This document shows, piece by piece, positions 1-64,000 of a stretch of DNA of 64,000 nt. Source of the stretch: Pyrinomonas methylaliphatogenes (lineage in GTDB: Bacteria; Acidobacteriota; Blastocatellia; Pyrinomonadales; Pyrinomonadaceae). The position numbers and the translations under genes are program-made. The stretch lies in the NCBI RefSeq assembly GCF_000820845.2, contig NZ_CBXV010000001.1:310001-374000 (forward strand), read 5' to 3'. How positions within the stretch are numbered: the first letter of the stretch is position 1; each line of letters starts with the position of its first letter. The notes under the pieces were generated by a model. It did no database searches. It was not told where the DNA came from and was given only the letters and a program-made list of their open reading frames with translations.

Positions 1-458
1 GAAAGGGGATCGAGAAATCCGTCGCGATACATCGCATCGCTCAACTCCGCATGGCCCATGCGCAGTCCCCAACGTGCGCCCTCGACCAGATAGGGCACGC
101 GCGACATCGTCTCTACGCCACCGGCGAGCACGATTGAAGCGCGCCCTAACATGATCTCTTGTGCCGCGAGGATGATCGCTTTCAGTCCAGAGCCGCACGC
201 TTGATTGACCGTGTAAGCCGGGATCTCCTCCGAAAGGCCAGCCCGATAGGCGATCTGGCGTGCGACGTTAGGGCCGAGGCCGGCTTGTCGTGCCGAACCC
301 CAGATGACTTCGCGCACCGCGGCGGGATCGATATGCGCGCGTCGCAAACTCTCGCGCGCGACGATGGAACCGAGTTCGGCTGCGCTGTGCTGGGCCAAAG
401 AGCCGCCGAAACGACCGATCGGCGTGCGCACAGCTCCAAGCAGGTATACGCTCTTCAT
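1..458 (-). CDS. acetyl-CoA acetyltransferase (thiolase), N-terminal part
   Basis: The first 152 residues of a thiolase are present; the gene runs off the left edge of the window. Thiolases condense or cleave acyl-CoA in beta-oxidation or ketone and hydroxybutyrate metabolism. Visible marks are the family N-terminus with RTPIGRFGGSLA, and NQACGSG around residue 88, which carries the nucleophilic cysteine. The ATG at 458 is preceded by GAGG seven bases upstream. Whether it is biosynthetic or degradative cannot be told without the C-terminal half. The gene points away from the next gene, and the 213-base gap between them shows no convincing promoter. Confidence 0.9.
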   Translation of the reverse strand, partial: MKSVYLLGAVRTPIGRFGGSLAQHSAAELGSIVARESLRRAHIDPAAVREVIWGSARQAGLGPNVARQIAYRAGLSEEIPAYTVNQACGSGLKAIILAAQEIMLGRASIVLAGGVETMSRVPYLVEGARWGLRMGHAELSDAMYRDGFLDPL

Positions 459-671
459 CTTGCGGCCTCGATGGCGTATCTCATATCCTTCTTCGCTCGC
501 TTCTTTCGTTGACGACGGACTCAAGCGAGCCATCCTCTGTTACGCTCTCGATATCTGCGGGGAGGACAATCCCTGCTCGGTATGGAATCTGCTTCATGAT
601 CAGGCGGAATATTAACATAGATGGGCGGTAGAATCGATCAGCGCCATGCAAGGCGCTTTTGACGAGGAACG

Positions 672-2174
672 GTGGCGAGTCGAGGGTTGAGCGAAGAGTT
701 CGCGCGCCAATTGGCCGGCGCGCTCGATGAGAGAGAGGAATGGGTGTGTGCGGAGGTGCCTGATGGCCCCGCCGTACTTTTGCGGCGCGGCGAATGGGAG
801 GTGAGCCTAGCGCATGGGCAAGCGTTCCTCGCCTTCTGGACCAGAGCGGGAACGGCGATCTGGCGCGTTCTGTCGTGTGAGCGATCGGCAAGGGGACTGA
901 TGGTCGAGGTCGAGCGGCGTGCCGGGGCGGAAAAGTGTTGGCTGCGTTTTATGCCGCGCGCTTCCGAAGGGAGAACGCAAATTGAAGAGGCCCGCCGGGC
1001 GCGTTGTGCGCAGATCGTTGAGCTATTTCGCCAGCGTTTTGCTGGCGCGCGGATCTTGAGCCAGCGTTTGAGTAGAAGCGCGCGGCCTGGTGAAGCGGGC
1101 AGATTCGCGCGCATTCTTCTGTCGCAAGGGCGCACGCTTCGGGCCATCACTGGGCCGGTAGCTGAGTTGAAGACTCATGAGACGGATGCTTTCCTCGCTT
1201 CATCGCTCATCTGGTTCGCGCGGATCAATAGGCGCGACCACTCGGCGAAATTGTGTCTCGCAGTCGATTCGCCCCTAGCCGAAGATCTGGCCGAGCGCGT
1301 CGTGCTACTTCGTGAATCATGGCGACGGTGCATTGAGGTCTATAAACTGAAAGACCGTTCGCTCGAGCCTCAGCCTATCCCCTCGCTTGAAGATCTGCTC
1401 GCCGATGCTCCACCGCTTCGCGTGGCGCGCGCGTTCGAGTTGAGTCAAACGGCACGGCGCATCCAGATGCTCGCTCCCGAGGCCGTTGAGATCGCGCGCG
1501 CGCGGCATGGCGAGACGCTGCGTTTTCGCGGCTTGAGTTTCGCGCGCGTAAGGCGCGTCGTCGGTGGCGAGCGCGCTTGGTTCGGCATTGAGCGGCGGCG
1601 GCAACTCGATGAGTCATCTTGGCCGGAACTTTGTCGTTTGGTCGAGGATCTGCGCGCGCATCGAAGGGCTGGAGCGGAGAACAAAGAGCACGCTTTCTAT
1701 CGTGCGGAGCCGGAAGCTTGGCTCGAATTCATGTTGAAACGGGAGATCGCCGCGCTCGATGCGAACTTACGGCTATCGCCGCTCCACGCGCAATTCCGTG
1801 TCGCCCAGAGCGGAGAGTCGGGTCGTCCTATCGATCTGATCGCGCAACGGCGAGATGGTCGGCTCGTGGTGATCGAGTTGAAGATCAAAGTGGACGCCGG
1901 TTTCGTCATTCAAGGCGCGGATTACTGGCGACGGATCGAGGCCCAACGACGGAAAGGCAATTTAGCGCGTTTCTTTCCAGATGTGCCGATCGCCGACGAT
2001 CCCCCTATGCTCTACTTGGTTGCTCCGATGCTCGCTTTCCCGCGAAAGCTGCATGCGATCGCGCGCCTCATCAGATCCGAAATAGAGATCCACCGCATCG
2101 AGTTGAACGAAGATTGGCGCGCTGGAGTTCGCGTCGTCAGGCGCGTGCGGGTCGGCGATGAAGAGTGTGCCTGA
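672..2174 (+). CDS. hypothetical protein with C-terminal PD-(D/E)XK-like nuclease core
   Basis: A 500-residue soluble protein I do not recognise as a named family. The N-terminal two thirds is Arg/Glu-rich with no clear domain. Around residues 395-412 the pattern is IDLIAQRRDG followed by LVVIELK. An acidic residue on one strand followed by E-x-K on the next is the catalytic arrangement of PD-(D/E)XK nucleases such as NucS and DUF91 proteins, which cut or bind DNA. The start is GTG with GAGG four bases upstream. It stands alone, facing pilT at its 3' end with 22 bases between. A nuclease role is inferred from the motif only. Confidence 0.75.
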   Translation: MASRGLSEEFARQLAGALDEREEWVCAEVPDGPAVLLRRGEWEVSLAHGQAFLAFWTRAGTAIWRVLSCERSARGLMVEVERRAGAEKCWLRFMPRASEGRTQIEEARRARCAQIVELFRQRFAGARILSQRLSRSARPGEAGRFARILLSQGRTLRAITGPVAELKTHETDAFLASSLIWFARINRRDHSAKLCLAVDSPLAEDLAERVVLLRESWRRCIEVYKLKDRSLEPQPIPSLEDLLADAPPLRVARAFELSQTARRIQMLAPEAVEIARARHGETLRFRGLSFARVRRVVGGERAWFGIERRRQLDESSWPELCRLVEDLRAHRRAGAENKEHAFYRAEPEAWLEFMLKREIAALDANLRLSPLHAQFRVAQSGESGRPIDLIAQRRDGRLVVIELKIKVDAGFVIQGADYWRRIEAQRRKGNLARFFPDVPIADDPPMLYLVAPMLAFPRKLHAIARLIRSEIEIHRIELNEDWRAGVRVVRRVRVGDEECA

Positions 2175-2196
2175 GCTTCATCGAGCTGCGTGGCGT

Positions 2197-3369
2197 TCAT
2201 TCGCCGTTGATCTTCATCGCGCCTTCGACCGACATGCGCGCTTTCTCCTTAGCTTTAGCGCGCTCCATCTCGTCGCGCGCTTGGTCTGAGGTCGAGCGTA
2301 TACCGGCCACTCTTAGGCGGAATTCGTCCGGGTTGCTCGCGCCACGCAACGCCTCTTCGAGCGTAATCAAACCTGATTGATAGAGATGGAAGAGCGATTG
2401 ATCGAAGGTTTGCATCCCGTATTGCGATGTGCCGGCGGCGATCGCGTCGCGGATCAAAGGGGTCTTCTCTTCGTTGGCGATGTAGTCGCGGATGAGGGCG
2501 GTCGAGACCATCACCTCGACGGCAGGCACGCGCCCGTTACCGCGTGCGGCGCGCACCAGACGCATCGAGATGACGGCTTTGAGGATTCCGGCCAGTTGAA
2601 TGCGCACGCTCTTTTGTTGGTGCGGCGGAAAACTCGAAACGATGCGCGTGATGGTCTCGGTCGCATCAAGCGTGTGAAGAGTCGAGAGGACGAGATGGCC
2701 CGTCTCCGCGGCGGTGAGCGCCGTTTGGATCGTCTCGAAGTCGCGCATCTCGCCGACGAGGATCACGTCCGGATCTTGGCGCAATGCGCCGCGTAGAGCT
2801 TCCGCGAATGAGCGCGTATCGACATCGACCTCGCGTTGTGAAATGAAAGACTTCTTGTCGCGATGCAGGAATTCGATCGGGTCCTCGATCGTGACGATGT
2901 GCCCGCTGCGCGTCGAATTGATGTGATCGATCATCGCTGCGAGCGTGGTCGATTTGCCGGAACCGGTCGTTCCCGTGACGAGGATCAAACCGCGCCTTTC
3001 ATCGGCGATTCGCTCGATGACGGGCGGAAGGCTGAGTTCGCTGATCGAACGGATCTGATCGGGGATGACGCGCAAGACCATGCTGACCGAGCCGCGTTGT
3101 TGAAAGATGTTCGCGCGAAAGCGGCCCAGCCCCGACACCGCATAGGCGATGTCGACCTCGGAAAATTCCTTGAAGCGCTGCTTCTGACGATTCGACATCA
3201 TGGCGAAAGCCATGTCGAGCGTATCGTCTTTGGTCAAGCGCGGAGCATCGACGAGCGGTTTCAATTCGCCGCCGACGCGGATGAAGGGTTGAGCCCCTGC
3301 CTTGATGTGTAGATCGGAAGCGCCGTAATTGACCGCCGCGCGCAGTAGATCGTCTATTTTGATGGCCAT
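2197..3369 (-). CDS. pilT: type IV pilus retraction ATPase PilT
   Basis: A 390-residue AAA-type secretion ATPase that powers pilus retraction and twitching motility on the cytoplasmic face of the pilus base. It has the GASDLHI N-terminal domain start, Walker A GTTGSGKST around residue 132, the acidic box TIEDPIEFLH, Walker B DPDVILVGEMRD and the His box TGHLVLSTLHT. The residues after about 345 (SNPDEFRLRVAGI) match the PilT C-terminus, followed by a charged tail. PilT rather than PilB is favoured by length and by the lack of the PilB N-domain and zinc Cys. No other pilus gene is in the window, so it is probably a separate unit. Confidence 0.95.
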   Translation of the reverse strand: MAIKIDDLLRAAVNYGASDLHIKAGAQPFIRVGGELKPLVDAPRLTKDDTLDMAFAMMSNRQKQRFKEFSEVDIAYAVSGLGRFRANIFQQRGSVSMVLRVIPDQIRSISELSLPPVIERIADERRGLILVTGTTGSGKSTTLAAMIDHINSTRSGHIVTIEDPIEFLHRDKKSFISQREVDVDTRSFAEALRGALRQDPDVILVGEMRDFETIQTALTAAETGHLVLSTLHTLDATETITRIVSSFPPHQQKSVRIQLAGILKAVISMRLVRAARGNGRVPAVEVMVSTALIRDYIANEEKTPLIRDAIAAGTSQYGMQTFDQSLFHLYQSGLITLEEALRGASNPDEFRLRVAGIRSTSDQARDEMERAKAKEKARMSVEGAMKINGE

Positions 3370-3454
3370 GGTTCTTAAACGATCCGCTAGGAGTTAAGTT
3401 CTCATCTTCGGTCGATGTGAGGCTCTCCGCTTCGGGGCCGAACGATCTTTGGCG

Positions 3455-3496
3455 GGGCAAGAGAAAGGCGCGACCCAACAGCGGAAGTCGCGCCTT
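3455..3496 (-). terminator. intrinsic terminator after ilvE
   Basis: A perfect 10-bp inverted repeat (AAGGCGCGAC at 3465-3474 and its complement at 3487-3496) encloses a 12-base loop. Read on the minus strand the stem is followed by a T-rich run (CTTTCTCTT). It lies just downstream of the ilvE stop, so it would end ilvE transcription before pilT. Confidence 0.7.
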
Positions 3497-3568
3497 GCGA
3501 TTTTACGAAGCTTTTCTGGGCTCGTCAACGATCAGTTTTCGCAGGCAGGATCTTAGGCGTAGCGCCGA

Positions 3569-4555
3569 TCATGCGGCGTAATGATGCTCGTTGACGTAAG
3601 TCAGCCATTCGCCCGGCGCCGGGCGTTGCCCCGAAGTGATCTCGAAGAAGACTTGCTGAATGCGCGCCGTGATCGGGCCGCGTTTGCCCGACCCGATGAC
3701 GATGCGATCGACGGAGCGAATAGGCGTGATTTCAGCGGCGGTGCCGGTGAAGAAGAGCTCATCGGCGAGGTAGAGGGAGGCTCGCTGAATCTCTCGCTCT
3801 TCGACCGGGATGCCTAGTTCGCGACAGATTTGAATCACGCTATCGCGCGTGATGCCGAGCAGTATTGAGGATGAAAGCGGAGGGGTTAGAATCCTCCCAT
3901 CGGTGACGAGGAAGAGGTTCTCGCCCGAGCCTTCTGAAACGTAACCGCGATCATCGAGCGCGATGCCTTCGGCGAAGCCGTTGAGGATCGCTTCCATCTT
4001 GATCAGCTGCGAGTTCATGTAGTTGGCTCCGGCTTTCGCCAACGGCGGCATCGAATTGGAGGTCATCCGATTCCAAGACGAAACGCACACATCGACGCCG
4101 CGCTCGAGCGCTTCATCGCCGAGATATTTGCCCCAATCCCACGCGCAAATGTAGCAGCAGAGCGGGTTAGGGAAGGGATTGACGCCGAAAGCCGGGGCGC
4201 GTTCATCGAGGCCGCGAAAGATGACCGGACGAAGATAGCACTGGTCCAGGCCGCTCCTTGCAACCAATTCAACGCACGCATCGCAAAGCTCGTCGAGCGT
4301 CCAATTGTGCTCCATGCGATAGATCTTCGCCGAGTTCAAAAGCCGCTGGATATGCTCGCGGAGGCGAAAGATCGCCGGACCTCGCTCGGTCTTGTAACAC
4401 CTGATCCCTTCGAAAACGCTCGAACCGTAATGTATGACGTGTGACATGACGTGGACGCGCGCCTCATCCCATGGGATGAAACGCCCGTTGTGCCAAACTT
4501 CAGGCGCGATGCGTATGGTGCTGACATCTTTCTGCGGTGCGTTTTGGGCGAGCAT
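3569..4555 (-). CDS. ilvE: branched-chain amino acid aminotransferase
   Basis: A 328-residue fold-type IV PLP aminotransferase. It makes the last transamination to leucine, isoleucine and valine, or the first degradative step. Visible are WHNGRFIPWDEARVHVMSHVIHYGSSVFEGIR at the N-terminus (a class IV start), the conserved NSMPPLAKAGANYMNSQL segment with the PLP lysine, and YVSEGSGENLF for phosphate binding. The C-terminus FTGTAAEITPI is typical of IlvE rather than D-amino acid transaminase. AAGGAG lies about ten bases before the ATG. It is monocistronic by its own terminator. Confidence 0.95.
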   Translation of the reverse strand: MLAQNAPQKDVSTIRIAPEVWHNGRFIPWDEARVHVMSHVIHYGSSVFEGIRCYKTERGPAIFRLREHIQRLLNSAKIYRMEHNWTLDELCDACVELVARSGLDQCYLRPVIFRGLDERAPAFGVNPFPNPLCCYICAWDWGKYLGDEALERGVDVCVSSWNRMTSNSMPPLAKAGANYMNSQLIKMEAILNGFAEGIALDDRGYVSEGSGENLFLVTDGRILTPPLSSSILLGITRDSVIQICRELGIPVEEREIQRASLYLADELFFTGTAAEITPIRSVDRIVIGSGKRGPITARIQQVFFEITSGQRPAPGEWLTYVNEHHYAA

Positions 4556-4570
4556 TACGATTGCTTCTCC

Positions 4571-4598
4571 TTAGTAGCTTTCGATCGTGGACTGTCAA
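4571..4598 (-). promoter_or_regulatory. ilvE: sigma-70-like promoter of ilvE
   Basis: On the minus strand a full consensus -35 TTGACA (4593-4598) is followed after 16 bases by TACTAA (4571-4576), a weak -10. The ilvE start codon lies about 13 bases further down, so the leader would be very short. The -35 is good but the -10 is not. Confidence 0.4.
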
Positions 4599-4709
4599 TT
4601 TGAAGTTTTTAGCCTGCCACGATACCGTAAGTAGCGGGCGCTTGGCAAGCAGAGTGGGTTCTCCGGTTTGAGAGCTTTGAGGTTCGAAAAGGGCGAGGAT
4701 TTCGATGGC

Positions 4710-5960
4710 ATGCGAATCTCTATCGGCTTGTTCCGCGCTTGTGGCATCGCCGCATCTCTTTTGCTGGGTTGCCATATCTCGAAGGTGATGAACGAAAGAC
4801 AGGATAAATCGCCGGATGCGCGCGCTACGCACTTCGCCGCTATCGTCATAGACATGCACGCTGATACGGCGCAGCGATTGCTCGATGAGGGCGTCGATCT
4901 CGAAGAGCGATTGCCGGATGGTCATCTCGACGCAGTGCGCATGCGCGAGGGAGGGCTCGACGCTCAATTCTTCGCCATCTGGGTCGAGCCGCAGTTTTAT
5001 GGCTTAGGCGGGCGACGGGCGATGGAGCGCGCCGATCGCCAAATCGCCGCAGTGCGCGCCTTCGTCGAACGTCATGCGGATAGATGGGCGCTAGCGACGA
5101 CCGCCGAGGAGGTCAGACGCGCCGCGCGCGATGGGAAGCTCGCCGCGCTCATGGGACTCGAGGGCGGGTACGCGATCGATGAGAGACTCGAGAACGTCGA
5201 GCGCTACTATCGCCTTGGCGTGCGTTACATGTCGCCGACGTGGGTGGTGAGTTTGCGCTGGGCCGGCTCTTCGGGCGATGAGGTGGGAAGATCGCGCGGA
5301 CTCAGCGAATTCGGGCGCGCCGTCGTGCGCGAGATGAATCGCTTGGGGATGATGGTCGATGTCTCGCACGTTTCGGATCGAACCTTCTGGGATATCATCG
5401 ACACATCACAAGCTCCGGTCATCGCTTCGCATTCGGGAGCGCGCGCCATCGTCGACCACCCGCGGAATCTGACGGATGAGCAACTGCGCGCCATTGCGCG
5501 CACGGGCGGTCTGTGCGCGGTCGCCTTCTATCCGGCCTTCTTGGAACCGGGATGGGAAGAGAGGAAGGAGCGCGTCGAGGCGGAGATCGCGCCGCTCGTG
5601 CGTGAGGAGACGCAGACCATCCGCGGCAATCCATCGCAAAAGCGCGCGGCGCGTGACCGTGTGCGCGCGCGTGAATTCGCCAAAAGATTGCCGCCCGTTC
5701 CCATCGCTCGCGTCGTCGATCACATCGACCACATCGTGCGCGTTGCTGGAATCGATCACGTCGCGCTGGGTTCGGATTTCGACGGCATTCAGGCCGTCCC
5801 GCAGGGACTCGCCTCCGTCGCGGAACTGCCGAACCTGACGGCGGAGTTAGTGCGGCGCGGATATTCCGTTACGGATATTCGAAAGATCCTCGGCGAAAAC
5901 GTCTTGCGCGTCATGGAGGAGGTCGAGCGTCGCGCTGCGGAGTTAAGGCGGCTTCGCTGA
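4710..5960 (+). CDS. membrane dipeptidase (peptidase M19), lipoprotein
   Basis: A 416-residue zinc dipeptidase of the renal dipeptidase family, hydrolysing dipeptides and often those with a C-terminal D-residue. The metal-site pieces are IDMHADT (HxD), GLEGG (bridging Glu), DVSHVSD, ASHSGARA with the DHPRN that follows, and GSDFDG near the C-terminus. I chose the ATG at 4710 because it gives a short type II signal peptide ending LLLGC (cysteine about residue 21), so the enzyme is probably anchored to a membrane and faces the periplasm. An upstream in-frame GTG-class start at 4668 would bury this signal. It is transcribed divergently from ilvE. Confidence 0.9.
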   Translation: MRISIGLFRACGIAASLLLGCHISKVMNERQDKSPDARATHFAAIVIDMHADTAQRLLDEGVDLEERLPDGHLDAVRMREGGLDAQFFAIWVEPQFYGLGGRRAMERADRQIAAVRAFVERHADRWALATTAEEVRRAARDGKLAALMGLEGGYAIDERLENVERYYRLGVRYMSPTWVVSLRWAGSSGDEVGRSRGLSEFGRAVVREMNRLGMMVDVSHVSDRTFWDIIDTSQAPVIASHSGARAIVDHPRNLTDEQLRAIARTGGLCAVAFYPAFLEPGWEERKERVEAEIAPLVREETQTIRGNPSQKRAARDRVRAREFAKRLPPVPIARVVDHIDHIVRVAGIDHVALGSDFDGIQAVPQGLASVAELPNLTAELVRRGYSVTDIRKILGENVLRVMEEVERRAAELRRLR

Positions 5961-6030
5961 TCGCGCATCTGGACCGTGAATGGCGCGGTCGGTTGTGGAT
6001 ATCGTCTGGCGTCAGATCTTCGCGAAAGGG

Positions 6031-6059
6031 TTGACAACCGGCGACCGTTTTGGTGAATC
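6031..6059 (+). promoter_or_regulatory. possible sigma-70 promoter for the transglycosylase-like gene
   Basis: A perfect -35 TTGACA is at 6031-6036. The best -10 about 17 bases on is poor (around TGAATC, 6054-6059). It lies 65-95 bases before the chosen start codon, in the gap after the dipeptidase gene. Confidence 0.35.
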
Positions 6060-6123
6060 TTAAAAGGCGGCTCCCGATTTGAGGAGCCGAGAGCTGCTCG
6101 ATCCGATCATCTCCCTTCGTCGA

Positions 6124-7500
6124 ATGATGAGATATCGTCTTCTCATCTGCTGTTTGTTGGCTTCATTCTTTTTGCTGGATGGGCGCGCGCGATCCTTTGG
6201 CCAAGACCCTTCATCGGGTACGAGGCCGCGAATCGTCTCGCGATCGGCATATCCACAAACGCACACGGCACCATCTCCTCCTCAGCAATCGCTGCCGCCT
6301 AAGTTGATGGCCCCGCTCGTCGGCGCGGGGGCGCCGGCATTGCCGATTGGGACCTCGGCCCTTACGCCAACGATCGCCGTGCCGATCGCTCCGCCGAAAC
6401 CCTTGCGTCCGCTATCTTATGACAAAGTCAAAGTCAAGTTGGAGGAAGCGAAACGCCTGCTCAGATCGCGTCCGGTGTTAGCGGCGGCGGGGAGCCCGTC
6501 AACCTTCTTCGTCACGTTGACAGCCTATGATCCGCTGACCTCGCAACTTCACTTGATCACTTTGCCGAAACAGACGTTCTTGACGCGCGGCGCGGAGGTG
6601 ACAGTGCAAACATCGGCCGGTAAATTGGTCCTCGTGCGCGTCCTGCGCCCGAACTATGTCAATACCGCGGTCGAAATCCGCGACGTCGTGACGGGAGAGC
6701 ATCTAGCTCCTTTGATCGTCGAATATCCGATCGAGAAGGGCGGCGCATTTCGCGAGATGGCTTACTACGTTTCGGCTCATCCGGCGCTTTTGACCGACGA
6801 GCTTATTCGCGCCGGGCGCGAGTATGTGCGGAGCATGGTCGATCTAGCGGCGAAGCGTTTGCGCGATAAAGGGGTGAGCATTTCGCCGCAGATCCTCGAC
6901 ATCGCCGAGCGATTGTGCGTGGTCGAGCACGTCGATCACGAACGATTCATGCGCGAAAGCCGTCTGCAGTTGTTCGAAGAGATCTACGCGCTTTACGGAT
7001 TGAACGAGCTTGACGCCTATCGATATTCGGTCAGCGCCGCTGGAGCCGGCGGCATGGTCCAGATGATACCGTCAACCTACCAGATGATTCGCAATCGGCA
7101 TCCAGCCGTTGGGCTCAACCCCGATTTCGTTTTGGGGATGCGTAACCACGGGAACGCGCTCGAAGCCATGCTCCTGTACATGCAGGATACGTGGAACGAC
7201 TTGGCGCTAGATCCTGACATCGCTTATGCGTTGAGCGTCGGATGGGCGACGCAGGATGATCTGGTCGCCGCCGGATACAACTCCAACCCGGCGCGCTTGC
7301 CGTCGTACATACGGCGCGGTGGGGCGACTTGGCGCTCCTTCCTCCCGCGCGAAACGCAGATCTACTTGCAGATCTATCAATCGCTGGATAGTTTGATCCC
7401 GCTCAAAAGGCGAGCTGACAAGCAGGTGCCAGCGGCCAACTCTTCAGGTGATGTCAGACAGCGACGTGAAGCCTCTGACATTACGCGCCGCAATCCATAA
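6124..7500 (+). CDS. secreted lytic-transglycosylase-like protein
   Basis: A 458-residue exported protein. The start at 6124 gives MMRYRLLICCLLASFFLLDG, a signal peptide; an earlier in-frame TTG at 6079 would add 15 residues before it. A Pro-rich linker follows, then a domain of unknown type. The C-terminal third carries NELDAYRYSVSAAGAGGMVQ and IPSTY. This has the same spacing as the SLT signature E-S-x..S-x-x-G-A-x-G-x-x-Q-x-x-P-x-T, with Glu near residue 295 in the catalytic position. AGYNSNPARLPSYI later resembles the AYNAGP motif. A peptidoglycan lytic transglycosylase is likely but the sequence is divergent. Confidence 0.75.
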   Translation: MMRYRLLICCLLASFFLLDGRARSFGQDPSSGTRPRIVSRSAYPQTHTAPSPPQQSLPPKLMAPLVGAGAPALPIGTSALTPTIAVPIAPPKPLRPLSYDKVKVKLEEAKRLLRSRPVLAAAGSPSTFFVTLTAYDPLTSQLHLITLPKQTFLTRGAEVTVQTSAGKLVLVRVLRPNYVNTAVEIRDVVTGEHLAPLIVEYPIEKGGAFREMAYYVSAHPALLTDELIRAGREYVRSMVDLAAKRLRDKGVSISPQILDIAERLCVVEHVDHERFMRESRLQLFEEIYALYGLNELDAYRYSVSAAGAGGMVQMIPSTYQMIRNRHPAVGLNPDFVLGMRNHGNALEAMLLYMQDTWNDLALDPDIAYALSVGWATQDDLVAAGYNSNPARLPSYIRRGGATWRSFLPRETQIYLQIYQSLDSLIPLKRRADKQVPAANSSGDVRQRREASDITRRNP

Positions 7501-7524
7501 ACGAATTGGTGGACAGGAAACGCC

Positions 7525-9354
7525 TCACGTGAGCGCATCCTTAAGTTCGGCATGCATGGTCCTGTCGCTGTACTGTAGCCGGTAGAGCCGCCAATAGAGG
7601 CCGCGCCGAGCGAGCAGTTCTTGATGCGTTCCCTGTTCGCGGATTTGGCCGTGATGCAGCACGATGATGCGATCGGCGTTCTGAATCGTCGAGAGCCTGT
7701 GGGCGATGACGAGCGAAGTCCGATCGCGCATCACGCGCTCAATCGCTTTTTGAATGAGCTGTTCGGTCTCCGTGTCTATCGAGCTGGTTGCTTCGTCGAG
7801 GATGAGGATGGCCGGATCGAAGGCAAGCGCGCGCGCGAAACTGATCAGTTGCTTCTGCCCGACGGATAATCCGGCGCCGCGTTCGCGGACCTCGGCTTTG
7901 TACCCACCGGGCAAGCGTTCGATGAAGCGATCGGCTTGAACCTCGCGTGCGGCCCAGCGCACCCGTTCTTCCGTGATATCGTCTCGCCCCAGTCTGATGT
8001 TGCTTTCGATCGTGCCGCTGAAGAGGAAGACATCTTGGAGGACGACGGCGAAATTCTGTCGCAGCGAGCGCAGATCCCAATCGCGCACATCGACGCCGTC
8101 GAGCAAGATGCGCCCGCGTTGCACGTCGTAGAATCGCATCAACAGGTTCGTGATGGTGGTTTTACCAGATCCGGTGTGGCCCACGATCGCAACCGACTGG
8201 CCCGGCTCGATGGTGAAGGAGACATCACGGAGGACCCATTCTTCGTCGTTATAAGCGAACCAGACGCGCTCGAACTCGATCTTCCCGCGCGCCCGCCCAG
8301 ACTTGCGCGCGACCGTTGGCGGCGTGATCGAGATCGGCTGATCGAGCGTGCGGAAGATGCGGTGCGAGGCGACGACCGCCGCTTGCAGTACGTTGTACTT
8401 ATCGGAGATGTCGCGGATCGGCTGAAAGAGCTGCTGGAGATACTGAATGAAGGCGACGAGCGCTCCTAGCGAAAGGGTCTGCGTGAACGGCGCGCTCTGC
8501 ATCACGCGCCAGCCGCCGTACCAGATAATCAACGCCGTGCCGATGGCGCCAATCAGATCGACGAGCGGGAAGAAGATGGCGTAGTAGAAGATCGTCTCGA
8601 TGTTGGCGCGGCGATAGTCATCGTTCAGTTCATGAAACTGCGCGCGCGCCTTCTCCTCGCGGTTGAAGAGTTGGACGATCTGGGCGCCCGATAGATGTTC
8701 TTGCAGGAAAGCGTTGATGCGCGCTAGGCGCGTCCGCACGCGATCGTAACCGCGCCGCGCGTGGCGACGAAACCACATCGTCACGGAGAAGAGCATCGGC
8801 ACGGTGAGCAGTGTGACCAGCGTCAAGCGCCAGTCCATCCAGAACATGAGCGCCGCGATCGCTACGATCATCACCAGATCGCCGAGGACATCGATGACGC
8901 CGGAGGTGAAAAGTTCGTTGAGCGCATCGACATCCGAAGTCAGGCGGGTCATGATCCGTCCGACGGGAGTTTTGTCGTAGTAGGCGACGTCTTGCCGCTG
9001 AAGTTTGGTGTAAAGTTCGCTGCGCAGATCATACATCACGCGCTGCCCGACCGTTTCGAGCAGCACCGTTTGCACGTAGGAGAGGATAAACGTGAGAAGG
9101 AGAACGCCGAGGAACGCGAGGGCGAGCCAGCGCAACCCGCCGAGTCGATGCGGGACGATGTACCAATCGATGGCATATTGCGTGAACTTCGGTTGCAGTA
9201 TGCGCAGCGCGTTTAGGATGAGCGTGAGCAGTAGCGCCGGAACGAGCGTGCGCGCGTATGGACGCAGGTAGCGCAGCAATCGGCGCGCGATTTGCCAATC
9301 GTAAGTCTTACCGATGGCTTCTTCCTCGTGAAATTGTTTGACCGCTGTCGCCAT
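7525..9354 (-). CDS. ABC exporter half-transporter with canonical Walker B
   Basis: A 609-residue type I (BmrA/MsbA-like) half-transporter: six membrane helices in residues about 35-320, then an ATPase domain. Walker A is GHTGSGKTT, the signature is the altered LSVGQKQ, and Walker [13 protein letters not shown] keeps the catalytic glutamate. Its partner upstream (9851-11593) has a normal signature but Asp in place of that glutamate. This complementary defect is the hallmark of heterodimeric exporters such as BmrCD and TM287/288. The ATG at 9354 follows GAGGAGAGGC. The substrate is unknown. Confidence 0.92.
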
Positions 9355-9362
9355 GCCTCTCC

Positions 9363-9806
9363 TCACGAAAGCGGGACGGATTCGAGATGTTCGCGCCGCG
9401 GATAATGTGCGGCGATGGCCATCGCCGCGAGCGCGAACATCAGATAGGCTAAACGATCGCGCGTCAGAAAGAAAACGACCACTCCGAAGATCGCCGCCGC
9501 CTCGCACAAGGCAAAGGCGATGATGTAAGCGCGTACGACCTGCCAAATCTTGCGCCGCGCGACGGCCAGGGCGAGCAACACGCGCTTGACGATGACAGAT
9601 GAGGCGACGCTCACCAGACCCATAAAACAGAGAAGCCAGTTAAGGGTCAAGCGACCCTCTTCGCGGGCTGATCCCCTGCGTTCGATGAGCCAAAGCATGA
9701 TCGCGTAAAGGGCGATCGAGCCGAGGAAGATGAGCCAAAGCAGAAAAAGGATCTTCAGATTACGCTCCACGACTTTCGCTTGACGATCAGGTTGCAGCGA
9801 ATCCAT
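9363..9806 (-). CDS. small four-helix membrane protein between ABC genes
   Basis: About 147 residues with four predicted membrane segments (starts near [45 protein letters not shown] and [15 protein letters not shown]). I do not recognise the family. It lies between the two half-transporter genes, eight bases from the downstream one. The ATG at 9806 is chosen because GGGGAAA precedes it; a TTG at 9854 overlapping the upstream stop would add 16 residues. Co-transcription suggests a helper of the exporter, but that is inference. Confidence 0.7.
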
Positions 9807-9850
9807 GCCTTCACATTTCCCCGCTGAGGTTGGATCGAAAGACGGCTCGA

Positions 9851-11593
9851 TCAACTCGCCGCCAACTCTTCTTCGAGCAACTGGCGTTCATAAAGCGCCG
9901 CGTATTCGCCTCCGCGAGCGAGCAGTTCATCATGAGTGCCCATCTCGATGATCTCGCCCTCATCGAGGACGTAGATCATGTCCGCGTCGCGAACGGTCGA
10001 GACGCGATGCGAGACGATGATGCTGGTCCGCTCGCGCATCACTTCGCGCAACCTCGTGAGTATCCTCTCCTCCGTGTAGGTGTCAACGGAAGAGAGCGCG
10101 TCATCGAGTATCAGAATCTTCGGTTGACGAATGATGGCGCGCGCGAGCGTCGTGCGCTGTTTCTGCCCCCCCGAAAGCGTGATGCCGCGTTCGCCAACGA
10201 GCGTATCAAACCCCGCCGGAAACTCGCGCACATCGTCACTCAATCCGGCGACTTCGGCGGCCCATTCGATCTCGGCGCGCGATGCTCCCGCGACGCCAAA
10301 GGCGATGTTCTCGGCTAGCGTTTCGCTGAACAGGAAAGGTTCCTGTGGCACGTAACCGATGCTCGCGCGAAGCTGGGCCAGAGGTCGCTCGCGCACATCT
10401 ACGCCGTCGACGAAGACCGTCCCGGGCGGCGGATCCAGAAGGCGTGGGATCAGATTGATGAGCGTCGATTTGCCGCTGCCGGTGCGCCCGACGAAAGCGA
10501 CCGTCTGCCCGGCTTCGATCGTCAGATTGATGTCGCGCAGAACCGGAGGCGCGTGTTCGTGATAGCGGAAAGTCAAATTGCGAAACTCTATTCGCCCGTT
10601 GATCGGCGGATGCGCGCGCGCGTGCGGGCTATCTGTGATGCTCGGTTGAATGGCGAAGATGGCGTTGATCCTTTTTAGACTCGCGGTGCCGCGTTGATAG
10701 AGGTTGACGACGTAGCCCATCGCGATGAGCGGCCAGATCAGGCGCGTCAGATAGAGGTTGAATTCAGTGAACTGACCGACGCTGATCTCGCCGCGCGCGG
10801 CCAGCGCCCCGCCATACCAGATGATGAGCATGAATCCTAGCCCAATCAGAAATTGAAGCAGCGGGCGCATGGCTGCGGAGATGCGCACAAGACTGAGATT
10901 GCGCTCGGCGTAGAGCCGGTTCAATCTGTTGAAAGCCTCGATTTCAGCCTCTTCCTGAGCGTAGGCGCGCACGACGCGCACGCCCGTGAAATTCTCTTGC
11001 GCGCGCGCGGAGATCTGCGCGAAGAAATCTTGAATCTTCTCGAACCGCAGGTGGATCTGCTGGCCCAGGTATTTGACCGTCAGCGAAACGAGCGGCATCG
11101 TGGTGAAGAGCAACAGGGTCAAACGCACGCTGATGCGTAACATCAACGGCAGAATCAGCAAGATGACGAAGAGCGTCTGCAACGAATACATGATGGCTGG
11201 GCCAGCCAGTTGACGCACGGCGGATAGATCGTTAGTCGCGCGCGCCATCAGGTCGCCGATGCGGTGCGAATGGAAGAAGGAGAGCGGCTGTCTCTGCAGG
11301 TGAGCGTAGAAGTCGCGCCGCAGGTCGTACTCGATATGGCGCGACATGCCGATGAGGATGAGTCGTTGCAGGAAAAGAAATATCCCGCTCACCGCGCTCA
11401 CGCCGAGGACCGTGAGCGCATAGCGCGTCAATTTAGCCCAGGTTACACCGGCGCTTAAGTCATCCACGGCGTGACCGACGATGAGCGGGACGAGCAAGCC
11501 GATGATGACGGAAGCGAAGACGCAAAACGTTCCGAAAATCAGAGACCGTCTATAAGGGCGAAAATATCGCGCGAATTTACGTAGATCGTCCAT
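9851..11593 (-). CDS. ABC exporter half-transporter with degenerate catalytic site
   Basis: A 580-residue half-transporter with six N-terminal membrane helices and an ATPase domain. Walker A is GRTGSGKST, the signature is intact LSGGQKQR, and Walker B is [16 protein letters not shown] with Asp replacing the catalytic Glu. This is the YheI/BmrC type of subunit. With the 7525-9354 protein it would form a heterodimer with one active and one inactive ATP site. First gene of a three-gene minus-strand operon; substrates of such pumps are drugs, lipids or peptides. Confidence 0.92.
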
Positions 11594-11746
11594 GGCCGAG
11601 TGATCGCCGCGAAATCTGATGCCCTTCTATGATGCGCCATCTTCGCGTTCAATTCAAAATGGGGGCGCCGCTCTCAGTCGAACGGCTGTTATGTGGACGG
11701 GCCTGAAGCCACTCATCCTGCGATTTCAAGTGGGTTGCAGAGAGCA

Positions 11747-13459
11747 TCAGGATGATTCAGCTTCACTCTCCGTTCGCTCGCCCTCTAAAGGCGCGGCGGG
11801 AGGTTGCAGATCGCTTTTGGGAAGTTGGGATTCGAGTTCAGCGAACGCTTCTGCGGTCGAACTGAAATCCTCATCCGGCGGCGTGCCGATTCGGTTGCGC
11901 CCCGCACGCTTGGCCGAGTAGAGAGCTTGATCGGCGATCTCGATCAACTTTTCGCGCGAGATCGTGTGGCGCGGGAAGGTCGCCACGCCGAATGAGGCCG
12001 TAATGCGCCCCACATCCGGGATCTCGATCCGCTCGATGCGTTTGCGGATCCGCTCGGCTACGGTCAACGCGCCTTGGGTATCGGCTTGCGGAAGGATAAG
12101 CGCAAACTCCTCGCCGCCTAGTCTCGCTGCCGTATCGACGCCGCGGAGTTCATCGCGTAGGACGTCGGCCAGAGTGCGCAGGACGCGATCTCCGACCTTG
12201 TGCCCGAAAGTGTCGTTGATGCGCTTGAAGTGGTCGATGTCGAGCATGACTAGCGATAACGGTTGTCGCATCCTCATCGCCAGATGGATGTCGCGATCCA
12301 GTTGCATCTCAAACGAGCGGCGATTGACGCAGCCGGTGAGCTCGTCTGTGAGCGCTTGCTTCTGCACCCGCTCGAACAACCGCGCGTGATTGACGGCGAC
12401 GGCAACCTGATCGGCGACCGTGCGCAGAAGAAGCAATTCGTTCTCCTGCCAGATGCGGCTCGGATCGTCGGATTGGACCATCAATGCCCCGATAACGCGC
12501 TCGCCATAGATCAATGGGACGACGGCGAAGGGATGGAAAGAGGGTTCGCTCGATAAACTCTCGTCCCGCCCATCGACGACGTAGTTTTGCAGATTGTTGG
12601 CAAAGCGCGCGCAATAGGCGCTCAAATCGCCATAGATCTCCACTTCATCGGCTTCAGCGCGGTCGCCGCCGCGGAAGTAGATTTTGGTTAAGGCCGCATT
12701 GTGATGCCCTTCTTCGACGCGCAATGCGCAGCAGCGGACGCTAAGCGCACGCCCGACCTCGTTGACGGTGGTCTGAAGGACGCTGTCAAGTTCAAGCGAG
12801 CTGCGAATCGCCGTCGCGATCCGGTTGATGGCGATCTCGCGCCCGGCCTGCTCTTGAAGCAGCCGCGCTAACTTGGTCGTAACCGCTACGGTCAACTGCA
12901 ACGAAGTCGCCTTCGGCATGCACGCGCGAACGGCACTGGAAAAGAGCGAGGCTTGGAACGGGCGCTCGGCCATGACCCGCGCCATCAAATACTCTAGGGC
13001 CGAATAGACGATGTCGGGCTCGAAGGTCCATATCACCTCATCGCCCGCATCCGCTTCGCTCGCCCTCCCGTTGCGCACCGAAGCCAACACGCCGGAGAAG
13101 CGCGAGTCGGCGATCACGACGAAACGTTCTTCCAGATCATCATGGGCTGTATGCTTGATCAGCATCGGTTCGCGGTCATAATCGCTCTCGCGTAGAGGTA
13201 GATGGTGAAAGGCGTCATCCGGATCGAGAAAGAAGAAGGCATAACGCGCCGCGCGCCCAATCGCCCGCGCGCGCATCAGCTCGCGCAAAGGCCGCTCCGG
13301 GGCGTAAGGCAGCCCTTCGACCACAAGGGCTGCCAGTTTGTTCTCTAAAACCACGTCCTCGAAGTAGCGATGAAGTTGAACGATCGTCTGTTCCGCGCAC
13401 TTGACGGGAGTCAGTTGGCGCGGATGCTGTGCGAGCAGGCTGTGGTAAAGCGATAACAT
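11747..13459 (-). CDS. diguanylate cyclase with GAF and N-terminal sensory domain
   Basis: A 570-residue protein making cyclic di-GMP from GTP. Residues 1 to about 190 may be a DICT-type sensory region (tentative). A GAF domain spans about 205-360. The GGDEF domain starts near 385 with LVMLDIDHFKRINDTFGHKVGD and carries the active-site motif GGEEF. RGVD lies exactly where the inhibitory I-site RxxD sits, so product feedback is expected. The tail of about 45 residues is disordered and acidic. There is no membrane segment, so the signal is cytoplasmic. It is monocistronic. Confidence 0.9.
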   Translation of the reverse strand: MLSLYHSLLAQHPRQLTPVKCAEQTIVQLHRYFEDVVLENKLAALVVEGLPYAPERPLRELMRARAIGRAARYAFFFLDPDDAFHHLPLRESDYDREPMLIKHTAHDDLEERFVVIADSRFSGVLASVRNGRASEADAGDEVIWTFEPDIVYSALEYLMARVMAERPFQASLFSSAVRACMPKATSLQLTVAVTTKLARLLQEQAGREIAINRIATAIRSSLELDSVLQTTVNEVGRALSVRCCALRVEEGHHNAALTKIYFRGGDRAEADEVEIYGDLSAYCARFANNLQNYVVDGRDESLSSEPSFHPFAVVPLIYGERVIGALMVQSDDPSRIWQENELLLLRTVADQVAVAVNHARLFERVQKQALTDELTGCVNRRSFEMQLDRDIHLAMRMRQPLSLVMLDIDHFKRINDTFGHKVGDRVLRTLADVLRDELRGVDTAARLGGEEFALILPQADTQGALTVAERIRKRIERIEIPDVGRITASFGVATFPRHTISREKLIEIADQALYSAKRAGRNRIGTPPDEDFSSTAEAFAELESQLPKSDLQPPAAPLEGERTESEAESS

Positions 13460-13560
13460 GTGGCGAAGAGCGACTCGAGCGTCCGAATTGCCAAGGGGGC
13501 GAGATCAACTAGGCAAAACAGATTTTTACACGGCTCCGACCTTCTTGTCCACTGTCCGGT

Positions 13561-13938
13561 TTAGAAGAGCGCGCCTTGGGTCTCATCTTCTTTCGCTTCC
13601 GGCGACCAGAGGTAGCGCGCCAAGTCGCAGCGGCCTCGCGCGTCGAAGATCACGCCTTCGGCTTCGAGCATGCGCTGTTGTTTATCTGGCGGCAACATGA
13701 TGCGGCTCGTCGAACAACCGCCTTGCGAATTGATGACGCGATGCCAGGGGACGGAGTCATCTGCTGAATGCATGACGAAGCCGACGGTGCGGGCCGAATA
13801 CTCTGGGCCGAGTAGTCTGGCGATTTGTCCGTAGGTCATCACGCGTCCAGGCGGTATGCGCCGCACGATCTCGAAGACGCGCTCGCGATAGTTGGGATCG
13901 TCGGCGCGTGTAGGATCAGCGTTTCGGTTGCGTTCCAT
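13561..13938 (-). CDS. alkyltransferase-like (ATL) DNA repair protein
   Basis: A 125-residue MGMT-fold protein. The active-site motif of methyltransferases (PCHRV) reads VPWHRVINSQGG, with Trp replacing the acceptor Cys. That substitution defines ATL proteins, which bind O6-alkylguanine and hand the lesion to nucleotide excision repair instead of repairing it. RVMTYGQIARLLG, the DNA-binding helix-turn-helix, is present. It lies 18 bases downstream of the next minus-strand gene, so the two are probably co-transcribed. Confidence 0.9.
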   Translation of the reverse strand: MERNRNADPTRADDPNYRERVFEIVRRIPPGRVMTYGQIARLLGPEYSARTVGFVMHSADDSVPWHRVINSQGGCSTSRIMLPPDKQQRMLEAEGVIFDARGRCDLARYLWSPEAKEDETQGALF

Positions 13939-13956
13939 GACCTTAGCCTTTCGGGA

Positions 13957-14610
13957 TCATTCCGATCGCGCCCTTTCGATCAGCACGGCGCGTGCTGGAG
14001 CGCCATCGCCTGCGCCTTCGGCAATGAGCAGCGGCAGGCACACCAGTTCGTAAATTCCGCCGGGGACCTCGCTCAGGTTCAAGCCTTCGACGATGACGAC
14101 CCCGTTGTTGAGCAGGATCTTGTGGGTGGGGAAATCGGTCGAGCCGTAACCTTCGATCGACAGGTAATCTATTCCAACCAGCAGCGTTCCTCGCTCGACG
14201 AGCGCGCGCGCGGCTTCCGGGGTTAAGTAGACGTAGTCTTCGCGGAATCGATCCGTTCCGTTCTTCCACCAAGAGGAGTTGCGCGTTCTGAAGAGTATGC
14301 GCCCATAGCGCGGCAGGTCCTGTTTTTCGAGGAAACTGACCTCGATCGCCCGCTCTTCTTCGGGCACTTCGACGACGACGGCTTCGCCGATCAGGGCTTC
14401 GAGCGGCAGATCTTCAGCTTTCATCCCATCGGAGATGAAGTGCGCCGGAGCGTCGACATGCGTTCCGGTGTGCGCGCCGAATCTGAGTTGCGAGACGTTG
14501 GCCACGTCGCCGCGCGCGAGCGCCATCCAGGTTTCGATGGAGATCGGCGGATCCCCCGGATAGACAGGGGTTCGCGATCTGATCGGGACGCTGATATCGT
14601 AAATGCGCAT
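13957..14610 (-). CDS. cyclase-family hydrolase (KynB-like)
   Basis: A 217-residue metal-dependent hydrolase of the cyclase/arylformamidase family. It has GAHTGTHVDAPAHF, the HxGTHxDxPxHF metal motif, and the N-terminal DISVPI.S.TPVYPGDP typical of KynB. KynB cleaves N-formylkynurenine, but many relatives act on other amides or lactones and no tryptophan-catabolic gene is nearby, so the substrate stays open. The ATG at 14610 is preferred over a TTG four codons earlier. Confidence 0.85.
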   Translation of the reverse strand: MRIYDISVPIRSRTPVYPGDPPISIETWMALARGDVANVSQLRFGAHTGTHVDAPAHFISDGMKAEDLPLEALIGEAVVVEVPEEERAIEVSFLEKQDLPRYGRILFRTRNSSWWKNGTDRFREDYVYLTPEAARALVERGTLLVGIDYLSIEGYGSTDFPTHKILLNNGVVIVEGLNLSEVPGGIYELVCLPLLIAEGAGDGAPARAVLIERARSE

Positions 14611-14714
14611 CTTGCGCGACAAATCTAGCCGCAGCGCTTCGGCCTTGTCAATGGGCCGTTTTCGATAGGTCGAAGCTTGCGCCGATCGTTCGGCTGGGTT
14701 AGCATCGGGGTGAG

Positions 14715-15551
14715 GTGTCGGAACAGGGGAGGGAAGCGAGGATCGTTTCAGGGCACCGGCGTTTGCGCATCGCCGCTTCGATCTATCTTAACTCAGCGCC
14801 GCTCATCTGGAGTTTCAGGCGAGGTTCTTTACGCGAGCGCGTCGAACTGTGGACCGATGCGGCTCCGGCGCGTTGCGCAGACATGCTGGCGCGCGGGCTG
14901 GTGGATGTGGCTTTGGTTCCGGTCATCGAATATCAGCGTTTGCCGGAAGCGCTTCTCATCCCCGGCGTTTGCGTCGGCGCGCGCGCGCGCGTGCGGAGCG
15001 TCGTCATCGTAACGCGCGGCATGGCGTTGGAAGAGGTCGAAAACGTTGCGCTCGATCTTTCTTCGCGCACTTCGGCTGCGCTGGTTCAGATCATCTTCCG
15101 GGAGTTCCTCGGGCGTAGGCCGCACTTCGTGCCCGCGAAGCCTGATCTTGAACTCATGTTGAGGGAGCATGATGCCGCTTTGCTGATCGGCGATCCGGCG
15201 ATGACTTTCGCGCGTGAGGGGAGGCGAGTGTATGACCTGGCGGAAGTTTGGCGCGCGCACACCGGTCTCGGTTTCGTTTTCGCGATGTGGATGACGCGCA
15301 TGGGGAGCGAAGTCGAAGTTGCGGATTTCGCCCGCGCGCGCGCGGAGGGGTTGGCGCGTGTCGAGGAGATCGTCGCCGAATATGCTGAAAAGCTGGCATT
15401 GCCCCCCGCCGAATTGCGCGAATACTTGTTGGAGAACATAAGCTTCATCCCGGATGGCGAGATGCGTGCGGGTCTCGAACTCTATTTTCAACTAGCGCAC
15501 AAGCACGGTTTGATCGATGCGCTGCGTCCGCTCGCGTTTGTCGGCGGTTGA
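14715..15551 (+). CDS. mqnA: chorismate dehydratase MqnA
   Basis: A 278-residue periplasmic-binding-protein-fold enzyme of the futalosine route to menaquinone. It dehydrates chorismate to 3-enolpyruvoylbenzoate. Family marks are RIAASIYLNSAPLIWSF, a central LVDVALVPVIEY and LLIGDPAM. GTG start with GGGGTGAG just upstream. mqnC follows 127 bases later on the same strand. The pair means this organism makes menaquinone by the futalosine pathway; mqnB and mqnD are not in the window. Confidence 0.93.
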   Translation: MSEQGREARIVSGHRRLRIAASIYLNSAPLIWSFRRGSLRERVELWTDAAPARCADMLARGLVDVALVPVIEYQRLPEALLIPGVCVGARARVRSVVIVTRGMALEEVENVALDLSSRTSAALVQIIFREFLGRRPHFVPAKPDLELMLREHDAALLIGDPAMTFAREGRRVYDLAEVWRAHTGLGFVFAMWMTRMGSEVEVADFARARAEGLARVEEIVAEYAEKLALPPAELREYLLENISFIPDGEMRAGLELYFQLAHKHGLIDALRPLAFVGG

Positions 15552-15678
15552 GTTTGGCGTTCTCATCGGTAGGCCTAACCTGCCGTATCGCTTGCGCGAA
15601 GCTCGCTTCGCGGGCGAAAATTTACGGGTTTCGCGCGGCCTTTCGCGGATTCCAATCAGCGGAGCGTTAGATTTGAAG

Positions 15679-16788
15679 ATGGTGAGCGCAGAGAAGGATA
15701 TTCAACCGATACTCGATCGCGCCCTCTCGGGCGAGCGTTTAACATCGGAGGATTGCGCCGCGTTGCTCGAATCTCACGATTTCGTGCGCATCGGCCTAGC
15801 CGCCGATGAGATTCGCCGACGTTGGCATCCCGACAACGTCGTCACGTACATCATCGACCGCAACATCAACTACACGAACGTGTGCAACGTCGTCTGCACG
15901 TTTTGCGCCTTCTATCGGCGGCCCGGCGCGAAGGACACCTATGTGCTGACGTTCGATGAGCTGTGCCGCAAAATAGACGAAACGCTCGCCGTCGGCGGGA
16001 CCGGGATCCTGATGCAGGGCGGGTTGCATCCGGACTTCGGCATCGAGTGGTATGAGGATCTATTGCGCAGACTTCATGAGCGCTATCCGACTTTGCAGCT
16101 TCATTGCTTCTCCCCGCCGGAGATCCACAACATACACTTGATCTCGAAGCTCTCTTATGAAGAGATCCTTTTCCGCTTGAAGGAGGCCGGATTGTACAGT
16201 TTACCTGGCGGCGGCGCGGAGATCCTGGATGATGAGGTCCGGCGTCGGGTCTCAACGAAATGCACGACCGAAGAGTGGCTCGCGGTGATGCGTGCCGCGC
16301 ACCGCGTCGGTTTACGTTCGACCGCGACGATGATGTTCGGCATCGGCGATCGCCTCGAACATCGCGTGCGCCACTTGCAGCGGATCCGCGATCTGCAGGA
16401 TGAGACGGGGGGATTTACGGCCTTCATCCCGTGGACTTTCCAGCGCGAGAACACGGCGCTCGGTCGGCGTATCAAAGAGGAGCCGACTGGGATCGACTAT
16501 TTGAAGATGCTCGCCGTCTCGCGCCTTTTCCTCGACAACATCGAGAACATACAGGTCTCTTGGTTGACTCAAGGGTTGCGTTTGGGCCAGGTGGCGCTGC
16601 GGTTCGGGGCGAACGATATGGGGTCGGTCATGATCGAGGAGAACGTCATCTCGGCAGCGGGGGCGCATTTCCGCGCCGACGAAGCGACGTTGCGGCGTCT
16701 TATCGAGAATGCTGGCTTCATCCCACAGCAGCGAGACATCCTCTACCGCCATGTCGATCGGCAGCCGGAGGCGACGGCCATCGCCTGA
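15679..16788 (+). CDS. mqnC: cyclic dehypoxanthine futalosine synthase MqnC
   Basis: A 369-residue radical SAM enzyme of the futalosine menaquinone pathway, cyclising dehypoxanthinyl futalosine. The cluster motif is CNVVCTFCAF (CxxxCxxC), preceded by DRNINYTNV and followed by the HPDFGIEWYEDLL segment seen in MqnC and MqnE. TLQLHCFSPPEI fits MqnC. The ATG at 15679 is chosen by alignment; a TTG two codons earlier has a better placed GGAG. Same strand as mqnA. Confidence 0.93.
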   Translation: MVSAEKDIQPILDRALSGERLTSEDCAALLESHDFVRIGLAADEIRRRWHPDNVVTYIIDRNINYTNVCNVVCTFCAFYRRPGAKDTYVLTFDELCRKIDETLAVGGTGILMQGGLHPDFGIEWYEDLLRRLHERYPTLQLHCFSPPEIHNIHLISKLSYEEILFRLKEAGLYSLPGGGAEILDDEVRRRVSTKCTTEEWLAVMRAAHRVGLRSTATMMFGIGDRLEHRVRHLQRIRDLQDETGGFTAFIPWTFQRENTALGRRIKEEPTGIDYLKMLAVSRLFLDNIENIQVSWLTQGLRLGQVALRFGANDMGSVMIEENVISAAGAHFRADEATLRRLIENAGFIPQQRDILYRHVDRQPEATAIA

Positions 16789-16859
16789 TCGAGTTGCATC
16801 TCGCCGCGCTCTCGTTCGGTTCGATTCAGTTCGAGCGGCGAGCGCGGAGCGGATCGGTT

Positions 16860-18749
16860 ATGCCGTCAAACGCGGAGGCACAACGCGCGGAAGGGAGCGG
16901 CGAGCGCGACGAGACGGCGAGGAGAGGCGGTAAACGGGTCCTTTATCGCCGTTTACGCGCGCTGCGGGGAGAGGGCGTGGTGCGCGCAGATTACGATCTC
17001 GCGCCTGCGCTCCCGCCGTTGCTGGTCGGATTCGCTCTGCTGCTCATTCTGGTCCTCGGCCTCGGCGTCCTCAGCGTTCGTCGTTTAGAGATCGTGGGGC
17101 GCACGACGCTCGACCTTGAACGCCAGCATGCCGCCAAGATAAGCCTCCTTCTGCGTCTGCGCACGGCTTTGACGGAACTGAACAATCAAGCGCGGGCGCG
17201 CGCCGAAGCGGAAGCGCGGCGCGAGCTGCGTCCGCCCTTCGATCTGCCGTTGCGCAACGCGCGCGGCGAAGTGCGCGATCTGCTCGACGCTTTCCAAAAG
17301 ACGGCCCTCTGGCAGACAGATCTGGGCCAGCAGCTTGGCCGTCAAGTCGCGGATTTCGTCGAAACGGCGGTTGACTCCGAGCGCTTTTCGCTCGAAGGCT
17401 TTGAGCGTTTCCGCGCGCTTGAGGCGACGCTCGATCAGATGTTGCGCGATCTCGGGCGCGAGCAGGATGAGATCTTGCGCACAAGCGAGGAACTGGAGCG
17501 TGAAGCGGCCAGTCGTATACGGCTGTTGACCTATCTTGCGGCGCTCACCGGCGCCTTTGTCGCCGCTGGGACGATCTGGGAGGTGCAGCGTCGGTTCCGA
17601 CAGGCGAAGCGGAGCCTACGCGAGGTGGAACGCCAGCGTCGCTTTAACCTGCAGATCCTTGAAGGGATGGTGAGCGCCGTCGCGGTCATCGATGCGCACG
17701 AGCGGATACGTAGCGCGAATGCCGCTTTCCTACGCCTCTTCCCGAAGGCCCAAATCGGCTCTTCGATCGATGAACCGCTGGCTCAACCCGAAGCGATGCG
17801 TATGCTCGAAAGAGCGGCGCGTGCCAATGCTGAACGCGCGACATATTGTGGGCGTTGGGTGATCCGATCGGGCGGAAGCGACGGTGAGGCGCGTACCTTC
17901 GATCTCTATGCTTCTCCGCTTGAGGTTGACGGCGAGCGCGCTTCCCTTGTGACTATGGTGGATGTGACGGAAGCGGCTCGGGCGGAAGCCGAATTGCGGC
18001 GTAAAGAGGCTCTGGCCGCGGTCGGGCAAGCGACGGCGCAAGTCGCGCACGAGATCAAGAATCCGCTCGGCAGCATCCGCTTGGGCGTGACCTTGTTGCG
18101 CGATATGACGACCGATGAGAGGGCCCTCTCGACCATCGAACTGCTCGAGCGCGGCATAGAACATCTGAACAAGATCACGCTCGATGTGACGCGGTATTCG
18201 CGGCATAAACCTCTCTCTCTCTCCGAAGTCGAGCTTCAAAACTTGCTCGAAGATAGCATCATGTTGGTGCGCGATCGCCTCGCCGAAAAACGCGCCCATA
18301 TCGAGCGACGTTATTCGGCTGAACCGATCCATGGATTGTGGGATGCCGATCAATTGCAAGAAGTCTTCGTCAATCTTTTGGTCAACGCGCTCGACGCGAG
18401 CGATGATGGCAAACCGATTGTGGTCGAAACGAGGCTTATCGAAAATAGCATCGCTGGCGGCCAGGCTGGGCGCGGGTGGGCCGTTATTTCGATCGAGGAC
18501 TTCGGCTGTGGCATGGACGCGGCGACGCGCGCGCGGATCTTCGAACCTTTCTTCACCACGAAAAAGCGCGGCACCGGATTGGGATTAGCCATCGTCAAAC
18601 GGATCGTCGAAGAGCACGGCGGGAAGCTCGAGGTCGAGAGCGAAGTTGGTAAGGGGACGCGTTTTACGATCAAATTGCCGCTCGTCGCGCCGGTCGAGAA
18701 TACGGCAGATCGGTGGGCCAGCGCGCCCGGCGGCGCCCCTTTGAAGTGA
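16860..18749 (+). CDS. membrane sensor histidine kinase with PAS domain
   Basis: A 629-residue kinase. A basic N-tail is followed by a membrane helix (PPLLVGFALLLILVLGLGV), a periplasmic region of about 130 residues rich in coiled coil, and a second helix (LLTYLAALTGAFVAAGTIW). Then come a PAS domain (GMVSAVAVIDAHERI), the phospho-acceptor box AQVAHEIKNPLGS, N box LLVNALDASDDG, G1 DFGCGMD and FFTTKKRGTGLGL. It is of the NtrB/AtoS type that usually serves sigma-54 regulators. No response regulator is adjacent, so it is an orphan here. It starts 71 bases after mqnC. Confidence 0.88.
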   Translation: MPSNAEAQRAEGSGERDETARRGGKRVLYRRLRALRGEGVVRADYDLAPALPPLLVGFALLLILVLGLGVLSVRRLEIVGRTTLDLERQHAAKISLLLRLRTALTELNNQARARAEAEARRELRPPFDLPLRNARGEVRDLLDAFQKTALWQTDLGQQLGRQVADFVETAVDSERFSLEGFERFRALEATLDQMLRDLGREQDEILRTSEELEREAASRIRLLTYLAALTGAFVAAGTIWEVQRRFRQAKRSLREVERQRRFNLQILEGMVSAVAVIDAHERIRSANAAFLRLFPKAQIGSSIDEPLAQPEAMRMLERAARANAERATYCGRWVIRSGGSDGEARTFDLYASPLEVDGERASLVTMVDVTEAARAEAELRRKEALAAVGQATAQVAHEIKNPLGSIRLGVTLLRDMTTDERALSTIELLERGIEHLNKITLDVTRYSRHKPLSLSEVELQNLLEDSIMLVRDRLAEKRAHIERRYSAEPIHGLWDADQLQEVFVNLLVNALDASDDGKPIVVETRLIENSIAGGQAGRGWAVISIEDFGCGMDAATRARIFEPFFTTKKRGTGLGLAIVKRIVEEHGGKLEVESEVGKGTRFTIKLPLVAPVENTADRWASAPGGAPLK

Positions 18750-18754
18750 CGGCA

Positions 18755-20737
18755 TCACGGTTGAGCGGATTGATCGCTCAGAAGTTCCGGGTGCTCATCG
18801 GCTATGCGTAACAGTTCGGCCACGCTCCACGCCTGCGCGATGCAGCCGCGCGGCATATGTGGCGCATCTCCGTCGAAGATCTCTGAGACCTGTCCCACGC
18901 CCGCTTCGAACAGATGTTCGCGAAATCCATTGAGCAACTGACGCGCCGCCCTCGCCTTCTCTGACGAAGGGCCATAGATCTTCAGGCATGCGGCGATAAA
19001 TGGGCCGATCAGCCACGCCCAGACCGTGCCTTGATGGTAAGCGGCGTCGCGTTCAACTGGACCGCCCGCGTAACGCCCTCGATATCGCTGATCTCGAGGG
19101 CTGAGGCTGCGCAGCCCTCTTGGTGTGAGAAGCTCGCGTTCGACTATGGCGAGAACTTTGCGCGCGCGCTCCGTGTCGAGGAGCGAATGATGAAGGCTCA
19201 CGGCGAAGATCTGATTGGGGCGCACGGACGCATCGCGCAGATCGCGATCGACGACATCGTATAGGCACTCGAGCTCTTCGTTCCAGAAGAGTGCGTTGAA
19301 CTGATGGCGCACATCATCGGCCAAGCGTTTGAACCATCGGTTGTTCGCGCTATCGGCGACCATCTGCGCGAAGTCTTGCATCGTGCGCAGCGCGTTATAC
19401 CAAAGGGCTTGGATCTCAACTGGTTTCCCGCATCTTGGCGTGACGACCCAATCGCCGATCTTCGCGTCCATCCATGTCAGTTGAACGCCAGCTTCGCCCG
19501 CCGCGAGCAGGCCATCCTCATCCATGCGGATGCCGAATCGCGTCCCGCGCGTATGCCAGCGGATGATCTCGACGAGTTTCTCGTAAAGCTCCTCGCGTAT
19601 CAGATCTTCGTCTTGAGAGCGGGCGAGGTACGCGCGCACCGCTTCGAAGAACCATAGCGTCGCGTCCGCCGTGTTGTACTCCGGCGCTTCGCCTTCGTCG
19701 GGAAAGCGATTGGGGAGCAGACCGCGGTCGAGATGGCGCGAGAATTCGAGCAGGATGTCGCGCGCGATAGCGAAACGGCGCGTGCTTAACGTCAAGCCGG
19801 GGAGCGAGATCATCGCGTCGCGTCCCCAATCGCTGAACCAATGGTAGCCAGCGAGGATCGTCTTCTTCCCATCGCGCGCGACGATGAACTGGTCCGCGGC
19901 GGCGAACAGTTGCCTGATCAGATCGTTTTGGGGAGCCTGGGCGATGAGCGCGCGCCTACGCGCCAACTCCTTTTCGCGAAGCTCGTCGGCGTAAGAGCCT
20001 TCATGCGGCGTGAGCGAAACGATGAGGCTCGCCCTTCGCCCCGGAATCAGAGAGAAACGCATGGCGAAGGGGCTAAATAGATCCTCGAGGCAATCGAAAC
20101 CCCGTTCGCGTTCGACTCTGTACAGAAAATCGTCGTACCAGTAGCTCATCATATCGAGCGCGTCGGCTGTGTGCCCGAAGTGCAGTTCCGGCGCGCCGTC
20201 GATCATTCGAAATCTGACTCCGTTTGCGCTGACCAGCGATGCCGGATTCGATAGGTCGGTCTTTCGCGCAAGATGATGGTGGTCGCGAAAGGTCGCAAAT
20301 GGCCGCACCTCGAGTTCGACGGTTCGCCCGCGCGCCCCTTCGACCTCATACTGAACCACTACGGTGTTCGTTCCGTGTACCATGAAGACCGTCTTCTCTA
20401 ACTTCAGATCAGCGATCTCATAGGTGAAGATCGGGAACGGGTCGAGGCGGAAACGCACCTGATGGCGAAAGCCTTGCGGATGAATCGCATCTTTATACTC
20501 ATTGGTCGATAGATCGAAGTGGCGCCCATCGATAGTCAGAGTCTCTTCGAGTTTGGAGAGGAGCGCGACGCGCTTGACGGGTGGGCTGAGCGCGGCGATG
20601 AGCAGTCCATGATAACGGCGCGCGTTGAGCCCGATGATGGTGGAAGATGCATAACCGCCAAGGCCGTTCGTCTCCAACCATTCGCGTTGAATCGCGCCGT
20701 CAAGATCGCGGCAGATCTCCGGTCCGAATTCGATCAT
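18755..20737 (-). CDS. glycogen debranching enzyme, amylo-alpha-1,6-glucosidase type
   Basis: A 660-residue enzyme of the GH133 type, hydrolysing alpha-1,6 branches of glycogen. The N-terminal domain opens with REWLETNGLGGYASSTIIGLNARRYHGLL, the family hallmark. The toroid catalytic half shows AGYHWFSDWGRDAMISLPGL and YNTADATLWFFEA. The ATG at 20737 (MIEFGPEIC) fits family starts; 20 more in-frame codons upstream look spurious. It converges with the kinase gene, five bases apart. No other glycogen gene is nearby. Confidence 0.9.
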   Translation of the reverse strand: MIEFGPEICRDLDGAIQREWLETNGLGGYASSTIIGLNARRYHGLLIAALSPPVKRVALLSKLEETLTIDGRHFDLSTNEYKDAIHPQGFRHQVRFRLDPFPIFTYEIADLKLEKTVFMVHGTNTVVVQYEVEGARGRTVELEVRPFATFRDHHHLARKTDLSNPASLVSANGVRFRMIDGAPELHFGHTADALDMMSYWYDDFLYRVERERGFDCLEDLFSPFAMRFSLIPGRRASLIVSLTPHEGSYADELREKELARRRALIAQAPQNDLIRQLFAAADQFIVARDGKKTILAGYHWFSDWGRDAMISLPGLTLSTRRFAIARDILLEFSRHLDRGLLPNRFPDEGEAPEYNTADATLWFFEAVRAYLARSQDEDLIREELYEKLVEIIRWHTRGTRFGIRMDEDGLLAAGEAGVQLTWMDAKIGDWVVTPRCGKPVEIQALWYNALRTMQDFAQMVADSANNRWFKRLADDVRHQFNALFWNEELECLYDVVDRDLRDASVRPNQIFAVSLHHSLLDTERARKVLAIVERELLTPRGLRSLSPRDQRYRGRYAGGPVERDAAYHQGTVWAWLIGPFIAACLKIYGPSSEKARAARQLLNGFREHLFEAGVGQVSEIFDGDAPHMPRGCIAQAWSVAELLRIADEHPELLSDQSAQP

Positions 20738-20896
20738 CTTTAGTCTGGATGCACGGTGATCTCGAATCAGATCGGCGGAGCCTCGAGGCTCGCGCATCGC
20801 CGATAAGCTTTGATCCGTTTGTCGCCAAGCGCTCGCTGCGTTTGGCGAAGCTTCGCTTCACTTCCTTGATTCCCGGTGTATGATTATCTATTCTAA

Positions 20897-21409
20897 AGTC
20901 AGTCGTCGGCAGAATGCACCAGCTCGGCTAAGCGGCACCTGCGCAAGCTGGCCGGGAAGGTCAACCGCTTCCGGCGCGACTGCGACCATGTGCTCAGTCG
21001 GCGTATCGTCGATTCCGTCCAGCCCGGCACCGTGATCGTCGTGGAGAACCTGACGAACATCCGCACGCGCACGAAACAGCGTGGCAGACAATCGCGTCGT
21101 CGTCTGCACTCCTGGAGCTTCGCGCGACTCAGAAGCTTCCTGGCATACAAGGCGGAAGCCAGGGGATGCAAGGCGGTTGGCATTGACCCATGCCACACGT
21201 CGCAGATGTGTTCCCGTTGCGGCCATGTCGATCATCGAAATCGACGTTCCCAATCACGGTTTCTGTGCCGGGCTTGCGGGTTCGAGCTCAATGCTGATCT
21301 CAACGCTGCCCGCGATATTGTCCGGAAGTACCTTGCCAGCGGTGGCATGCCTGCCGCTGGTGGGCCGCCGTCAACCGGCCTCGCGTGCCAGCCTGCGCAA
21401 GCGGGCTAG
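20897..21409 (+). pseudogene. tnpB: truncated TnpB (IS200/IS605 orfB) remnant
   Basis: The open frame after a TAA at 20894 carries only the C-terminal part of a TnpB RNA-guided nuclease. Recognisable are KRHLRKLAGKVNRFRRD, the RuvC-II stretch VIVVENLTNIR with its glutamate, the zinc-finger pairs CSRCG and CRACG, and RuvC-III DLNAARDI. The RuvC-I aspartate and the N-terminal RNA-binding part are missing, and no start codon or RBS is convincing. No tnpA and no left end were seen, so the element is dead. Confidence 0.85.
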
Positions 21410-21445
21410 GCACAAGCCCCCAGCTTTAGCTATGGGGTAGTTGAC
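21403..21445 (+). mobile_element. right end of IS605-group element / omega-RNA 3' end
   Basis: Directly after the TnpB remnant come two hairpins: GGGCT/AGCCC (21403-21419) and CCCCAGCTTTAGCTATGGGG (21418-21437). They are followed by TAGTTGAC. CCCC..GCTTTAGCTAT..GGGG is the subterminal hairpin and guide-scaffold end commonly seen in this transposon group. Flanking host sequence begins about 21441-21446, roughly 22 bases before the rqcH start codon. Confidence 0.7.
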
Positions 21446-21467
21446 AGCTTATAACATTTGTTTCCCG

Positions 21468-22913
21468 ATGAATGAAGAACTTCTACAAGCCTTAACCGAA
21501 GAGATCTCATCGGCGCTCGTCGGGGGCGTATTCGGTCAGGTCTTCCAACTCGGGCCGACCGAATTAGCGGTCGATTTCAGACCGGGGGATGGGAGATACC
21601 TTTTTATCTCCGTTGCGCCTTCTGCGCCGCGCCTCTATTTGATCCGGCGCACAGTGCGAGAGCTCGAACGGCAGGCCATCGCTCCATCGCCGTTCGTCCT
21701 ATCGCTGCGAAAGCGTCTCGCCGGCGCTGCGCTTCAAGCGGTCGTGAAGGACGAAGGTGATCGCATCGTGCGGTTCCGTTTCGAAGTGCGGACGGAGGCC
21801 GAAGGGGTAAGGGAGCGCGTCCTCGTCGCGCAACTGACGGGACGTTCTTCCAATCTCTTCCTGCTCGATGGAGAAGAGATGATCCTCGATTCTCTGCGCG
21901 CTTCGCCGGTCGAAGGGCAGCGTCCTGGGGAGGTCTACAAGCCGCCCATCGCTGTCTCGCTCAAGCGTTCGCCGTCGCCGTTTGAGCGAGGTGAGCATCC
22001 TTCATTGTCAGACGCGGCAGATGCGTACTATCGAAAGCTCGAAGCGGAGCGGCGTTTCGATGAACGAGTGGCGAAAGAGCTGGCGCGGCTGCGGCGCGAA
22101 ATCGAAAAACGTCGCAAGCTGCTCGTCAAACTCGAAGAGGATCGCGCGGCGCACGGTGACGCGGAAGAGCACAAGAAGATCGGTGAGCTTTTGCTGGCGA
22201 ATCTCGCGACCGCAGAGCGAGATGGCCGCATCGCGAGGATCCGCGATTTTTATGCGGAGGGCGCGCCGATGATCGAAGTAGAAGTAGGCGAGGGGCGCAC
22301 GTTGCAGGAGGAGGCTGCGCATCGCTTCGCGCGTTACGCGCGGGCTAAACGAGCGGCGGCGGAGATCGCCGCGCGCTTGGGATCGGTCGAGGAGGAGTTG
22401 CGCAAGCTCGAATCGCGTTTGGCTGAACTGGAAAGGATCAAGGAAGCGCGCGACGAAGGAGCGCTGGCCCGGATCTTGCCTGAAAAGGGGCGGGAGGGGC
22501 TATCCAGATCGCGCGTTGCGAAAGAGCGATTGCCCGCTGGGATTCGGCGGTATCGTTCGTCAGATGGTTATGAAATACTCGTCGGGCGAAGCGCGAGCGA
22601 GAACGATCTGCTGACTTTTCGCCTCGGACGCCCGCATGATTTGTGGTTACATGCGGCGGATTATCCGGGCGCGCATGTTCTGGTTCGCAATCCGACGCGC
22701 GGCGAGATACCGCATCGCACGCTCGTCGAGGCGGCACAGCTAGCCGCCGCTTTCAGCCAAGCGCGCAACGATCGCAAGGTCGCCGTTAACTACGTTTGGC
22801 GAAAGTTCGTCGCCAAGCCGCGTAACGCTCCGCCCGGCACGGTGACGCTCGCCGGTCCGCGAACCATTCTGGTCGAACCGCGCTCGGATCTTGAGCGCAT
22901 GGCTGAAGATTGA
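21468..22913 (+). CDS. rqcH: ribosome quality control protein RqcH (NFACT family)
   Basis: A 481-residue NFACT protein, the bacterial Rqc2/NEMF homologue. It binds stalled 50S subunits and directs alanine tailing of the nascent chain. The NFACT-N domain includes the DR motif (EGDRIVRFRF). A long coiled coil spans about 200-345 (REIEKRRKLLVKLEEDRAAH). The NFACT-R domain at the end has DGYEILVGRSASENDLLTF and DLWLHAADYPGAHVLVRN. The ATG at 21468 (MNEELLQAL) is taken as start; an upstream TTG at 21441 lies inside the transposon end. Its native promoter may have been displaced by the insertion. Confidence 0.9.
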   Translation: MNEELLQALTEEISSALVGGVFGQVFQLGPTELAVDFRPGDGRYLFISVAPSAPRLYLIRRTVRELERQAIAPSPFVLSLRKRLAGAALQAVVKDEGDRIVRFRFEVRTEAEGVRERVLVAQLTGRSSNLFLLDGEEMILDSLRASPVEGQRPGEVYKPPIAVSLKRSPSPFERGEHPSLSDAADAYYRKLEAERRFDERVAKELARLRREIEKRRKLLVKLEEDRAAHGDAEEHKKIGELLLANLATAERDGRIARIRDFYAEGAPMIEVEVGEGRTLQEEAAHRFARYARAKRAAAEIAARLGSVEEELRKLESRLAELERIKEARDEGALARILPEKGREGLSRSRVAKERLPAGIRRYRSSDGYEILVGRSASENDLLTFRLGRPHDLWLHAADYPGAHVLVRNPTRGEIPHRTLVEAAQLAAAFSQARNDRKVAVNYVWRKFVAKPRNAPPGTVTLAGPRTILVEPRSDLERMAED

Positions 22914-22950
22914 TAGGCCATTTTGGAGCTCGGTTGAGGCAGATTGAGCG

Positions 22951-24138
22951 ATGGCTGCTCGGTTCGATGATCCTGTGGAAAGATTGATCGCGCGAGGGTT
23001 GGATAAACTGGCCGATTTCATCGTCGGTCCGGCCTCATCGTTGCGCGATGGCACGGAGCATCGCGAAGTCGAATTGCCGCGCGATATGTATGCGCATCGC
23101 GAGGCGCAGACCGAATGGTGGTATTACACCGGTCACGTCGATACGGAGAGAGGGCATCGCCTCGGGTTCGAGTGGGTCTTCTTCAAAAGGCGCACGGATC
23201 TGGATCGGTTCGGTGTGGTGCCGCTCCGCTTGATCGGCAACCCGCTCTATCTCGCTCATTTCGCTATCACAGATGTGACTCGCGGTCGTTTCCGGTATGC
23301 GCATCGCAAAAGCGCCAATGGCCCGTTCGATCGCCCCGCGGTCGCCAGCGTGCGCCGCTACTATCTGCGTTTAGGCGATTGGACGGCGCGCGAGGTTTAC
23401 GGGATCCATCTGCTGCGCGGCACGCTCGATGATCTGGTCTTCGAAGTCGCGCTCAAGCCGGAGAAACCGCCCGTGCTCAATGGGCGCAACGGCGTCAGTT
23501 TTAAGGATCATGGCGAAGCCTCGCGTTATTTCTCCTACACGCGCATGAAGGCTGAGGGGGACATTCGCTGGAAAGGCAAGGTGGAACGTTTTGTGGGCGA
23601 AGCCTGGATGGATCGCGAGTTCGGCACGTGGCGCGCGACGAAGAATCAGAAGGGTTGGGATTGGTTCAGCATCCAACTCGACGATCGGACGGAATTGATG
23701 GTCTATCACATTCGCGATGAACGGGGCCGCCCATCGCCGTTTTCGAGCGGGACCTTTGTCGATGAGGAAGGGCGGGCGACACATCTTCGATTGGAAGATT
23801 TCTCCGTCGAGGCTCTCGGCTGCTGGCGCAGCCCGCGGACGGACGCGCGCTATCCGCACGGTTGGCGCATTCGCGTTCCGCGATTTGAGCTCGATCTGGT
23901 GGTCCACCCAGTCCTAGCTGATCAAGAGCTGGATACACGCGGGACGACGATGATCATCTATTGGGAAGGGGCCTGCGATGCCTTCGGGCGAAGAGGCAAT
24001 AGAGAGAGCACAGGACGCGCTTACGTCGAATTGGTCGGATACGACCGATCGCACGAACGGCCTTCGTTCACGACATTTCTTTTCGGCAGTTCGTTGGACC
24101 GCAGGTGGCGGAGCATATTCGGAGCGGCGGCAAGATGA
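22951..24138 (+). CDS. lipocalin-like AttH/CrtC-family protein
   Basis: A 395-residue protein of the AttH/carotenoid 1,2-hydratase (CrtC) lipocalin-like group. It carries [11 protein letters not shown] near residue 50, the family signature, and [10 protein letters not shown] and GWDWFSIQL in the second barrel. No signal peptide is visible. CrtC adds water to carotenoids, whereas AttH-like relatives are of unknown function; no carotenoid gene is near, so I leave the substrate open. Its stop overlaps the hemL start by the ATGA arrangement, implying coupled translation. Confidence 0.8.
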
Positions 24139-25451
24139 AGAGGGATCGTTCTGAAGAGCTGTTTCAAAAGGCAATTCGCTTGATTCCCGGAGGCGTGAAC
24201 TCACCCGTCCGCGCCTTTCGGGCGGTGGGCGGCACTCCGCGCTTCATACGCGAGGCGAAAGGGGCTCTCATCACCGATGTCGATGGACGTTCGTATATCG
24301 ACTACGTCTGTTCATGGGGGCCGATGATCCTGGGCCATGCAGACGGGGAGACGGTCGAAGCGCTGCGTTCGGCGATAGAGCGCGGGACGAGTTACGGTGC
24401 GCCGACTGAGCTCGAAGTGCTGATCGCCGAGGAGATCATCGACGCCGTGCCATCGATCGAAATGGTGCGCATGGTCAACAGCGGCACCGAAGCCGTCATG
24501 GCGGCCATTCGCCTTGCGCGTGGCGTGACGGGGCGAAACAAGATCGTCAAGTTCGAAGGTTGCTACCACGGTCATGTCGATAGTCTGCTCGTGCGCGCCG
24601 GTTCCGGAGTCGCGACGCTTGGCCTGCCAGATAGTCCGGGCGTGCCCGCGCATCTAGCGCGCGACACCATCACCGTGCCGTTCAATGATCCGGAGGCGTT
24701 AAAGCGCGCTTTTGCCGAGCACCGTGACATCGCGGCGGTCATCGTCGAGCCGGTGGTGGGGAATATGGGCTGCGTGTTGCCGCGCCCCGGTTATCTTGAC
24801 CTGATGCGTGAGTTGACGCGCCGAAACGGCGCTTTGCTTATCTTCGATGAGGTGATGACCGGCTTTAGGCTCGCACGAGGCGGAGCGCAAGAGCTTTACG
24901 GCGTGACGCCGGATTTGACCACCTTGGGGAAGATCATCGGCGGCGGGCTCCCCGTCGGCGCTTATGGCGGAAGCCGCGACATCATGCAGTACGTCGCGCC
25001 TTCCGGCCCAGTCTATCAAGCCGGCACGCTATCGGGGAATCCGCTCGCCATGACCGCCGGCTTGGTGACCTTACGGCGATTGCGCGACCCCGATGTGTAT
25101 CGGCGGCTCGATCTCGCGGGAGCGAGATTATGCGCTGGGTTGATGGAGGCCGCGCGCGAAGCCGGAGTGGAAGTGACGATCAATCGCGCCGGTTCGATGT
25201 GGACCGTCTTCTTCACCGCCGGGCCGGTCGAGGATTGGGCTTCCGCCGCAAAAAGCGATCGCGGGCGCTTCGCGCGCTTCTTCCACGCGATGCTCGATGA
25301 AGGGGTTTATCTGCCGCCTTCGCAATTCGAAGCGGCGTTCATCAGTTTGGCGCACGATGATGCTGTTCTGGACAAGACCGTAGAGGCAGCGCGCCGCGCC
25401 TTCGCTCGCGCGATTCGAGATGTAGAAGCGCGAGCGCGGTCGGCTCAATGA
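24135..25451 (+). CDS. hemL: glutamate-1-semialdehyde 2,1-aminomutase
   Basis: A 438-residue PLP enzyme making 5-aminolevulinate from glutamate-1-semialdehyde in the C5 heme pathway. Signatures are [51 protein letters not shown] and [18 protein letters not shown] with the PLP lysine. The ATG at 24135 overlaps the previous stop. No other heme-synthesis gene is adjacent, although the heme-uptake genes lie 28 kb away. Confidence 0.96.
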
Positions 25452-26735
25452 TCATTCGCGCACGACGATGGTTCCTGACAGAAGATCGTGCACGGCGCGC
25501 CCCTCGGCGTTCCCGAGCGCGTAGAGGAAGGTTAGTCCGAAAGTTATCGGCGATAACATGAGCGCCAGCGCGCGACGTGCGCTCTGGCCAAGCGTCGGCA
25601 CCATCCCTGTTCTCACATCGACGACACGGATCGAGACGAGCTTCATCCCGCACGTCCGACCGGCGAGCGTTACGGATGCGGCGAAATAGAGGAAGGTCAG
25701 AACGAGGAGGATGCCGAGCATCGAACCGCGAACGCGCGGATCGGACCAGTCGCTGCTCGTTATCTCGATGATCGCGGCAAACGGCGAAGAGAAGAACGCG
25801 ATGATCAGCAGATCGATCGTCGCGGCCATGAGACGCGCGGCGAATGGCGCGCGGTCGTCGATCATCTGGCGTACGGACGCGATCCTTTGTTGCGCCTCGC
25901 GCTCCGCCTCGAGACGGGCGAGCAAAGCGTCATCAACGACTTCGTTGAAGACGCGCCGCGGCTCAGTTCGGTTCGCGTTCGGCGCGCTCGTCGATGGCGT
26001 GCGACTCTCGCTCGCCACTTCGACCGCCTTCGCTTTGCTAGTTGCCTCAGCCGTTCGAGGTGGCGGAGAGCTTCTGCTCGATTGAGAAGAGGGCCTCCCG
26101 TTCTGAAGTGGGGATGGCCGCGCTCTCTCCGGTTCCTGCCTCAAGGGCTTTCGCTCTCGTTGCGCCAAGGGGATCGGCCTGGGCGGCGCTTCGGGGCGAG
26201 GCGGTTTCTCCTCGCGCTTCTTCTCCACGTCGCTGATCTGCTCTAACTCGCGCTTGAGTGCTTCAGGGCGAGGCGGTTTCTCCTCGCGCTCCTTCTCCAG
26301 TTTGGCTTCAACTTGCGGTTCTTCAGCGCGAGCCAGAGCGGTCGCCGCTCCTCCGCTGGCTCGTCGTGTCACGGGTGGCTGTTGACGCGCGCGCTCTAGA
26401 CGGCGCAGAGCGGCTGCGACAATCGGATTGGTTGGCGTTGGATCCGAACGTGTGACGACGCCGAGCGTAGGATGAGCGCGATGTCCCTCTGCGGCGCGCG
26501 TCGCTTCGCGGGCGCGGCGTTCTTGGATCTCTCGCACGCGCGCGCTCAGTTCCTTACGCCAGGCCGGTTGTTGTGTGCGGGCCGCTCGTGGAAATTCGAT
26601 CAACGTGGATGAGCGTTTCTCCTCTTTCCGCTCTTCGCCCGATGGCTCCGCTTTCTGTGACGCGACAGGTGTTTGGCACTGCGGGCAGTGGTCCAGAGAA
26701 TCGGAGAAAAAGGCACGGCACGCAACACACTGCAT
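25452..26735 (-). CDS. zinc-ribbon RDD-family membrane protein
   Basis: A 427-residue protein of unknown role. The N-terminus is a zinc ribbon (CVACRAFF..CPQCQTPV). A charged, Pro/Arg-rich disordered stretch covers about 25-280. The C-terminal RDD domain begins near FAARLMAATIDLLIIAFFSS and contains three membrane helices. The linker has an in-frame direct repeat, EEKPPRPEA in two copies, matching a near-identical 40-base DNA repeat at 26187-26226 and 26258-26299. It converges with hemL with no gap. Confidence 0.8.
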   Translation of the reverse strand: MQCVACRAFFSDSLDHCPQCQTPVASQKAEPSGEERKEEKRSSTLIEFPRAARTQQPAWRKELSARVREIQERRAREATRAAEGHRAHPTLGVVTRSDPTPTNPIVAAALRRLERARQQPPVTRRASGGAATALARAEEPQVEAKLEKEREEKPPRPEALKRELEQISDVEKKREEKPPRPEAPPRPIPLAQRERKPLRQEPERARPSPLQNGRPSSQSSRSSPPPRTAEATSKAKAVEVASESRTPSTSAPNANRTEPRRVFNEVVDDALLARLEAEREAQQRIASVRQMIDDRAPFAARLMAATIDLLIIAFFSSPFAAIIEITSSDWSDPRVRGSMLGILLVLTFLYFAASVTLAGRTCGMKLVSIRVVDVRTGMVPTLGQSARRALALMLSPITFGLTFLYALGNAEGRAVHDLLSGTIVVRE

Positions 26736-26984
26736 CGTCTAAATCAACCTCCGTTCGCGGAAACCTAGTTCGTCAAACGCGCTCGCCGGATCGATCCTTC
26801 TTGTGATCGGAGCGGCTCCTGATAACTCTAAACGCATTGCGGAGTCGCGGCGGATGCTATCAGAAACCACTTTAAGTCGTCAATCGGAAAATACACTAGG
26901 GCCTGTGGTTTCGGCACGCAGGTCTACAAGATGCAGAAGGCGGCGAGCGGATTAAAAGGTTACGAATCAGCTAGTTGGAGGCTC

Positions 26985-27359
26985 TCAAAGCCGTTGACGC
27001 CCGGCGAACCCGGCATCCCACTCATGCCACCATTCGATCTGATCCCCTTCGCCGACGTGCCAGCAGAGGAGCACGACCCTCCCGTCGCGTAAATGTGGGA
27101 AATCGACGAGGCCGCGTTCGCAATCTTTGAGCTGAACGCCGAGCGTTTCGAGTTCGAGGATGCGCTCGCTCATCCCAACCAACGCCGCCGCAAAGAGGGC
27201 TCCCCCGTCGATGCCGCCATTCGCTTCGGACTTTTGGGCGGCGCGGCGGGCTTCTTCGCGAAACGCGCGCAATTGCCGATGGGCGCGCTGAATCTCTTCG
27301 ACGATGGCGCGCACTTTGGGAAGCAGCCTGTTCGCCTCTTCGACCGTGAAGAGTTTCAT
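26985..27359 (-). CDS. DUF2203 family protein
   Basis: A 124-residue protein matching DUF2203: it begins KLFTVEEANRLLPKVRAIVEEI and ends VVLLCWHVGEGDQIEWWHEWDAGFAGR. The middle is helical. The family's function is unknown. It follows the NYN gene by 60 bases on the same strand and may be co-transcribed with it. Confidence 0.85.
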   Translation of the reverse strand: MKLFTVEEANRLLPKVRAIVEEIQRAHRQLRAFREEARRAAQKSEANGGIDGGALFAAALVGMSERILELETLGVQLKDCERGLVDFPHLRDGRVVLLCWHVGEGDQIEWWHEWDAGFAGRQRL

Positions 27360-27419
27360 GGCGCTTTCCGCAATCCGTTCTTCACGCGATCTGATGGTCT
27401 TTCGGGCCGCATGCGATTT

Positions 27420-28187
27420 TCACTCATCCGTTACGCGTATCAAATCCGGTGAATCGTTGCTTTCATCCGATGATCGAAGTTGCGCTCCGGTCGATGGGAA
27501 GGATAGCCGATTCGCCTCCACCGAAGGTTGCGATTCGGACTGATCGGCGCCGCGCGGGTAATTCGCCTCGTTGCGTTGGTTCTCGGCGAAGGATGGGGTG
27601 GACGATTCTCCGTGATGCGAATCGTGCAGATAGCGTTCGTAGTAACGTTGATGATGGTTGGGATCTTTGCGTATTCGATCAGCTATTTCACCAAGATCTA
27701 TGAAGTAATCGGCAACGTCGATCAGCTTCGGCGCAGTGTTGGATCGAAAGCCGGCGACCTCGACGCGGCAACCCTTGTAAGCGACCGCGTTCACGGCGTA
27801 GACGAAATCTTCATCGCCCGAGACGAGCACAGCCGTGTTGTAGCGACCGGCGAGCGTCAGCATGTCGACGGTGATCTCGACGTCGAGATTGGCTTTGCGC
27901 GTGCCGTCATAGAAGGTCTTCAATTCCTTTTGGACGACGCGAAAACCATTGCGCCTCATCCAAAGCAGAAATCCTTGTTGCCGTTCGGCGCCAGCATCGA
28001 CGCCCGTGTAAAAGAACGCGCGCAGCAAGCGCCCATCGCCGAGAAGGACGCGAAGCAGCTTGTTGTAGTCGATATCTATGTTGTGGAAGCGCGCCGCGTG
28101 GAAGAGGTTATTCCCGTCGATGAAAACCGCGACGCGTCCGCGATAACCTAACTGCCATGAGATATTGTGATGCGGGTCGTAATACAT
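27420..28187 (-). CDS. NYN-domain (LabA/DUF88) putative ribonuclease
   Basis: A 255-residue protein with a PIN-like NYN domain in residues 15-175. It carries VAVFIDGNNLFHAA, KANLDVEITVDMLTLAG and LVSGDEDFVYAV, whose aspartates form the metal site of this nuclease superfamily. The last 80 residues are polar and disordered (PNHHQRYYERYLHDSHHGE). RNA cleavage is inferred from the family; some members are regulators. GAGGA lies upstream of the ATG with a long spacing. Confidence 0.85.
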   Translation of the reverse strand: MYYDPHHNISWQLGYRGRVAVFIDGNNLFHAARFHNIDIDYNKLLRVLLGDGRLLRAFFYTGVDAGAERQQGFLLWMRRNGFRVVQKELKTFYDGTRKANLDVEITVDMLTLAGRYNTAVLVSGDEDFVYAVNAVAYKGCRVEVAGFRSNTAPKLIDVADYFIDLGEIADRIRKDPNHHQRYYERYLHDSHHGESSTPSFAENQRNEANYPRGADQSESQPSVEANRLSFPSTGAQLRSSDESNDSPDLIRVTDE

Positions 28188-28288
28188 AGCTGAAGATCGC
28201 TCCTCAAAACGAGGTTTATTTAAATCTTGTACAAATAGGATGCCGTCTTATGACGGAGAGGTCAAGCAACGATCAAAGCGCGGGCCGA

Positions 28289-29092
28289 TCATCGTTCATC
28301 GCTTGCGCGGCGTCCGAGCGTCTCTCCCGTCAGCGCATCTATGTAAAATGCTCCGCGATCGGATGCAACGGCTTCCCACGCTAGGTGAAGTTCGAGTTTG
28401 CGCGGCGCGCGCGCGATCGGGTAGATGACCAAGCGGCGGATAGAGGCGCCTTGTTCCCCATCCGGTGTCGTCTTCGCGATTCGGGCGGCCAGTTCGGTTT
28501 GAATTTCGGCCAGCGGAGCTTGCGCGCGTTCGGCCTCAGGGATGGCGGAACTCGATAATTCGATGAGGCGCCCGTCAGATCTAACGCCGATCTCGACGAC
28601 GCCGAACCCATCGCCTAGTGGGTAAGTGAAGGGCACTTGGCGATAGCGTAGGCGAAATCCCTCGCCTCTTTTGTCGATCGAGATGAGCGACAGTTGATTC
28701 GGATCGGCTCCGAGCAGTAACGTGACGGTCGAGAGGAAACGGCGCGCGGCTTCGCGCAACTCCTCCTCGTCCATCTCTTCCCGAGCGCCGATGTGGGGCA
28801 GTCGCAAAGGCGAAGTGAGCGCGGGCAGGCGGATGATGGTTGAGGTGATGGGGTGAAGTTCGGGGGATGGCGGATTGTTTATCCCTTGGGAGCGGACGAG
28901 CTGCGCCCAAGATGCGAGCGCGCGCTCGCGCCGGTCCTCCGCGTAATCCAGAACGATCGGGTAGGGCAAAGCTCGCCGTTTCGGCGAGCTGGCCGGACGT
29001 TGGGCCAGAAGCCCACAGGCAGATGAGAGAAGCGCCAACGCGATGGCGCATAGCGTCCGACGGAAGATCGATTCTGTTCGGCGCGCGATCAT
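28289..29092 (-). CDS. lipoprotein with PepSY-like C-terminus
   Basis: A 267-residue exported protein of unknown function. The signal peptide ends in LLSSACGLL, a lipobox with Cys about residue 26. The mature part holds two repeats of alpha/beta character, and the end FYIDALTGETL resembles the last strand of PepSY/FTP propeptide domains (vDa.TGe). A role as protease inhibitor or chaperone would fit PepSY but is not shown. A -10 box lies only a few bases before the start codon. Confidence 0.75.
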   Translation of the reverse strand: MIARRTESIFRRTLCAIALALLSSACGLLAQRPASSPKRRALPYPIVLDYAEDRRERALASWAQLVRSQGINNPPSPELHPITSTIIRLPALTSPLRLPHIGAREEMDEEELREAARRFLSTVTLLLGADPNQLSLISIDKRGEGFRLRYRQVPFTYPLGDGFGVVEIGVRSDGRLIELSSSAIPEAERAQAPLAEIQTELAARIAKTTPDGEQGASIRRLVIYPIARAPRKLELHLAWEAVASDRGAFYIDALTGETLGRRASDER

Positions 29093-29100
29093 TACGGGCG

Positions 29101-29106
29101 ATTATA
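29101..29106 (-). promoter_or_regulatory. -10 box, possibly leaderless start
   Basis: TATAAT on the minus strand lies eight bases before the ATG at 29092. Transcription would begin within a few bases of the start codon, giving a leaderless or nearly leaderless message. No good -35 is present. Confidence 0.4.
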
Positions 29107-29198
29107 GCCGAGGAACGGCGAAAATGGACTGTTTAAACGAAGAGCGCCGATCGCGGCGCTTTCGTTGGAGCGTATAATCGTTGTACGATGCCGTTTCG

Positions 29199-30152
29199 AT
29201 GGAACGCGATCCCGATCTGATCGAGTGTGAAAGTTGTGGACGACGTAACGCGCCTCGGCGTATGAGCTGTCTTTACTGCGGCGCGAAACTTGTTATACCG
29301 GTCGAAAGATTTGCTCGTCGCCCACGGCTGCAGCGTTTGGAGGAGTGGGAGCGCGGCTTCAACATCGGCCTTCTCCCGCAGATGCTGGATGGTGAGAAGC
29401 TCGCTGATTTGGTCGAATGGTTGGGTGATGCGGAAGGTGGGGTCGCGCGAATTCTGCAATCGAATCGTGGATTGCCCTTCATTCGCCTCTCGACGTCCGA
29501 GGAGCGGGATCTCGTCTGCACTAAATTGAAGTCGTTAGGGTTGCGCTTCATCTCGCTCGCTGATGATGAGCTCCTTCGTGAGCCATCGCGCCTTCGCAGT
29601 CTCCGATTTGCCGATCTGGTCTGCGTCGGCCAAGATATCGCCGGGCGATCGTTCATCATCGGCTGGGACAGCATAAGGCTGATCGTCAAAGGGAGACTCT
29701 ATGTGCGGCGGATCGAATCGGTCGAATCGAAGAAAGGCCGGAGAGAGCGCGAGACCATAGATGAGCGCGAGCTTATCTTCGATCATCCGGCGCTCGATCT
29801 TTATGATCGAACCGGACGCTCTTGGCGCATCGTCGCCTCAAGTTTCGATTTCCGTTGTTTAGGCGAGCGCATGCTCTTGACTGCTGAGGGGAACTTCCAT
29901 CTGTTAAGCGAAGCCATTCGAGAGCGCGCAAGCTGTGCTGTGTACGACGACTACGATAGCGTGCGTCGCTTGCTCGATGATGTGTGGCCGCCGGCGGAAC
30001 AGAAGGCGTCCATCGGTTGGCGGCGTGGTGGATTTCTTCGAATCAACACCGCGTCAACCACTCTTTTGACCAACGAGGCGCAGCTTACGCGTTACGGTCG
30101 GTGGCGTTATCTCTTGCTCGAGAGAGAGGGCGGTCCGCTTAATTCGTCATGA
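29199..30152 (+). CDS. zinc-ribbon protein of unknown function
   Basis: A 317-residue protein not recognised. It opens with a four-Cys zinc ribbon (CESCGRRN..CLYCGAKL). The rest is soluble, with two similar mixed alpha/beta halves. Residues after about 150 (DSIRLIVKGRLYVRRIE) look like a beta-rich ligand or nucleic-acid-binding module. A TATAAT at 29173-29178 may serve as -10. It overlaps the next gene by four bases (ATGA), so it is translationally coupled to an rRNA methyltransferase. Confidence 0.75.
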   Translation: MERDPDLIECESCGRRNAPRRMSCLYCGAKLVIPVERFARRPRLQRLEEWERGFNIGLLPQMLDGEKLADLVEWLGDAEGGVARILQSNRGLPFIRLSTSEERDLVCTKLKSLGLRFISLADDELLREPSRLRSLRFADLVCVGQDIAGRSFIIGWDSIRLIVKGRLYVRRIESVESKKGRRERETIDERELIFDHPALDLYDRTGRSWRIVASSFDFRCLGERMLLTAEGNFHLLSEAIRERASCAVYDDYDSVRRLLDDVWPPAEQKASIGWRRGGFLRINTASTTLLTNEAQLTRYGRWRYLLLEREGGPLNSS

Positions 30153-30967
30153 GGGATAAGGGGCGAATTGACGCTGATGAATCCGTGCGGCGCGCTTTGC
30201 GGGGAGGGAGTTTGATTTACGGCGTGATCCCTGTGGTCGAAGCCCTGCGCGCGCGTGCGCGCGACATCGATAGAATCCTGGTCGCCGAGGGTAGTGAAGG
30301 GAAGCGTGTGGCCGAAGTCATGCAGGCCGCGCGCGACGCTCATATCCCCATCGTGCGAGTGCCGCGCGCGGAGCTGGAACGTTTGACCTCTGGGGCGGCC
30401 CATCAAGGCGTCGTCGCGTTTGCTTCGGCGGTCCGCTATGCGGACGCTGCGGAATTGTTGAAGCGTTTGGCGGAACGGATCGGCACGGATGACCCGCCGC
30501 TCGCCCTTGTGCTGGACCAGGTCGAAGATCCGCGCAATCTGGGGGCGATCGTTCGCACGGCCGAATGCGCTGGCGCGCATGGCATCTTCATCCCGATGCG
30601 ACGGGCGGTCGGTTTGACGGATGCGGTCGCGAAGACGGCAGCCGGCGCGCTGGAACATCTGCCGGTCGCGCGCGTTCAGAATATCGCGCGTCTCGCGGAA
30701 GAGTTGAAAGAGCGCGGCATTTGGGCCATAGGGACGGCATCTGACGGCGAGACGATCTATACTGAATGGGATTGGACGCAACCATCCGCGATCTTCCTTG
30801 GAAGCGAAGGTGAAGGGTTGCGCCGTCTCGTCCGCGAACGCTGTGACATGCTGGTGCGTATTCCAATCTATGGACGGACGGAGTCGTTGAACGTCTCGGT
30901 CGCCGCGGGCGTGATCCTCTACGAAGCCGTCAGACAGCGCAGGTTAGCTGGAAAGGTCGCCGGTTAG
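30149..30967 (+). CDS. rlmB: TrmH/RlmB-type 23S rRNA 2'-O-methyltransferase
   Basis: A 272-residue SPOUT methyltransferase that probably methylates G2251 of 23S rRNA. The substrate-binding N-domain begins GGSLIYGVIPVVEALRAR. The knotted SAM-binding part shows LALVLDQVEDPRNLGAIVRTAE, FLGSEGEGLRRLV and RIPIYGRTESLNVSVAAGVILYE, motifs 1-3 of the family. RlmB is the best guess by length; a TrmH-like tRNA enzyme cannot be excluded. Confidence 0.88.
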   Translation: MRDKGRIDADESVRRALRGGSLIYGVIPVVEALRARARDIDRILVAEGSEGKRVAEVMQAARDAHIPIVRVPRAELERLTSGAAHQGVVAFASAVRYADAAELLKRLAERIGTDDPPLALVLDQVEDPRNLGAIVRTAECAGAHGIFIPMRRAVGLTDAVAKTAAGALEHLPVARVQNIARLAEELKERGIWAIGTASDGETIYTEWDWTQPSAIFLGSEGEGLRRLVRERCDMLVRIPIYGRTESLNVSVAAGVILYEAVRQRRLAGKVAG

Positions 30968-31023
30968 CGGAGCGTTCGATTCATTCAATGATGGGGAGCG
31001 AGTTTGCGTAGCGGAGGTGAGAG

Positions 31024-31599
31024 ATGTACTGTCCGAAGTGTGCCACGAAGAACGCCGATGATGCGAGATTCTGCCGCGCTTGTGGGGCCAACATAAGCCT
31101 CGTATCGCAGGCTCTCGAAGGCCGTTTGCCGAGCGGGAATGCGCCCGATTGGTGGAAGGAGGTGGAATTTTTGAAGCGCGCCGAGCTGGAGAAGCTCGAA
31201 TTGCGTCGCAAGAAGAAGATGTTGCAGGATCCACCGAGCCTCGAGGGCGGGATCGTCAAAACATTCACCGGACTCGGATTCCTATTGGTCGCTCTATCGA
31301 TCTTCGTTTGGGCTCCCGCCGGGCACCTTTGGTGGTTCTGGATGCTCATCCCGGCGTTCACCTGTTTCGGCAAAGGCATCAGTCAGATCGTGCGTTGGCA
31401 GCGGGAGGAGCACAGGCGGAGTGCCATCATCTCTGGGCCTGATGTCAAGGGCGAGGTAAACGCCGAGTTGCCGCGGGCGCCAGTTCTGCAAGTGCCATCG
31501 AGCGTCACTGAGGGAACGACCAAGCTGTTCGACAGTGGCGAGTCGGCGCCATCCTCGCGTTATGCTGGACCGGTCGGGGCGACGGACGAGTTAAAATGA
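31024..31599 (+). CDS. zinc-ribbon membrane protein
   Basis: A 191-residue protein of the zinc-ribbon plus membrane type: MYCPKCATKNADDARFCRACGAN, a charged linker, then two adjacent helices (FTGLGFLLVALSIFVWA and LWWFWMLIPAFTCFGKGI) and a disordered tail. The GGTGAGAG ribosome-binding site is good. Function unknown; such proteins are common in Acidobacteriota. Confidence 0.8.
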   Translation: MYCPKCATKNADDARFCRACGANISLVSQALEGRLPSGNAPDWWKEVEFLKRAELEKLELRRKKKMLQDPPSLEGGIVKTFTGLGFLLVALSIFVWAPAGHLWWFWMLIPAFTCFGKGISQIVRWQREEHRRSAIISGPDVKGEVNAELPRAPVLQVPSSVTEGTTKLFDSGESAPSSRYAGPVGATDELK

Positions 31600-31665
31600 G
31601 AGGTTGGCGCATCACTGGACCGAAACAGGGTTCGCATCGTTCGACGAAATGGGGAAGGAGACGCG

Positions 31666-33225
31666 ATGGATATGATGAGCGAGAGAGCGTCTGGGGCGAG
31701 GATTTGCGTTCCATTGTGCGCCGATGATTTCGAAGGGGCGTGGCAACTCGCCGCGCGGGCGCATGCTGTGGCCGATATGTTTGAGCTCCGGCTCGATTGT
31801 TTTGATGAATTCGCGCGTGCAGATCGGGCGCCCGTCGAGTTGATCCAGGCCCTACGCCCGTTCATCCGTGAACGGACGCGCCCCTTGATTCTGACCTTGC
31901 GACCTGAAGAACAGGGCGGCTGGAGCCATCTCCGCGCCGAGGAACGCGCGCGGTTCTGGCGCGAACTCTTCGCTCGGGGAGAGGCTCCGGACTTCGTCGA
32001 TTTGGAGTTAGATTTGATCGAGGGGTTGGGACACGAGGCGCTCGACTGGTCCAGAATAATCTGCTCGCACCATGAATTCCTAGAATCGCCGATCGATCTC
32101 GAGGCGTTATACGAACGGATGGCACGACTTCCGGCGCGCCTTTTGAAGATCGCTGTGAGCGTGACCGATGCGGTCGAATGCCTGCCGATCTTCCATCTGC
32201 TTGCGCGCGCGCGCCGTGATGGTCGGCAGTTGATCGCCATCGCGATGGGATTTGCCGGCGTCGTTACGCGCGTCCTCGGACCAGCTCACGGGGCGTTCTT
32301 GACGTATGCGCCTTTGATCAAAGAGGGCGCGACGGCGCCTGGGCAAGTGACGGCAGCGGAGTTGCGCGACCTTTACCGCATCGACGCGATCAACCGCGAG
32401 ACGCAAATCTACGGGATCATCGGTTCTCCGGTGGCTTACTCGATCTCGCCGCAGATCCATAATCGCGCTTTCGCGTCTCGCAACATGGATGCGGTCTATC
32501 TCCCTTTCGAAACGCGCGACGTCGAGTCTTTCATCCGCCGCTTGGTCCACCCACGCACGCGTGAAGTCGATTGGCGCTGGCGAGGGCTGAGCGTGACGAT
32601 TCCGCATAAGAGCGCGATTTTGAACCTTTTGGATTCCGTCGATGAAGCTGCTCGGCAGATAGGGGCGGTAAATACGATCGTCGTCGAGGAGGATGGGTTA
32701 CGCGGATACAACACGGATGCGGAAGGAGTCCTCGCCCCTTTGCGTGAGGCGATCGATTTGAAAGGCGCGCGCGTCGCCATCATCGGCGCCGGCGGAGCCG
32801 CGCGCGCCGCTTTGTGGGCGTTCAAGCGCGAAGGGGCGCGCGTGACCTTGTTTGCGCGCGATCTGCCGAAGGCGCAGCCCGTCGCGCGCGAGTTCGGAGC
32901 CGATCTGCAATCGCTCGCCGAAGCGCGGTTCGCCTCTTTCGACCTGGTCGTCAACGCGACGCCCTTGGGCGCGCGCGGTGCGAACGAAGGTCGCACTCCG
33001 GCGACGGCGGAGCAATTGCGGGGCGCGGGCATCGCCTATGATTTGGTTTATAATCCGAGTGAGACGCTCTTCTTGCGCGAGGCCCGACAGGCAGGTTGCC
33101 GAACGATCGGCGGATTGTCGATGTTGGTCGCACAGGCGACGCGCCAATTCGAACTGTGGACGGGAGAAGAAGCGCCAGTCGATTTAATGCTGGAGGTGGC
33201 AACGCGCGCGCTGGAAAAGAATTGA
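31666..33225 (+). CDS. aroDE: fused 3-dehydroquinate dehydratase / shikimate dehydrogenase
   Basis: A 519-residue fusion of two consecutive shikimate-pathway enzymes. Residues 10-235 are type I dehydroquinase: FELRLDCFD, ILTLRPEEQGG, the Schiff-base lysine in LLKIAVSV, and IAMGFAGVVTRVLGP. Residues 245-519 are shikimate dehydrogenase: IYGIIGSPVAYSISPQIHN, GLSVTIPHK with the catalytic lysine, GAVNTIV, GYNTDAEGV and the nucleotide loop IIGAGGAARAAL. The arrangement parallels plant and some bacterial bifunctional enzymes and lets dehydroshikimate pass within one polypeptide. Confidence 0.95.
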   Translation: MDMMSERASGARICVPLCADDFEGAWQLAARAHAVADMFELRLDCFDEFARADRAPVELIQALRPFIRERTRPLILTLRPEEQGGWSHLRAEERARFWRELFARGEAPDFVDLELDLIEGLGHEALDWSRIICSHHEFLESPIDLEALYERMARLPARLLKIAVSVTDAVECLPIFHLLARARRDGRQLIAIAMGFAGVVTRVLGPAHGAFLTYAPLIKEGATAPGQVTAAELRDLYRIDAINRETQIYGIIGSPVAYSISPQIHNRAFASRNMDAVYLPFETRDVESFIRRLVHPRTREVDWRWRGLSVTIPHKSAILNLLDSVDEAARQIGAVNTIVVEEDGLRGYNTDAEGVLAPLREAIDLKGARVAIIGAGGAARAALWAFKREGARVTLFARDLPKAQPVAREFGADLQSLAEARFASFDLVVNATPLGARGANEGRTPATAEQLRGAGIAYDLVYNPSETLFLREARQAGCRTIGGLSMLVAQATRQFELWTGEEAPVDLMLEVATRALEKN

Positions 33226-33275
33226 TCTCACGCTCCTGTGCGAACGTCTAAATCGGAGTGGTCTTGAGCTGAGCG

Positions 33276-34292
33276 ATGGATCGATACAGTCGGCAAGTAC
33301 TCTTCGCTGAATTGGGTTCCGAAGGGCAGAGGCGGATACGCGCATCGCATGTGTTGATCGTCGGTTGCGGCGCTTTAGGATCGCTACAGGCGGAGATGCT
33401 TGCGCGCGCCGGGGTCGGGGCCTTGAGGATCGCCGATCGCGATTTCGTCGAGGAATCGAATCTCCAGCGACAGACGCTCTTTACAGAAAGAGATGCGCGT
33501 GAGCGTGTGCCTAAAGCGGTCGCGTGCGTGGCGCGATTGCGCGAGATAAATTCCGAAGTGGAAGTCGAAGGGCGTGTCCTCGATGTCAATCAGACCAACA
33601 TCGAGGATCTGATCCGCGATTGCGATCTGGTGCTTGATGGGACGGATAATTTCTTGACGCGCTATCTCATCAATGACGCCTGCGTAAAGCAGGCTATCCC
33701 TTGGATCTACGGAGCGGCGGTCGGCTCCTACGGCGTGACGATGACGGTTCGCCCGCACGAGACGCCTTGTCTCCGTTGTCTTTTCCCGGAGATGCCGGCG
33801 CCGGGCAGCGCGCCGACTTGCGATACGGCGGGCATCATCATGCCGGCGGTTGCGACGGTCGTTGCCGTGCAAGTCGCCGAGGCTTTGAAGCTCTTGACGG
33901 GAAATGTGGAGGATCTTCACGGGGCTTTCATGCAGTTCGATCTCTGGCGGAACGAGTGGCGGAGCATTAAGCTCGGTGAGCCGTCGCCGGAATGCCCCGC
34001 GTGTGCTTCGGCGCGCTTCCCGGCGCTTGAAGCTGAGACGGGTAATTACGCCACGGTCTTGTGTGGCCGACAGGCCGTACAAGTTACGCCGATCAACAGA
34101 GGTAGGCTTAACTTGGCGCAGCTTTTCGAACGATTCAGCGCCGTCGGCGAAGCGCAGGCGAATCAGTATCTCATACGGTTGCGCGTCGATGGATACGAGT
34201 TGACGGTCTTCGAGGATGGGCGCGCGATCATTCGTGGAACCGAAGATCTCGTCCAAGCCCAGACGCTTTACGCGCGATACGTTGGCTCTTAA
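33276..34292 (+). CDS. thiF: ThiF/MoeB-family adenylyltransferase
   Basis: A 338-residue E1-like enzyme that adenylates the C-terminus of a sulfur-carrier protein. It has the ATP loop VLIVGCGALGS, DRDFVEESNLQRQTLF, the zinc pairs CLRC and CPAC, and the conserved Cys in APTCDTAG. The C-terminal 75 residues (LCGRQAVQVTPINRG and VFEDGRAIIRGTEDLVQA) match the extra domain of Bacillus-type ThiF. ThiF is preferred to MoeB on that basis. No ThiS gene is adjacent. Confidence 0.88.
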   Translation: MDRYSRQVLFAELGSEGQRRIRASHVLIVGCGALGSLQAEMLARAGVGALRIADRDFVEESNLQRQTLFTERDARERVPKAVACVARLREINSEVEVEGRVLDVNQTNIEDLIRDCDLVLDGTDNFLTRYLINDACVKQAIPWIYGAAVGSYGVTMTVRPHETPCLRCLFPEMPAPGSAPTCDTAGIIMPAVATVVAVQVAEALKLLTGNVEDLHGAFMQFDLWRNEWRSIKLGEPSPECPACASARFPALEAETGNYATVLCGRQAVQVTPINRGRLNLAQLFERFSAVGEAQANQYLIRLRVDGYELTVFEDGRAIIRGTEDLVQAQTLYARYVGS

Positions 34293-34349
34293 AGCGACCT
34301 TTCTCTTGCGATCTCATGTGCAAATCTTAGCGTGAAACGGACGATATAG

Positions 34350-36551
34350 ATGGGGAAAAAAACGGCATCTTTCTGTCCTCTTCTTCTCGGCACAATTATT
34401 TCGCTCTGTTCGTTAACGGCGCAAGCCGGTGGCCCAGTCGTGTGGGAGATCGATTCGCGTGCGGAGCTTCTGCGTGGTGAGGCGCGCGGCGTGTCGATCT
34501 CCGATACCGGGGCTTTGATGCTCGCGCCGCGTTTCACTCAACTGTTCGATACCGGGCAGACCTACGTCTGGTCCAGCGCCGTCGATGCTTCGGGCAACGT
34601 CTATCTTGGGACGGGGCACGATGGGAAGATATTTCGTGTGACCGGCGAGGGGCGCGGCACGCTCTTCTACGATGCGCCGGAGTTGGACGTCACCGCTCTG
34701 GTGATCGGGCGCGACGGGGCGCTTTACGCGGGAACCTCTCCTAACGGCAAGGTCTATCGCATCACTATGGATGGGCGTGCGGAGGTCTATTTCGATCCGC
34801 CTGATAAGTATATCTGGGCGCTCGCCGTGTTGCCGGATGGAGCGCTGGCGGTTGGGACGGGAGATCAGGGCAAGATCTACCGCGTGCGCAGCGCAGGCGC
34901 GAAGCCGGAAGAGAGTCTGTTGGCGGATGTCAACGAGATGAATGTCGTTTCGCTTGCCGTCGATGCGCGAGGGGATCTGTTGGTGGGAACCGATCCGAAC
35001 GGTTTGGTTTTGCGCATCGGCCCCGATGGGCGCATCTTCGCTCTCTTCGATTCGCCTTTACGCGAAATCCACGCCCTCGCGCCGGCGGCGGATGGTTCCG
35101 TCTATGCGCTCGCTTTGGGCGATACGACTTCGACCTCGCGAGCGACGCAAGCGGCGACGCAGACGCAATCTTCTGCATCAGCGCAAACGAGCGTCTCGGT
35201 GACGGTCGTCGAAGATATGGGCGGCGCGCCAGTCGCGCAGCCTACGCCGGCGCGAAGTCGCAATGATCTGGGTAACGCGCGGAGCGCGGTCTTCCGCCTT
35301 CTGCCCGATGGCGGCAACGACATTTTGTGGAGTTCGAACACGGTGGTCGCTTTCTCGATCGTTCCGGCGCCGCAAGGCGGGCGCGTGTTGATCGGGACTG
35401 GCGATAAAGGGCGCATCTATTCCGTCACGAATGACGGGCGCGACACTTTGCTCGTGCAATCCACAGAGGATCAGATATCAACGCTCGTGGCGCGCGGCGA
35501 GGAAGTTTATGCCGCTTCCAGTAACCAAGGCAAGCTCTTTCGTTTAACCCCAGAGATCGTGGGCGAGGGGAGTTATGAATCTCCCGTGCGCGATGCGAAA
35601 TTTGTCGCTTCGTGGGGGAGGATCTGGTGGCGTGGTAGCGGAGATGTCGAGATCCAAACACGCACTGGCAACACTGAGCGACCTGATAAGACCTGGAGCG
35701 AATGGAGCGCTCCGTATCGAGATCCGAGCGGAACGCAGATTACAAGCCCGCGCGCGCGTTTCATCCAGTGGCGGGCAGTCTTGCATATCGGTAAGGCGCA
35801 CGAGATGGCGCGCGTCGAAGAGGTAAAGCTCGCCTACTTGCCGCGCAATGTCGCCCCTGAAGTCACTTCCATCACGGTTTTGCCGATCGGCGTCGGCTTG
35901 CAACCCGCAATTCAACCTCAAGTCGATCCGAATATAGAAGCATCCGGACTCGATCCATCCTTGTTCGGCGCTCCGACGCAGACCATGCCGCGGCGCATCT
36001 ATCAGCGCGGCGCTGTATCGCTTCAGTGGCAGGCGGAGGATCGTAACGGAGATACGCTCGAGTACGCGATCTATTACCGCGCGCTTAATGAATCGACTTT
36101 TCACTTGCTCAAGGATAGAGTGCGCGATAACTTCTATACAGTCGATGGGACGAAACTGGCTGATGGGCGCTATATCTTCAAGATCGTGGCGACGGATGAG
36201 CCGGACAACCCGCCAGGGCTCGCCCTGACTGGCGAAAAGGTGACTGAACCCGTGACGATCGATAACACTCCGCCGAATATTCGCGCCGCAGCTCCAGAGG
36301 TGCTGGGAGACCGTGCGCGCGTTCGCTTCACCGTCGAGGATCAGACCGGGATCATCCGCCGCGCCGATGTGAGCGTCGACGGCGGGGATTGGAAGATGGT
36401 CTTTCCAGATGATGGGATCGCCGATAGCCCGCGCGAGGTTTACACGATCGAGATAGATTTGAATGCTGGACGGGTTGAGAGAACCATCGCCATTCGCGTC
36501 TATGATGATAGTGGCAACGCAGGAAGCGGTCGCGTCGTCATAAGACGTTAG
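34350..36551 (+). CDS. secreted beta-propeller protein
   Basis: A 733-residue exported protein with a signal peptide ending near AQAGG. Residues about 60-420 hold repeated WD40/NHL-like blades (VYLGTGHDGKIFRV, LYAGTSPNGKVYRI, LAVGTGDQGKIYRV and LVGTDPNGLVLRI), interrupted by a Ser/Thr/Ala-rich linker around 255-300. The C-terminal third (WQAEDRNGDTLEYAIYYR, then KIVATDEPDNPP) is fibronectin/Ig-like. It probably acts outside the inner membrane in binding; no catalytic motif is seen. Confidence 0.8.
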   Translation: MGKKTASFCPLLLGTIISLCSLTAQAGGPVVWEIDSRAELLRGEARGVSISDTGALMLAPRFTQLFDTGQTYVWSSAVDASGNVYLGTGHDGKIFRVTGEGRGTLFYDAPELDVTALVIGRDGALYAGTSPNGKVYRITMDGRAEVYFDPPDKYIWALAVLPDGALAVGTGDQGKIYRVRSAGAKPEESLLADVNEMNVVSLAVDARGDLLVGTDPNGLVLRIGPDGRIFALFDSPLREIHALAPAADGSVYALALGDTTSTSRATQAATQTQSSASAQTSVSVTVVEDMGGAPVAQPTPARSRNDLGNARSAVFRLLPDGGNDILWSSNTVVAFSIVPAPQGGRVLIGTGDKGRIYSVTNDGRDTLLVQSTEDQISTLVARGEEVYAASSNQGKLFRLTPEIVGEGSYESPVRDAKFVASWGRIWWRGSGDVEIQTRTGNTERPDKTWSEWSAPYRDPSGTQITSPRARFIQWRAVLHIGKAHEMARVEEVKLAYLPRNVAPEVTSITVLPIGVGLQPAIQPQVDPNIEASGLDPSLFGAPTQTMPRRIYQRGAVSLQWQAEDRNGDTLEYAIYYRALNESTFHLLKDRVRDNFYTVDGTKLADGRYIFKIVATDEPDNPPGLALTGEKVTEPVTIDNTPPNIRAAAPEVLGDRARVRFTVEDQTGIIRRADVSVDGGDWKMVFPDDGIADSPREVYTIEIDLNAGRVERTIAIRVYDDSGNAGSGRVVIRR

Positions 36552-36655
36552 CTTTGCACGATTAGGGGTGTCCCGTGCCGCAAACAGTGTGTTCGCCGAA
36601 AGAGAGGGGTACGATTATCGGGCATTTATCGGAGCGCGGCGAGCGTTTGGCGCTG

Positions 36656-36671
36656 TGGCATTCAATTTGCC
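36656..36671 (+). promoter_or_regulatory. sigma-54 (-24/-12) promoter match
   Basis: TGGCATTCAATTTGCC fits the sigma-54 consensus TGGCAC-N5-TTGC, with GG at 36657-36658 and GC at 36669-36670 separated by exactly ten bases. Transcription would start near 36682, about 60 bases before the small secreted protein gene. The two dyads at 37126-37168 are the nearest candidate enhancer. Confidence 0.55.
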
Positions 36672-36742
36672 CGCGTTTAAAGCGAATGTCGCAAGGGTCT
36701 CCCTCCCCATGCGCACCGACGAAGCCTGAGGAGGACGGAACC

Positions 36743-36961
36743 TTGAGAGGATTGGTGAAAAGAGCTTTCATCTTGGTCTTCGTCTTCTGTTTGATCCCTT
36801 TCGCCGGACGAGGTGACGACTTACAAGATAAGAAATCTCCGCCGAAAGATAAGCGGGTGGTCATCAAAGCTCCCAAGGATAAGGACAAAGGTGAAAAGGG
36901 AGGGAAACAGGGAGAAGAGGACAGAGGAAAACAGGAAGAGAGGCGCCGGGAAAGGCCGTGA
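36743..36961 (+). CDS. small secreted lysine-rich protein
   Basis: About 72 residues. A TTG start with GAGG eight bases upstream gives a signal peptide (MRGLVKRAFILVFVFCLIPF) followed by a mature domain of about 45 residues made almost wholly of Lys, Glu, Arg, Asp and Gly (KAPKDKDKGEKGG and similar). It is predicted disordered. No family is recognised. An earlier ATG in the same frame at 36575 lies upstream of the sigma-54 match and would give no signal peptide at the N-terminus, so I reject it. Confidence 0.55.
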   Translation: MRGLVKRAFILVFVFCLIPFAGRGDDLQDKKSPPKDKRVVIKAPKDKDKGEKGGKQGEEDRGKQEERRRERP

Positions 36962-37125
36962 ACTCACGCCTCGGCGTCTCCTCAGCCAGATCGCCCGTCT
37001 TCATGGACTCCTCTAATCTTCAACAGGACGCGGACCGATTTCGTCCCTGACGGGTTCGCGCGTGGCTTCAAGGCGGTTTGATCTTCAGCTAGCCTTCTAC
37101 TGACTACCGAACGACTCTCGCCCTT

Positions 37126-37168
37126 CATTGTCTGAAAACAGACAATCATCGTCTGTTAATAGACAATG
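37126..37168. promoter_or_regulatory. two tandem dyads, probable enhancer sites
   Basis: Dyad 1 is ATTGTCTGAAAACAGACAAT (37127-37146), a perfect inverted repeat with 8-base arms. Dyad 2 is TCGTCTGTTAATAGACAA (37149-37166) with one mismatch in its arms. Their centres are 21 bp apart, two helical turns, and the outer ends (CATTGTCT and AGACAATG) are themselves complementary. The shared half-site is TTGTCT. They lie about 110-130 bp upstream of the predicted sigma-54 start, where an enhancer-binding protein would sit. Confidence 0.75.
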
Positions 37169-37242
37169 TTCTCCCGCCCGCATCTACTCGGAAGAGCGTT
37201 TCCCCTGCCTAATCTCTCGCTTTGAGGACTGACAAGGCGCCG

Positions 37243-37258
37243 GCACAGGGCTTGCCCG
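37243..37258 (+). promoter_or_regulatory. sigma-54 (-24/-12) promoter of the metal operon
   Basis: CGGCACAGGGCTTGCC matches TGGCAC-N5-TTGC at all but the first base. GG is at 37244-37245 and GC at 37256-37257, with the obligatory ten-base gap. The predicted start is near 37269 and the first gene begins at 37309. The operon encodes a sigma-54 activator as its last gene. Confidence 0.65.
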
Positions 37259-37308
37259 AGCATTCGATCAGCGGAAAAGAGTCGGGAGCTTCCATTAGAG
37301 GGGCGATG

Positions 37309-37908
37309 ATGGAGCTTGTGCGAAAGGTCATCTTGATTTTTGCCATTGTGCTACCGCTCTTTGTTGAAGTTCAGGGGCATGGTGGTGAGGATCATGTCGA
37401 GAGCGTGGCACAAACTTCATCGGCGGGAGAGACCATCACGCATCTTGCGCGAACGGGCGATTTCGAACTGTTCTTCAAGCATGCGCCCGTCACTCCGGAT
37501 CGGGCGACCGCGGCGGACATTTTCCTCTCGCGCTACGAGACGAATGAACCGGTCGGCGGCGCGCGCATCGAGATCACATTCGCCGGCCCGAGCGAGGCGA
37601 AGGTTGAAGCGAAACCTAACGATTTGGCTGGGCGATATGGAGTAGAGCTCCCGCCGTTAGCGCGAGGCGAATATCGCATCTCGGCGCGCGTCGAAATGGA
37701 TGGGAGAAGCTCTGTTGTTGATTTGGGAACGCTCGATGTCGCCCCCGTGACGATGCCTGAGCAGATGGCGAATGAACGCGCCGCGCTTCGGGCAACTATT
37801 ATCTTGTTGATCTCCCTTATGGCGATCTTGCTCGTAGCGATCTTAGCGCTCTTCTGGCGTGCGTTGAGCCATCGCTTCAAGGCGGAGAAGGAGGCGACGG
37901 CGGTTTGA
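37309..37908 (+). CDS. periplasmic HGGEDH protein with C-terminal membrane anchor
   Basis: A 199-residue protein, first gene of the metal operon. The ATG at 37309 follows GAGGGG five bases upstream. A signal peptide ends VEVQG, so the mature protein probably begins HGGEDH, a metal-ligand-rich start. Residues about 50-140 form a beta-sandwich-like domain (GDFELFFKHAPVTPDRATAADIFL, then ARGEYRISARVEMDGR). One membrane helix near the end (IILLISLMAILLVAILALF) anchors it. It resembles the N-terminal module of the adaptor encoded at 40153-42288. A periplasmic metal-binding or pump-accessory role is inferred. Confidence 0.75.
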   Translation: MELVRKVILIFAIVLPLFVEVQGHGGEDHVESVAQTSSAGETITHLARTGDFELFFKHAPVTPDRATAADIFLSRYETNEPVGGARIEITFAGPSEAKVEAKPNDLAGRYGVELPPLARGEYRISARVEMDGRSSVVDLGTLDVAPVTMPEQMANERAALRATIILLISLMAILLVAILALFWRALSHRFKAEKEATAV

Positions 37909-39503
37909 TGCATCACATCTTCGATCGCAAATCGAAGCGCTATCCTTCGCTGGAAGTCAAACGGTGTGATGTCGGATCGGGCATAAGGCTCTGCGTGATG
38001 TTCTCGCTGATGGTGATCTTCGGATCGTGCGTCAACGCGGGCCAGCGAATATTCGGAGCGCAGGGCCTCGGTGCGGAATCGAAGAGGACTGCGGTCGAGA
38101 TCCAGGCGCCGATCAGTCGAGAGCAGACCGCTATCGGATTGGACCAGAAAGGAAAGCGGGCGTCGGCGCAGTATTTGGATGAATCGGGTCTGACGGTCGA
38201 GAAGTTGATTGACCTCGCTCATCAGAAGCGGGCCGATCTACTTGCGGCGCAGGCGCGCGTCGGCGCGGCACGTGCTCGATCTCTCCAAGCCGGTTTGCGT
38301 CCCAATCCGACGCTCGATATCGAGTACGGCACGCCGCGCTTTCTCGGCGGCGAGGCGGAGCTGGATTTCGCCGTCGGCGTTTCGCAACTTTTCGAACTCG
38401 GCGGCAAGCGCCGATTGCGTCGGGAAGCGGCGCGTCTCGAAGCGGAACGGGCGGAAGCCGAGTTTCGCGCGCTCGAACGGCAGATCGCTGCCGACGTGCG
38501 CGTTTCTTACGCGCGCGCCGTCGCTGCCGGAAGGTTTCTGGATACGGTGGATCAATTGGTCGCGCTCAACGAGGAGTTAGAGCGGGCGACGGCGGAGCGG
38601 GTCAAAAGAGGCGATGCCGCGCAAGTGGACCTGAGTTTGGTGCGCGTTGAACTCGACCGCTTGCGGGTGGAAAGGGCGCGCGCGTTAGCCGATCTCGAAT
38701 CGGAGATGATCGCCTTGCGCGCCGCCGTCGGTCTAGATCCGACGGACTCTTTGCGGATCGTTCCACTCGTCGAACGTCCGCCGCGACTCGAGCTTTCATT
38801 GCCGGAACTTACCGCCATCGCGCTACGTGAGCGAGCGGACCTTCAAGCGGCGCGCCTTGCCGAAAGAGCAAGCGTTGCGCGCTTGAAGCTGGTCGAAGCG
38901 CGCCGGACGCCGGACCTTGCCGGCACGGCCCGTTTCTCGCGCAGTCGGCAGATCGTGGATTTGCCGGAGAGGATAGGCGGCATCGCCTTGGACAAAGACA
39001 ACGAGTTGACTTTCGGCATACAGATCGAACTTCCGATCTTCAACCGCAACCAAGGCGAGATCGCCGCCGCAGCCAATGAACAGATACAAGCGACGCGAGA
39101 GCGCGAAGCGCTCGAAGCGAAGATCAAGCGCGATGTCGCGCTCGCTTACAGGCAGTATCAGGCTGCGGCGGAAAGCCTCGCGCTCTTTTCGACGCGCGTC
39201 ATACCGCAGACGGAAACGGTACTCGCGAGCGTGCGCGCCGCTTACGGACTCGGTGAGTTCTCGGTCTTCGACCTCTTGCAAGAACAGCGGCGATTGATCG
39301 AGAGCGAAACGGCTTACAGTCAAACCTTGCGCGATTACTACTCGGCGCTCGCCGAACTCGAACGCGCCACGGGCGCGCCGCTTCCGCGCGAGGCTTTCGC
39401 GCCGCGCGCAACTTCCAGCGCGCCGCGACTTGATCTGAAGAGCATCGAACGGCTCACGGCGAGTGATCCGCGTTGGGACGATCGCGATCCCGGTCAGCGA
39501 TAG
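37908..39503 (+). CDS. TolC-family outer-membrane efflux channel (CusC/CzcC type)
   Basis: A 531-residue outer-membrane factor of a tripartite metal efflux pump. Two repeats of paired long helices are visible: ARVGAARARSLQAGLRPNPTL with the PNP turn, FELGGKRRLRREAARLEAERA and a second copy after residue 300 (IELPIFNRNQGEIAAAANEQ). A hydrophobic stretch ending MVIFGSC may be a lipoprotein signal preceded by an unusually long N-tail, so the true start may be further in. The start codon overlaps the previous stop. Confidence 0.88.
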   Translation: MHHIFDRKSKRYPSLEVKRCDVGSGIRLCVMFSLMVIFGSCVNAGQRIFGAQGLGAESKRTAVEIQAPISREQTAIGLDQKGKRASAQYLDESGLTVEKLIDLAHQKRADLLAAQARVGAARARSLQAGLRPNPTLDIEYGTPRFLGGEAELDFAVGVSQLFELGGKRRLRREAARLEAERAEAEFRALERQIAADVRVSYARAVAAGRFLDTVDQLVALNEELERATAERVKRGDAAQVDLSLVRVELDRLRVERARALADLESEMIALRAAVGLDPTDSLRIVPLVERPPRLELSLPELTAIALRERADLQAARLAERASVARLKLVEARRTPDLAGTARFSRSRQIVDLPERIGGIALDKDNELTFGIQIELPIFNRNQGEIAAAANEQIQATREREALEAKIKRDVALAYRQYQAAAESLALFSTRVIPQTETVLASVRAAYGLGEFSVFDLLQEQRRLIESETAYSQTLRDYYSALAELERATGAPLPREAFAPRATSSAPRLDLKSIERLTASDPRWDDRDPGQR

Positions 39504-39556
39504 ACGAGTTTTGGGAAGAACGCTTTTCGAAATCTTGTTCCGGAGCTTGGAGGTTG

Positions 39557-40150
39557 ATGAGAGCAACGATCATTTCGGTGCTGAGTTTGGGCGTCGCCTT
39601 CTGGAGCGCATGCGCGACCGAAAAGCGCAAAACCTCTTCCAACGCTAACTTGAGAAATGTAGCCGCAGTCAACGCAAACCTCTCCACGACGAACGATGTG
39701 CCAGCGGAAGTGCGGGCGGCGCTCGCTGGCGCGCAAACTGTGGTTGCGGAACGGAAGGAGCTCTCCGCCGCGCAAGCGGCTGAGGTCGAGCGCGAATCTG
39801 GAGCGAAGCTTGAGAGCGCGGCGCACACGACCTATCTGGGTTATGCGCTGAGCGGTGGGGTGCGAAAACAAGTCGGAGCGGCGACCGTGCTCGAGGTCGA
39901 AGGCCAGCGTCTCGTCGTCGTTTACGAAAGTCGCAACGGATTGCCGTATATCAAAGAGGTGCGGGCCGCTGACTTGCCGCTCGCGTTTCTCACACAATTT
40001 CAAGGCAAAGGTCACGATGACCCGTTGCAGCTGGGGCGCGATGTGCAAGCGCACGGCATGGATGAAAGGTTGGCAAGAGCCATCACCGACGCCATTCGTC
40101 GGGATACGCGCATCATGCAGGCGCTTTATGGGGCGCCGCATACGCACTGA
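39557..40150 (+). CDS. lipoprotein of unknown function in metal operon
   Basis: A 197-residue lipoprotein: the ATG at 39557 follows GGAGG, and the signal peptide ends FWSAC (Cys about 19). The mature protein has an Ala/Asn-rich linker, then a domain of about 130 residues with TYLGYALSGGVRKQVGAATVLEVEG and ending ERLARAITDAIRRDTRIMQAL. The latter part faintly recalls FMN-binding (RnfG/NosR) domains but lacks their flavin-linking SGAT motif. Placement between channel and adaptor genes suggests a role in the efflux complex or in sensing. Confidence 0.6.
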   Translation: MRATIISVLSLGVAFWSACATEKRKTSSNANLRNVAAVNANLSTTNDVPAEVRAALAGAQTVVAERKELSAAQAAEVERESGAKLESAAHTTYLGYALSGGVRKQVGAATVLEVEGQRLVVVYESRNGLPYIKEVRAADLPLAFLTQFQGKGHDDPLQLGRDVQAHGMDERLARAITDAIRRDTRIMQALYGAPHTH

Positions 40151-40152
40151 AG

Positions 40153-42288
40153 ATGAACTGGATGTCGAACCGGTCCGGGAGACTGAAACATGCAGAGAGG
40201 GAAGTGGCGATCTCTAAGATGTTAGGTTCCTTCTTCGCGCTAACTGAAACGATCGGGTGGCGTGATGCGCGCGCTCGCGATCAAGAGCGCGTTCGAGATG
40301 CGCGTGTGTGCGCGGCTGAACCGGTCGCATCGCGTGATGCGCGCTCTCGCCGCAAAGAAGATCTCAACTTCTTCTCCATCTCGTCGCGATCGTTTGTGCG
40401 AGTGTGGCGCGTGACTTTGAGCGCGCTTCTTCTCTTTGCTTTCGTCACGGCGCGCGCGCACGAAGGCGAAGATCACGGCGCCTCGCCGAAACGCGCGACC
40501 GGAACCGCGGCTGGTCCAGCAGTGCGCATGGCTGAGCGGAACGTGCAGACGCCCGTCGGTCAGTTCCGCGTCCGCTTGCGTCAGATGCCTTTCGATCCGC
40601 GCACAGGCGAAGAGGCGCAGTTCGAGGTCGAAGCTCTGGAGCGCGTCGAAGGCGCTTTCGGGTCGAGCGAAGGTCTGCAGTCAGTGAACATCGCACGCGC
40701 CGTGGCGCGTTTGAGTCGAGCTGATGGGACCGCGTTGGAACCGGCGCTCGACACACACGCGGAGAGCAGTCCGGGCGTTCGCGGCGTTCACTACGTCTTT
40801 CGTGAAGCTGGCGAGTACAAGATCGCTTTTGACTTCGCGCTCGCCGACGGGCGTTCTTTCTCCGTCGATTTCCCGGTCTCGGTCACAAAAGCGCCAGTCA
40901 ATTGGAGCTTCTGGATCGGGCTTCTCCTTCTGGCATTGCTTTCGGTCGGCGTGGTCGTCATTCGTTCCGCTCCATTATGGCGCGCGCGAAGTGAGCGCAA
41001 AGGGGTTGCACGCCACATCGCTCCCGCGACCGTCGTCGCCGCCATCATATTCGCCATTGGTCTGCTCCTTCTACTGCGCTTCGAACCGCCGCGTCGAATT
41101 CGAACGGCGACCGAAGTGACCGTAAGCGCGGCGGCGGCCACTGGCGCGGCGACCAGTTCGGAGATCGTCATCCCGAAAGAATCTCAGTTGCTCTTCGGCA
41201 TTCGCACGGCGTTGGTCGAAGAACGCCCCGTGATTGCCGGTCTGAAGGTGACCGGCGTCGTGCGCGCGCGTCCCACTTCGCGCGCGACCATCGCGCCGCC
41301 CGTCTCGGGGCGCGTCTTTTTCAAGAACGGATTGACGCTCGGCTCCTTCGTCGCGCGCGGCGAGCAGATCGGCACGGTCGAACAGATCCTCGGCGCATCG
41401 GAACAAGCTGGACTTGAAGCGCAACGCACGGAGCTACAGCGCGCCGTGCTGGAGCAGCAGGCGAAAAGAGCTGAACAAGAGGCGCTGGCGCAACAAGCGC
41501 GCGCGCGTCTCGCTCAAGCTGAGCGCGAACTGCGCCGAGCGACGGAACTGCTCGAAGTCGGCGCTGTGCCGCGCAAGCGCGTCGAAGAGGCGCAAACCGC
41601 CGTGCAGATCGCGCGACAAGAGGTTCTCGCCGCCGAACAACAAGCGCGCATCGCCGCCGAACAGGCGCGCGTGGTGAAGGCGGGGGCAGAGCGCATCGGT
41701 CCAGTTCGACGCTTCCCATTGATCGCGCCGGTGGCGGGCGTCGTCAGCGACATCAGAGCGACGACAGGGCAACAGGTCGAAGCGGGAAGCGAACTGTTGA
41801 ACATCGTCGATCTGTCGGTTGTCTATCTCGAAGCGCGAGTCTTCGAAGGCGATTTGGCGAAGGTGCGCGATGCGCGACGGGCGAGTTACACGACGGCGGC
41901 ATTTCCCGGAGAGGTCTTTCATCTCGGCGAAGGCGGACGCGGACGCATCGTCGCCATCGGAACCGCGGTCGATCCGCAGACGCGGACCGTGCCGGTGATC
42001 TTCGAGGTCATGAATCCGGCGAACCGTTTGCGCGATGGCATGTTCGTCGAAATCGTTTTCGACATCGGCGAGACGGCGCCCGTGCTCGCCGTGCCTAAAC
42101 GGGCTGTCGTCACCGAAGAAGGGCGCACGTATGTTTTCGTCTTCAACGGCGGCGAAAGGTTCGAAAAGCGCGCCGTTCTACTCGGCGCCGAGGGACAAGA
42201 CTTCTACGAAGTCAAATCGGGCCTGAGTCGGGGCGAGCGCGTCGTCGTCGATGGCGTTTATCAGTTACGTTCTGCGCGACCGGGATGA
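40153..42288 (+). CDS. RND membrane-fusion adaptor with extra N-terminal periplasmic module
   Basis: A 711-residue adaptor (CusB/CzcB type) linking the inner-membrane pump to the outer-membrane channel. An export signal ends FVTARA, so the mature chain may start HEGEDHG (His103 of the full frame). A beta-sandwich module (about 125-245) follows, then two membrane helices (SFWIGLLLLALLSVGVVVI and ATVVAAIIFAIGLLLLL), then the usual adaptor: lipoyl half ATIAPPVSGRVFFK, a coiled coil of about 110 residues, RFPLIAPVAGVVSD and a beta-barrel/MP domain. The 80 residues before the signal are basic and may not be translated; GTG at 40396 would give a normal signal peptide. Confidence 0.85.
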   Translation: MNWMSNRSGRLKHAEREVAISKMLGSFFALTETIGWRDARARDQERVRDARVCAAEPVASRDARSRRKEDLNFFSISSRSFVRVWRVTLSALLLFAFVTARAHEGEDHGASPKRATGTAAGPAVRMAERNVQTPVGQFRVRLRQMPFDPRTGEEAQFEVEALERVEGAFGSSEGLQSVNIARAVARLSRADGTALEPALDTHAESSPGVRGVHYVFREAGEYKIAFDFALADGRSFSVDFPVSVTKAPVNWSFWIGLLLLALLSVGVVVIRSAPLWRARSERKGVARHIAPATVVAAIIFAIGLLLLLRFEPPRRIRTATEVTVSAAAATGAATSSEIVIPKESQLLFGIRTALVEERPVIAGLKVTGVVRARPTSRATIAPPVSGRVFFKNGLTLGSFVARGEQIGTVEQILGASEQAGLEAQRTELQRAVLEQQAKRAEQEALAQQARARLAQAERELRRATELLEVGAVPRKRVEEAQTAVQIARQEVLAAEQQARIAAEQARVVKAGAERIGPVRRFPLIAPVAGVVSDIRATTGQQVEAGSELLNIVDLSVVYLEARVFEGDLAKVRDARRASYTTAAFPGEVFHLGEGGRGRIVAIGTAVDPQTRTVPVIFEVMNPANRLRDGMFVEIVFDIGETAPVLAVPKRAVVTEEGRTYVFVFNGGERFEKRAVLLGAEGQDFYEVKSGLSRGERVVVDGVYQLRSARPG

Positions 42289-42366
42289 TTGCGCGGACTT
42301 GGCGACGAGAACGGACCTACCGATGACGAGGAGGTGCGAATAGTTTGACGAGTGATGGAGGAGAAG

Positions 42367-43161
42367 ATGGTGAACAGAATCTCTTTAGGAAGAAGGCTTG
42401 TGAATTCAACGGAGGTGAAGTTCGGTCGCGGAGTCGAGCGAGCGCGTCGGCAGCGGTTGCCGGTCGTTGCGATTGTGAGTTTGGTCGCGGCGCTCACGGT
42501 CGCGTGCGGAGCTGGACAGCAAAAGGTTAACGAGAACGCAGTGCAGAGCGCGACGGCGAACCAGAACGCGCGCCACGGCGAAATGCACGATGGGCACGCA
42601 ATGCACGGCGAAATGCACGATGGGCACGCAATGCACGGCGAAATGCACGATGGGCACGCAATGATGGATCACTCGCAGATGCAGAGTTCGCCGGGCGCGG
42701 AAAAAGCTCCTTACGACTTGCAGTTCATCGACACGATGATCGCGCATCATCAGGGTGCGATAGAGATGGCTCGGCTGGCCGACGGACGCGCCGAGCACGC
42801 AGAGCTGAAGGAGCTTGCGCGCAAGATCGTCGCCGATCAGGAGCGCGAAATCGCTCAGATGCGCAAGTGGCGCACCGAGTGGTACGGAGAGCGTGCTCCG
42901 GCAATCAACATGGAATTGCCCGGCATGCGCGAATCAATGCAGATGGATATGCGCCAGCTTGCGGAAGCGCGCGGGCGCGATTTCGATCTGCTCTTCATCG
43001 ACATGATGATCCCGCATCACGAAGGCGCAGTCGTGATGTCGCGGCAAGCGCTCGAGCGGGCCGAGCACGCCGAGTTGAAGAAACTGGCCGAGCAGATCAT
43101 CGCCGCACAGCAGGCCGAAATCGCGCAGATGCGCAAGTGGCGCACCGAGTGGGGGAAGTGA
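42367..43161 (+). CDS. lipoprotein with His/Met repeat and two DUF305 domains
   Basis: A 264-residue lipoprotein (ATG after GGAGGAGAAG; lipobox TVAC, Cys47). Residues 70-99 are three exact copies of HGEMHDGHAM. Two DUF305 domains follow, each with an FID.MI.HH.GA metal motif (FIDTMIAHHQGA and FIDMMIPHHEGA) and an almost identical end (QMRKWRTEW), so the gene arose by internal duplication. DUF305 proteins are linked to copper handling. It is likely a periplasmic Cu or Ag sponge or chaperone for the pump. Confidence 0.88.
   Translation: MVNRISLGRRLVNSTEVKFGRGVERARRQRLPVVAIVSLVAALTVACGAGQQKVNENAVQSATANQNARHGEMHDGHAMHGEMHDGHAMHGEMHDGHAMMDHSQMQSSPGAEKAPYDLQFIDTMIAHHQGAIEMARLADGRAEHAELKELARKIVADQEREIAQMRKWRTEWYGERAPAINMELPGMRESMQMDMRQLAEARGRDFDLLFIDMMIPHHEGAVVMSRQALERAEHAELKKLAEQIIAAQQAEIAQMRKWRTEWGK
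42574..42663 (+). repeat. three perfect 30-bp tandem repeats
   Basis: Three identical 30-base units (42574-42603, 42604-42633, 42634-42663), beginning CACGGCGAAATGCACGATGG, encode HGEMHDGHAM three times. Lack of any silent difference points to recent expansion or ongoing homogenisation, so the copy number may vary between strains. Confidence 0.95.
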
Positions 43162-43222
43162 CGCTTGACCGGGAGAGAGGTTCGGACGGATCTCTCTCCG
43201 CTCGTTGCGCGAGGTGAGCTCG

Positions 43223-46200
43223 ATGCTCGATGTTGTCATCAAGTGGTCGTTGCAGAACCGCTTATTGGTCGTCGCCATTGCGGCTTTGACGCTGGCGTGG
43301 GGGACTTACATCGCGCTTCAGTTGCCGGTCGATGTCTTCCCCGATTTGAACAAGCCGACGGTGACGATCCTGACCGAAGCGCCAGGGCTGGCACCCGAAG
43401 AGGTCGAGACGCTCGTCACCGTGCCGATCGAGACGGTGCTCAACGGCGCGCCCGGCGTGACGCGCGTCCGTTCGCAAAGCGGCATCGGGCTGTCGGTGAT
43501 CACCGTCGAGTTCGATTGGGGGACAGACCTCTACCGCAACCGCCAGTTGGTGAGCGAGAAACTTCAACTCGCGCGCGAGCAATTGCCTGCGGGCGTGACG
43601 CCCATGATGGGGCCGATCGGCTCGATCATGGGCGAGATCATGCTGATCTCTGTGCGTTCGCGTGACGGCTCGACCGGTCCGATGGAGTTGCGCTCGCTCG
43701 CCGACTGGACCATACGACCGCGATTGATGGCGATTCCCGGCATCGCACAAGTGATCAACATCGGCGGCGAAGTCAAGCAGTATCAGGTGCTCGTCTCGCC
43801 CGCAAAGCTCACGCAGTTCGGGTTGACGATCGAAGACATCGCGCGCGCGATGGAACGCGCCAACTTGAACACGACGGGCGGGTTCATCAACGCGCAATCA
43901 CAAGAGTTTCTCGTCCGCAATCTGGCGCGCGCGTACACGGTCGAAGATTTAAAGAAGACGGCGGTTGCATATCGCAACGGCGCGCCCGTCTTGCTCGGCG
44001 AAGTCGCTCAAGTCAAAGAAGGTCCGCGCGTCAAGCGAGGCGACGCTGGAACCAACGGCGAGCCCGCCGTCATCATGTCGGTGCAGAAGCAACCGGGCGC
44101 CTCCACAATCGAGTTGACTGAAAAGGTTGACAGCGCGATCCGTGAGATTCAGGCGACGCTGCCACCGGACATCGAGGTCAATCCGCGCCTGTTTCGTCAA
44201 GAGAACTTCATCCAAGCTTCGATCACCAACCTCATCGAGGCGCTGCGCGATGGCGCGATATTGGTGACGATCGTCCTCTTTCTTTTTCTGCTCAACTTGC
44301 GGACGACGGCGATCACGCTGACGGCAATCCCACTCTCGTTCATCGTCACCTTTCTCGTCTTCCGCGCCTTCGGCGTCTCGATCAACACGATGACGCTTGG
44401 CGGATTGGCCGTCGCCATCGGCGAGTTGGTGGATGATTCCATCGTCGATGTAGAGAATATCTTTCGCCGCCTGCGCGAAAACAGAGCGTCGCCCAATCCG
44501 AAACCGGCGCTGCGCGTCATCTACGAAGCATCGCTTGAAATCCGTTCGAGCATCGTTTATGCGACGTTCATCGTCGCGTTGGTCTTCGTTCCGCTTTTCG
44601 CTTTGACCGGCGTCGAAGGGCGGTTGCTTGCGCCGCTCGGTCTTGCCTACATCACGTCGCTCATCGCCTCGCTCGTGGTGAGTTTGACGGTAACGCCGGC
44701 GCTCGCCTCTTACTTATTGCCGCAGATGAAGGTGATGCGGCATGGGCGCGAAAGCTTTCTGGTCCGGTTCCTGAAGCGTTGGGACGAACGGCTGCTTCGC
44801 CACACGTTGCGTCATCCGAACGTCGTCATGGCTGGCGCTGGCGCGTTGCTTGCGCTCGCGCTCGCGACGTTGCCTTTCGTCGGCACCTCGTTTCTGCCGG
44901 AGTTCAACGAAGGCACAGTGACGGTCAGCTTCTTGGCCGAACCGGGAATCAGCCTCGAAGAGAGCGATCGCATCGGTCGCATCGCCGAGAGGTTGATCAT
45001 GGAGGTGCCTGAGGTGGTTGCCGTCGGACGGCGCACCGGTCGCGCCGAGATGGACGAGCACGCCGAAGGCGTGCACTCCGCGGAGATAGATGTTGACCTT
45101 CGGCGCAGCGAGCGCCCGCGCGATGAGATACTGCGAGATATTCGGCAGAGGCTTGCGACCATTCCGGGCGTAACGGTCAACGTCGGGCAGCCGATCTCGC
45201 ACCGATTGGATCACCTGCAATCGGGTGTGCGCGCGCAGATCGCCATCAAGCTCTTCGGCGATGATCTGGCGACTTTGCGCGACAAAGCCGAAGAGATCGC
45301 CAACGTCGTCGGCACGGTCGAAGGGGCGACCGACGTGCAGATCGAAAAGCAGGTGCTCATCCCGCAGGTGCGTTTCGCGATCGACCGCGAGGCAGCGGCC
45401 CGCTACGGACTGCCACCGGGTGAGATCGCCGAAACTTTGGAGATGGCGCTCAACGGAAAAAAGGTCTCGGAGATCGTCGATGCGCAACGGCGTTACGATC
45501 TCGTCATACGTTTCGACGACGAAGCGCGCGCTTCGCTCGATGCGCTTCGCAGCGTGACTGTGGATACGCCGCAAGGGACGCAGATCCCGGTTTCGGCTGT
45601 TGCGCGCATCGAAAACCTTCCGGGGCCGAATCAGATCCTGCGCGAGAACGCGCAGCGCCGGATCGTCGTCTCAGCGAACGTCGCCGGACGCGATCTCGGT
45701 TCGGTCGTGCGCGACATTCAAGAGCGCGTGCAGCGACAGGTGCAGCTTCCGCCCGGTTATTTCATCGAGTACGGCGGACAGTTCGAGGCGCAGCGAGAAG
45801 CGACTCGCAAGCTCACGCTGCTCAGCCTCTTTTCGGTCGTCGCTATCTTCTTCCTTTTGATCAAAGCGCTCGGCGACTGGCGTTCGGCTTTGCAGGTGAT
45901 GATCAACATCCCGCTCGCCTTGATCGGCGCGATCTTCGCCATGTTGCTCACTGGCGGCGTCTTCTCCGTGGCGACGCTGGTCGGATTTATCTCGCTTATC
46001 GGGATCACATCGCGCAACGGCATCATGATGATCTCGCACTACATTCACCTGATGCGTGAAGAGGGCGAAGACTTCACCGAACGAATGATCATTCGCGGCT
46101 CGCTCGAACGGCTCGTGCCGGTGATGATGACGGCGTTGACCGCTGGGCTTTCGTTGATCCCGTTCATCTTGGCGGCGGACGCGCCCGGCAAAGAGATCTT

Positions 46201-46396
46201 GCATCCGCTGGCGGTGGTCGTTCTCGGCGGCATTCTGACGTCGACGTTGCTGGACCAGTTGGTGACGCCTGCGGTCTTCTACAAGTTCGGGCGGCCTATT
46301 GCCGAGCGCGTCATCAGGGAGCGCCAGCTCAGGGAACCGGAACTTCGGGAAGAGAAGACGGCGCCGGTCGAGACGCCGCAACCCGTTGGAGATTGA
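43223..46396 (+). CDS. heavy-metal efflux RND pump (CusA/CzcA family)
   Basis: A 1057-residue inner-membrane proton-driven pump, the core of the tripartite complex. It has [16 protein letters not shown] in the first periplasmic segment, the usual 12 helices in two halves, the TM4 proton-relay stretch [20 protein letters not shown] and [13 protein letters not shown] in the second porter domain. ATG after GAGGTGAGCTCG. Metal choice (Cu/Ag versus Zn/Co/Cd) cannot be read safely, but the DUF305, cupredoxin and CopA neighbours favour copper or silver. Confidence 0.93.
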
Positions 46397-46493
46397 TCGC
46401 GCATCGGATGAAAATGAGGAGACGGCAAAAGCACGGGACGCGACCGCAAGCCTTTGGTCGCGCCGCGTTGACTGGCGAGAACAGGAGCGAGTC

Positions 46494-48983
46494 GTGAAAG
46501 CTTCCGTGGATCAGACCGAGATCGAAGATGGCCGTGAGGCCGGAACCGAGCGCGTTGATCTTCCGATCACCGGCATGACGTGCGCGGCGTGCGCGCGGCG
46601 CATCGAACGACAGTTGCGCAAAGTTGCGGGCGTTAAACAGGCCAACGTCAACTTCGCCACTTCGCGCGCCACGGTCGAATATGATCCGCGCGCGTGCGAT
46701 GCGCGACGGTTGATCGCCGCGGTCAAAGATGTCGGCTACGACGTCGGTGGTAGGTCTCATGTCAGTTTCATCGTGGATGATTCGGCGCGTCCGTCGGGTT
46801 CGAGCCAGCCGCTCGAAAGCCATCTGAAGCGCTTGCGCGGCGTTGTCGAGGCGAGCTTCAACTTGGTGAATATGGAGGTTCGCGTCGAGTACCTGCCGGG
46901 CGTCACAGACGCGCAGGCGATCCGCCGTGCCATCGAGGAGTTCGGCTACCAAGTGCGCGAAACGAGCGGCGAGGGGCCGCACGGTCTCGTCGAAGAAGAC
47001 GACGCGCACGCGGCGGAGTATCGAAGCTTGCGGCGAAAATTCATCGTCGCGGCGGTCCTTTCTCTTCCGGTCCTTTTCATCGCCATGTCGCACGGGCGAT
47101 TCGATTTTCCCGGCAGCGACTGGTTGCAACTCGTCTTGACGACGCCGGTCGTCTTCTACTGCGGCGCGCAGTTCTACAGGGGAGCGTGGGCCGCGTTTCG
47201 CCATCGCGCCGCCGACATGAACACGCTGATCGCAGTAGGCACCGGCACGGCTTACGTCTATTCAGTGGCGGCGACCATCTTCCCGCGCTTCTTCGCTCCA
47301 GCGGCCACGGGGCACGGTGTGCCGGTCTATTTCGAGGCCACGAGCGTCATCATCGCGCTCATTCTGCTCGGGCGGATGTTGGAAGCGCGCGCGAAGGGAC
47401 GAACGAGCGACGCGATCCGTCGTCTCATCGGGTTGCAACCGCGCACGGCGCGCGTCATCCGCGATGGCCGCGAGTTGGAGGTACAGGTCGAAGAGGTCGT
47501 GCCGGGCGATTTAGTCGTGGTGAGACCTGGCGAGAAGATTCCGGTCGATGGCGTCATCATCGAAGGATCGAGCGCCGTCGATGAATCGATGTTGACGGGC
47601 GAGAGCTTGCCGGTCGAAAAGGGTCCGGGCGATGAGGTCTTCGGAGCGACCATCAATCGGACCGGAAGTTTCAAGTTTCGGGCGACGAAGGTCGGCAAGG
47701 ATACCGTCCTGCAGCAGATCGTCAAACTGGTCCAAGAAGCGCAGGGCGCGAAAGCTCCCGTCGCGCGGCTTGCCGATGTGGTGAGCGGTATTTTCACGCC
47801 CATCGTCATCTGCGTGGCGATTGCGACCTTTGTGGTTTGGTACGTGGCTGCGCCGACGGATGTGCGTTTGAATATGGCGCTCGTCAATTTCGTCTCGGTG
47901 CTGATCATTGCGTGCCCGTGCGCGCTGGGACTAGCGACGCCGACGGCGATCATGGTCGGCACGGGACGCGGAGCCGAACTCGGCATTCTAATCAAGGGCG
48001 GCGAAGCGTTGGAGACGGCCCATCGGCTGCAAGTCGTCGTGCTCGACAAGACCGGCACCATCACCAAAGGACGCCCGACCGTCGTTGACATCGTCGCGGC
48101 GAATGATCTGGCTACTGATGAGCTGTTGCGTTTGATCGCTTCCGCCGAACGCGCCAGCGAGCATCCGCTCGGCGAAGCGATCGTGCGAGCGGCGCAGGCG
48201 CGCGGCCTCGAACTCAGCGAGCCGAACGACTTCAAGGCGCTCGCCGGCTACGGCATCGAAGCGCAAGTCGGAGGGCGCAAACTGTTGCTCGGGAACTTAA
48301 AGCTCATGCGCGAGCGTCAGGTCGCGCTCGATGGGTTCGAGGCGCAGGCGGCGAAGCTCGCCGCTGATGGAAAGACGCCGGTCTATGCGGCAGTGGATGG
48401 GCGTTTCGCCGGTCTGATCGCCATCGCCGACGAAATCAAGCCGGAAGCGCGCGAAGCGGTGGCGATGTTGGAGCTGATGGGGCTCGAAGTCGTCATGATC
48501 ACGGGAGATGATCGGCGAACGGCGGCAGCAGTAGCGCGCACTGTCGGCATCGAACGGGTGCTCGCCGAAGTCTTGCCGCAAGACAAAGCGCGCGAAGTCA
48601 AGCGCCTGCAGCAAGAAGAGAAGAAGACCGTCGGCATGGTCGGCGATGGGATCAACGACGCACCGGCGCTCGCGCAAGCCGATGTCGGCATCGCCATCGG
48701 GACGGGGACGGATGTGGCGATCGAGGCTTCCGACATCACGCTCATACGCGACGATCTGCGCAGCGTCGCAACATCCATAAGGCTCGCGCGCGCGACCATG
48801 CGCGTCATCCGACAGAATCTCTTCTGGGCCTTCATCTACAACACGCTCGGCATTCCGGTCGCGGCGGGCGTGCTCTACCCGTTCACTGGATGGCTGCTTT
48901 CGCCGATCATCGCGAGCGCGGCGATGAGCTTGTCGAGCGTGTCGGTGGTCGCGAACAGTCTGCGGTTGCGCAGATTCCGTTGA
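46494..48983 (+). CDS. copA: copper-translocating P-type ATPase
   Basis: An 829-residue P1B-type ATPase pumping Cu+ out of the cytoplasm. The N-terminus holds one metal-binding domain with GMTCAAC (Cys30, Cys33) and a second HMA-like domain (about 85-160) that has lost its CxxC. Membrane part: CPC motif in [15 protein letters not shown]. Soluble part: LTGES actuator loop, DKTGTI phosphorylation site, SEHPLGEAI and [23 protein letters not shown] start with GGAG seven bases upstream. It is cotranscribed with the efflux pump, so cytoplasmic and periplasmic export share one switch. Confidence 0.95.
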
Positions 48984-49049
48984 CGGAACGTCGCGGTTCA
49001 ACGGCGAAAGGTGGCCGTTGCAATGCGACGCGCGAAAGAAGAGCGAAGT

Positions 49050-49457
49050 ATGACAGTTTGGATCTTAGCGACGTTGGACGCGAGCGAATGGATGGTGATC
49101 GCGGTCGGCATAGCGGCGATCATCTTCGTGCTCTGGTACTTCTTCGGCGAACGTCGAGGCGTCGCGGCTGAGACGACCGAAACCGGAGTGCAGGAGATCT
49201 CGATCACGGTCAAAGGCGGTTACTCGCCCGATACCATCGTCGTCAAGCAGGGGCGACCCGTCCGACTCAAGTTCCGGCGCGAGGAGACGGCTTCCTGTAG
49301 CGAGCAGGTGATCTTCAGCGATTTCGGCATCGTGCGCGATCTTCCGCCCTTTCAGACGACCATCGTTGAGTTTACGCCCGACGCGCCGGGCGAGTACACT
49401 TTCACGTGCGGCATGCGGATGCTGCGCGGGAAGTTGATCGTCGAACCGAGCAGGTGA
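49050..49457 (+). CDS. membrane-anchored cupredoxin
   Basis: About 135 residues: an N-terminal membrane anchor (WMVIAVGIAAIIFVLWYFF) and a cupredoxin-like domain (SITVKGGYSPDTIVVKQGRP, then APGEYTFTCGMRMLRGKLIVE). ASCSEQV, CGM and the final Met are candidate ligands. Similar domains accompany or are fused to CopA in other bacteria. It probably receives or passes copper at the outer face of the inner membrane. An alternative ATG at 49023 has a better RBS (AAAGGTGG). Confidence 0.85.
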   Translation: MTVWILATLDASEWMVIAVGIAAIIFVLWYFFGERRGVAAETTETGVQEISITVKGGYSPDTIVVKQGRPVRLKFRREETASCSEQVIFSDFGIVRDLPPFQTTIVEFTPDAPGEYTFTCGMRMLRGKLIVEPSR

Positions 49458-49518
49458 ACTTCGACGCGCGTAGTAGTGCTAGGGGGTCGGTGAAGCAATC
49501 GCCGCTCGTGGCGGCGGT

Positions 49519-50061
49519 ATGGCAGCTATGAAGTCAGCGTGGCGTTACAAGGAGATCATCTTCGGCGTCAGTCTCGGGCTGGTGATGTGGATCGTGGACG
49601 CGGCGATGCACGTGCAAATGAGCGCCGAAACGGACGTGCTCGCAGGCTTCGCCGCTGAGCTTTTCGCTCCCGGGGCGACGCAGTTGTTCTTCCGTGCGCT
49701 TTTTCTGTTGATCGCAAGCGCGTTCGGGTTCGTTTTGTGGCGCGCCAACTGGCGCGAAAGGGAACTGCGCGCGCTCGAAGAGGCCATCATCGCCTTCCAT
49801 CGTCAACTCGACAGCCCCGCCATGCGCATTGTCAACCACGTGCGCATGTTACAAAGTCAATCTCATCCGGCGCGCGACGAACTGACGCAGACGGTGCTTG
49901 CTCTGATCGGCGAGGACGCGCGGATCATAGATGAGCTGGCCCAGCAGTACATACGCTTCAGCGAGCAAGTCGTGGCCGGGCGCACGCGCGAAGCGGTGGA
50001 GACTCTGCGCGCCATCGCCGCATGGCAGACCGCGCCGCGTCGCACTCCGCCCGTCGCTTGA
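49519..50061 (+). CDS. two-helix membrane protein with kinase-like helical pair
   Basis: A 180-residue protein. Two membrane helices (IIFGVSLGLVMWIVDAAM and LFFRALFLLIASAFGFVLW) flank a periplasmic loop, then a cytoplasmic helical pair about 75-165 (ALEEAIIAFHRQLDSPAMRI). That region looks like a dimerisation domain of a histidine kinase with its H-box eroded: it has a His but not the HE.R.PL pattern, and there is no ATPase domain. It lies six bases before the sigma-54 regulator, so it may modulate the two-component pair. Family unknown. Confidence 0.65.
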   Translation: MAAMKSAWRYKEIIFGVSLGLVMWIVDAAMHVQMSAETDVLAGFAAELFAPGATQLFFRALFLLIASAFGFVLWRANWRERELRALEEAIIAFHRQLDSPAMRIVNHVRMLQSQSHPARDELTQTVLALIGEDARIIDELAQQYIRFSEQVVAGRTREAVETLRAIAAWQTAPRRTPPVA

Positions 50062-50066
50062 ACGCC

Positions 50067-51494
50067 ATGTCGGAACACCATCGTATGCCGCAACCTGCGC
50101 TGCTCATCGTGGACGATGATGAGAGCTTGAGGCGCGTCCTCGAGTTTCAGCTGACCGAGAGCGGCTATCGCGTGCTGGCGGTTGCAGATGCGTCGGCGGC
50201 TTTGGATATTCTCGTCAACGAAGAGATCTCTTGCTTGGTCACGGACGTGCGTTTGCCGGGGCTATCGGGACTCGAGCTTCTGCGACGCGCCCGCGCCATC
50301 AACGACGGCGTTCCGGTCATCGTGATCACAGCCTATGGCGATGTCGAAACGGCGGTCGAAGCGATGCGCGCCGGAGCGTTCGACTTCATCACCAAGCCTT
50401 TCAACCGCGATCAGATACGTTTGACGGTGGAGAAGGCGCTCGCCTTTGGCCAGAAGATGGCGGAGTTGGCGCGCTTGCGGCGGCTCGTGCATGAGCGCTT
50501 CAGTCTGGCGAACGTCGTCGGCGATTCGCCCGCCATGCGGCGCGTCTTCGAAGTGGTCGAGCGCGTCGCGCCTTCGGACGTGACTGTTCTCATCACAGGC
50601 GAATCGGGCACGGGCAAGGAGTTGATCGCCCGCGGGATACATCTTGCCAGCGCGCGGTCGGCTGGTCCGTTCGTCGCCGTCAATTGCGCTGCCATTCCGG
50701 AGACGCTCGTCGAATCAGAATTGTTCGGCCATCGGCGCGGCGCTTTCACCGGCGCAACGCGCGACGTCAAAGGCAAATTCGAAGAGGCTTCGGGCGGCAC
50801 GCTCTTTCTCGACGAAATAAGCGCCATGCCGCTCGGCGTGCAGAGCAAACTGTTGCGCGCCTTGCAGGAGCGCGAGATCGTTCGTTTGGGAGAGAGCGCG
50901 CCGCGCAAAGTGGATGTGCGCATCATCGCCGCGACCAACAGGGATCTTCAGACGATGGTCGCCGATGGCGCGTTTCGCGAGGACCTTTACTATCGGCTCG
51001 CCGTCGTGCCCGTCGAACTCCCGCCGCTGCGCGAGCGACGCGAAGACATCCCCGTGCTTGTCGAGCACTTCTTGCAACAGGCGTGCGAGCGGCACGGTCG
51101 TCCACCCGTGCGCATTGCGCGCGAGGTCTTTGCCGCTTTCAACGCTTACGCTTGGCCGGGCAACGTGCGCGAACTGAAGAACACGATCGAGCGCATGGTC
51201 GTGCTCGCACGCGGCGACGTGTTGACGCTGGATGATCTGCCCGATCAGATCAAGAACACTCTTCGCGGCGCATCCAACGTGCTCGTGCATTTGCCGCCGG
51301 ACGGTATTTCGCTCGAAGCGGTCGAGCGCGAGATCATTCGACAAGCTCTCCTGATGCACGGCGGGAACCAGACGCGCACTGCGCGCTATCTGAACATCAC
51401 GCGCAGCGCGCTCATCTACCGCATGCAGAAGTACGGACTTACGGAAGAGACGGGAGGAGACAAAACGACGCAAACGGGCGAAGAGCCACGATAA
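50067..51494 (+). CDS. sigma-54-dependent response regulator (NtrC/ZraR type)
   Basis: A 475-residue enhancer-binding protein. The receiver domain has LLIVDDDESLRR, phospho-acceptor Asp60 (LVTDVRLPG) and ITKPF. The AAA+ domain has Walker A GESGTGKE (178-185), GAFTGA (225-230), which contacts sigma-54, and GGTLFLDEI as Walker B. The C-terminal Fis-type helix-turn-helix is GNQTRTARYLNITRSALIYR. It is the last gene of the metal operon, six bases after the previous stop. In E. coli ZraR is a metal-responsive protein of this class. It likely binds the dyads at 37126-37168 and activates its own operon. Confidence 0.93.
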   Translation: MSEHHRMPQPALLIVDDDESLRRVLEFQLTESGYRVLAVADASAALDILVNEEISCLVTDVRLPGLSGLELLRRARAINDGVPVIVITAYGDVETAVEAMRAGAFDFITKPFNRDQIRLTVEKALAFGQKMAELARLRRLVHERFSLANVVGDSPAMRRVFEVVERVAPSDVTVLITGESGTGKELIARGIHLASARSAGPFVAVNCAAIPETLVESELFGHRRGAFTGATRDVKGKFEEASGGTLFLDEISAMPLGVQSKLLRALQEREIVRLGESAPRKVDVRIIAATNRDLQTMVADGAFREDLYYRLAVVPVELPPLRERREDIPVLVEHFLQQACERHGRPPVRIAREVFAAFNAYAWPGNVRELKNTIERMVVLARGDVLTLDDLPDQIKNTLRGASNVLVHLPPDGISLEAVEREIIRQALLMHGGNQTRTARYLNITRSALIYRMQKYGLTEETGGDKTTQTGEEPR

Positions 51495-51821
51495 CGTTCC
51501 GTTGTTGCTATCTGTCGGCTGACGATAGAATTTTCTCGCAGGAAGGCGCTCTGAGTGGCGCAGATTCGCCGGGCAGAGAGTCATTTCAGACGGGATCGAT
51601 TGGGATCTGTTGCGAAGTTCGATTGAAGAGCACAATAACCAAAGTGCGCCGCGCTTTACGCACGACAATGGGACGCTTGAAGTCACGAAACCGTCATCCG
51701 AACACGAAGAGAGCAAAGATCATCTTATTTTGCAAATGCCGTGCGCGAGCGGGCGCAAAGAGAGTTAAGAGGGCCTTAAGGGGCTTTGAAGTGACCATCT
51801 TTCGCTAGGTCGCCACTGGCG
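51495..51821. other. intergenic region between regulator and kinase
   Basis: These 327 bases contain a terminator at the left end. The remainder includes an AT-richer stretch near 51710-51740 that may hold the kinase promoter. I find no -24/-12 match and no dyad like those at 37126-37168. A 61-codon frame at 51623-51808 has no family resemblance and is not called. Confidence 0.5.
51509..51536 (+). terminator. intrinsic terminator of the metal operon
   Basis: CTATC-T-GTC and GAC-GATAG pair (8 bp with one bulged T) around a GGCT loop at 51509-51529, followed by AATTTTC. It lies 15 bases after the stop of the sigma-54 regulator. Confidence 0.55.
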
Positions 51822-52904
51822 ATGAAAGTTCAGCGCTCAACTCTGCTTTACGCCGCTGGTGTGGCAGCGGCGACGCTTTCGATCACGGCGTTGCATCTGG
51901 TGACGCCGCTTGACCGGATCGTCCTCCATCAAATCTACCAGCGTCTTTATTACATCCCGATCATCGTCGCGGCGGTGCGTTTCGGACTGCGTGGCGGGCT
52001 ATCTGCCGCGTTGTTTGCCAGCATCGCTTACGTCCCTCATGTGCTCATGCACTGGCAGCACAGCAATCCGGATTATGCGCTCAACCAGTACGCCGAAATA
52101 ATCCTCTTCAACGTGGTCGGCATCGTTACAGGTGCGCTCGGCGACCGGAGTCGGACGGCGCGCGCGCGCGCCGAGCAGACGGCGGCGGAACTGCAACGCG
52201 CTTATGCCGAATTGAGGCAGACCTTCGAGCAGCTTTTGCGCGCCGATAGGCTGATCTCGCTTGGCGAACTTTCTGCCGCCATCGTCCATGAAGTGCGCAA
52301 CCCGCTCGGCGCGATCAAAGGCGCCGTCGAGATCATGGAAGATGGCATTTCGCCCGATAACCCGCGCCGCGAATTCGCCGCGATCGCCAAACGCGAGATA
52401 GATCGTCTTGATCGATTGGTCGAAGAGTTCTTGCGCTTCGCGCGTTCGCCGAAACCCGTAGTCGAGCGGGTCGATCTCAATGAAATCGTCGCTTCAGTCG
52501 CCGCGCTCGTCGAACGCCAAGCGGGGATGCAAGGCGTGCGCGTCGAACGGCGGCTTGCCGCGCGAAAGCTCGAAACGATGGCCGATGGCGCGCAAATACG
52601 GCAAGCGCTCATGAACCTCTGCCTGAACGCGCTGCAAGCGATGGCGCGCGGCGGCACGCTGACGCTCAGGACGAATACGAGCGATCGAAACGGCGTGAGC
52701 GTCGAGGTGGAGGATGAGGGCGGCGGAATCGACCCGAAGATCGCGGCGCGCATCTTCGATCCGTTCTTTACGACCAAAGAGCGCGGGCTCGGACTCGGGC
52801 TCTCGATCGCCTATAAGGTCGCCATCGAACACGGCGGCACGTTGACCTTCAGGAACGGGGAGAAGGGCGCGATCTTTCGTCTGGCGTTGCCCGGCGCAAA
52901 CTGA
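51822..52904 (+). CDS. multi-helix sensor histidine kinase, likely partner of the sigma-54 regulator
   Basis: A 360-residue kinase. Residues 1-105 hold four to five membrane helices with hardly any periplasmic loop (LLYAAGVAAATLSITALHL, YYIPIIVAAVRFG and others) and His-rich turns (VPHVLMHWQH), which could bind metal. Then a short coiled coil, the H box SAAIVHEVRNPLGAIKG (His156), N box NLCLNALQAM, DEGGGID and FFTTKERGLGLGL. This AtoS/ZraS-like catalytic part usually pairs with NtrC-type regulators. It lies 327 bases after that regulator, in its own unit. Confidence 0.88.
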   Translation: MKVQRSTLLYAAGVAAATLSITALHLVTPLDRIVLHQIYQRLYYIPIIVAAVRFGLRGGLSAALFASIAYVPHVLMHWQHSNPDYALNQYAEIILFNVVGIVTGALGDRSRTARARAEQTAAELQRAYAELRQTFEQLLRADRLISLGELSAAIVHEVRNPLGAIKGAVEIMEDGISPDNPRREFAAIAKREIDRLDRLVEEFLRFARSPKPVVERVDLNEIVASVAALVERQAGMQGVRVERRLAARKLETMADGAQIRQALMNLCLNALQAMARGGTLTLRTNTSDRNGVSVEVEDEGGGIDPKIAARIFDPFFTTKERGLGLGLSIAYKVAIEHGGTLTFRNGEKGAIFRLALPGAN

Positions 52905-52976
52905 ATCGCCACGCGCATCTTGCCTAAAAGATCATTCGCGCGAAACTTCGCTTCTCCGAGGCGACACACGAAGGAG

Positions 52977-53001
52977 TCAGCGCCTGAGCGCTGATTATCT
53001 T
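52977..53001 (+). terminator. intrinsic terminator after sensor kinase
   Basis: A perfect 7-bp stem TCAGCGC (52977-52983) / GCGCTGA (52988-52994) with a CTGA loop is followed by TTATCTT. It ends the plus-strand kinase unit before the convergent heme operon. Confidence 0.65.
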
Positions 53002-53028
53002 GAGCGGACCGTTTCGTCGAGCGGGCCG

Positions 53029-54069
53029 CTAGAGCGTCGCCAGAAGCTCACGCCACTCGGCGGACTCTTCACACCCAGGTTTGCGTTTGCTGAACATGAG
53101 CAGGATCTGTTCGCCGCTTTCGTTGTACAGCTCAAGACTCGTCACCATGCCATCGGTCGTCGGTTTGCGCACGATCCAGCAGGAGGCGATGCGGTCTTCG
53201 CGGACGTGCAGGTTGAAGTCCGCATCGAGCACGTTGACCCAGTGATTGACGATGCGGATGTTCTCGACCGGTCCAGTGTGAATCTGTATAACGCCCGGAT
53301 TGCCGACGAAGATCATGATCGGCAGCTTGCGCCGTGATGCTTCATGTAGCAGATGGCGGAAGCTCATCGGCGAAGTCTCGCGCGCCAGTTCCGGGCCAGC
53401 GAGCCGCAACGCTTGTCGGCGCGTCACTCCGAAATCGCGCGTCAACCTGAAGAATTCATGCGTATCGCGCATGCTCATCCAAGCCCGACGCAACTCTTCG
53501 ACATCTACCTCATCGTCTGGTCTTTCGGGTGGCGACGGCTGTCGCGGTTCGACTCTTTGCGCGGGAGATTGGTCGTCGCTCCTCCACCGCGCGACAAGTT
53601 CGGCGAAGGCGTCGTGGTCGCTTTCGTCCGTCAGAAAGATTTTGTGGATCGCCGTGCCATCCGGTGCGAAGAACTGCAAGCTGCGCCGCTTCCCGTCGTC
53701 GAAGGCGAAACAGCTCTTCCAGTGCGCGAGAAAGAGCCGGAGATCTATGCCTCGGTCGAGGACCTGTCCCATCAGTGGGCGCCCTTGTTCGCGAAAGATC
53801 TCGACCGGATGATAGCGGCCTTTGCGTTCGCTAATGGCCTCTTCGTTGCGCGTCATGGCCATGACGCGGCCCAGCGCGCCGAGCTCCGCGAGCATTTCGC
53901 CCCAATCGCCTGCGAGCCGCGTGACCGTGTCGCCGCATCCCAATGCGGCTAGTTCGGCCTCGGTGACGCCGAGCTTAGAGGCCGCTTCGCGCGCCTTCAA
54001 ATTCGGCTCTTCCTCGCGTAACCTTTGCCATCGACGTTTGAGTTCGCGCGCATCGTTCAACTCGGACAT
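53029..54069 (-). CDS. hmuS: hemin-degrading / heme-handling protein HmuS (ChuS/HemS)
   Basis: A 346-residue cytoplasmic protein with the duplicated HemS fold: DARELKRRWQRLREEEPNLKAREAA opens the first half and VEELRRAWMSMRDTHEFFRLTRDFGV the second. Family segments GNPGVIQIHTGPVENIR and WVNVLDADFNLHVRED are present. It accepts or degrades imported heme. The ATG at 54069 is fixed by GGAGGTGAG just upstream; earlier in-frame codons extend into the intergenic region. Last gene of the heme operon, 105 bases after hmuV. Confidence 0.93.
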   Translation of the reverse strand: MSELNDARELKRRWQRLREEEPNLKAREAASKLGVTEAELAALGCGDTVTRLAGDWGEMLAELGALGRVMAMTRNEEAISERKGRYHPVEIFREQGRPLMGQVLDRGIDLRLFLAHWKSCFAFDDGKRRSLQFFAPDGTAIHKIFLTDESDHDAFAELVARWRSDDQSPAQRVEPRQPSPPERPDDEVDVEELRRAWMSMRDTHEFFRLTRDFGVTRRQALRLAGPELARETSPMSFRHLLHEASRRKLPIMIFVGNPGVIQIHTGPVENIRIVNHWVNVLDADFNLHVREDRIASCWIVRKPTTDGMVTSLELYNESGEQILLMFSKRKPGCEESAEWRELLATL

Positions 54070-54174
54070 CTCACTCACCTCCAGAATTAAAATTCTTCTC
54101 GCTTTGCTCGGATGACGAGCGCGACCTCTGCGCTTGAGCGCCTTTCGCCGCACAGGAGGCGATCACCATCTCGC

Positions 54175-55002
54175 CTATTGCGAATCGGTTCGTTCCTTCT
54201 TGCACGCGCCGTCCTTCGGCACGAGCAGATGGGTCGTTAGCTCAGGATGACGAAGAGCCACAGTCTCGAGGCCGAAGACGCGATGGACCAGTTCCGGTGC
54301 GAGCGCGTCGCTGACAGGTCCGATGGCGACGATCTCGCCTCGATGGAGGACCGCAACGCGATCAGCGTACTGCGCCGCAAGGTTCAAGTCGTGGAGCACG
54401 GCGATGACGCCAGTATTCCGTTCGGCAAAAGCGCGCGCGATCTTGAGCGTCGCATGTTGGTGGACCAGATCGAGATTGGTCGTCGGTTCATCGAGCAACA
54501 GGCAGCGCGGCTCATCGCTTTCCCAAATCTGCGCCAACACGCGCGCCAGTTGCACACGCTGGCGTTCGCCTCCCGAAAGCGTCGGATAGAGGCGCGCAGA
54601 TAGTTCCGCAGTGCTGGTCAGTTCGAGCGCAGCCCATGCGATCTGTCGATCGCGCCGCGTCGGATGCATGCCGCGCGCGTGCGGCAGCCGCCCGAGCAGC
54701 GCGACTTCGAAGACGGTGAAGGGGAAGTCGAGCGCAGAGTTTTGCGGCAGCACGGCACGCACGCGCGCAAGCTCATCTTTGCGCCAACGCCCTAACTCGC
54801 GTCCACGCAACGCGACCGTGCCCGCAGACGGCGCAAGTTCGCCGCTCAGCACGCGCAGCAATGTCGATTTCCCCGCGCCGTTCGGGCCGACGATGATAAC
54901 CAATTCGCCGGTCCGCAAAGCCAGCGATGCTTCGCGCAATAGCGCTCTTGTCTCGCGCCTCACGGCGATCCCTTCCGCTTCGAGAATGACCTCTCCGCAC
55001 AT
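54175..55002 (-). CDS. hmuV: heme ABC transporter ATPase HmuV
   Basis: A 275-residue ATPase of the FecE/HmuV type. Walker A GPNGAGKST, LPQNSALDFPFTVFEVALLGR (Q-loop, HmuV-like), signature LSGGERQR, Walker B CLLLDEPTTNLD and LHDLNLAAQYADR. The ATG at 55002 is chosen by family length; 160 in-frame codons upstream are a shadow of hmuU. It energises the HmuU permease. Confidence 0.95.
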   Translation of the reverse strand: MCGEVILEAEGIAVRRETRALLREASLALRTGELVIIVGPNGAGKSTLLRVLSGELAPSAGTVALRGRELGRWRKDELARVRAVLPQNSALDFPFTVFEVALLGRLPHARGMHPTRRDRQIAWAALELTSTAELSARLYPTLSGGERQRVQLARVLAQIWESDEPRCLLLDEPTTNLDLVHQHATLKIARAFAERNTGVIAVLHDLNLAAQYADRVAVLHRGEIVAIGPVSDALAPELVHRVFGLETVALRHPELTTHLLVPKDGACKKERTDSQ

Positions 55003-55016
55003 CGGAAAAGCCCCAT

Positions 55017-56087
55017 TCAAACGCTCAGCCCGCGTCGGCGGCGCGCAAGCAGCCAGAGGAAGAACGGCGCGCCGAGCGAAGCCGTCACGATGCCGATTGG
55101 AAGCTCGGCGGGGGCCGCCGCCGAACGCGCGATCGCGTCCGCCGCTAGCATCAAACAAGCGCCGAGCAAAGCCGCGCTGGGCAAAAGGTGACGATGGTCC
55201 GGCCCAATGAGCAGGCGGAGCAAGTGCGGCGTGACGAGTCCGATGAAGCCTATCGTTCCGGCGAACGCCACGCCCGCGCCGACGGCAAGCGCGACGAAGA
55301 TGACGGCGCGCCGCTTTACCTTTTCCGTGGCGACGCCGAGATGGCCGGCTTCGGCTTCGCCCAGAAGCATGGCATTTAAAGCTCCGGCGAGCTGAAGCGA
55401 CGAGAGAACGGCTAGCAGGATGAAAGGCGCGGTGACGAGTAGGGTGGCCCACGTCGCGCCGCTCAAACTGCCCAGACTCCAAAAGGCGATGTCGCGCAGC
55501 TGAACGTCCGTCGCGATATAGGTCAAATAACCAATGAAAGCTCCAACCAGCGCGTTGATCGCAATGCCAGCTAAAAGCATGGTCGCCGTATCGGTCTTCC
55601 CGGCGGAGCGCGCAAAGCGTAGCACGAACAGTGTGACAACGAGTCCGCCAGCGAAGGCTGCGCCGGGGACGAGGGGTAGCAGGATAGAATGGCCAAGGAG
55701 ATAACGCGGCCCGCCGAGCACGATCATGGTGACGGCGCCGAGCGCTGCGCCACTCGAGACGCCGACTAAACCGGGATCGGCCAACGGATTGCGAAACAGC
55801 CCTTGCATAACGGCTCCAGAGGTCGCCAATCCCGCCCCGATCATCACGCCGAAAAGGACGCGCGGCAGCCTGATCGCGAAAAGCACCTTCTCGCGCTGTT
55901 CCTCAACGGCAAGGGAGTTGAAGCCGAGTCGTCGCAAGAAGACGGCCAATACCTCCGCTGGCGTGAATGGCGTCGCCCCGATGCTGAGAGCAAGGAGCAT
56001 GAGCGCGCAGAGCGCCGCCACGAGAGCGCACAGAAGCGCGCGGCGCTTGTGAATCTGCCTCTCCAGACTGGCCGTGACTTCAACCAT
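55017..56087 (-). CDS. hmuU: heme ABC transporter permease HmuU
   Basis: A 356-residue FecCD-type permease with about ten helices. Typical segments are IRLPRVLFGVMIGAGLATSGAVMQGLFRNPLADPGLVGVSSGAALG and GTIGFIGLVTPHLLRLLIGPDHR. It forms the inner-membrane channel for heme. The ATG at 56087 is preceded by GAAGGA at good spacing; a TTG five codons earlier overlaps the hmuT stop. Confidence 0.95.
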   Translation of the reverse strand: MVEVTASLERQIHKRRALLCALVAALCALMLLALSIGATPFTPAEVLAVFLRRLGFNSLAVEEQREKVLFAIRLPRVLFGVMIGAGLATSGAVMQGLFRNPLADPGLVGVSSGAALGAVTMIVLGGPRYLLGHSILLPLVPGAAFAGGLVVTLFVLRFARSAGKTDTATMLLAGIAINALVGAFIGYLTYIATDVQLRDIAFWSLGSLSGATWATLLVTAPFILLAVLSSLQLAGALNAMLLGEAEAGHLGVATEKVKRRAVIFVALAVGAGVAFAGTIGFIGLVTPHLLRLLIGPDHRHLLPSAALLGACLMLAADAIARSAAAPAELPIGIVTASLGAPFFLWLLARRRRGLSV

Positions 56088-56098
56088 ACTTCGGTCCT

Positions 56099-56971
56099 TC
56101 AACGCCCGATATCGTGCAGCTTTAAGCAGAGTTCGCGCACGGCTTGGCCTGTGCGCGGCCCGAAGCCGAGGAGGAGCAGGTCGTCCAGTGCGACGACGCG
56201 CCGGTGTTGACCCGCCGGGGTGAGTGCGAGGCCCGGTGTGCGAAGCAACGCCTCGACTCCGCCGATGCTCTCAAGCCCGCGCGATGTGACAAGGATCACA
56301 TCGGGTGCCGCCGCGACGGCGGCTTCCGGCGTCAAAGATCTGTATCCTTCAAGACCGGAAACGGCGTTGATGCCCCCGGCCAGTTTGATCATCTCATCAA
56401 TGGCAGTGTGCGTGCCGGCAACGTTGATCGCGTTCGGTCCGCGCGCAACGATGGCAATGACGCGCGGGCGAGTTCGGGCCTGCGCGACGAGCGCGCGCGC
56501 TTCGCCCATGTCGCGCGCGAACTGCTGGACCAGTTCTTCGCCACGCGCTTCAAGCCCAAGCGCCTGCGCGACGGCACGTATCTTCGCTTTGACCCCTTCG
56601 ACTGAATGCTCCGATGGGATGATCTTCAAAGGGACGCCGGCAGAGCGAATCTGCGCAAGCGCCGTTGGCGGTCCAGCATCGTTGGTCGCGAGCACGAGCG
56701 TCGGTCTCAATGACAACACTCCTTCGGCAGATAGCTGGCGCAAGTAACCGACCTGCGGCAAACGGCGCGCCTCTTCCGGGTAGAGGCTCGAAGTATCGAC
56801 GCCGACGAGTCGATCTTGTGCGCCGAGCGCGTAGACGATTTCGGTCACCGATCCGCCGATGGAGACGATGCGCGTCGCCCGCTCCGGTATTTCGCGCGAC
56901 ACGCACGCGGCGAGCGCACAGAGGAGCAGGAGGGCGCAACAGAACCAGTTCGATGGCGTGCGGAAAGACAT
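56099..56971 (-). CDS. hmuT: heme-binding lipoprotein HmuT
   Basis: A 290-residue substrate-binding protein of the heme ABC importer. The lipobox is ALAAC (Cys23). RIVSIGGSVTEIVYALGAQDRLVGVDTSSLYPEEA opens domain one; VGYLRQLSAEGVLSLRPTLVLA carries the Tyr that binds heme iron in HmuT/ShuT relatives; THTAIDEMIKLAGGINA offers a His near the second lobe. It collects heme in the periplasm from the TonB receptor. It starts four bases after the small Cys protein. Confidence 0.93.
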   Translation of the reverse strand: MSFRTPSNWFCCALLLLCALAACVSREIPERATRIVSIGGSVTEIVYALGAQDRLVGVDTSSLYPEEARRLPQVGYLRQLSAEGVLSLRPTLVLATNDAGPPTALAQIRSAGVPLKIIPSEHSVEGVKAKIRAVAQALGLEARGEELVQQFARDMGEARALVAQARTRPRVIAIVARGPNAINVAGTHTAIDEMIKLAGGINAVSGLEGYRSLTPEAAVAAAPDVILVTSRGLESIGGVEALLRTPGLALTPAGQHRRVVALDDLLLLGFGPRTGQAVRELCLKLHDIGR

Positions 56972-56975
56972 CGTT

Positions 56976-57194
56976 TCAGTTGGTCGTCAAACTCACCAGC
57001 GGTTCTTCCGCTTCGTCGAAGGAAGCAGCATTTTGGCAGTAGCACGCGACGACGGCGCGCGTAAATGCCGCGTACTCCTCGTGCGAAAAAGTCAAGATAA
57101 CTTGATTGGCGCGTACGTGGAAAGCGTGACAGGATTGGCAATACCAGACCCAAAGCGCATGAGATCCTCTTTCGAAATTCTGATGGTTTTGCAT
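56976..57194 (-). CDS. small two-CxxC-like protein of the heme operon
   Basis: A 72-residue protein with a good RBS (GGAGGG). It has WYCQSCHAFHVRANQVILTF in the middle and ACYCQ later; there is no signal peptide. The pattern C-x2-C-x3-H-V then a short beta strand and EEY/F resembles small proteins (DUF6686-like) found with heme uptake genes in Bacteroidota; that link is from memory and not tested. Possible roles are heme or iron binding or redox. Second gene of the operon. Confidence 0.75.
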   Translation of the reverse strand: MQNHQNFERGSHALWVWYCQSCHAFHVRANQVILTFSHEEYAAFTRAVVACYCQNAASFDEAEEPLVSLTTN

Positions 57195-57288
57195 CTCAAC
57201 CCTCCATTGGGAAAGGCGACGGTGAATTTACGCGCAATCGCGCCTTAGCTTCGAGATCGGGAGAAGAAGCTCGAAAGGTTTCGACGTT

Positions 57289-59595
57289 TCATTTGCGTCC
57301 GCTGGCGAAACTGTAGCGCAAGCCTACGCGGAACGTGCGTCCCTGCTCTGGACGATAGATAGGCAGTGGATTGCCTTGCGCATCTAACCGACCTGTATTC
57401 GGATCGCGGCTGTCGTTGAGATTATCGATGGCACCGAATACCTCAAGCGTGCCGCGTTCTGTGTTGAACAATCGCTTCGCTCCATAAACGTCCCAAAGCG
57501 CAAATCCCGGAGCGATCGTGTCGCGAACGATGCTCCCTGCAGTCGAGCGCGCCGCAATCCATGAGCTGTAGAACGTGCCGCGTAAATTCAGACGTAGACC
57601 TCGACGCGGCGCTTCCCATGCGATCCTGACGAACCCTTGGTGGCGATGGCGACCGGTGAGAGGTAAATGAGCCGTCTCATCGCGCGCGTCTAAGTAAGTG
57701 TAGGCCCCACCGACGGCAAATCCGCGCGGCAAGATGATCTCCGTATCTAGCTCCACACCTTGCGTCCTCGCATCGCGCACGTTCTTGTAGAAGAAGAGAA
57801 GGCGATTGAGCACGGGATCGAAAGATGGATCGATGCCTTCGCGGGCCATTATGGCTGCAAGCTGAGCGCGGGTTGCGATGAACCCGAGATTGACGGCTTC
57901 GATCAGGTTGGCGACATCGTTGCGAAAGAGATTCAAGCCGAAGCGAAAGCTCCCGCGCCGCGTCGCGTATTCGCTGCCCAGTTGATATGAGTTGGCGTGT
58001 TCGGGTTCAAGGTGCGGGTTGCCGATCACCTGATAAAAGCTCGTCGGATTGAGAAAGCGATAGTAGAGCTGACCGAGATCCGGAGCGCGAAAGCCGCGTC
58101 CGTAAGAAGCGCGCAAACGCAGATTCTCATTGATGCGCAGATTGGCGCCAGCTTTCGGACTGAAAGCTGCGCCGAAGATCGAGTGATCGTCGTATCGCGC
58201 GCCCAAGATCAGTGTTAAACGGTTCAAGCTGATGCGGTCCTGCGCCCACAAAGTACGCATGTCGGCGCGCTCTCCGCTCGCGTCGCGAAGACGATTGATG
58301 CCGCGATAGCGATCGGTCAGCCATTCGCCGCCCGCTTGCAGCAGTTGTCTTTCGCCGATGATGCGCGTGATAGTTGCATCAGCTTTGCCGAACCGCTCGA
58401 AAAGGTTGCCGTCGGGCAAGGCGGTGTTGAGCGGTGGCGCCAGCCTTCCGCGCGAGATCTCATCGAAACGCGCGAAATAGCCGCGTGCCTGCACGGTCGT
58501 GCGCGCGTTCATCTGCCACTCTGCATTGAGACCGTAATTCTGCGATTCTTCGTCGGTCCAATTGATCTGATCTCCCTGCTCACCGAGAGCGCGCCCTTGC
58601 GATCGGTTCCAATAGCCGTTGGCAAATGTGGTCAAAAAGAGCGTTCGTGTCGCTTGAAAGCGCAATCTACCGTAAGCGTCGTAGCGATGAAATCCCGCTC
58701 CGGTCGTGTCGAAGGTCGTCGGCGTAAGATCGAAGCCATTATTCTTGTGACGCTCGAAATCGAAGTAGCCGCTTATCCGATCGCGCGCGAAGCCGAGCTC
58801 GCCGCGCCCATCGAAGACGCCGAAACTGCCGCCCGAAGAGGTGAACGAGAACTCGATGGGGGAAGAAGGCTCGCGCGTGATGAGATTGATGACGCCGCCG
58901 ATCGCATCCGAGCCATAGAGCGAAGAGGCAGCTCCTTTGACGACTTCGATGCGCTCGAGCTTGCCTGTGGATTGGCGATCTAGGTTGATGATGCCGCTCT
59001 TGATGCCGCGCGCGCCGATAAGCGGCTGGCCGTCGAGCAGAACGAGCACTTGGCGCGAATCTATGCCTTGAATCTGTTCGCCCGCGGCGCCCGCCGTCTC
59101 CGATCCGCGGCGCGTCACAACGCCCGGCAGTTCGCGCAAGACTTCGGCGACCGTCTCATATCCTGTGTCGCGGATGCGCGCTCTCGTCAACACTTCAACG
59201 CGCGCGTTCAACGATTCGCGCAACTCCTCTTGGCGCGATCCGGAGACAACGATGGTCTGTTCGTGCAAGGGGGCCGGTTCTAGGGTCAACGCGATCTCCT
59301 GCGCGATCGTGTCGATCTCTTTTGAGAGCGGCGCGAAACCGGATGCCGTAACCGTCAGAAGATAGCGCCCCTCGCGCACGCCAGCGAAGACGAACGTTCC
59401 GTCGGCTCCGGTCGTCGTCGTGCGCTCTAATCCTGTAGTCAGATTTCGCAGCATGATGGGCGCATTCGGTACGACCGCGCCCAGCGTGTCCGTGACACGC
59501 CCGCGAAGGAAGCCGGTTTGAGCCTGCGCTGAGGCGGAGCAGACGGCGAGAAAGAGGATGATGATGACTTTTGGGCGTTCGAGCGGATAGGACAT
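57289..59595 (-). CDS. TonB-dependent heme receptor
   Basis: A 768-residue outer-membrane receptor. Signal peptide ending AQAQ, a carboxypeptidase-regulatory-like domain (about 27-110, GFLRGRVTDTLGAVVPNAPI), a plug (VLRELPGVVTRRGSE, GSDAIGGVINLIT) and a 22-strand barrel. The FRAP box (GRGFRAPDLGQLYYRF) followed by GNPHLEPEHANSY matches the FRAP..NPNL signature of heme receptors. First gene of the heme operon, with GAGGA upstream. Energy would come from a TonB system encoded elsewhere. Confidence 0.92.
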   Translation of the reverse strand: MSYPLERPKVIIILFLAVCSASAQAQTGFLRGRVTDTLGAVVPNAPIMLRNLTTGLERTTTTGADGTFVFAGVREGRYLLTVTASGFAPLSKEIDTIAQEIALTLEPAPLHEQTIVVSGSRQEELRESLNARVEVLTRARIRDTGYETVAEVLRELPGVVTRRGSETAGAAGEQIQGIDSRQVLVLLDGQPLIGARGIKSGIINLDRQSTGKLERIEVVKGAASSLYGSDAIGGVINLITREPSSPIEFSFTSSGGSFGVFDGRGELGFARDRISGYFDFERHKNNGFDLTPTTFDTTGAGFHRYDAYGRLRFQATRTLFLTTFANGYWNRSQGRALGEQGDQINWTDEESQNYGLNAEWQMNARTTVQARGYFARFDEISRGRLAPPLNTALPDGNLFERFGKADATITRIIGERQLLQAGGEWLTDRYRGINRLRDASGERADMRTLWAQDRISLNRLTLILGARYDDHSIFGAAFSPKAGANLRINENLRLRASYGRGFRAPDLGQLYYRFLNPTSFYQVIGNPHLEPEHANSYQLGSEYATRRGSFRFGLNLFRNDVANLIEAVNLGFIATRAQLAAIMAREGIDPSFDPVLNRLLFFYKNVRDARTQGVELDTEIILPRGFAVGGAYTYLDARDETAHLPLTGRHRHQGFVRIAWEAPRRGLRLNLRGTFYSSWIAARSTAGSIVRDTIAPGFALWDVYGAKRLFNTERGTLEVFGAIDNLNDSRDPNTGRLDAQGNPLPIYRPEQGRTFRVGLRYSFASGRK

Positions 59596-59619
59596 GAAGC
59601 TTCCTCACAGCGATCTTTG

Positions 59620-59650
59620 ATTGAAAATGAAAACGACTTTCAATTTCAAT
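59620..59650. promoter_or_regulatory. Fur-box-like dyad at the heme operon promoter
   Basis: Arms ATTGAAAATGAAA and TTTCAATTTCAAT with five bases between form a 31-bp inverted repeat with one mismatch. Two overlapping 7-1-7-like motifs can be read in it. It lies 25-55 bases before the receptor start codon and just downstream of and touching the -10 box, where a repressor would block transcription. Fur is the obvious candidate given the heme genes. Confidence 0.7.
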
Positions 59651-59677
59651 TATAAATCTCTCCCCCTCGACTGTCAA
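59649..59677 (-). promoter_or_regulatory. consensus sigma-70 promoter of the heme operon
   Basis: On the minus strand TTGACA (59672-59677), exactly 17 bases, then TATAAT (59649-59654). Both hexamers are perfect. Transcription would begin near 59642, about 47 bases before the receptor start, inside the Fur-like dyad. Confidence 0.85.
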
Positions 59678-59689
59678 CCCCGCAATCCC

Positions 59690-60031
59690 CTATCTATCCG
59701 GCAAAAGGTCTCGGCGCGGAGGGGCGAAGATATCGATCAGGATCACCTCCTCATCCAGCATCGTCGCCCCGTGTCGGCTGTTCGGCGGAAAATAGAGCGC
59801 CTCGCCCGCGCTGGCCACAACCTCTTCTCCGTCGAGAAGAAAGAGCACGCGCCCGCGTTCGACCAAAGTGATCTGCTCATGCGGATGACTATGTTCCGGC
59901 GTGATGATTCGCGGCGCGAAGCGCAGGCGACAGAGCATCAGCTTCTCGCCGACGATCACTTGACGTTCGATCCCTTCCGCCACCTTTTCGATGGGGATCT
60001 CTCCCCAGTTTATACGCTTCGGAAGCTTCAT
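59690..60031 (-). CDS. cupin-domain protein
   Basis: A 113-residue single-domain cupin. Motif 1 is HSHPHEQITLVERGRV (His, His, Glu) and motif 2 ends FPPNSRHGA with the fourth ligand. It resembles small metal-binding cupins without assigned substrate. The ATG at 60031 (MKLPKRINWGEIP) is preferred to a TTG three codons earlier. It ends 13 bases before the heme operon -35 and is probably a separate unit. Confidence 0.85.
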   Translation of the reverse strand: MKLPKRINWGEIPIEKVAEGIERQVIVGEKLMLCRLRFAPRIITPEHSHPHEQITLVERGRVLFLLDGEEVVASAGEALYFPPNSRHGATMLDEEVILIDIFAPPRRDLLPDR

Positions 60032-60086
60032 GCTCGGCAACAGGATGGTTAGCCCTCGCGCTTTCGCGCACGGGCTCGAGAGAAGA

Positions 60087-61952
60087 TCAGCGGGTCAACC
60101 TGAGCGTAAGACGCCAACGCATCGGTTTATGCCGCAGCAAGACTAGATCGCGCGCTTCGTAAATCAAGTGCAAGGGGATCGCCCCGCGCGCGCCGCGTCC
60201 GAGCGGCGTGTCGCCGGTGGCCCAGGCATAGATGCGCAATGGCCAATCGGCTAGCGCATTGAGCTCGAGAACCGCTTCGGTCGATGAGAAGCGGTCCCAG
60301 CGCTCATTGTTTTCTCCGAAGCGCAACTCATAACGTGGTGCCGTCAGCGGTACGGCGCATCTCCACTGACGGATGACGATCTCTTCGTCGGCCATGAGCG
60401 TCTCTTCGCGCACGATGGTATCGCCGTCCAGATGCCACGTGACTTCGCTCGTGATGCGCGGCTCGCTCAGCTGTCCGGCGCGATTCCCAATCACGGCCCA
60501 ACGCCGCCACACGACGCGCAAACTGCGTCCATCCGCCGAAGGTTCTATCGTATCGGCCCCGTCGGCGGCGACGATCGTTCGGCCGTCAGCTAATTCGAGA
60601 AATGGGACGAGCGCCGGATAGATCTGTTCGACGGGAGCGGCGACGCCCGGCAATCCATGCGGGGCCGGCAGGTAATCGGCGATTCCGGGTTTGGTGCCGG
60701 TCGTGATGGGGAGCGCGAAATGGAGCGCCCCCTGGCGGACAACCCAAACGCCTGCTGCTCTCGGAGCCCGGCGGAAGAATTCGAAGCGCGCGACTGGGGA
60801 GCGCGCTATTTCAGACGGGAACTGTGAGATCCCTTCGCGGTCGAGCGCTTCGAGCAGAAGGCGTTGAGCGAGGGCCGTTTTCCCAAAAAAGCTCGCCGTC
60901 TGCTGCCACTCGCGATCGCGCGTGATGTACGAATAGTTGCCGCGCCCGAAGGCGAAGATCGAAAGCATGTGCTTCTGATCATCGTAATCGCGCCGCAGCC
61001 ACCGCCAAGCCCTGTAATAGGCGCTGGCCAATTGTTCGAGCGGCGCCGGGCGGAATTCCGGATGCTGGGCCAGGAACGCGACGATCTCTAGCGTGTCGAG
61101 GTAGCTGACGACCCCTAGGCTGCGCCCCCAATTGTAACCGTAGCCATCCGGCGCGATCAGATCCCACCACAGCCTCATCTGCGCGCGAAGCGATGGCCGT
61201 AAGGCTTCGAGGATGTCTTTGCGGTCGGCCATCTCTGCCGCTTCCCAGACGTATCGAGCGTACTCGTTCGAGTATCGATCGTAGCGACCGGTCGGCGGCG
61301 CATCGTCGGCATATAGCGCGCCGTTTAAGAAAGGGCGCGCTGCGCGCGTAAGCACGTTGTCGAGTAAGGCGCGGTCTTTGAGCAATCCGAGTTGGTAGCT
61401 GGTGCTCGCGATGCGGGCCGCGACTCCCAGATAGTTCTCCGGCAGATTGATGACGCGTTGTGACTTCGGATCATAGAACGACGATACGTCGAGGAGCTTG
61501 CGCCACGCGGCGCGTTCTTTATCGCTCAGGTTGAGCCAGACCGGATTGCTGTTCAAGTCGCGTCCGAAATGGCGCAGTGCCAAGACGGCATAGAGCTGGG
61601 AGAAGCGCGTGCCGCCGAGCCGGTGCTCTAAAAGGCCGATCTGCCCGACCTCTTTCGCTAGATCGCGCCCCGCGAGCGTGCGCTGACCCGTCAGTTCGGC
61701 GTAAGCGGCGAGCGCGCGCATGAACGTCCCCCATGTATATTCGCCCGTCGCTCCTGCGCCGAGGACGGCGCGCGGCGGCGGATCGAGCGATTGGATGGCG
61801 CTTAAGTGGATGGTCAGTTCGGCGCCGAGGAAGTCGGCGATCTCGCTGCGCAGTTCGTCCCGCGTGATGATCGCGGCGCGTCTCCCGGCGATGACCGGAG
61901 TTAGCGCCGATGAGAGGCAGATGATGAATCCCAACTTGGCTAGCGGTTTCAT
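60087..61952 (-). CDS. large secreted protein, possible alpha/alpha-toroid enzyme
   Basis: A 621-residue exported protein I cannot assign. A signal peptide (MKPLAKLGFIICLSSALTPVIAG) is followed by a helical half (about 40-380) with motifs such as NLPENYLGVAARIAS and YGYNWGRSLGVVSYLDTLE, which suggest an alpha/alpha-toroid as in polysaccharide lyases and hydrolases. A beta-rich C-terminal half (LRVVWRRWAVIGNRAG and on) follows, as in heparinase-type enzymes. Catalytic residues cannot be named. It lies 48 bases after the TonB receptor on the same strand, so the pair may form a uptake-and-degradation unit. Confidence 0.7.
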   Translation of the reverse strand: MKPLAKLGFIICLSSALTPVIAGRRAAIITRDELRSEIADFLGAELTIHLSAIQSLDPPPRAVLGAGATGEYTWGTFMRALAAYAELTGQRTLAGRDLAKEVGQIGLLEHRLGGTRFSQLYAVLALRHFGRDLNSNPVWLNLSDKERAAWRKLLDVSSFYDPKSQRVINLPENYLGVAARIASTSYQLGLLKDRALLDNVLTRAARPFLNGALYADDAPPTGRYDRYSNEYARYVWEAAEMADRKDILEALRPSLRAQMRLWWDLIAPDGYGYNWGRSLGVVSYLDTLEIVAFLAQHPEFRPAPLEQLASAYYRAWRWLRRDYDDQKHMLSIFAFGRGNYSYITRDREWQQTASFFGKTALAQRLLLEALDREGISQFPSEIARSPVARFEFFRRAPRAAGVWVVRQGALHFALPITTGTKPGIADYLPAPHGLPGVAAPVEQIYPALVPFLELADGRTIVAADGADTIEPSADGRSLRVVWRRWAVIGNRAGQLSEPRITSEVTWHLDGDTIVREETLMADEEIVIRQWRCAVPLTAPRYELRFGENNERWDRFSSTEAVLELNALADWPLRIYAWATGDTPLGRGARGAIPLHLIYEARDLVLLRHKPMRWRLTLRLTR

Positions 61953-62000
61953 GTGACAGATGCTCCCCATCGATTCTCTGCGCGGATCAGAGCGCTCGGC

Positions 62001-64000
62001 TCAAAAAGTCAGCTTCATGCCAAACTGGATGTTGCGCGCCGGACCGGCTGCGGTCAGTTGTCCGAACGCCGAGCTGTTCAAGTTGGTTTCGACATCGCGA
62101 AAGTTCGCTCGATTGAACGCATTGAAGATATCGGCTTGCAGTTGCAATCTGAACCTTTCGTTCAGCGCGACGCGTTTACGAATCGAGAAATCCCATGTCT
62201 GCCAGCCGGGACCTAATACGGTGCCAACGCCGCAGGTCCCGCGACGCGTATCCGGCGCGGGAGCGAAGGCGGCTCGATTGATCCAGTTCGCCGGGCCGCG
62301 TTCGCCGTCTGGAACCAATGCTGGGCCACCGAGACAGTCGGCGCGGCGATTGCCGATGGACGTGTTGCCGGTCACCGTGAAGTATTGGCCCGATTGCAGG
62401 CGCGTGATTCCGCTTATCTCGTATCCGTTGAAGAGCGCTTTAAGCAATGTCGGGGCCTGAGCGAAGCCCTTGATCTTGTAAGTGTAGGTCGCAACGAAGA
62501 TGTGACGGCGATCGAAAGTGGCTGGACCATAGTTGAACCGGCGATTGAATGGGTCTTCTGGATTATCGTTAAAACCGCTCGCGTCAGTCAACACTTTGGA
62601 CCAGGTATAGCTGAGAGTTATCAGCAAGCCACCCTTACGCTTAGCGGCATAGAGTTGCATCGCGTGATAATTAGAAGTGGCGTCGCTTAAGCGCATGCGT
62701 ATCGCCGAGTATCCCTTATACGGGCGCAGAGCGTTGATCGACGCGCGTTGGTTCGACGGGAGGGCGGCATTAGAAGCCAACGTTTCGAAGCTCGGCTGGT
62801 TGATATCCGGTTGCCTAATCAAGTGGCGCCCGAGATTTCCGACATAGGCGGCTTCGGCGAAGAAGCCATACGGCAGCTCGCGTTGTACGCTCAGGCTGTA
62901 GTTCATCGTATACGGGGTGGCGAGGTTAGGATCTACGGCGAAAATATCTGCGAAGGGGGCAGCGGCGGTCGTGCCTCCCGTTATGTTACTGAGATTGCCG
63001 TTCTCGTATTGCGCGCTCTTAACGAACGGCGGATTGTTGAGCGATGGGAAGATGAGGTTCCCTTCAATCCGGTCATAATAGATGCCGAAACCGCCGCGGA
63101 TGGCCGTTCTGTTATCGGCAAAGGGGGCGTAGGAGAAGCTCGCGCGCGGCATGAAGTAGTGATGCCCTTTGTAGAGTCCGCGCGGCGCTCCCGCCGGCAC
63201 AGCTTGAACCTCGGGACTGGTTGCGTTGGGGACGCGCCCCAGTTCGCTTGATGGCACGCCATCGCCTGCGCGGACCAGTCCGTTATATCGATTGCCGCCG
63301 CGCGAAAGGTCGATCGTGCCATTGGCCAACACCGTCACCGCTTGACTTGGATCGTAGCGCGTGGGATCGAAGTTGGTCAGATTGTTGGCTTGAGTGTAAA
63401 TCGGTGTGCCGAATTGATAACGCAGGCCGAACTCGGTGCTGAAGCGTCGGTGGACGCGCCAATTGTCAGTGACAAAGGATTCGATCTGGGTAAAACGGAA
63501 GAAACCGACCGGGTCGGCGCTCGCTTCGCTATACGTGCGGAAATTCCCCAGCAGCGCATCGGCAAGCGCATTGCCTGTGGTTCTGGGGTTGCCGCTTGTG
63601 CTAAAGCTCACCTGCCCGGCGTATGTCGTGCGCCCGTTCTGATCGATCCGATTGCGAATGATGACGAGTCCGGTCTTCACGGTATGGTTGCCGTGCACCC
63701 AAGTCAGCGTATCGCTGAAGGTGATATCGGTTGTCGGCGAAACCAGAGAGCGGGCCGCACCATTGAAACTCGCAAATCCGGTGATGCTCGTGTCGGGGAT
63801 GGAGTTCTCGTATGGCCCTCCGCCGGTGAAGAGTTGTTGAAAAGTGAAGCCGTAGGTTTCGCGCTTCCAGTATTCGCTGGCTGGTGGGATGCGCTGCGAA
63901 ACCCAGGCGCCGGTCGCTTTCCCTTCGTTGATGAGCGTCGGTCTTATGATCCAAGTGTGTGAGACCTGTAACGAGGTGCCAGGGCGTAAACGATGGCTCG
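62001..64000 (-). CDS. Oar-like TonB-dependent receptor, C-terminal part
   Basis: The frame stays open to the window edge (about 666 residues), so the 5' part lies outside. The barrel is of the Oar/CirA-like type common in Acidobacteriota: TWVHGNHTVKTGLVIIRNRIDQNG, RRFSTEFGLRYQFGTPIY, FAPFADNRTAIRGGFGIYYDR, LSVQRELPYGFFAEAAYVGNLGRHLI and LQADIFNAFNRANFRDVETNL. These take up large oligomers or peptides. The following secreted protein may act on the same substrate. Confidence 0.9.
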   Translation of the reverse strand, partial: SHRLRPGTSLQVSHTWIIRPTLINEGKATGAWVSQRIPPASEYWKRETYGFTFQQLFTGGGPYENSIPDTSITGFASFNGAARSLVSPTTDITFSDTLTWVHGNHTVKTGLVIIRNRIDQNGRTTYAGQVSFSTSGNPRTTGNALADALLGNFRTYSEASADPVGFFRFTQIESFVTDNWRVHRRFSTEFGLRYQFGTPIYTQANNLTNFDPTRYDPSQAVTVLANGTIDLSRGGNRYNGLVRAGDGVPSSELGRVPNATSPEVQAVPAGAPRGLYKGHHYFMPRASFSYAPFADNRTAIRGGFGIYYDRIEGNLIFPSLNNPPFVKSAQYENGNLSNITGGTTAAAPFADIFAVDPNLATPYTMNYSLSVQRELPYGFFAEAAYVGNLGRHLIRQPDINQPSFETLASNAALPSNQRASINALRPYKGYSAIRMRLSDATSNYHAMQLYAAKRKGGLLITLSYTWSKVLTDASGFNDNPEDPFNRRFNYGPATFDRRHIFVATYTYKIKGFAQAPTLLKALFNGYEISGITRLQSGQYFTVTGNTSIGNRRADCLGGPALVPDGERGPANWINRAAFAPAPDTRRGTCGVGTVLGPGWQTWDFSIRKRVALNERFRLQLQADIFNAFNRANFRDVETNLNSSAFGQLTAAGPARNIQFGMKLTF

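Follow-up and report, generated by a model that had tools for sequence, protein, structure and literature searches.

In Helicobacter pylori, crdA is the first gene of an operon that encodes an outer-membrane factor (OMF), an adaptor and an RND pump for copper. The title of one published account also points to this gene order (PMC12319023). Ang-1 has an Ig-like domain whose free N-terminal His binds Cu(II) through its amine, its imidazole and one weak ligand, with a Kd of about 74 nM (PMC12537917). The window surveyed in this study, a stretch of 64,000 nucleotides from Pyrinomonas methylaliphatogenes, holds an operon in which the motif H[G/E]GEDH follows the predicted signal peptide of two proteins, the small product of the leading gene (here P1) and an RND periplasmic adaptor (Table 1). 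The original prediction regarded both as exported, and it is supported that they are exported parts of a metal-efflux operon. The motif HGGEDH was not found in the literature searched.

It had further been claimed that signal peptidase would cut just before His in both proteins, which is confirmed as a prediction, though with competing sites. The N-terminus of P1, whose start codon is the ATG at 37306 or 37309, reads MMELVRKVILIFAIVLPLFVEVQG followed by HGGEDHVES..., and the best predicted site lies between V-Q-G and this His (codon 37378); a cut two residues further, between G-H-G and G, is conceivable. Read from GTG 40396, the adaptor begins with MRVWRVTLSALLLFAFVTARA followed by HEGEDHGASP... 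(His codon 40459), where a site between A-R-A and H is rivalled by one between V-T-A and RAH. Comparison of homologues placed Ala immediately before His in relatives. The listed start of the adaptor reading frame, 40153, is almost certainly too far upstream and GTG 40396 the probable start, because the adaptor ATG in a genome of the same genus (G001) sits 28 codons ahead of the equivalent cleavage site. An N-terminal His directly behind the signal peptide, as in the CopC and LPMO brace, is predicted in both proteins. With His at predicted mature positions 1 and 6 and none at position 3, an ATCUN (X-X-His) copper site is ruled out for either tail.

Table 1. Features of the operon and its surroundings, with positions in the window.
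Feature	Coordinates	Strand	Evidence or remark
Two tandem palindromes ATTGTCTGAAAACAGACAAT / ATCGTCTGTTAATAGACAAT	37127..37167	.	probable repressor operator ahead of P1
P1, small and exported; a signal peptide and HGGEDH tail precede an Ig-like domain and a single C-terminal membrane helix	37306..37908	+	
P1 predicted signal peptide, 24 aa, ...VEVQG before H	37306..37377	+	sequence, comparative
P1 predicted mature N-terminal motif HGGEDH	37378..37395	+	
P1 Ig-like beta sandwich, model residues 12-121	37411..37740	+	AlphaFold2 mean pLDDT 92; Foldseek top CrdA
P1 C-terminal helix with membrane anchor, model residues 129-175	37762..37902	+	model
Outer-membrane factor (TolC/OEP family)	37905..39503	+	Pfam OEP E 2.4e-45
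Small exported lipoprotein-like protein, ends ...YGAPHTH	39557..40150	+	no Pfam/NCBIfam family
RND periplasmic adaptor: HEGEDHG tail, Ig-like domain, two membrane helices, then membrane-fusion domain	40396..42288	+	
Adaptor predicted signal peptide, 21 residues, GTG start, ...VTARA before H	40396..40458	+	sequence, G001 comparison
Adaptor predicted mature N-terminal motif HEGEDHG	40459..40479	+	
Adaptor Ig-like domain, remote homologue of P1 domain	40522..40890	+	hhalign, model
DUF305 protein (CopM-like), HGEMHDGHAM repeats	42352..43161	+	Pfam DUF305 E 8.9e-59
HME-RND permease with HAEGVH and HRLDH (NieA-clade motifs)	43205..46396	+	TIGR00914 above cut-off
CopA-type Cu(I) P-type ATPase, ORF, true start uncertain	46299..48983	+	Cu(I)-ATPase motifs
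NtrC-type response regulator and sensor kinase, downstream of ATPase	50022-52904		possibly the region's metal sensor

Profile searches placed P1 in no Pfam or NCBIfam family. Its score against the YtkA-like profile (PF13115) was 13.5 bits, below the cut-off of 25.9, with weak matches in 12 of 57 relatives. The CopC profile (PF04234) had no match in the genome, P1 included, and two of the 57 P1 relatives reached E 0.006 at best; the missing match rules out CopC membership of P1. Nor did P1 match HupE/UreJ (PF13795), the fusion partner of the anglerases. The AlphaFold2 model of P1 shows, with high confidence, an Ig-like beta sandwich and behind it a single membrane helix, and the nearest solved structure is H. 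pylori CrdA, both apo and silver-bound (9ll2/9ll4; Foldseek E 1.5e-4). CrdA was also the top match of the adaptor Ig-like domain (E 7.5e-5), ahead of the periplasmic copper proteins P19/FetP and CopC; the TM-scores of the CrdA matches are moderate (0.64-0.70 on the target) and the profile match between P1 and CrdA is weak (E 0.051). Profile searches of solved structures led from P1 to filamin repeats and weakly to CrdA, and from the adaptor domain to an unrelated acetyltransferase, all of them taken as fold hints only, and the adaptor domain alone, used as a sequence query against solved structures, gave no match. The Ig-like domains of P1 and the adaptor are remote homologues of each other, with an hhalign value of 92.4% (E 5e-7) when the motif is left out and 98.7% when it is included. 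Conservation across the P1 family is confined to the motif His residues, one Glu, one Asn and some Gly, and the two motif His are the only invariant histidines.

Chance does not explain the motif at these two sites. When the 3.79 Mb genome was scanned with a degenerate DNA pattern for H[G/E/D..]GEDH, the only two hits were P1 and the adaptor, 3.1 kb apart; a codon-reordered control pattern had none in the same genome. Across 116 genomes the pattern gave 54 matches; at 15 of the 30 motif loci read it stood directly behind a signal peptide, all 15 being P1 or adaptor genes, compared with 0 of 19 loci for a scrambled control. Eight of the 116 genomes, the source genome included, carry a motif pair 2.6-3.1 kb apart. 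The P1 family was present in 9 of 60 relatives, and both His1 and His6 are kept in all 14 readable Acidobacteriota P1 proteins (9 plus 5 more from a further search), which were retrieved with the whole protein or the Ig domain. A motif-seeded search of 84,980 genomes returned 80 loci in Acidobacteriota, Bacteroidota, Myxococcota, Wallbacteria and Proteobacteria. Because this search was seeded with the motif itself it is circular for the motif, though not for the surrounding genes, and its motif counts were kept out of the conservation evidence, which was drawn from independent searches. The genes surrounding the 80 loci included an adaptor at 72, an RND permease at 58, a DUF305 protein at 33 and a CopA-like ATPase at 24. 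P1 is a real, widespread and unnamed accessory protein of RND metal pumps, and the adaptor bears a matched N-terminal tag that probably binds metal. In the motif-seeded search, at least 593 stretches matched [VAI]xAHG[GD]EDH, of which only 130 are P1 relatives.

The conserved feature is a short, flexible, acidic tail with two His on both partners. No single coordination geometry is conserved, because some adaptors have lost the tail and many relatives lack His1. The motif is gone from several Pyrinomonadaceae adaptors, betaproteobacterial tails are usually without His1, and this residue was found in only 1 of 12 separate proteobacterial P1 proteins, the other 11 beginning with Gly, Asp or Ala (e.g. 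GEGHDHG, DEGHDHG and APGAHGPNGEHLD). The tails match within operons. In Hymenobacter, HGGEDHG stands on both P1 and its own adaptor, even though that adaptor has no Ig domain, and P1/adaptor pairs in Burkholderiales include GEGHDHG/GEGHDHG, DEGHDHG/DEGHDHG and APGAHGPNGEHLD/APGAHGPNGEHLD. Own pairs scored 51.6 as against 32.4 for shuffled pairs, and 0 of 20000 shuffles came as high; for Comamonadaceae only, 177 of 20000 equalled or passed the score observed there. The test ignores kinship, so that co-inheritance of whole operons could explain part of the matching.

P1 and the adaptor form one protein in Chitinophagaceae, Flavobacteriales, Spirosoma, Myxococcales and Alphaproteobacteria. The motif-seeded loci include 27 of these fusions. 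In nearly all of them an internal signal-like segment is followed by a second two-His tail, and this hydrophobic segment ends in the manner of a signal peptide, as in ...YETVFA before HGGEDHDE. The window adaptor has the same build as the fusions but lacks the second tail. Eight individual loci were seen to encode fusions that combine the internal signal-peptide-like segment with a second tail of the HGGEDH type. At nine loci of other Acidobacteriota, the adaptor is a lipoprotein with a remote version of the domain, and the stretch behind the lipid Cys is often rich in His.

Some elements near the two genes also deserve mention. The tandem palindromes are two 20-nt copies placed 21 nt apart, about 140 bp upstream of P1; they form the only such site in the window and in the genome (two copies, with 0.08 expected in the window) and are a likely repressor operator. 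The C-terminal His tip of the small lipoprotein-like protein between the OMF and adaptor genes may be conserved, because its homologue in G008 (L020) ends in YGGAHSH. In G036 (L003, minus strand), a P1 homologue is adjoined by an exported protein with a predicted N-terminal His (NA before HDLFLKL), which we take to be DUF4198-like.

The motif, its position after the signal peptides, its conservation, its association with the operon and the matching of the tails are read from the sequences themselves, and from these we infer that cleavage, metal binding, the identity of the metal and its hand-over in a given direction are probably as follows. P1 and the adaptor would both be periplasmic components, anchored in the inner membrane, of one heavy-metal RND efflux pump. 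Once cut by signal peptidase I, each would start with a flexible tail in which two His are spaced by Gly and acidic residues, and the ligand of the tails would be a transition metal, in all likelihood Cu(II) and perhaps also Cu(I). P1 would catch metal in the periplasm, among it the copper that the CopA ATPase encoded next to it exports; its tail would pass the metal to the matching one on the adaptor, from which it would reach the permease, in the manner in which CusF serves CusB. The view that the two proteins bear short, matching tails which bind metal and deliver it to one pump is held here with moderate confidence; a metal-binding role is chemically sound because proteins of the Ang-1 type bind Cu(II). 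A bolder and rather doubtful extension is that paired tails, made by signal peptidase and co-evolving, relay metal from P1 to the adaptor, the fused precursors being cut internally and exposing two free His N-termini.

The tails may instead be a docking or processing signal, serving P1-adaptor recognition or efficient signal-peptidase cleavage and binding no metal, as their matching within operons and the position of the motif next to the predicted cleavage site would allow. However, the variants HGGEDHG, GEGHDHG and APGAHGPNGEHLD keep at least two His together with acidic residues, which is a metal-ligand pattern, and at that place His-rich stretches are common in the lipoprotein versions of the domain; this explanation is considered very improbable. 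The coordination first envisaged was a histidine brace like that of CopC and LPMO proteins. This reading is only partly supported, and the tails are not the CopC/LPMO brace, because no distal His supplied by the fold is conserved family-wide, His1 and His6 being the only conserved ones. A true brace, with the His1 amine and imidazole and a side chain of the Ig domain forming one structured Cu(II) site as in CopC, LPMOs or the mono-histidine brace of Ang-1, would be consistent with the retention of His1 throughout the readable Acidobacteriota P1 proteins, with an invariant Asn56 and a near-invariant Glu30 that could serve like Asn41 of Ang-1, and with a KH His in the domain that 7 of 10 Pyrinomonadaceae P1 proteins keep. 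Such a brace is nevertheless quite unlikely, as His1 is missing in relatives and about 5 to 20 linker residues keep the tail apart from the fold. Structure prediction, which had been proposed as a check, gave for the metal-free proteins Ig-like folds of both domains but floppy tails of low pLDDT (69 over the first ten residues of P1, 36 for the adaptor tail). What is left of the original prediction, the idea of a minimal copper-binding N-terminus, is a fair hypothesis and is better put as a matched pair of tails on two parts of a pump.

Copper is the likely metal for the tails and the pump, a choice favoured because of the CopA-type ATPase motifs, the DUF305 protein and the resemblance to CrdA. 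The DUF305 protein, encoded between adaptor and permease, carries three repeats of the HGEMHDGHAM type, and in Synechocystis the related CopM is a copper-binding protein that supports resistance to the metal (PMC4335983). The permease belongs to the HME-RND group (TIGR00914, 871 bits against a cut-off of 701) and is accompanied by an HlyD_D23 adaptor and an OEP protein. It has both motifs of the NieA clade, HAEGVH and HRLDH, from which this clade ('class 6') was proposed, by prediction only, to export nickel (PMC7060636); at the loci read, HR[LI]DH was found in 46 of 47 full-length permeases and HAEGVH in 14. The pump might accordingly be imagined as a NieA-clade nickel exporter whose tails bind nickel or another divalent ion, the more so as the unnamed exported protein 'cep' of the nie operon sits at the place of the P1 homologues in Cupriavidus and N-terminal-His proteins may prefer Ni (DUF6702). 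This appears unlikely, since the 'class 6' assignment is itself only predicted, genes for a CopA-type ATPase and a DUF305 protein belong to the window operon, and comparable neighbours occur at many Hymenobacter loci.

Matched tails receiving metal for one RND pump would add to these systems a widespread, unannotated accessory protein and a concrete six-residue ligand shared by two partners. How RND pumps collect metal from the periplasm is still debated, and the matched tails would make a direct transfer test possible. If cut, the in-frame fusions would be unusual in that one precursor yields two metal-binding ends, and a relay of paired tails, if true, would mean that RND metal pumps can follow a new rule of assembly.

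Among known systems, CusF and the C-terminal chaperone domain of SilB resemble P1 in serving a Cu/Ag RND pump as accessory metal carriers, either as a free protein or as part of the adaptor; they differ in having an OB-type fold with a Met/Trp/His site, whereas P1 is Ig-like with an N-terminal tail. CopC (PF04234) and LPMO proteins share the exported Ig-like domain and the N-terminal His, but P1 has neither a CopC family match nor a conserved second His in the fold, and it is membrane-anchored and encoded in an RND operon. The 'cep' product of Cupriavidus neocaledonicus (nieIC-cep-nieBA) is likewise an unnamed exported protein encoded between the OMF and the adaptor of a NieA-type pump, and P1 homologues, compared with it by position, occupy its place in Cupriavidus, Variovorax and other plasmids; it was, however, described without a function or a tail, the tails there mostly do not begin with His1, and nickel is assigned by prediction only. 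The anglerases Ang-1 and Ang-2 and the signal-strapping DUF6702 proteins have a signal peptide, His1, an Ig-like domain and metal binding beside a transporter (PMC12537917), but they are free or fused to HupE/UreJ permeases, while P1 accompanies RND pumps and carries another His at position 6; searches gave no match between P1 and these proteins in sequence or fold. The best structural match of both the P1 and the adaptor domains is CrdA (HP1326, crdAB-czcBA), a small exported protein that leads an OMF-adaptor-RND copper operon just as P1 leads its own. CrdA contains no His or Cys, and a Met-rich loop (MxxMPGM) has been proposed to bind its copper (PMC9182242), whereas P1 lacks the Met-rich motif and has a His tail and a membrane anchor.
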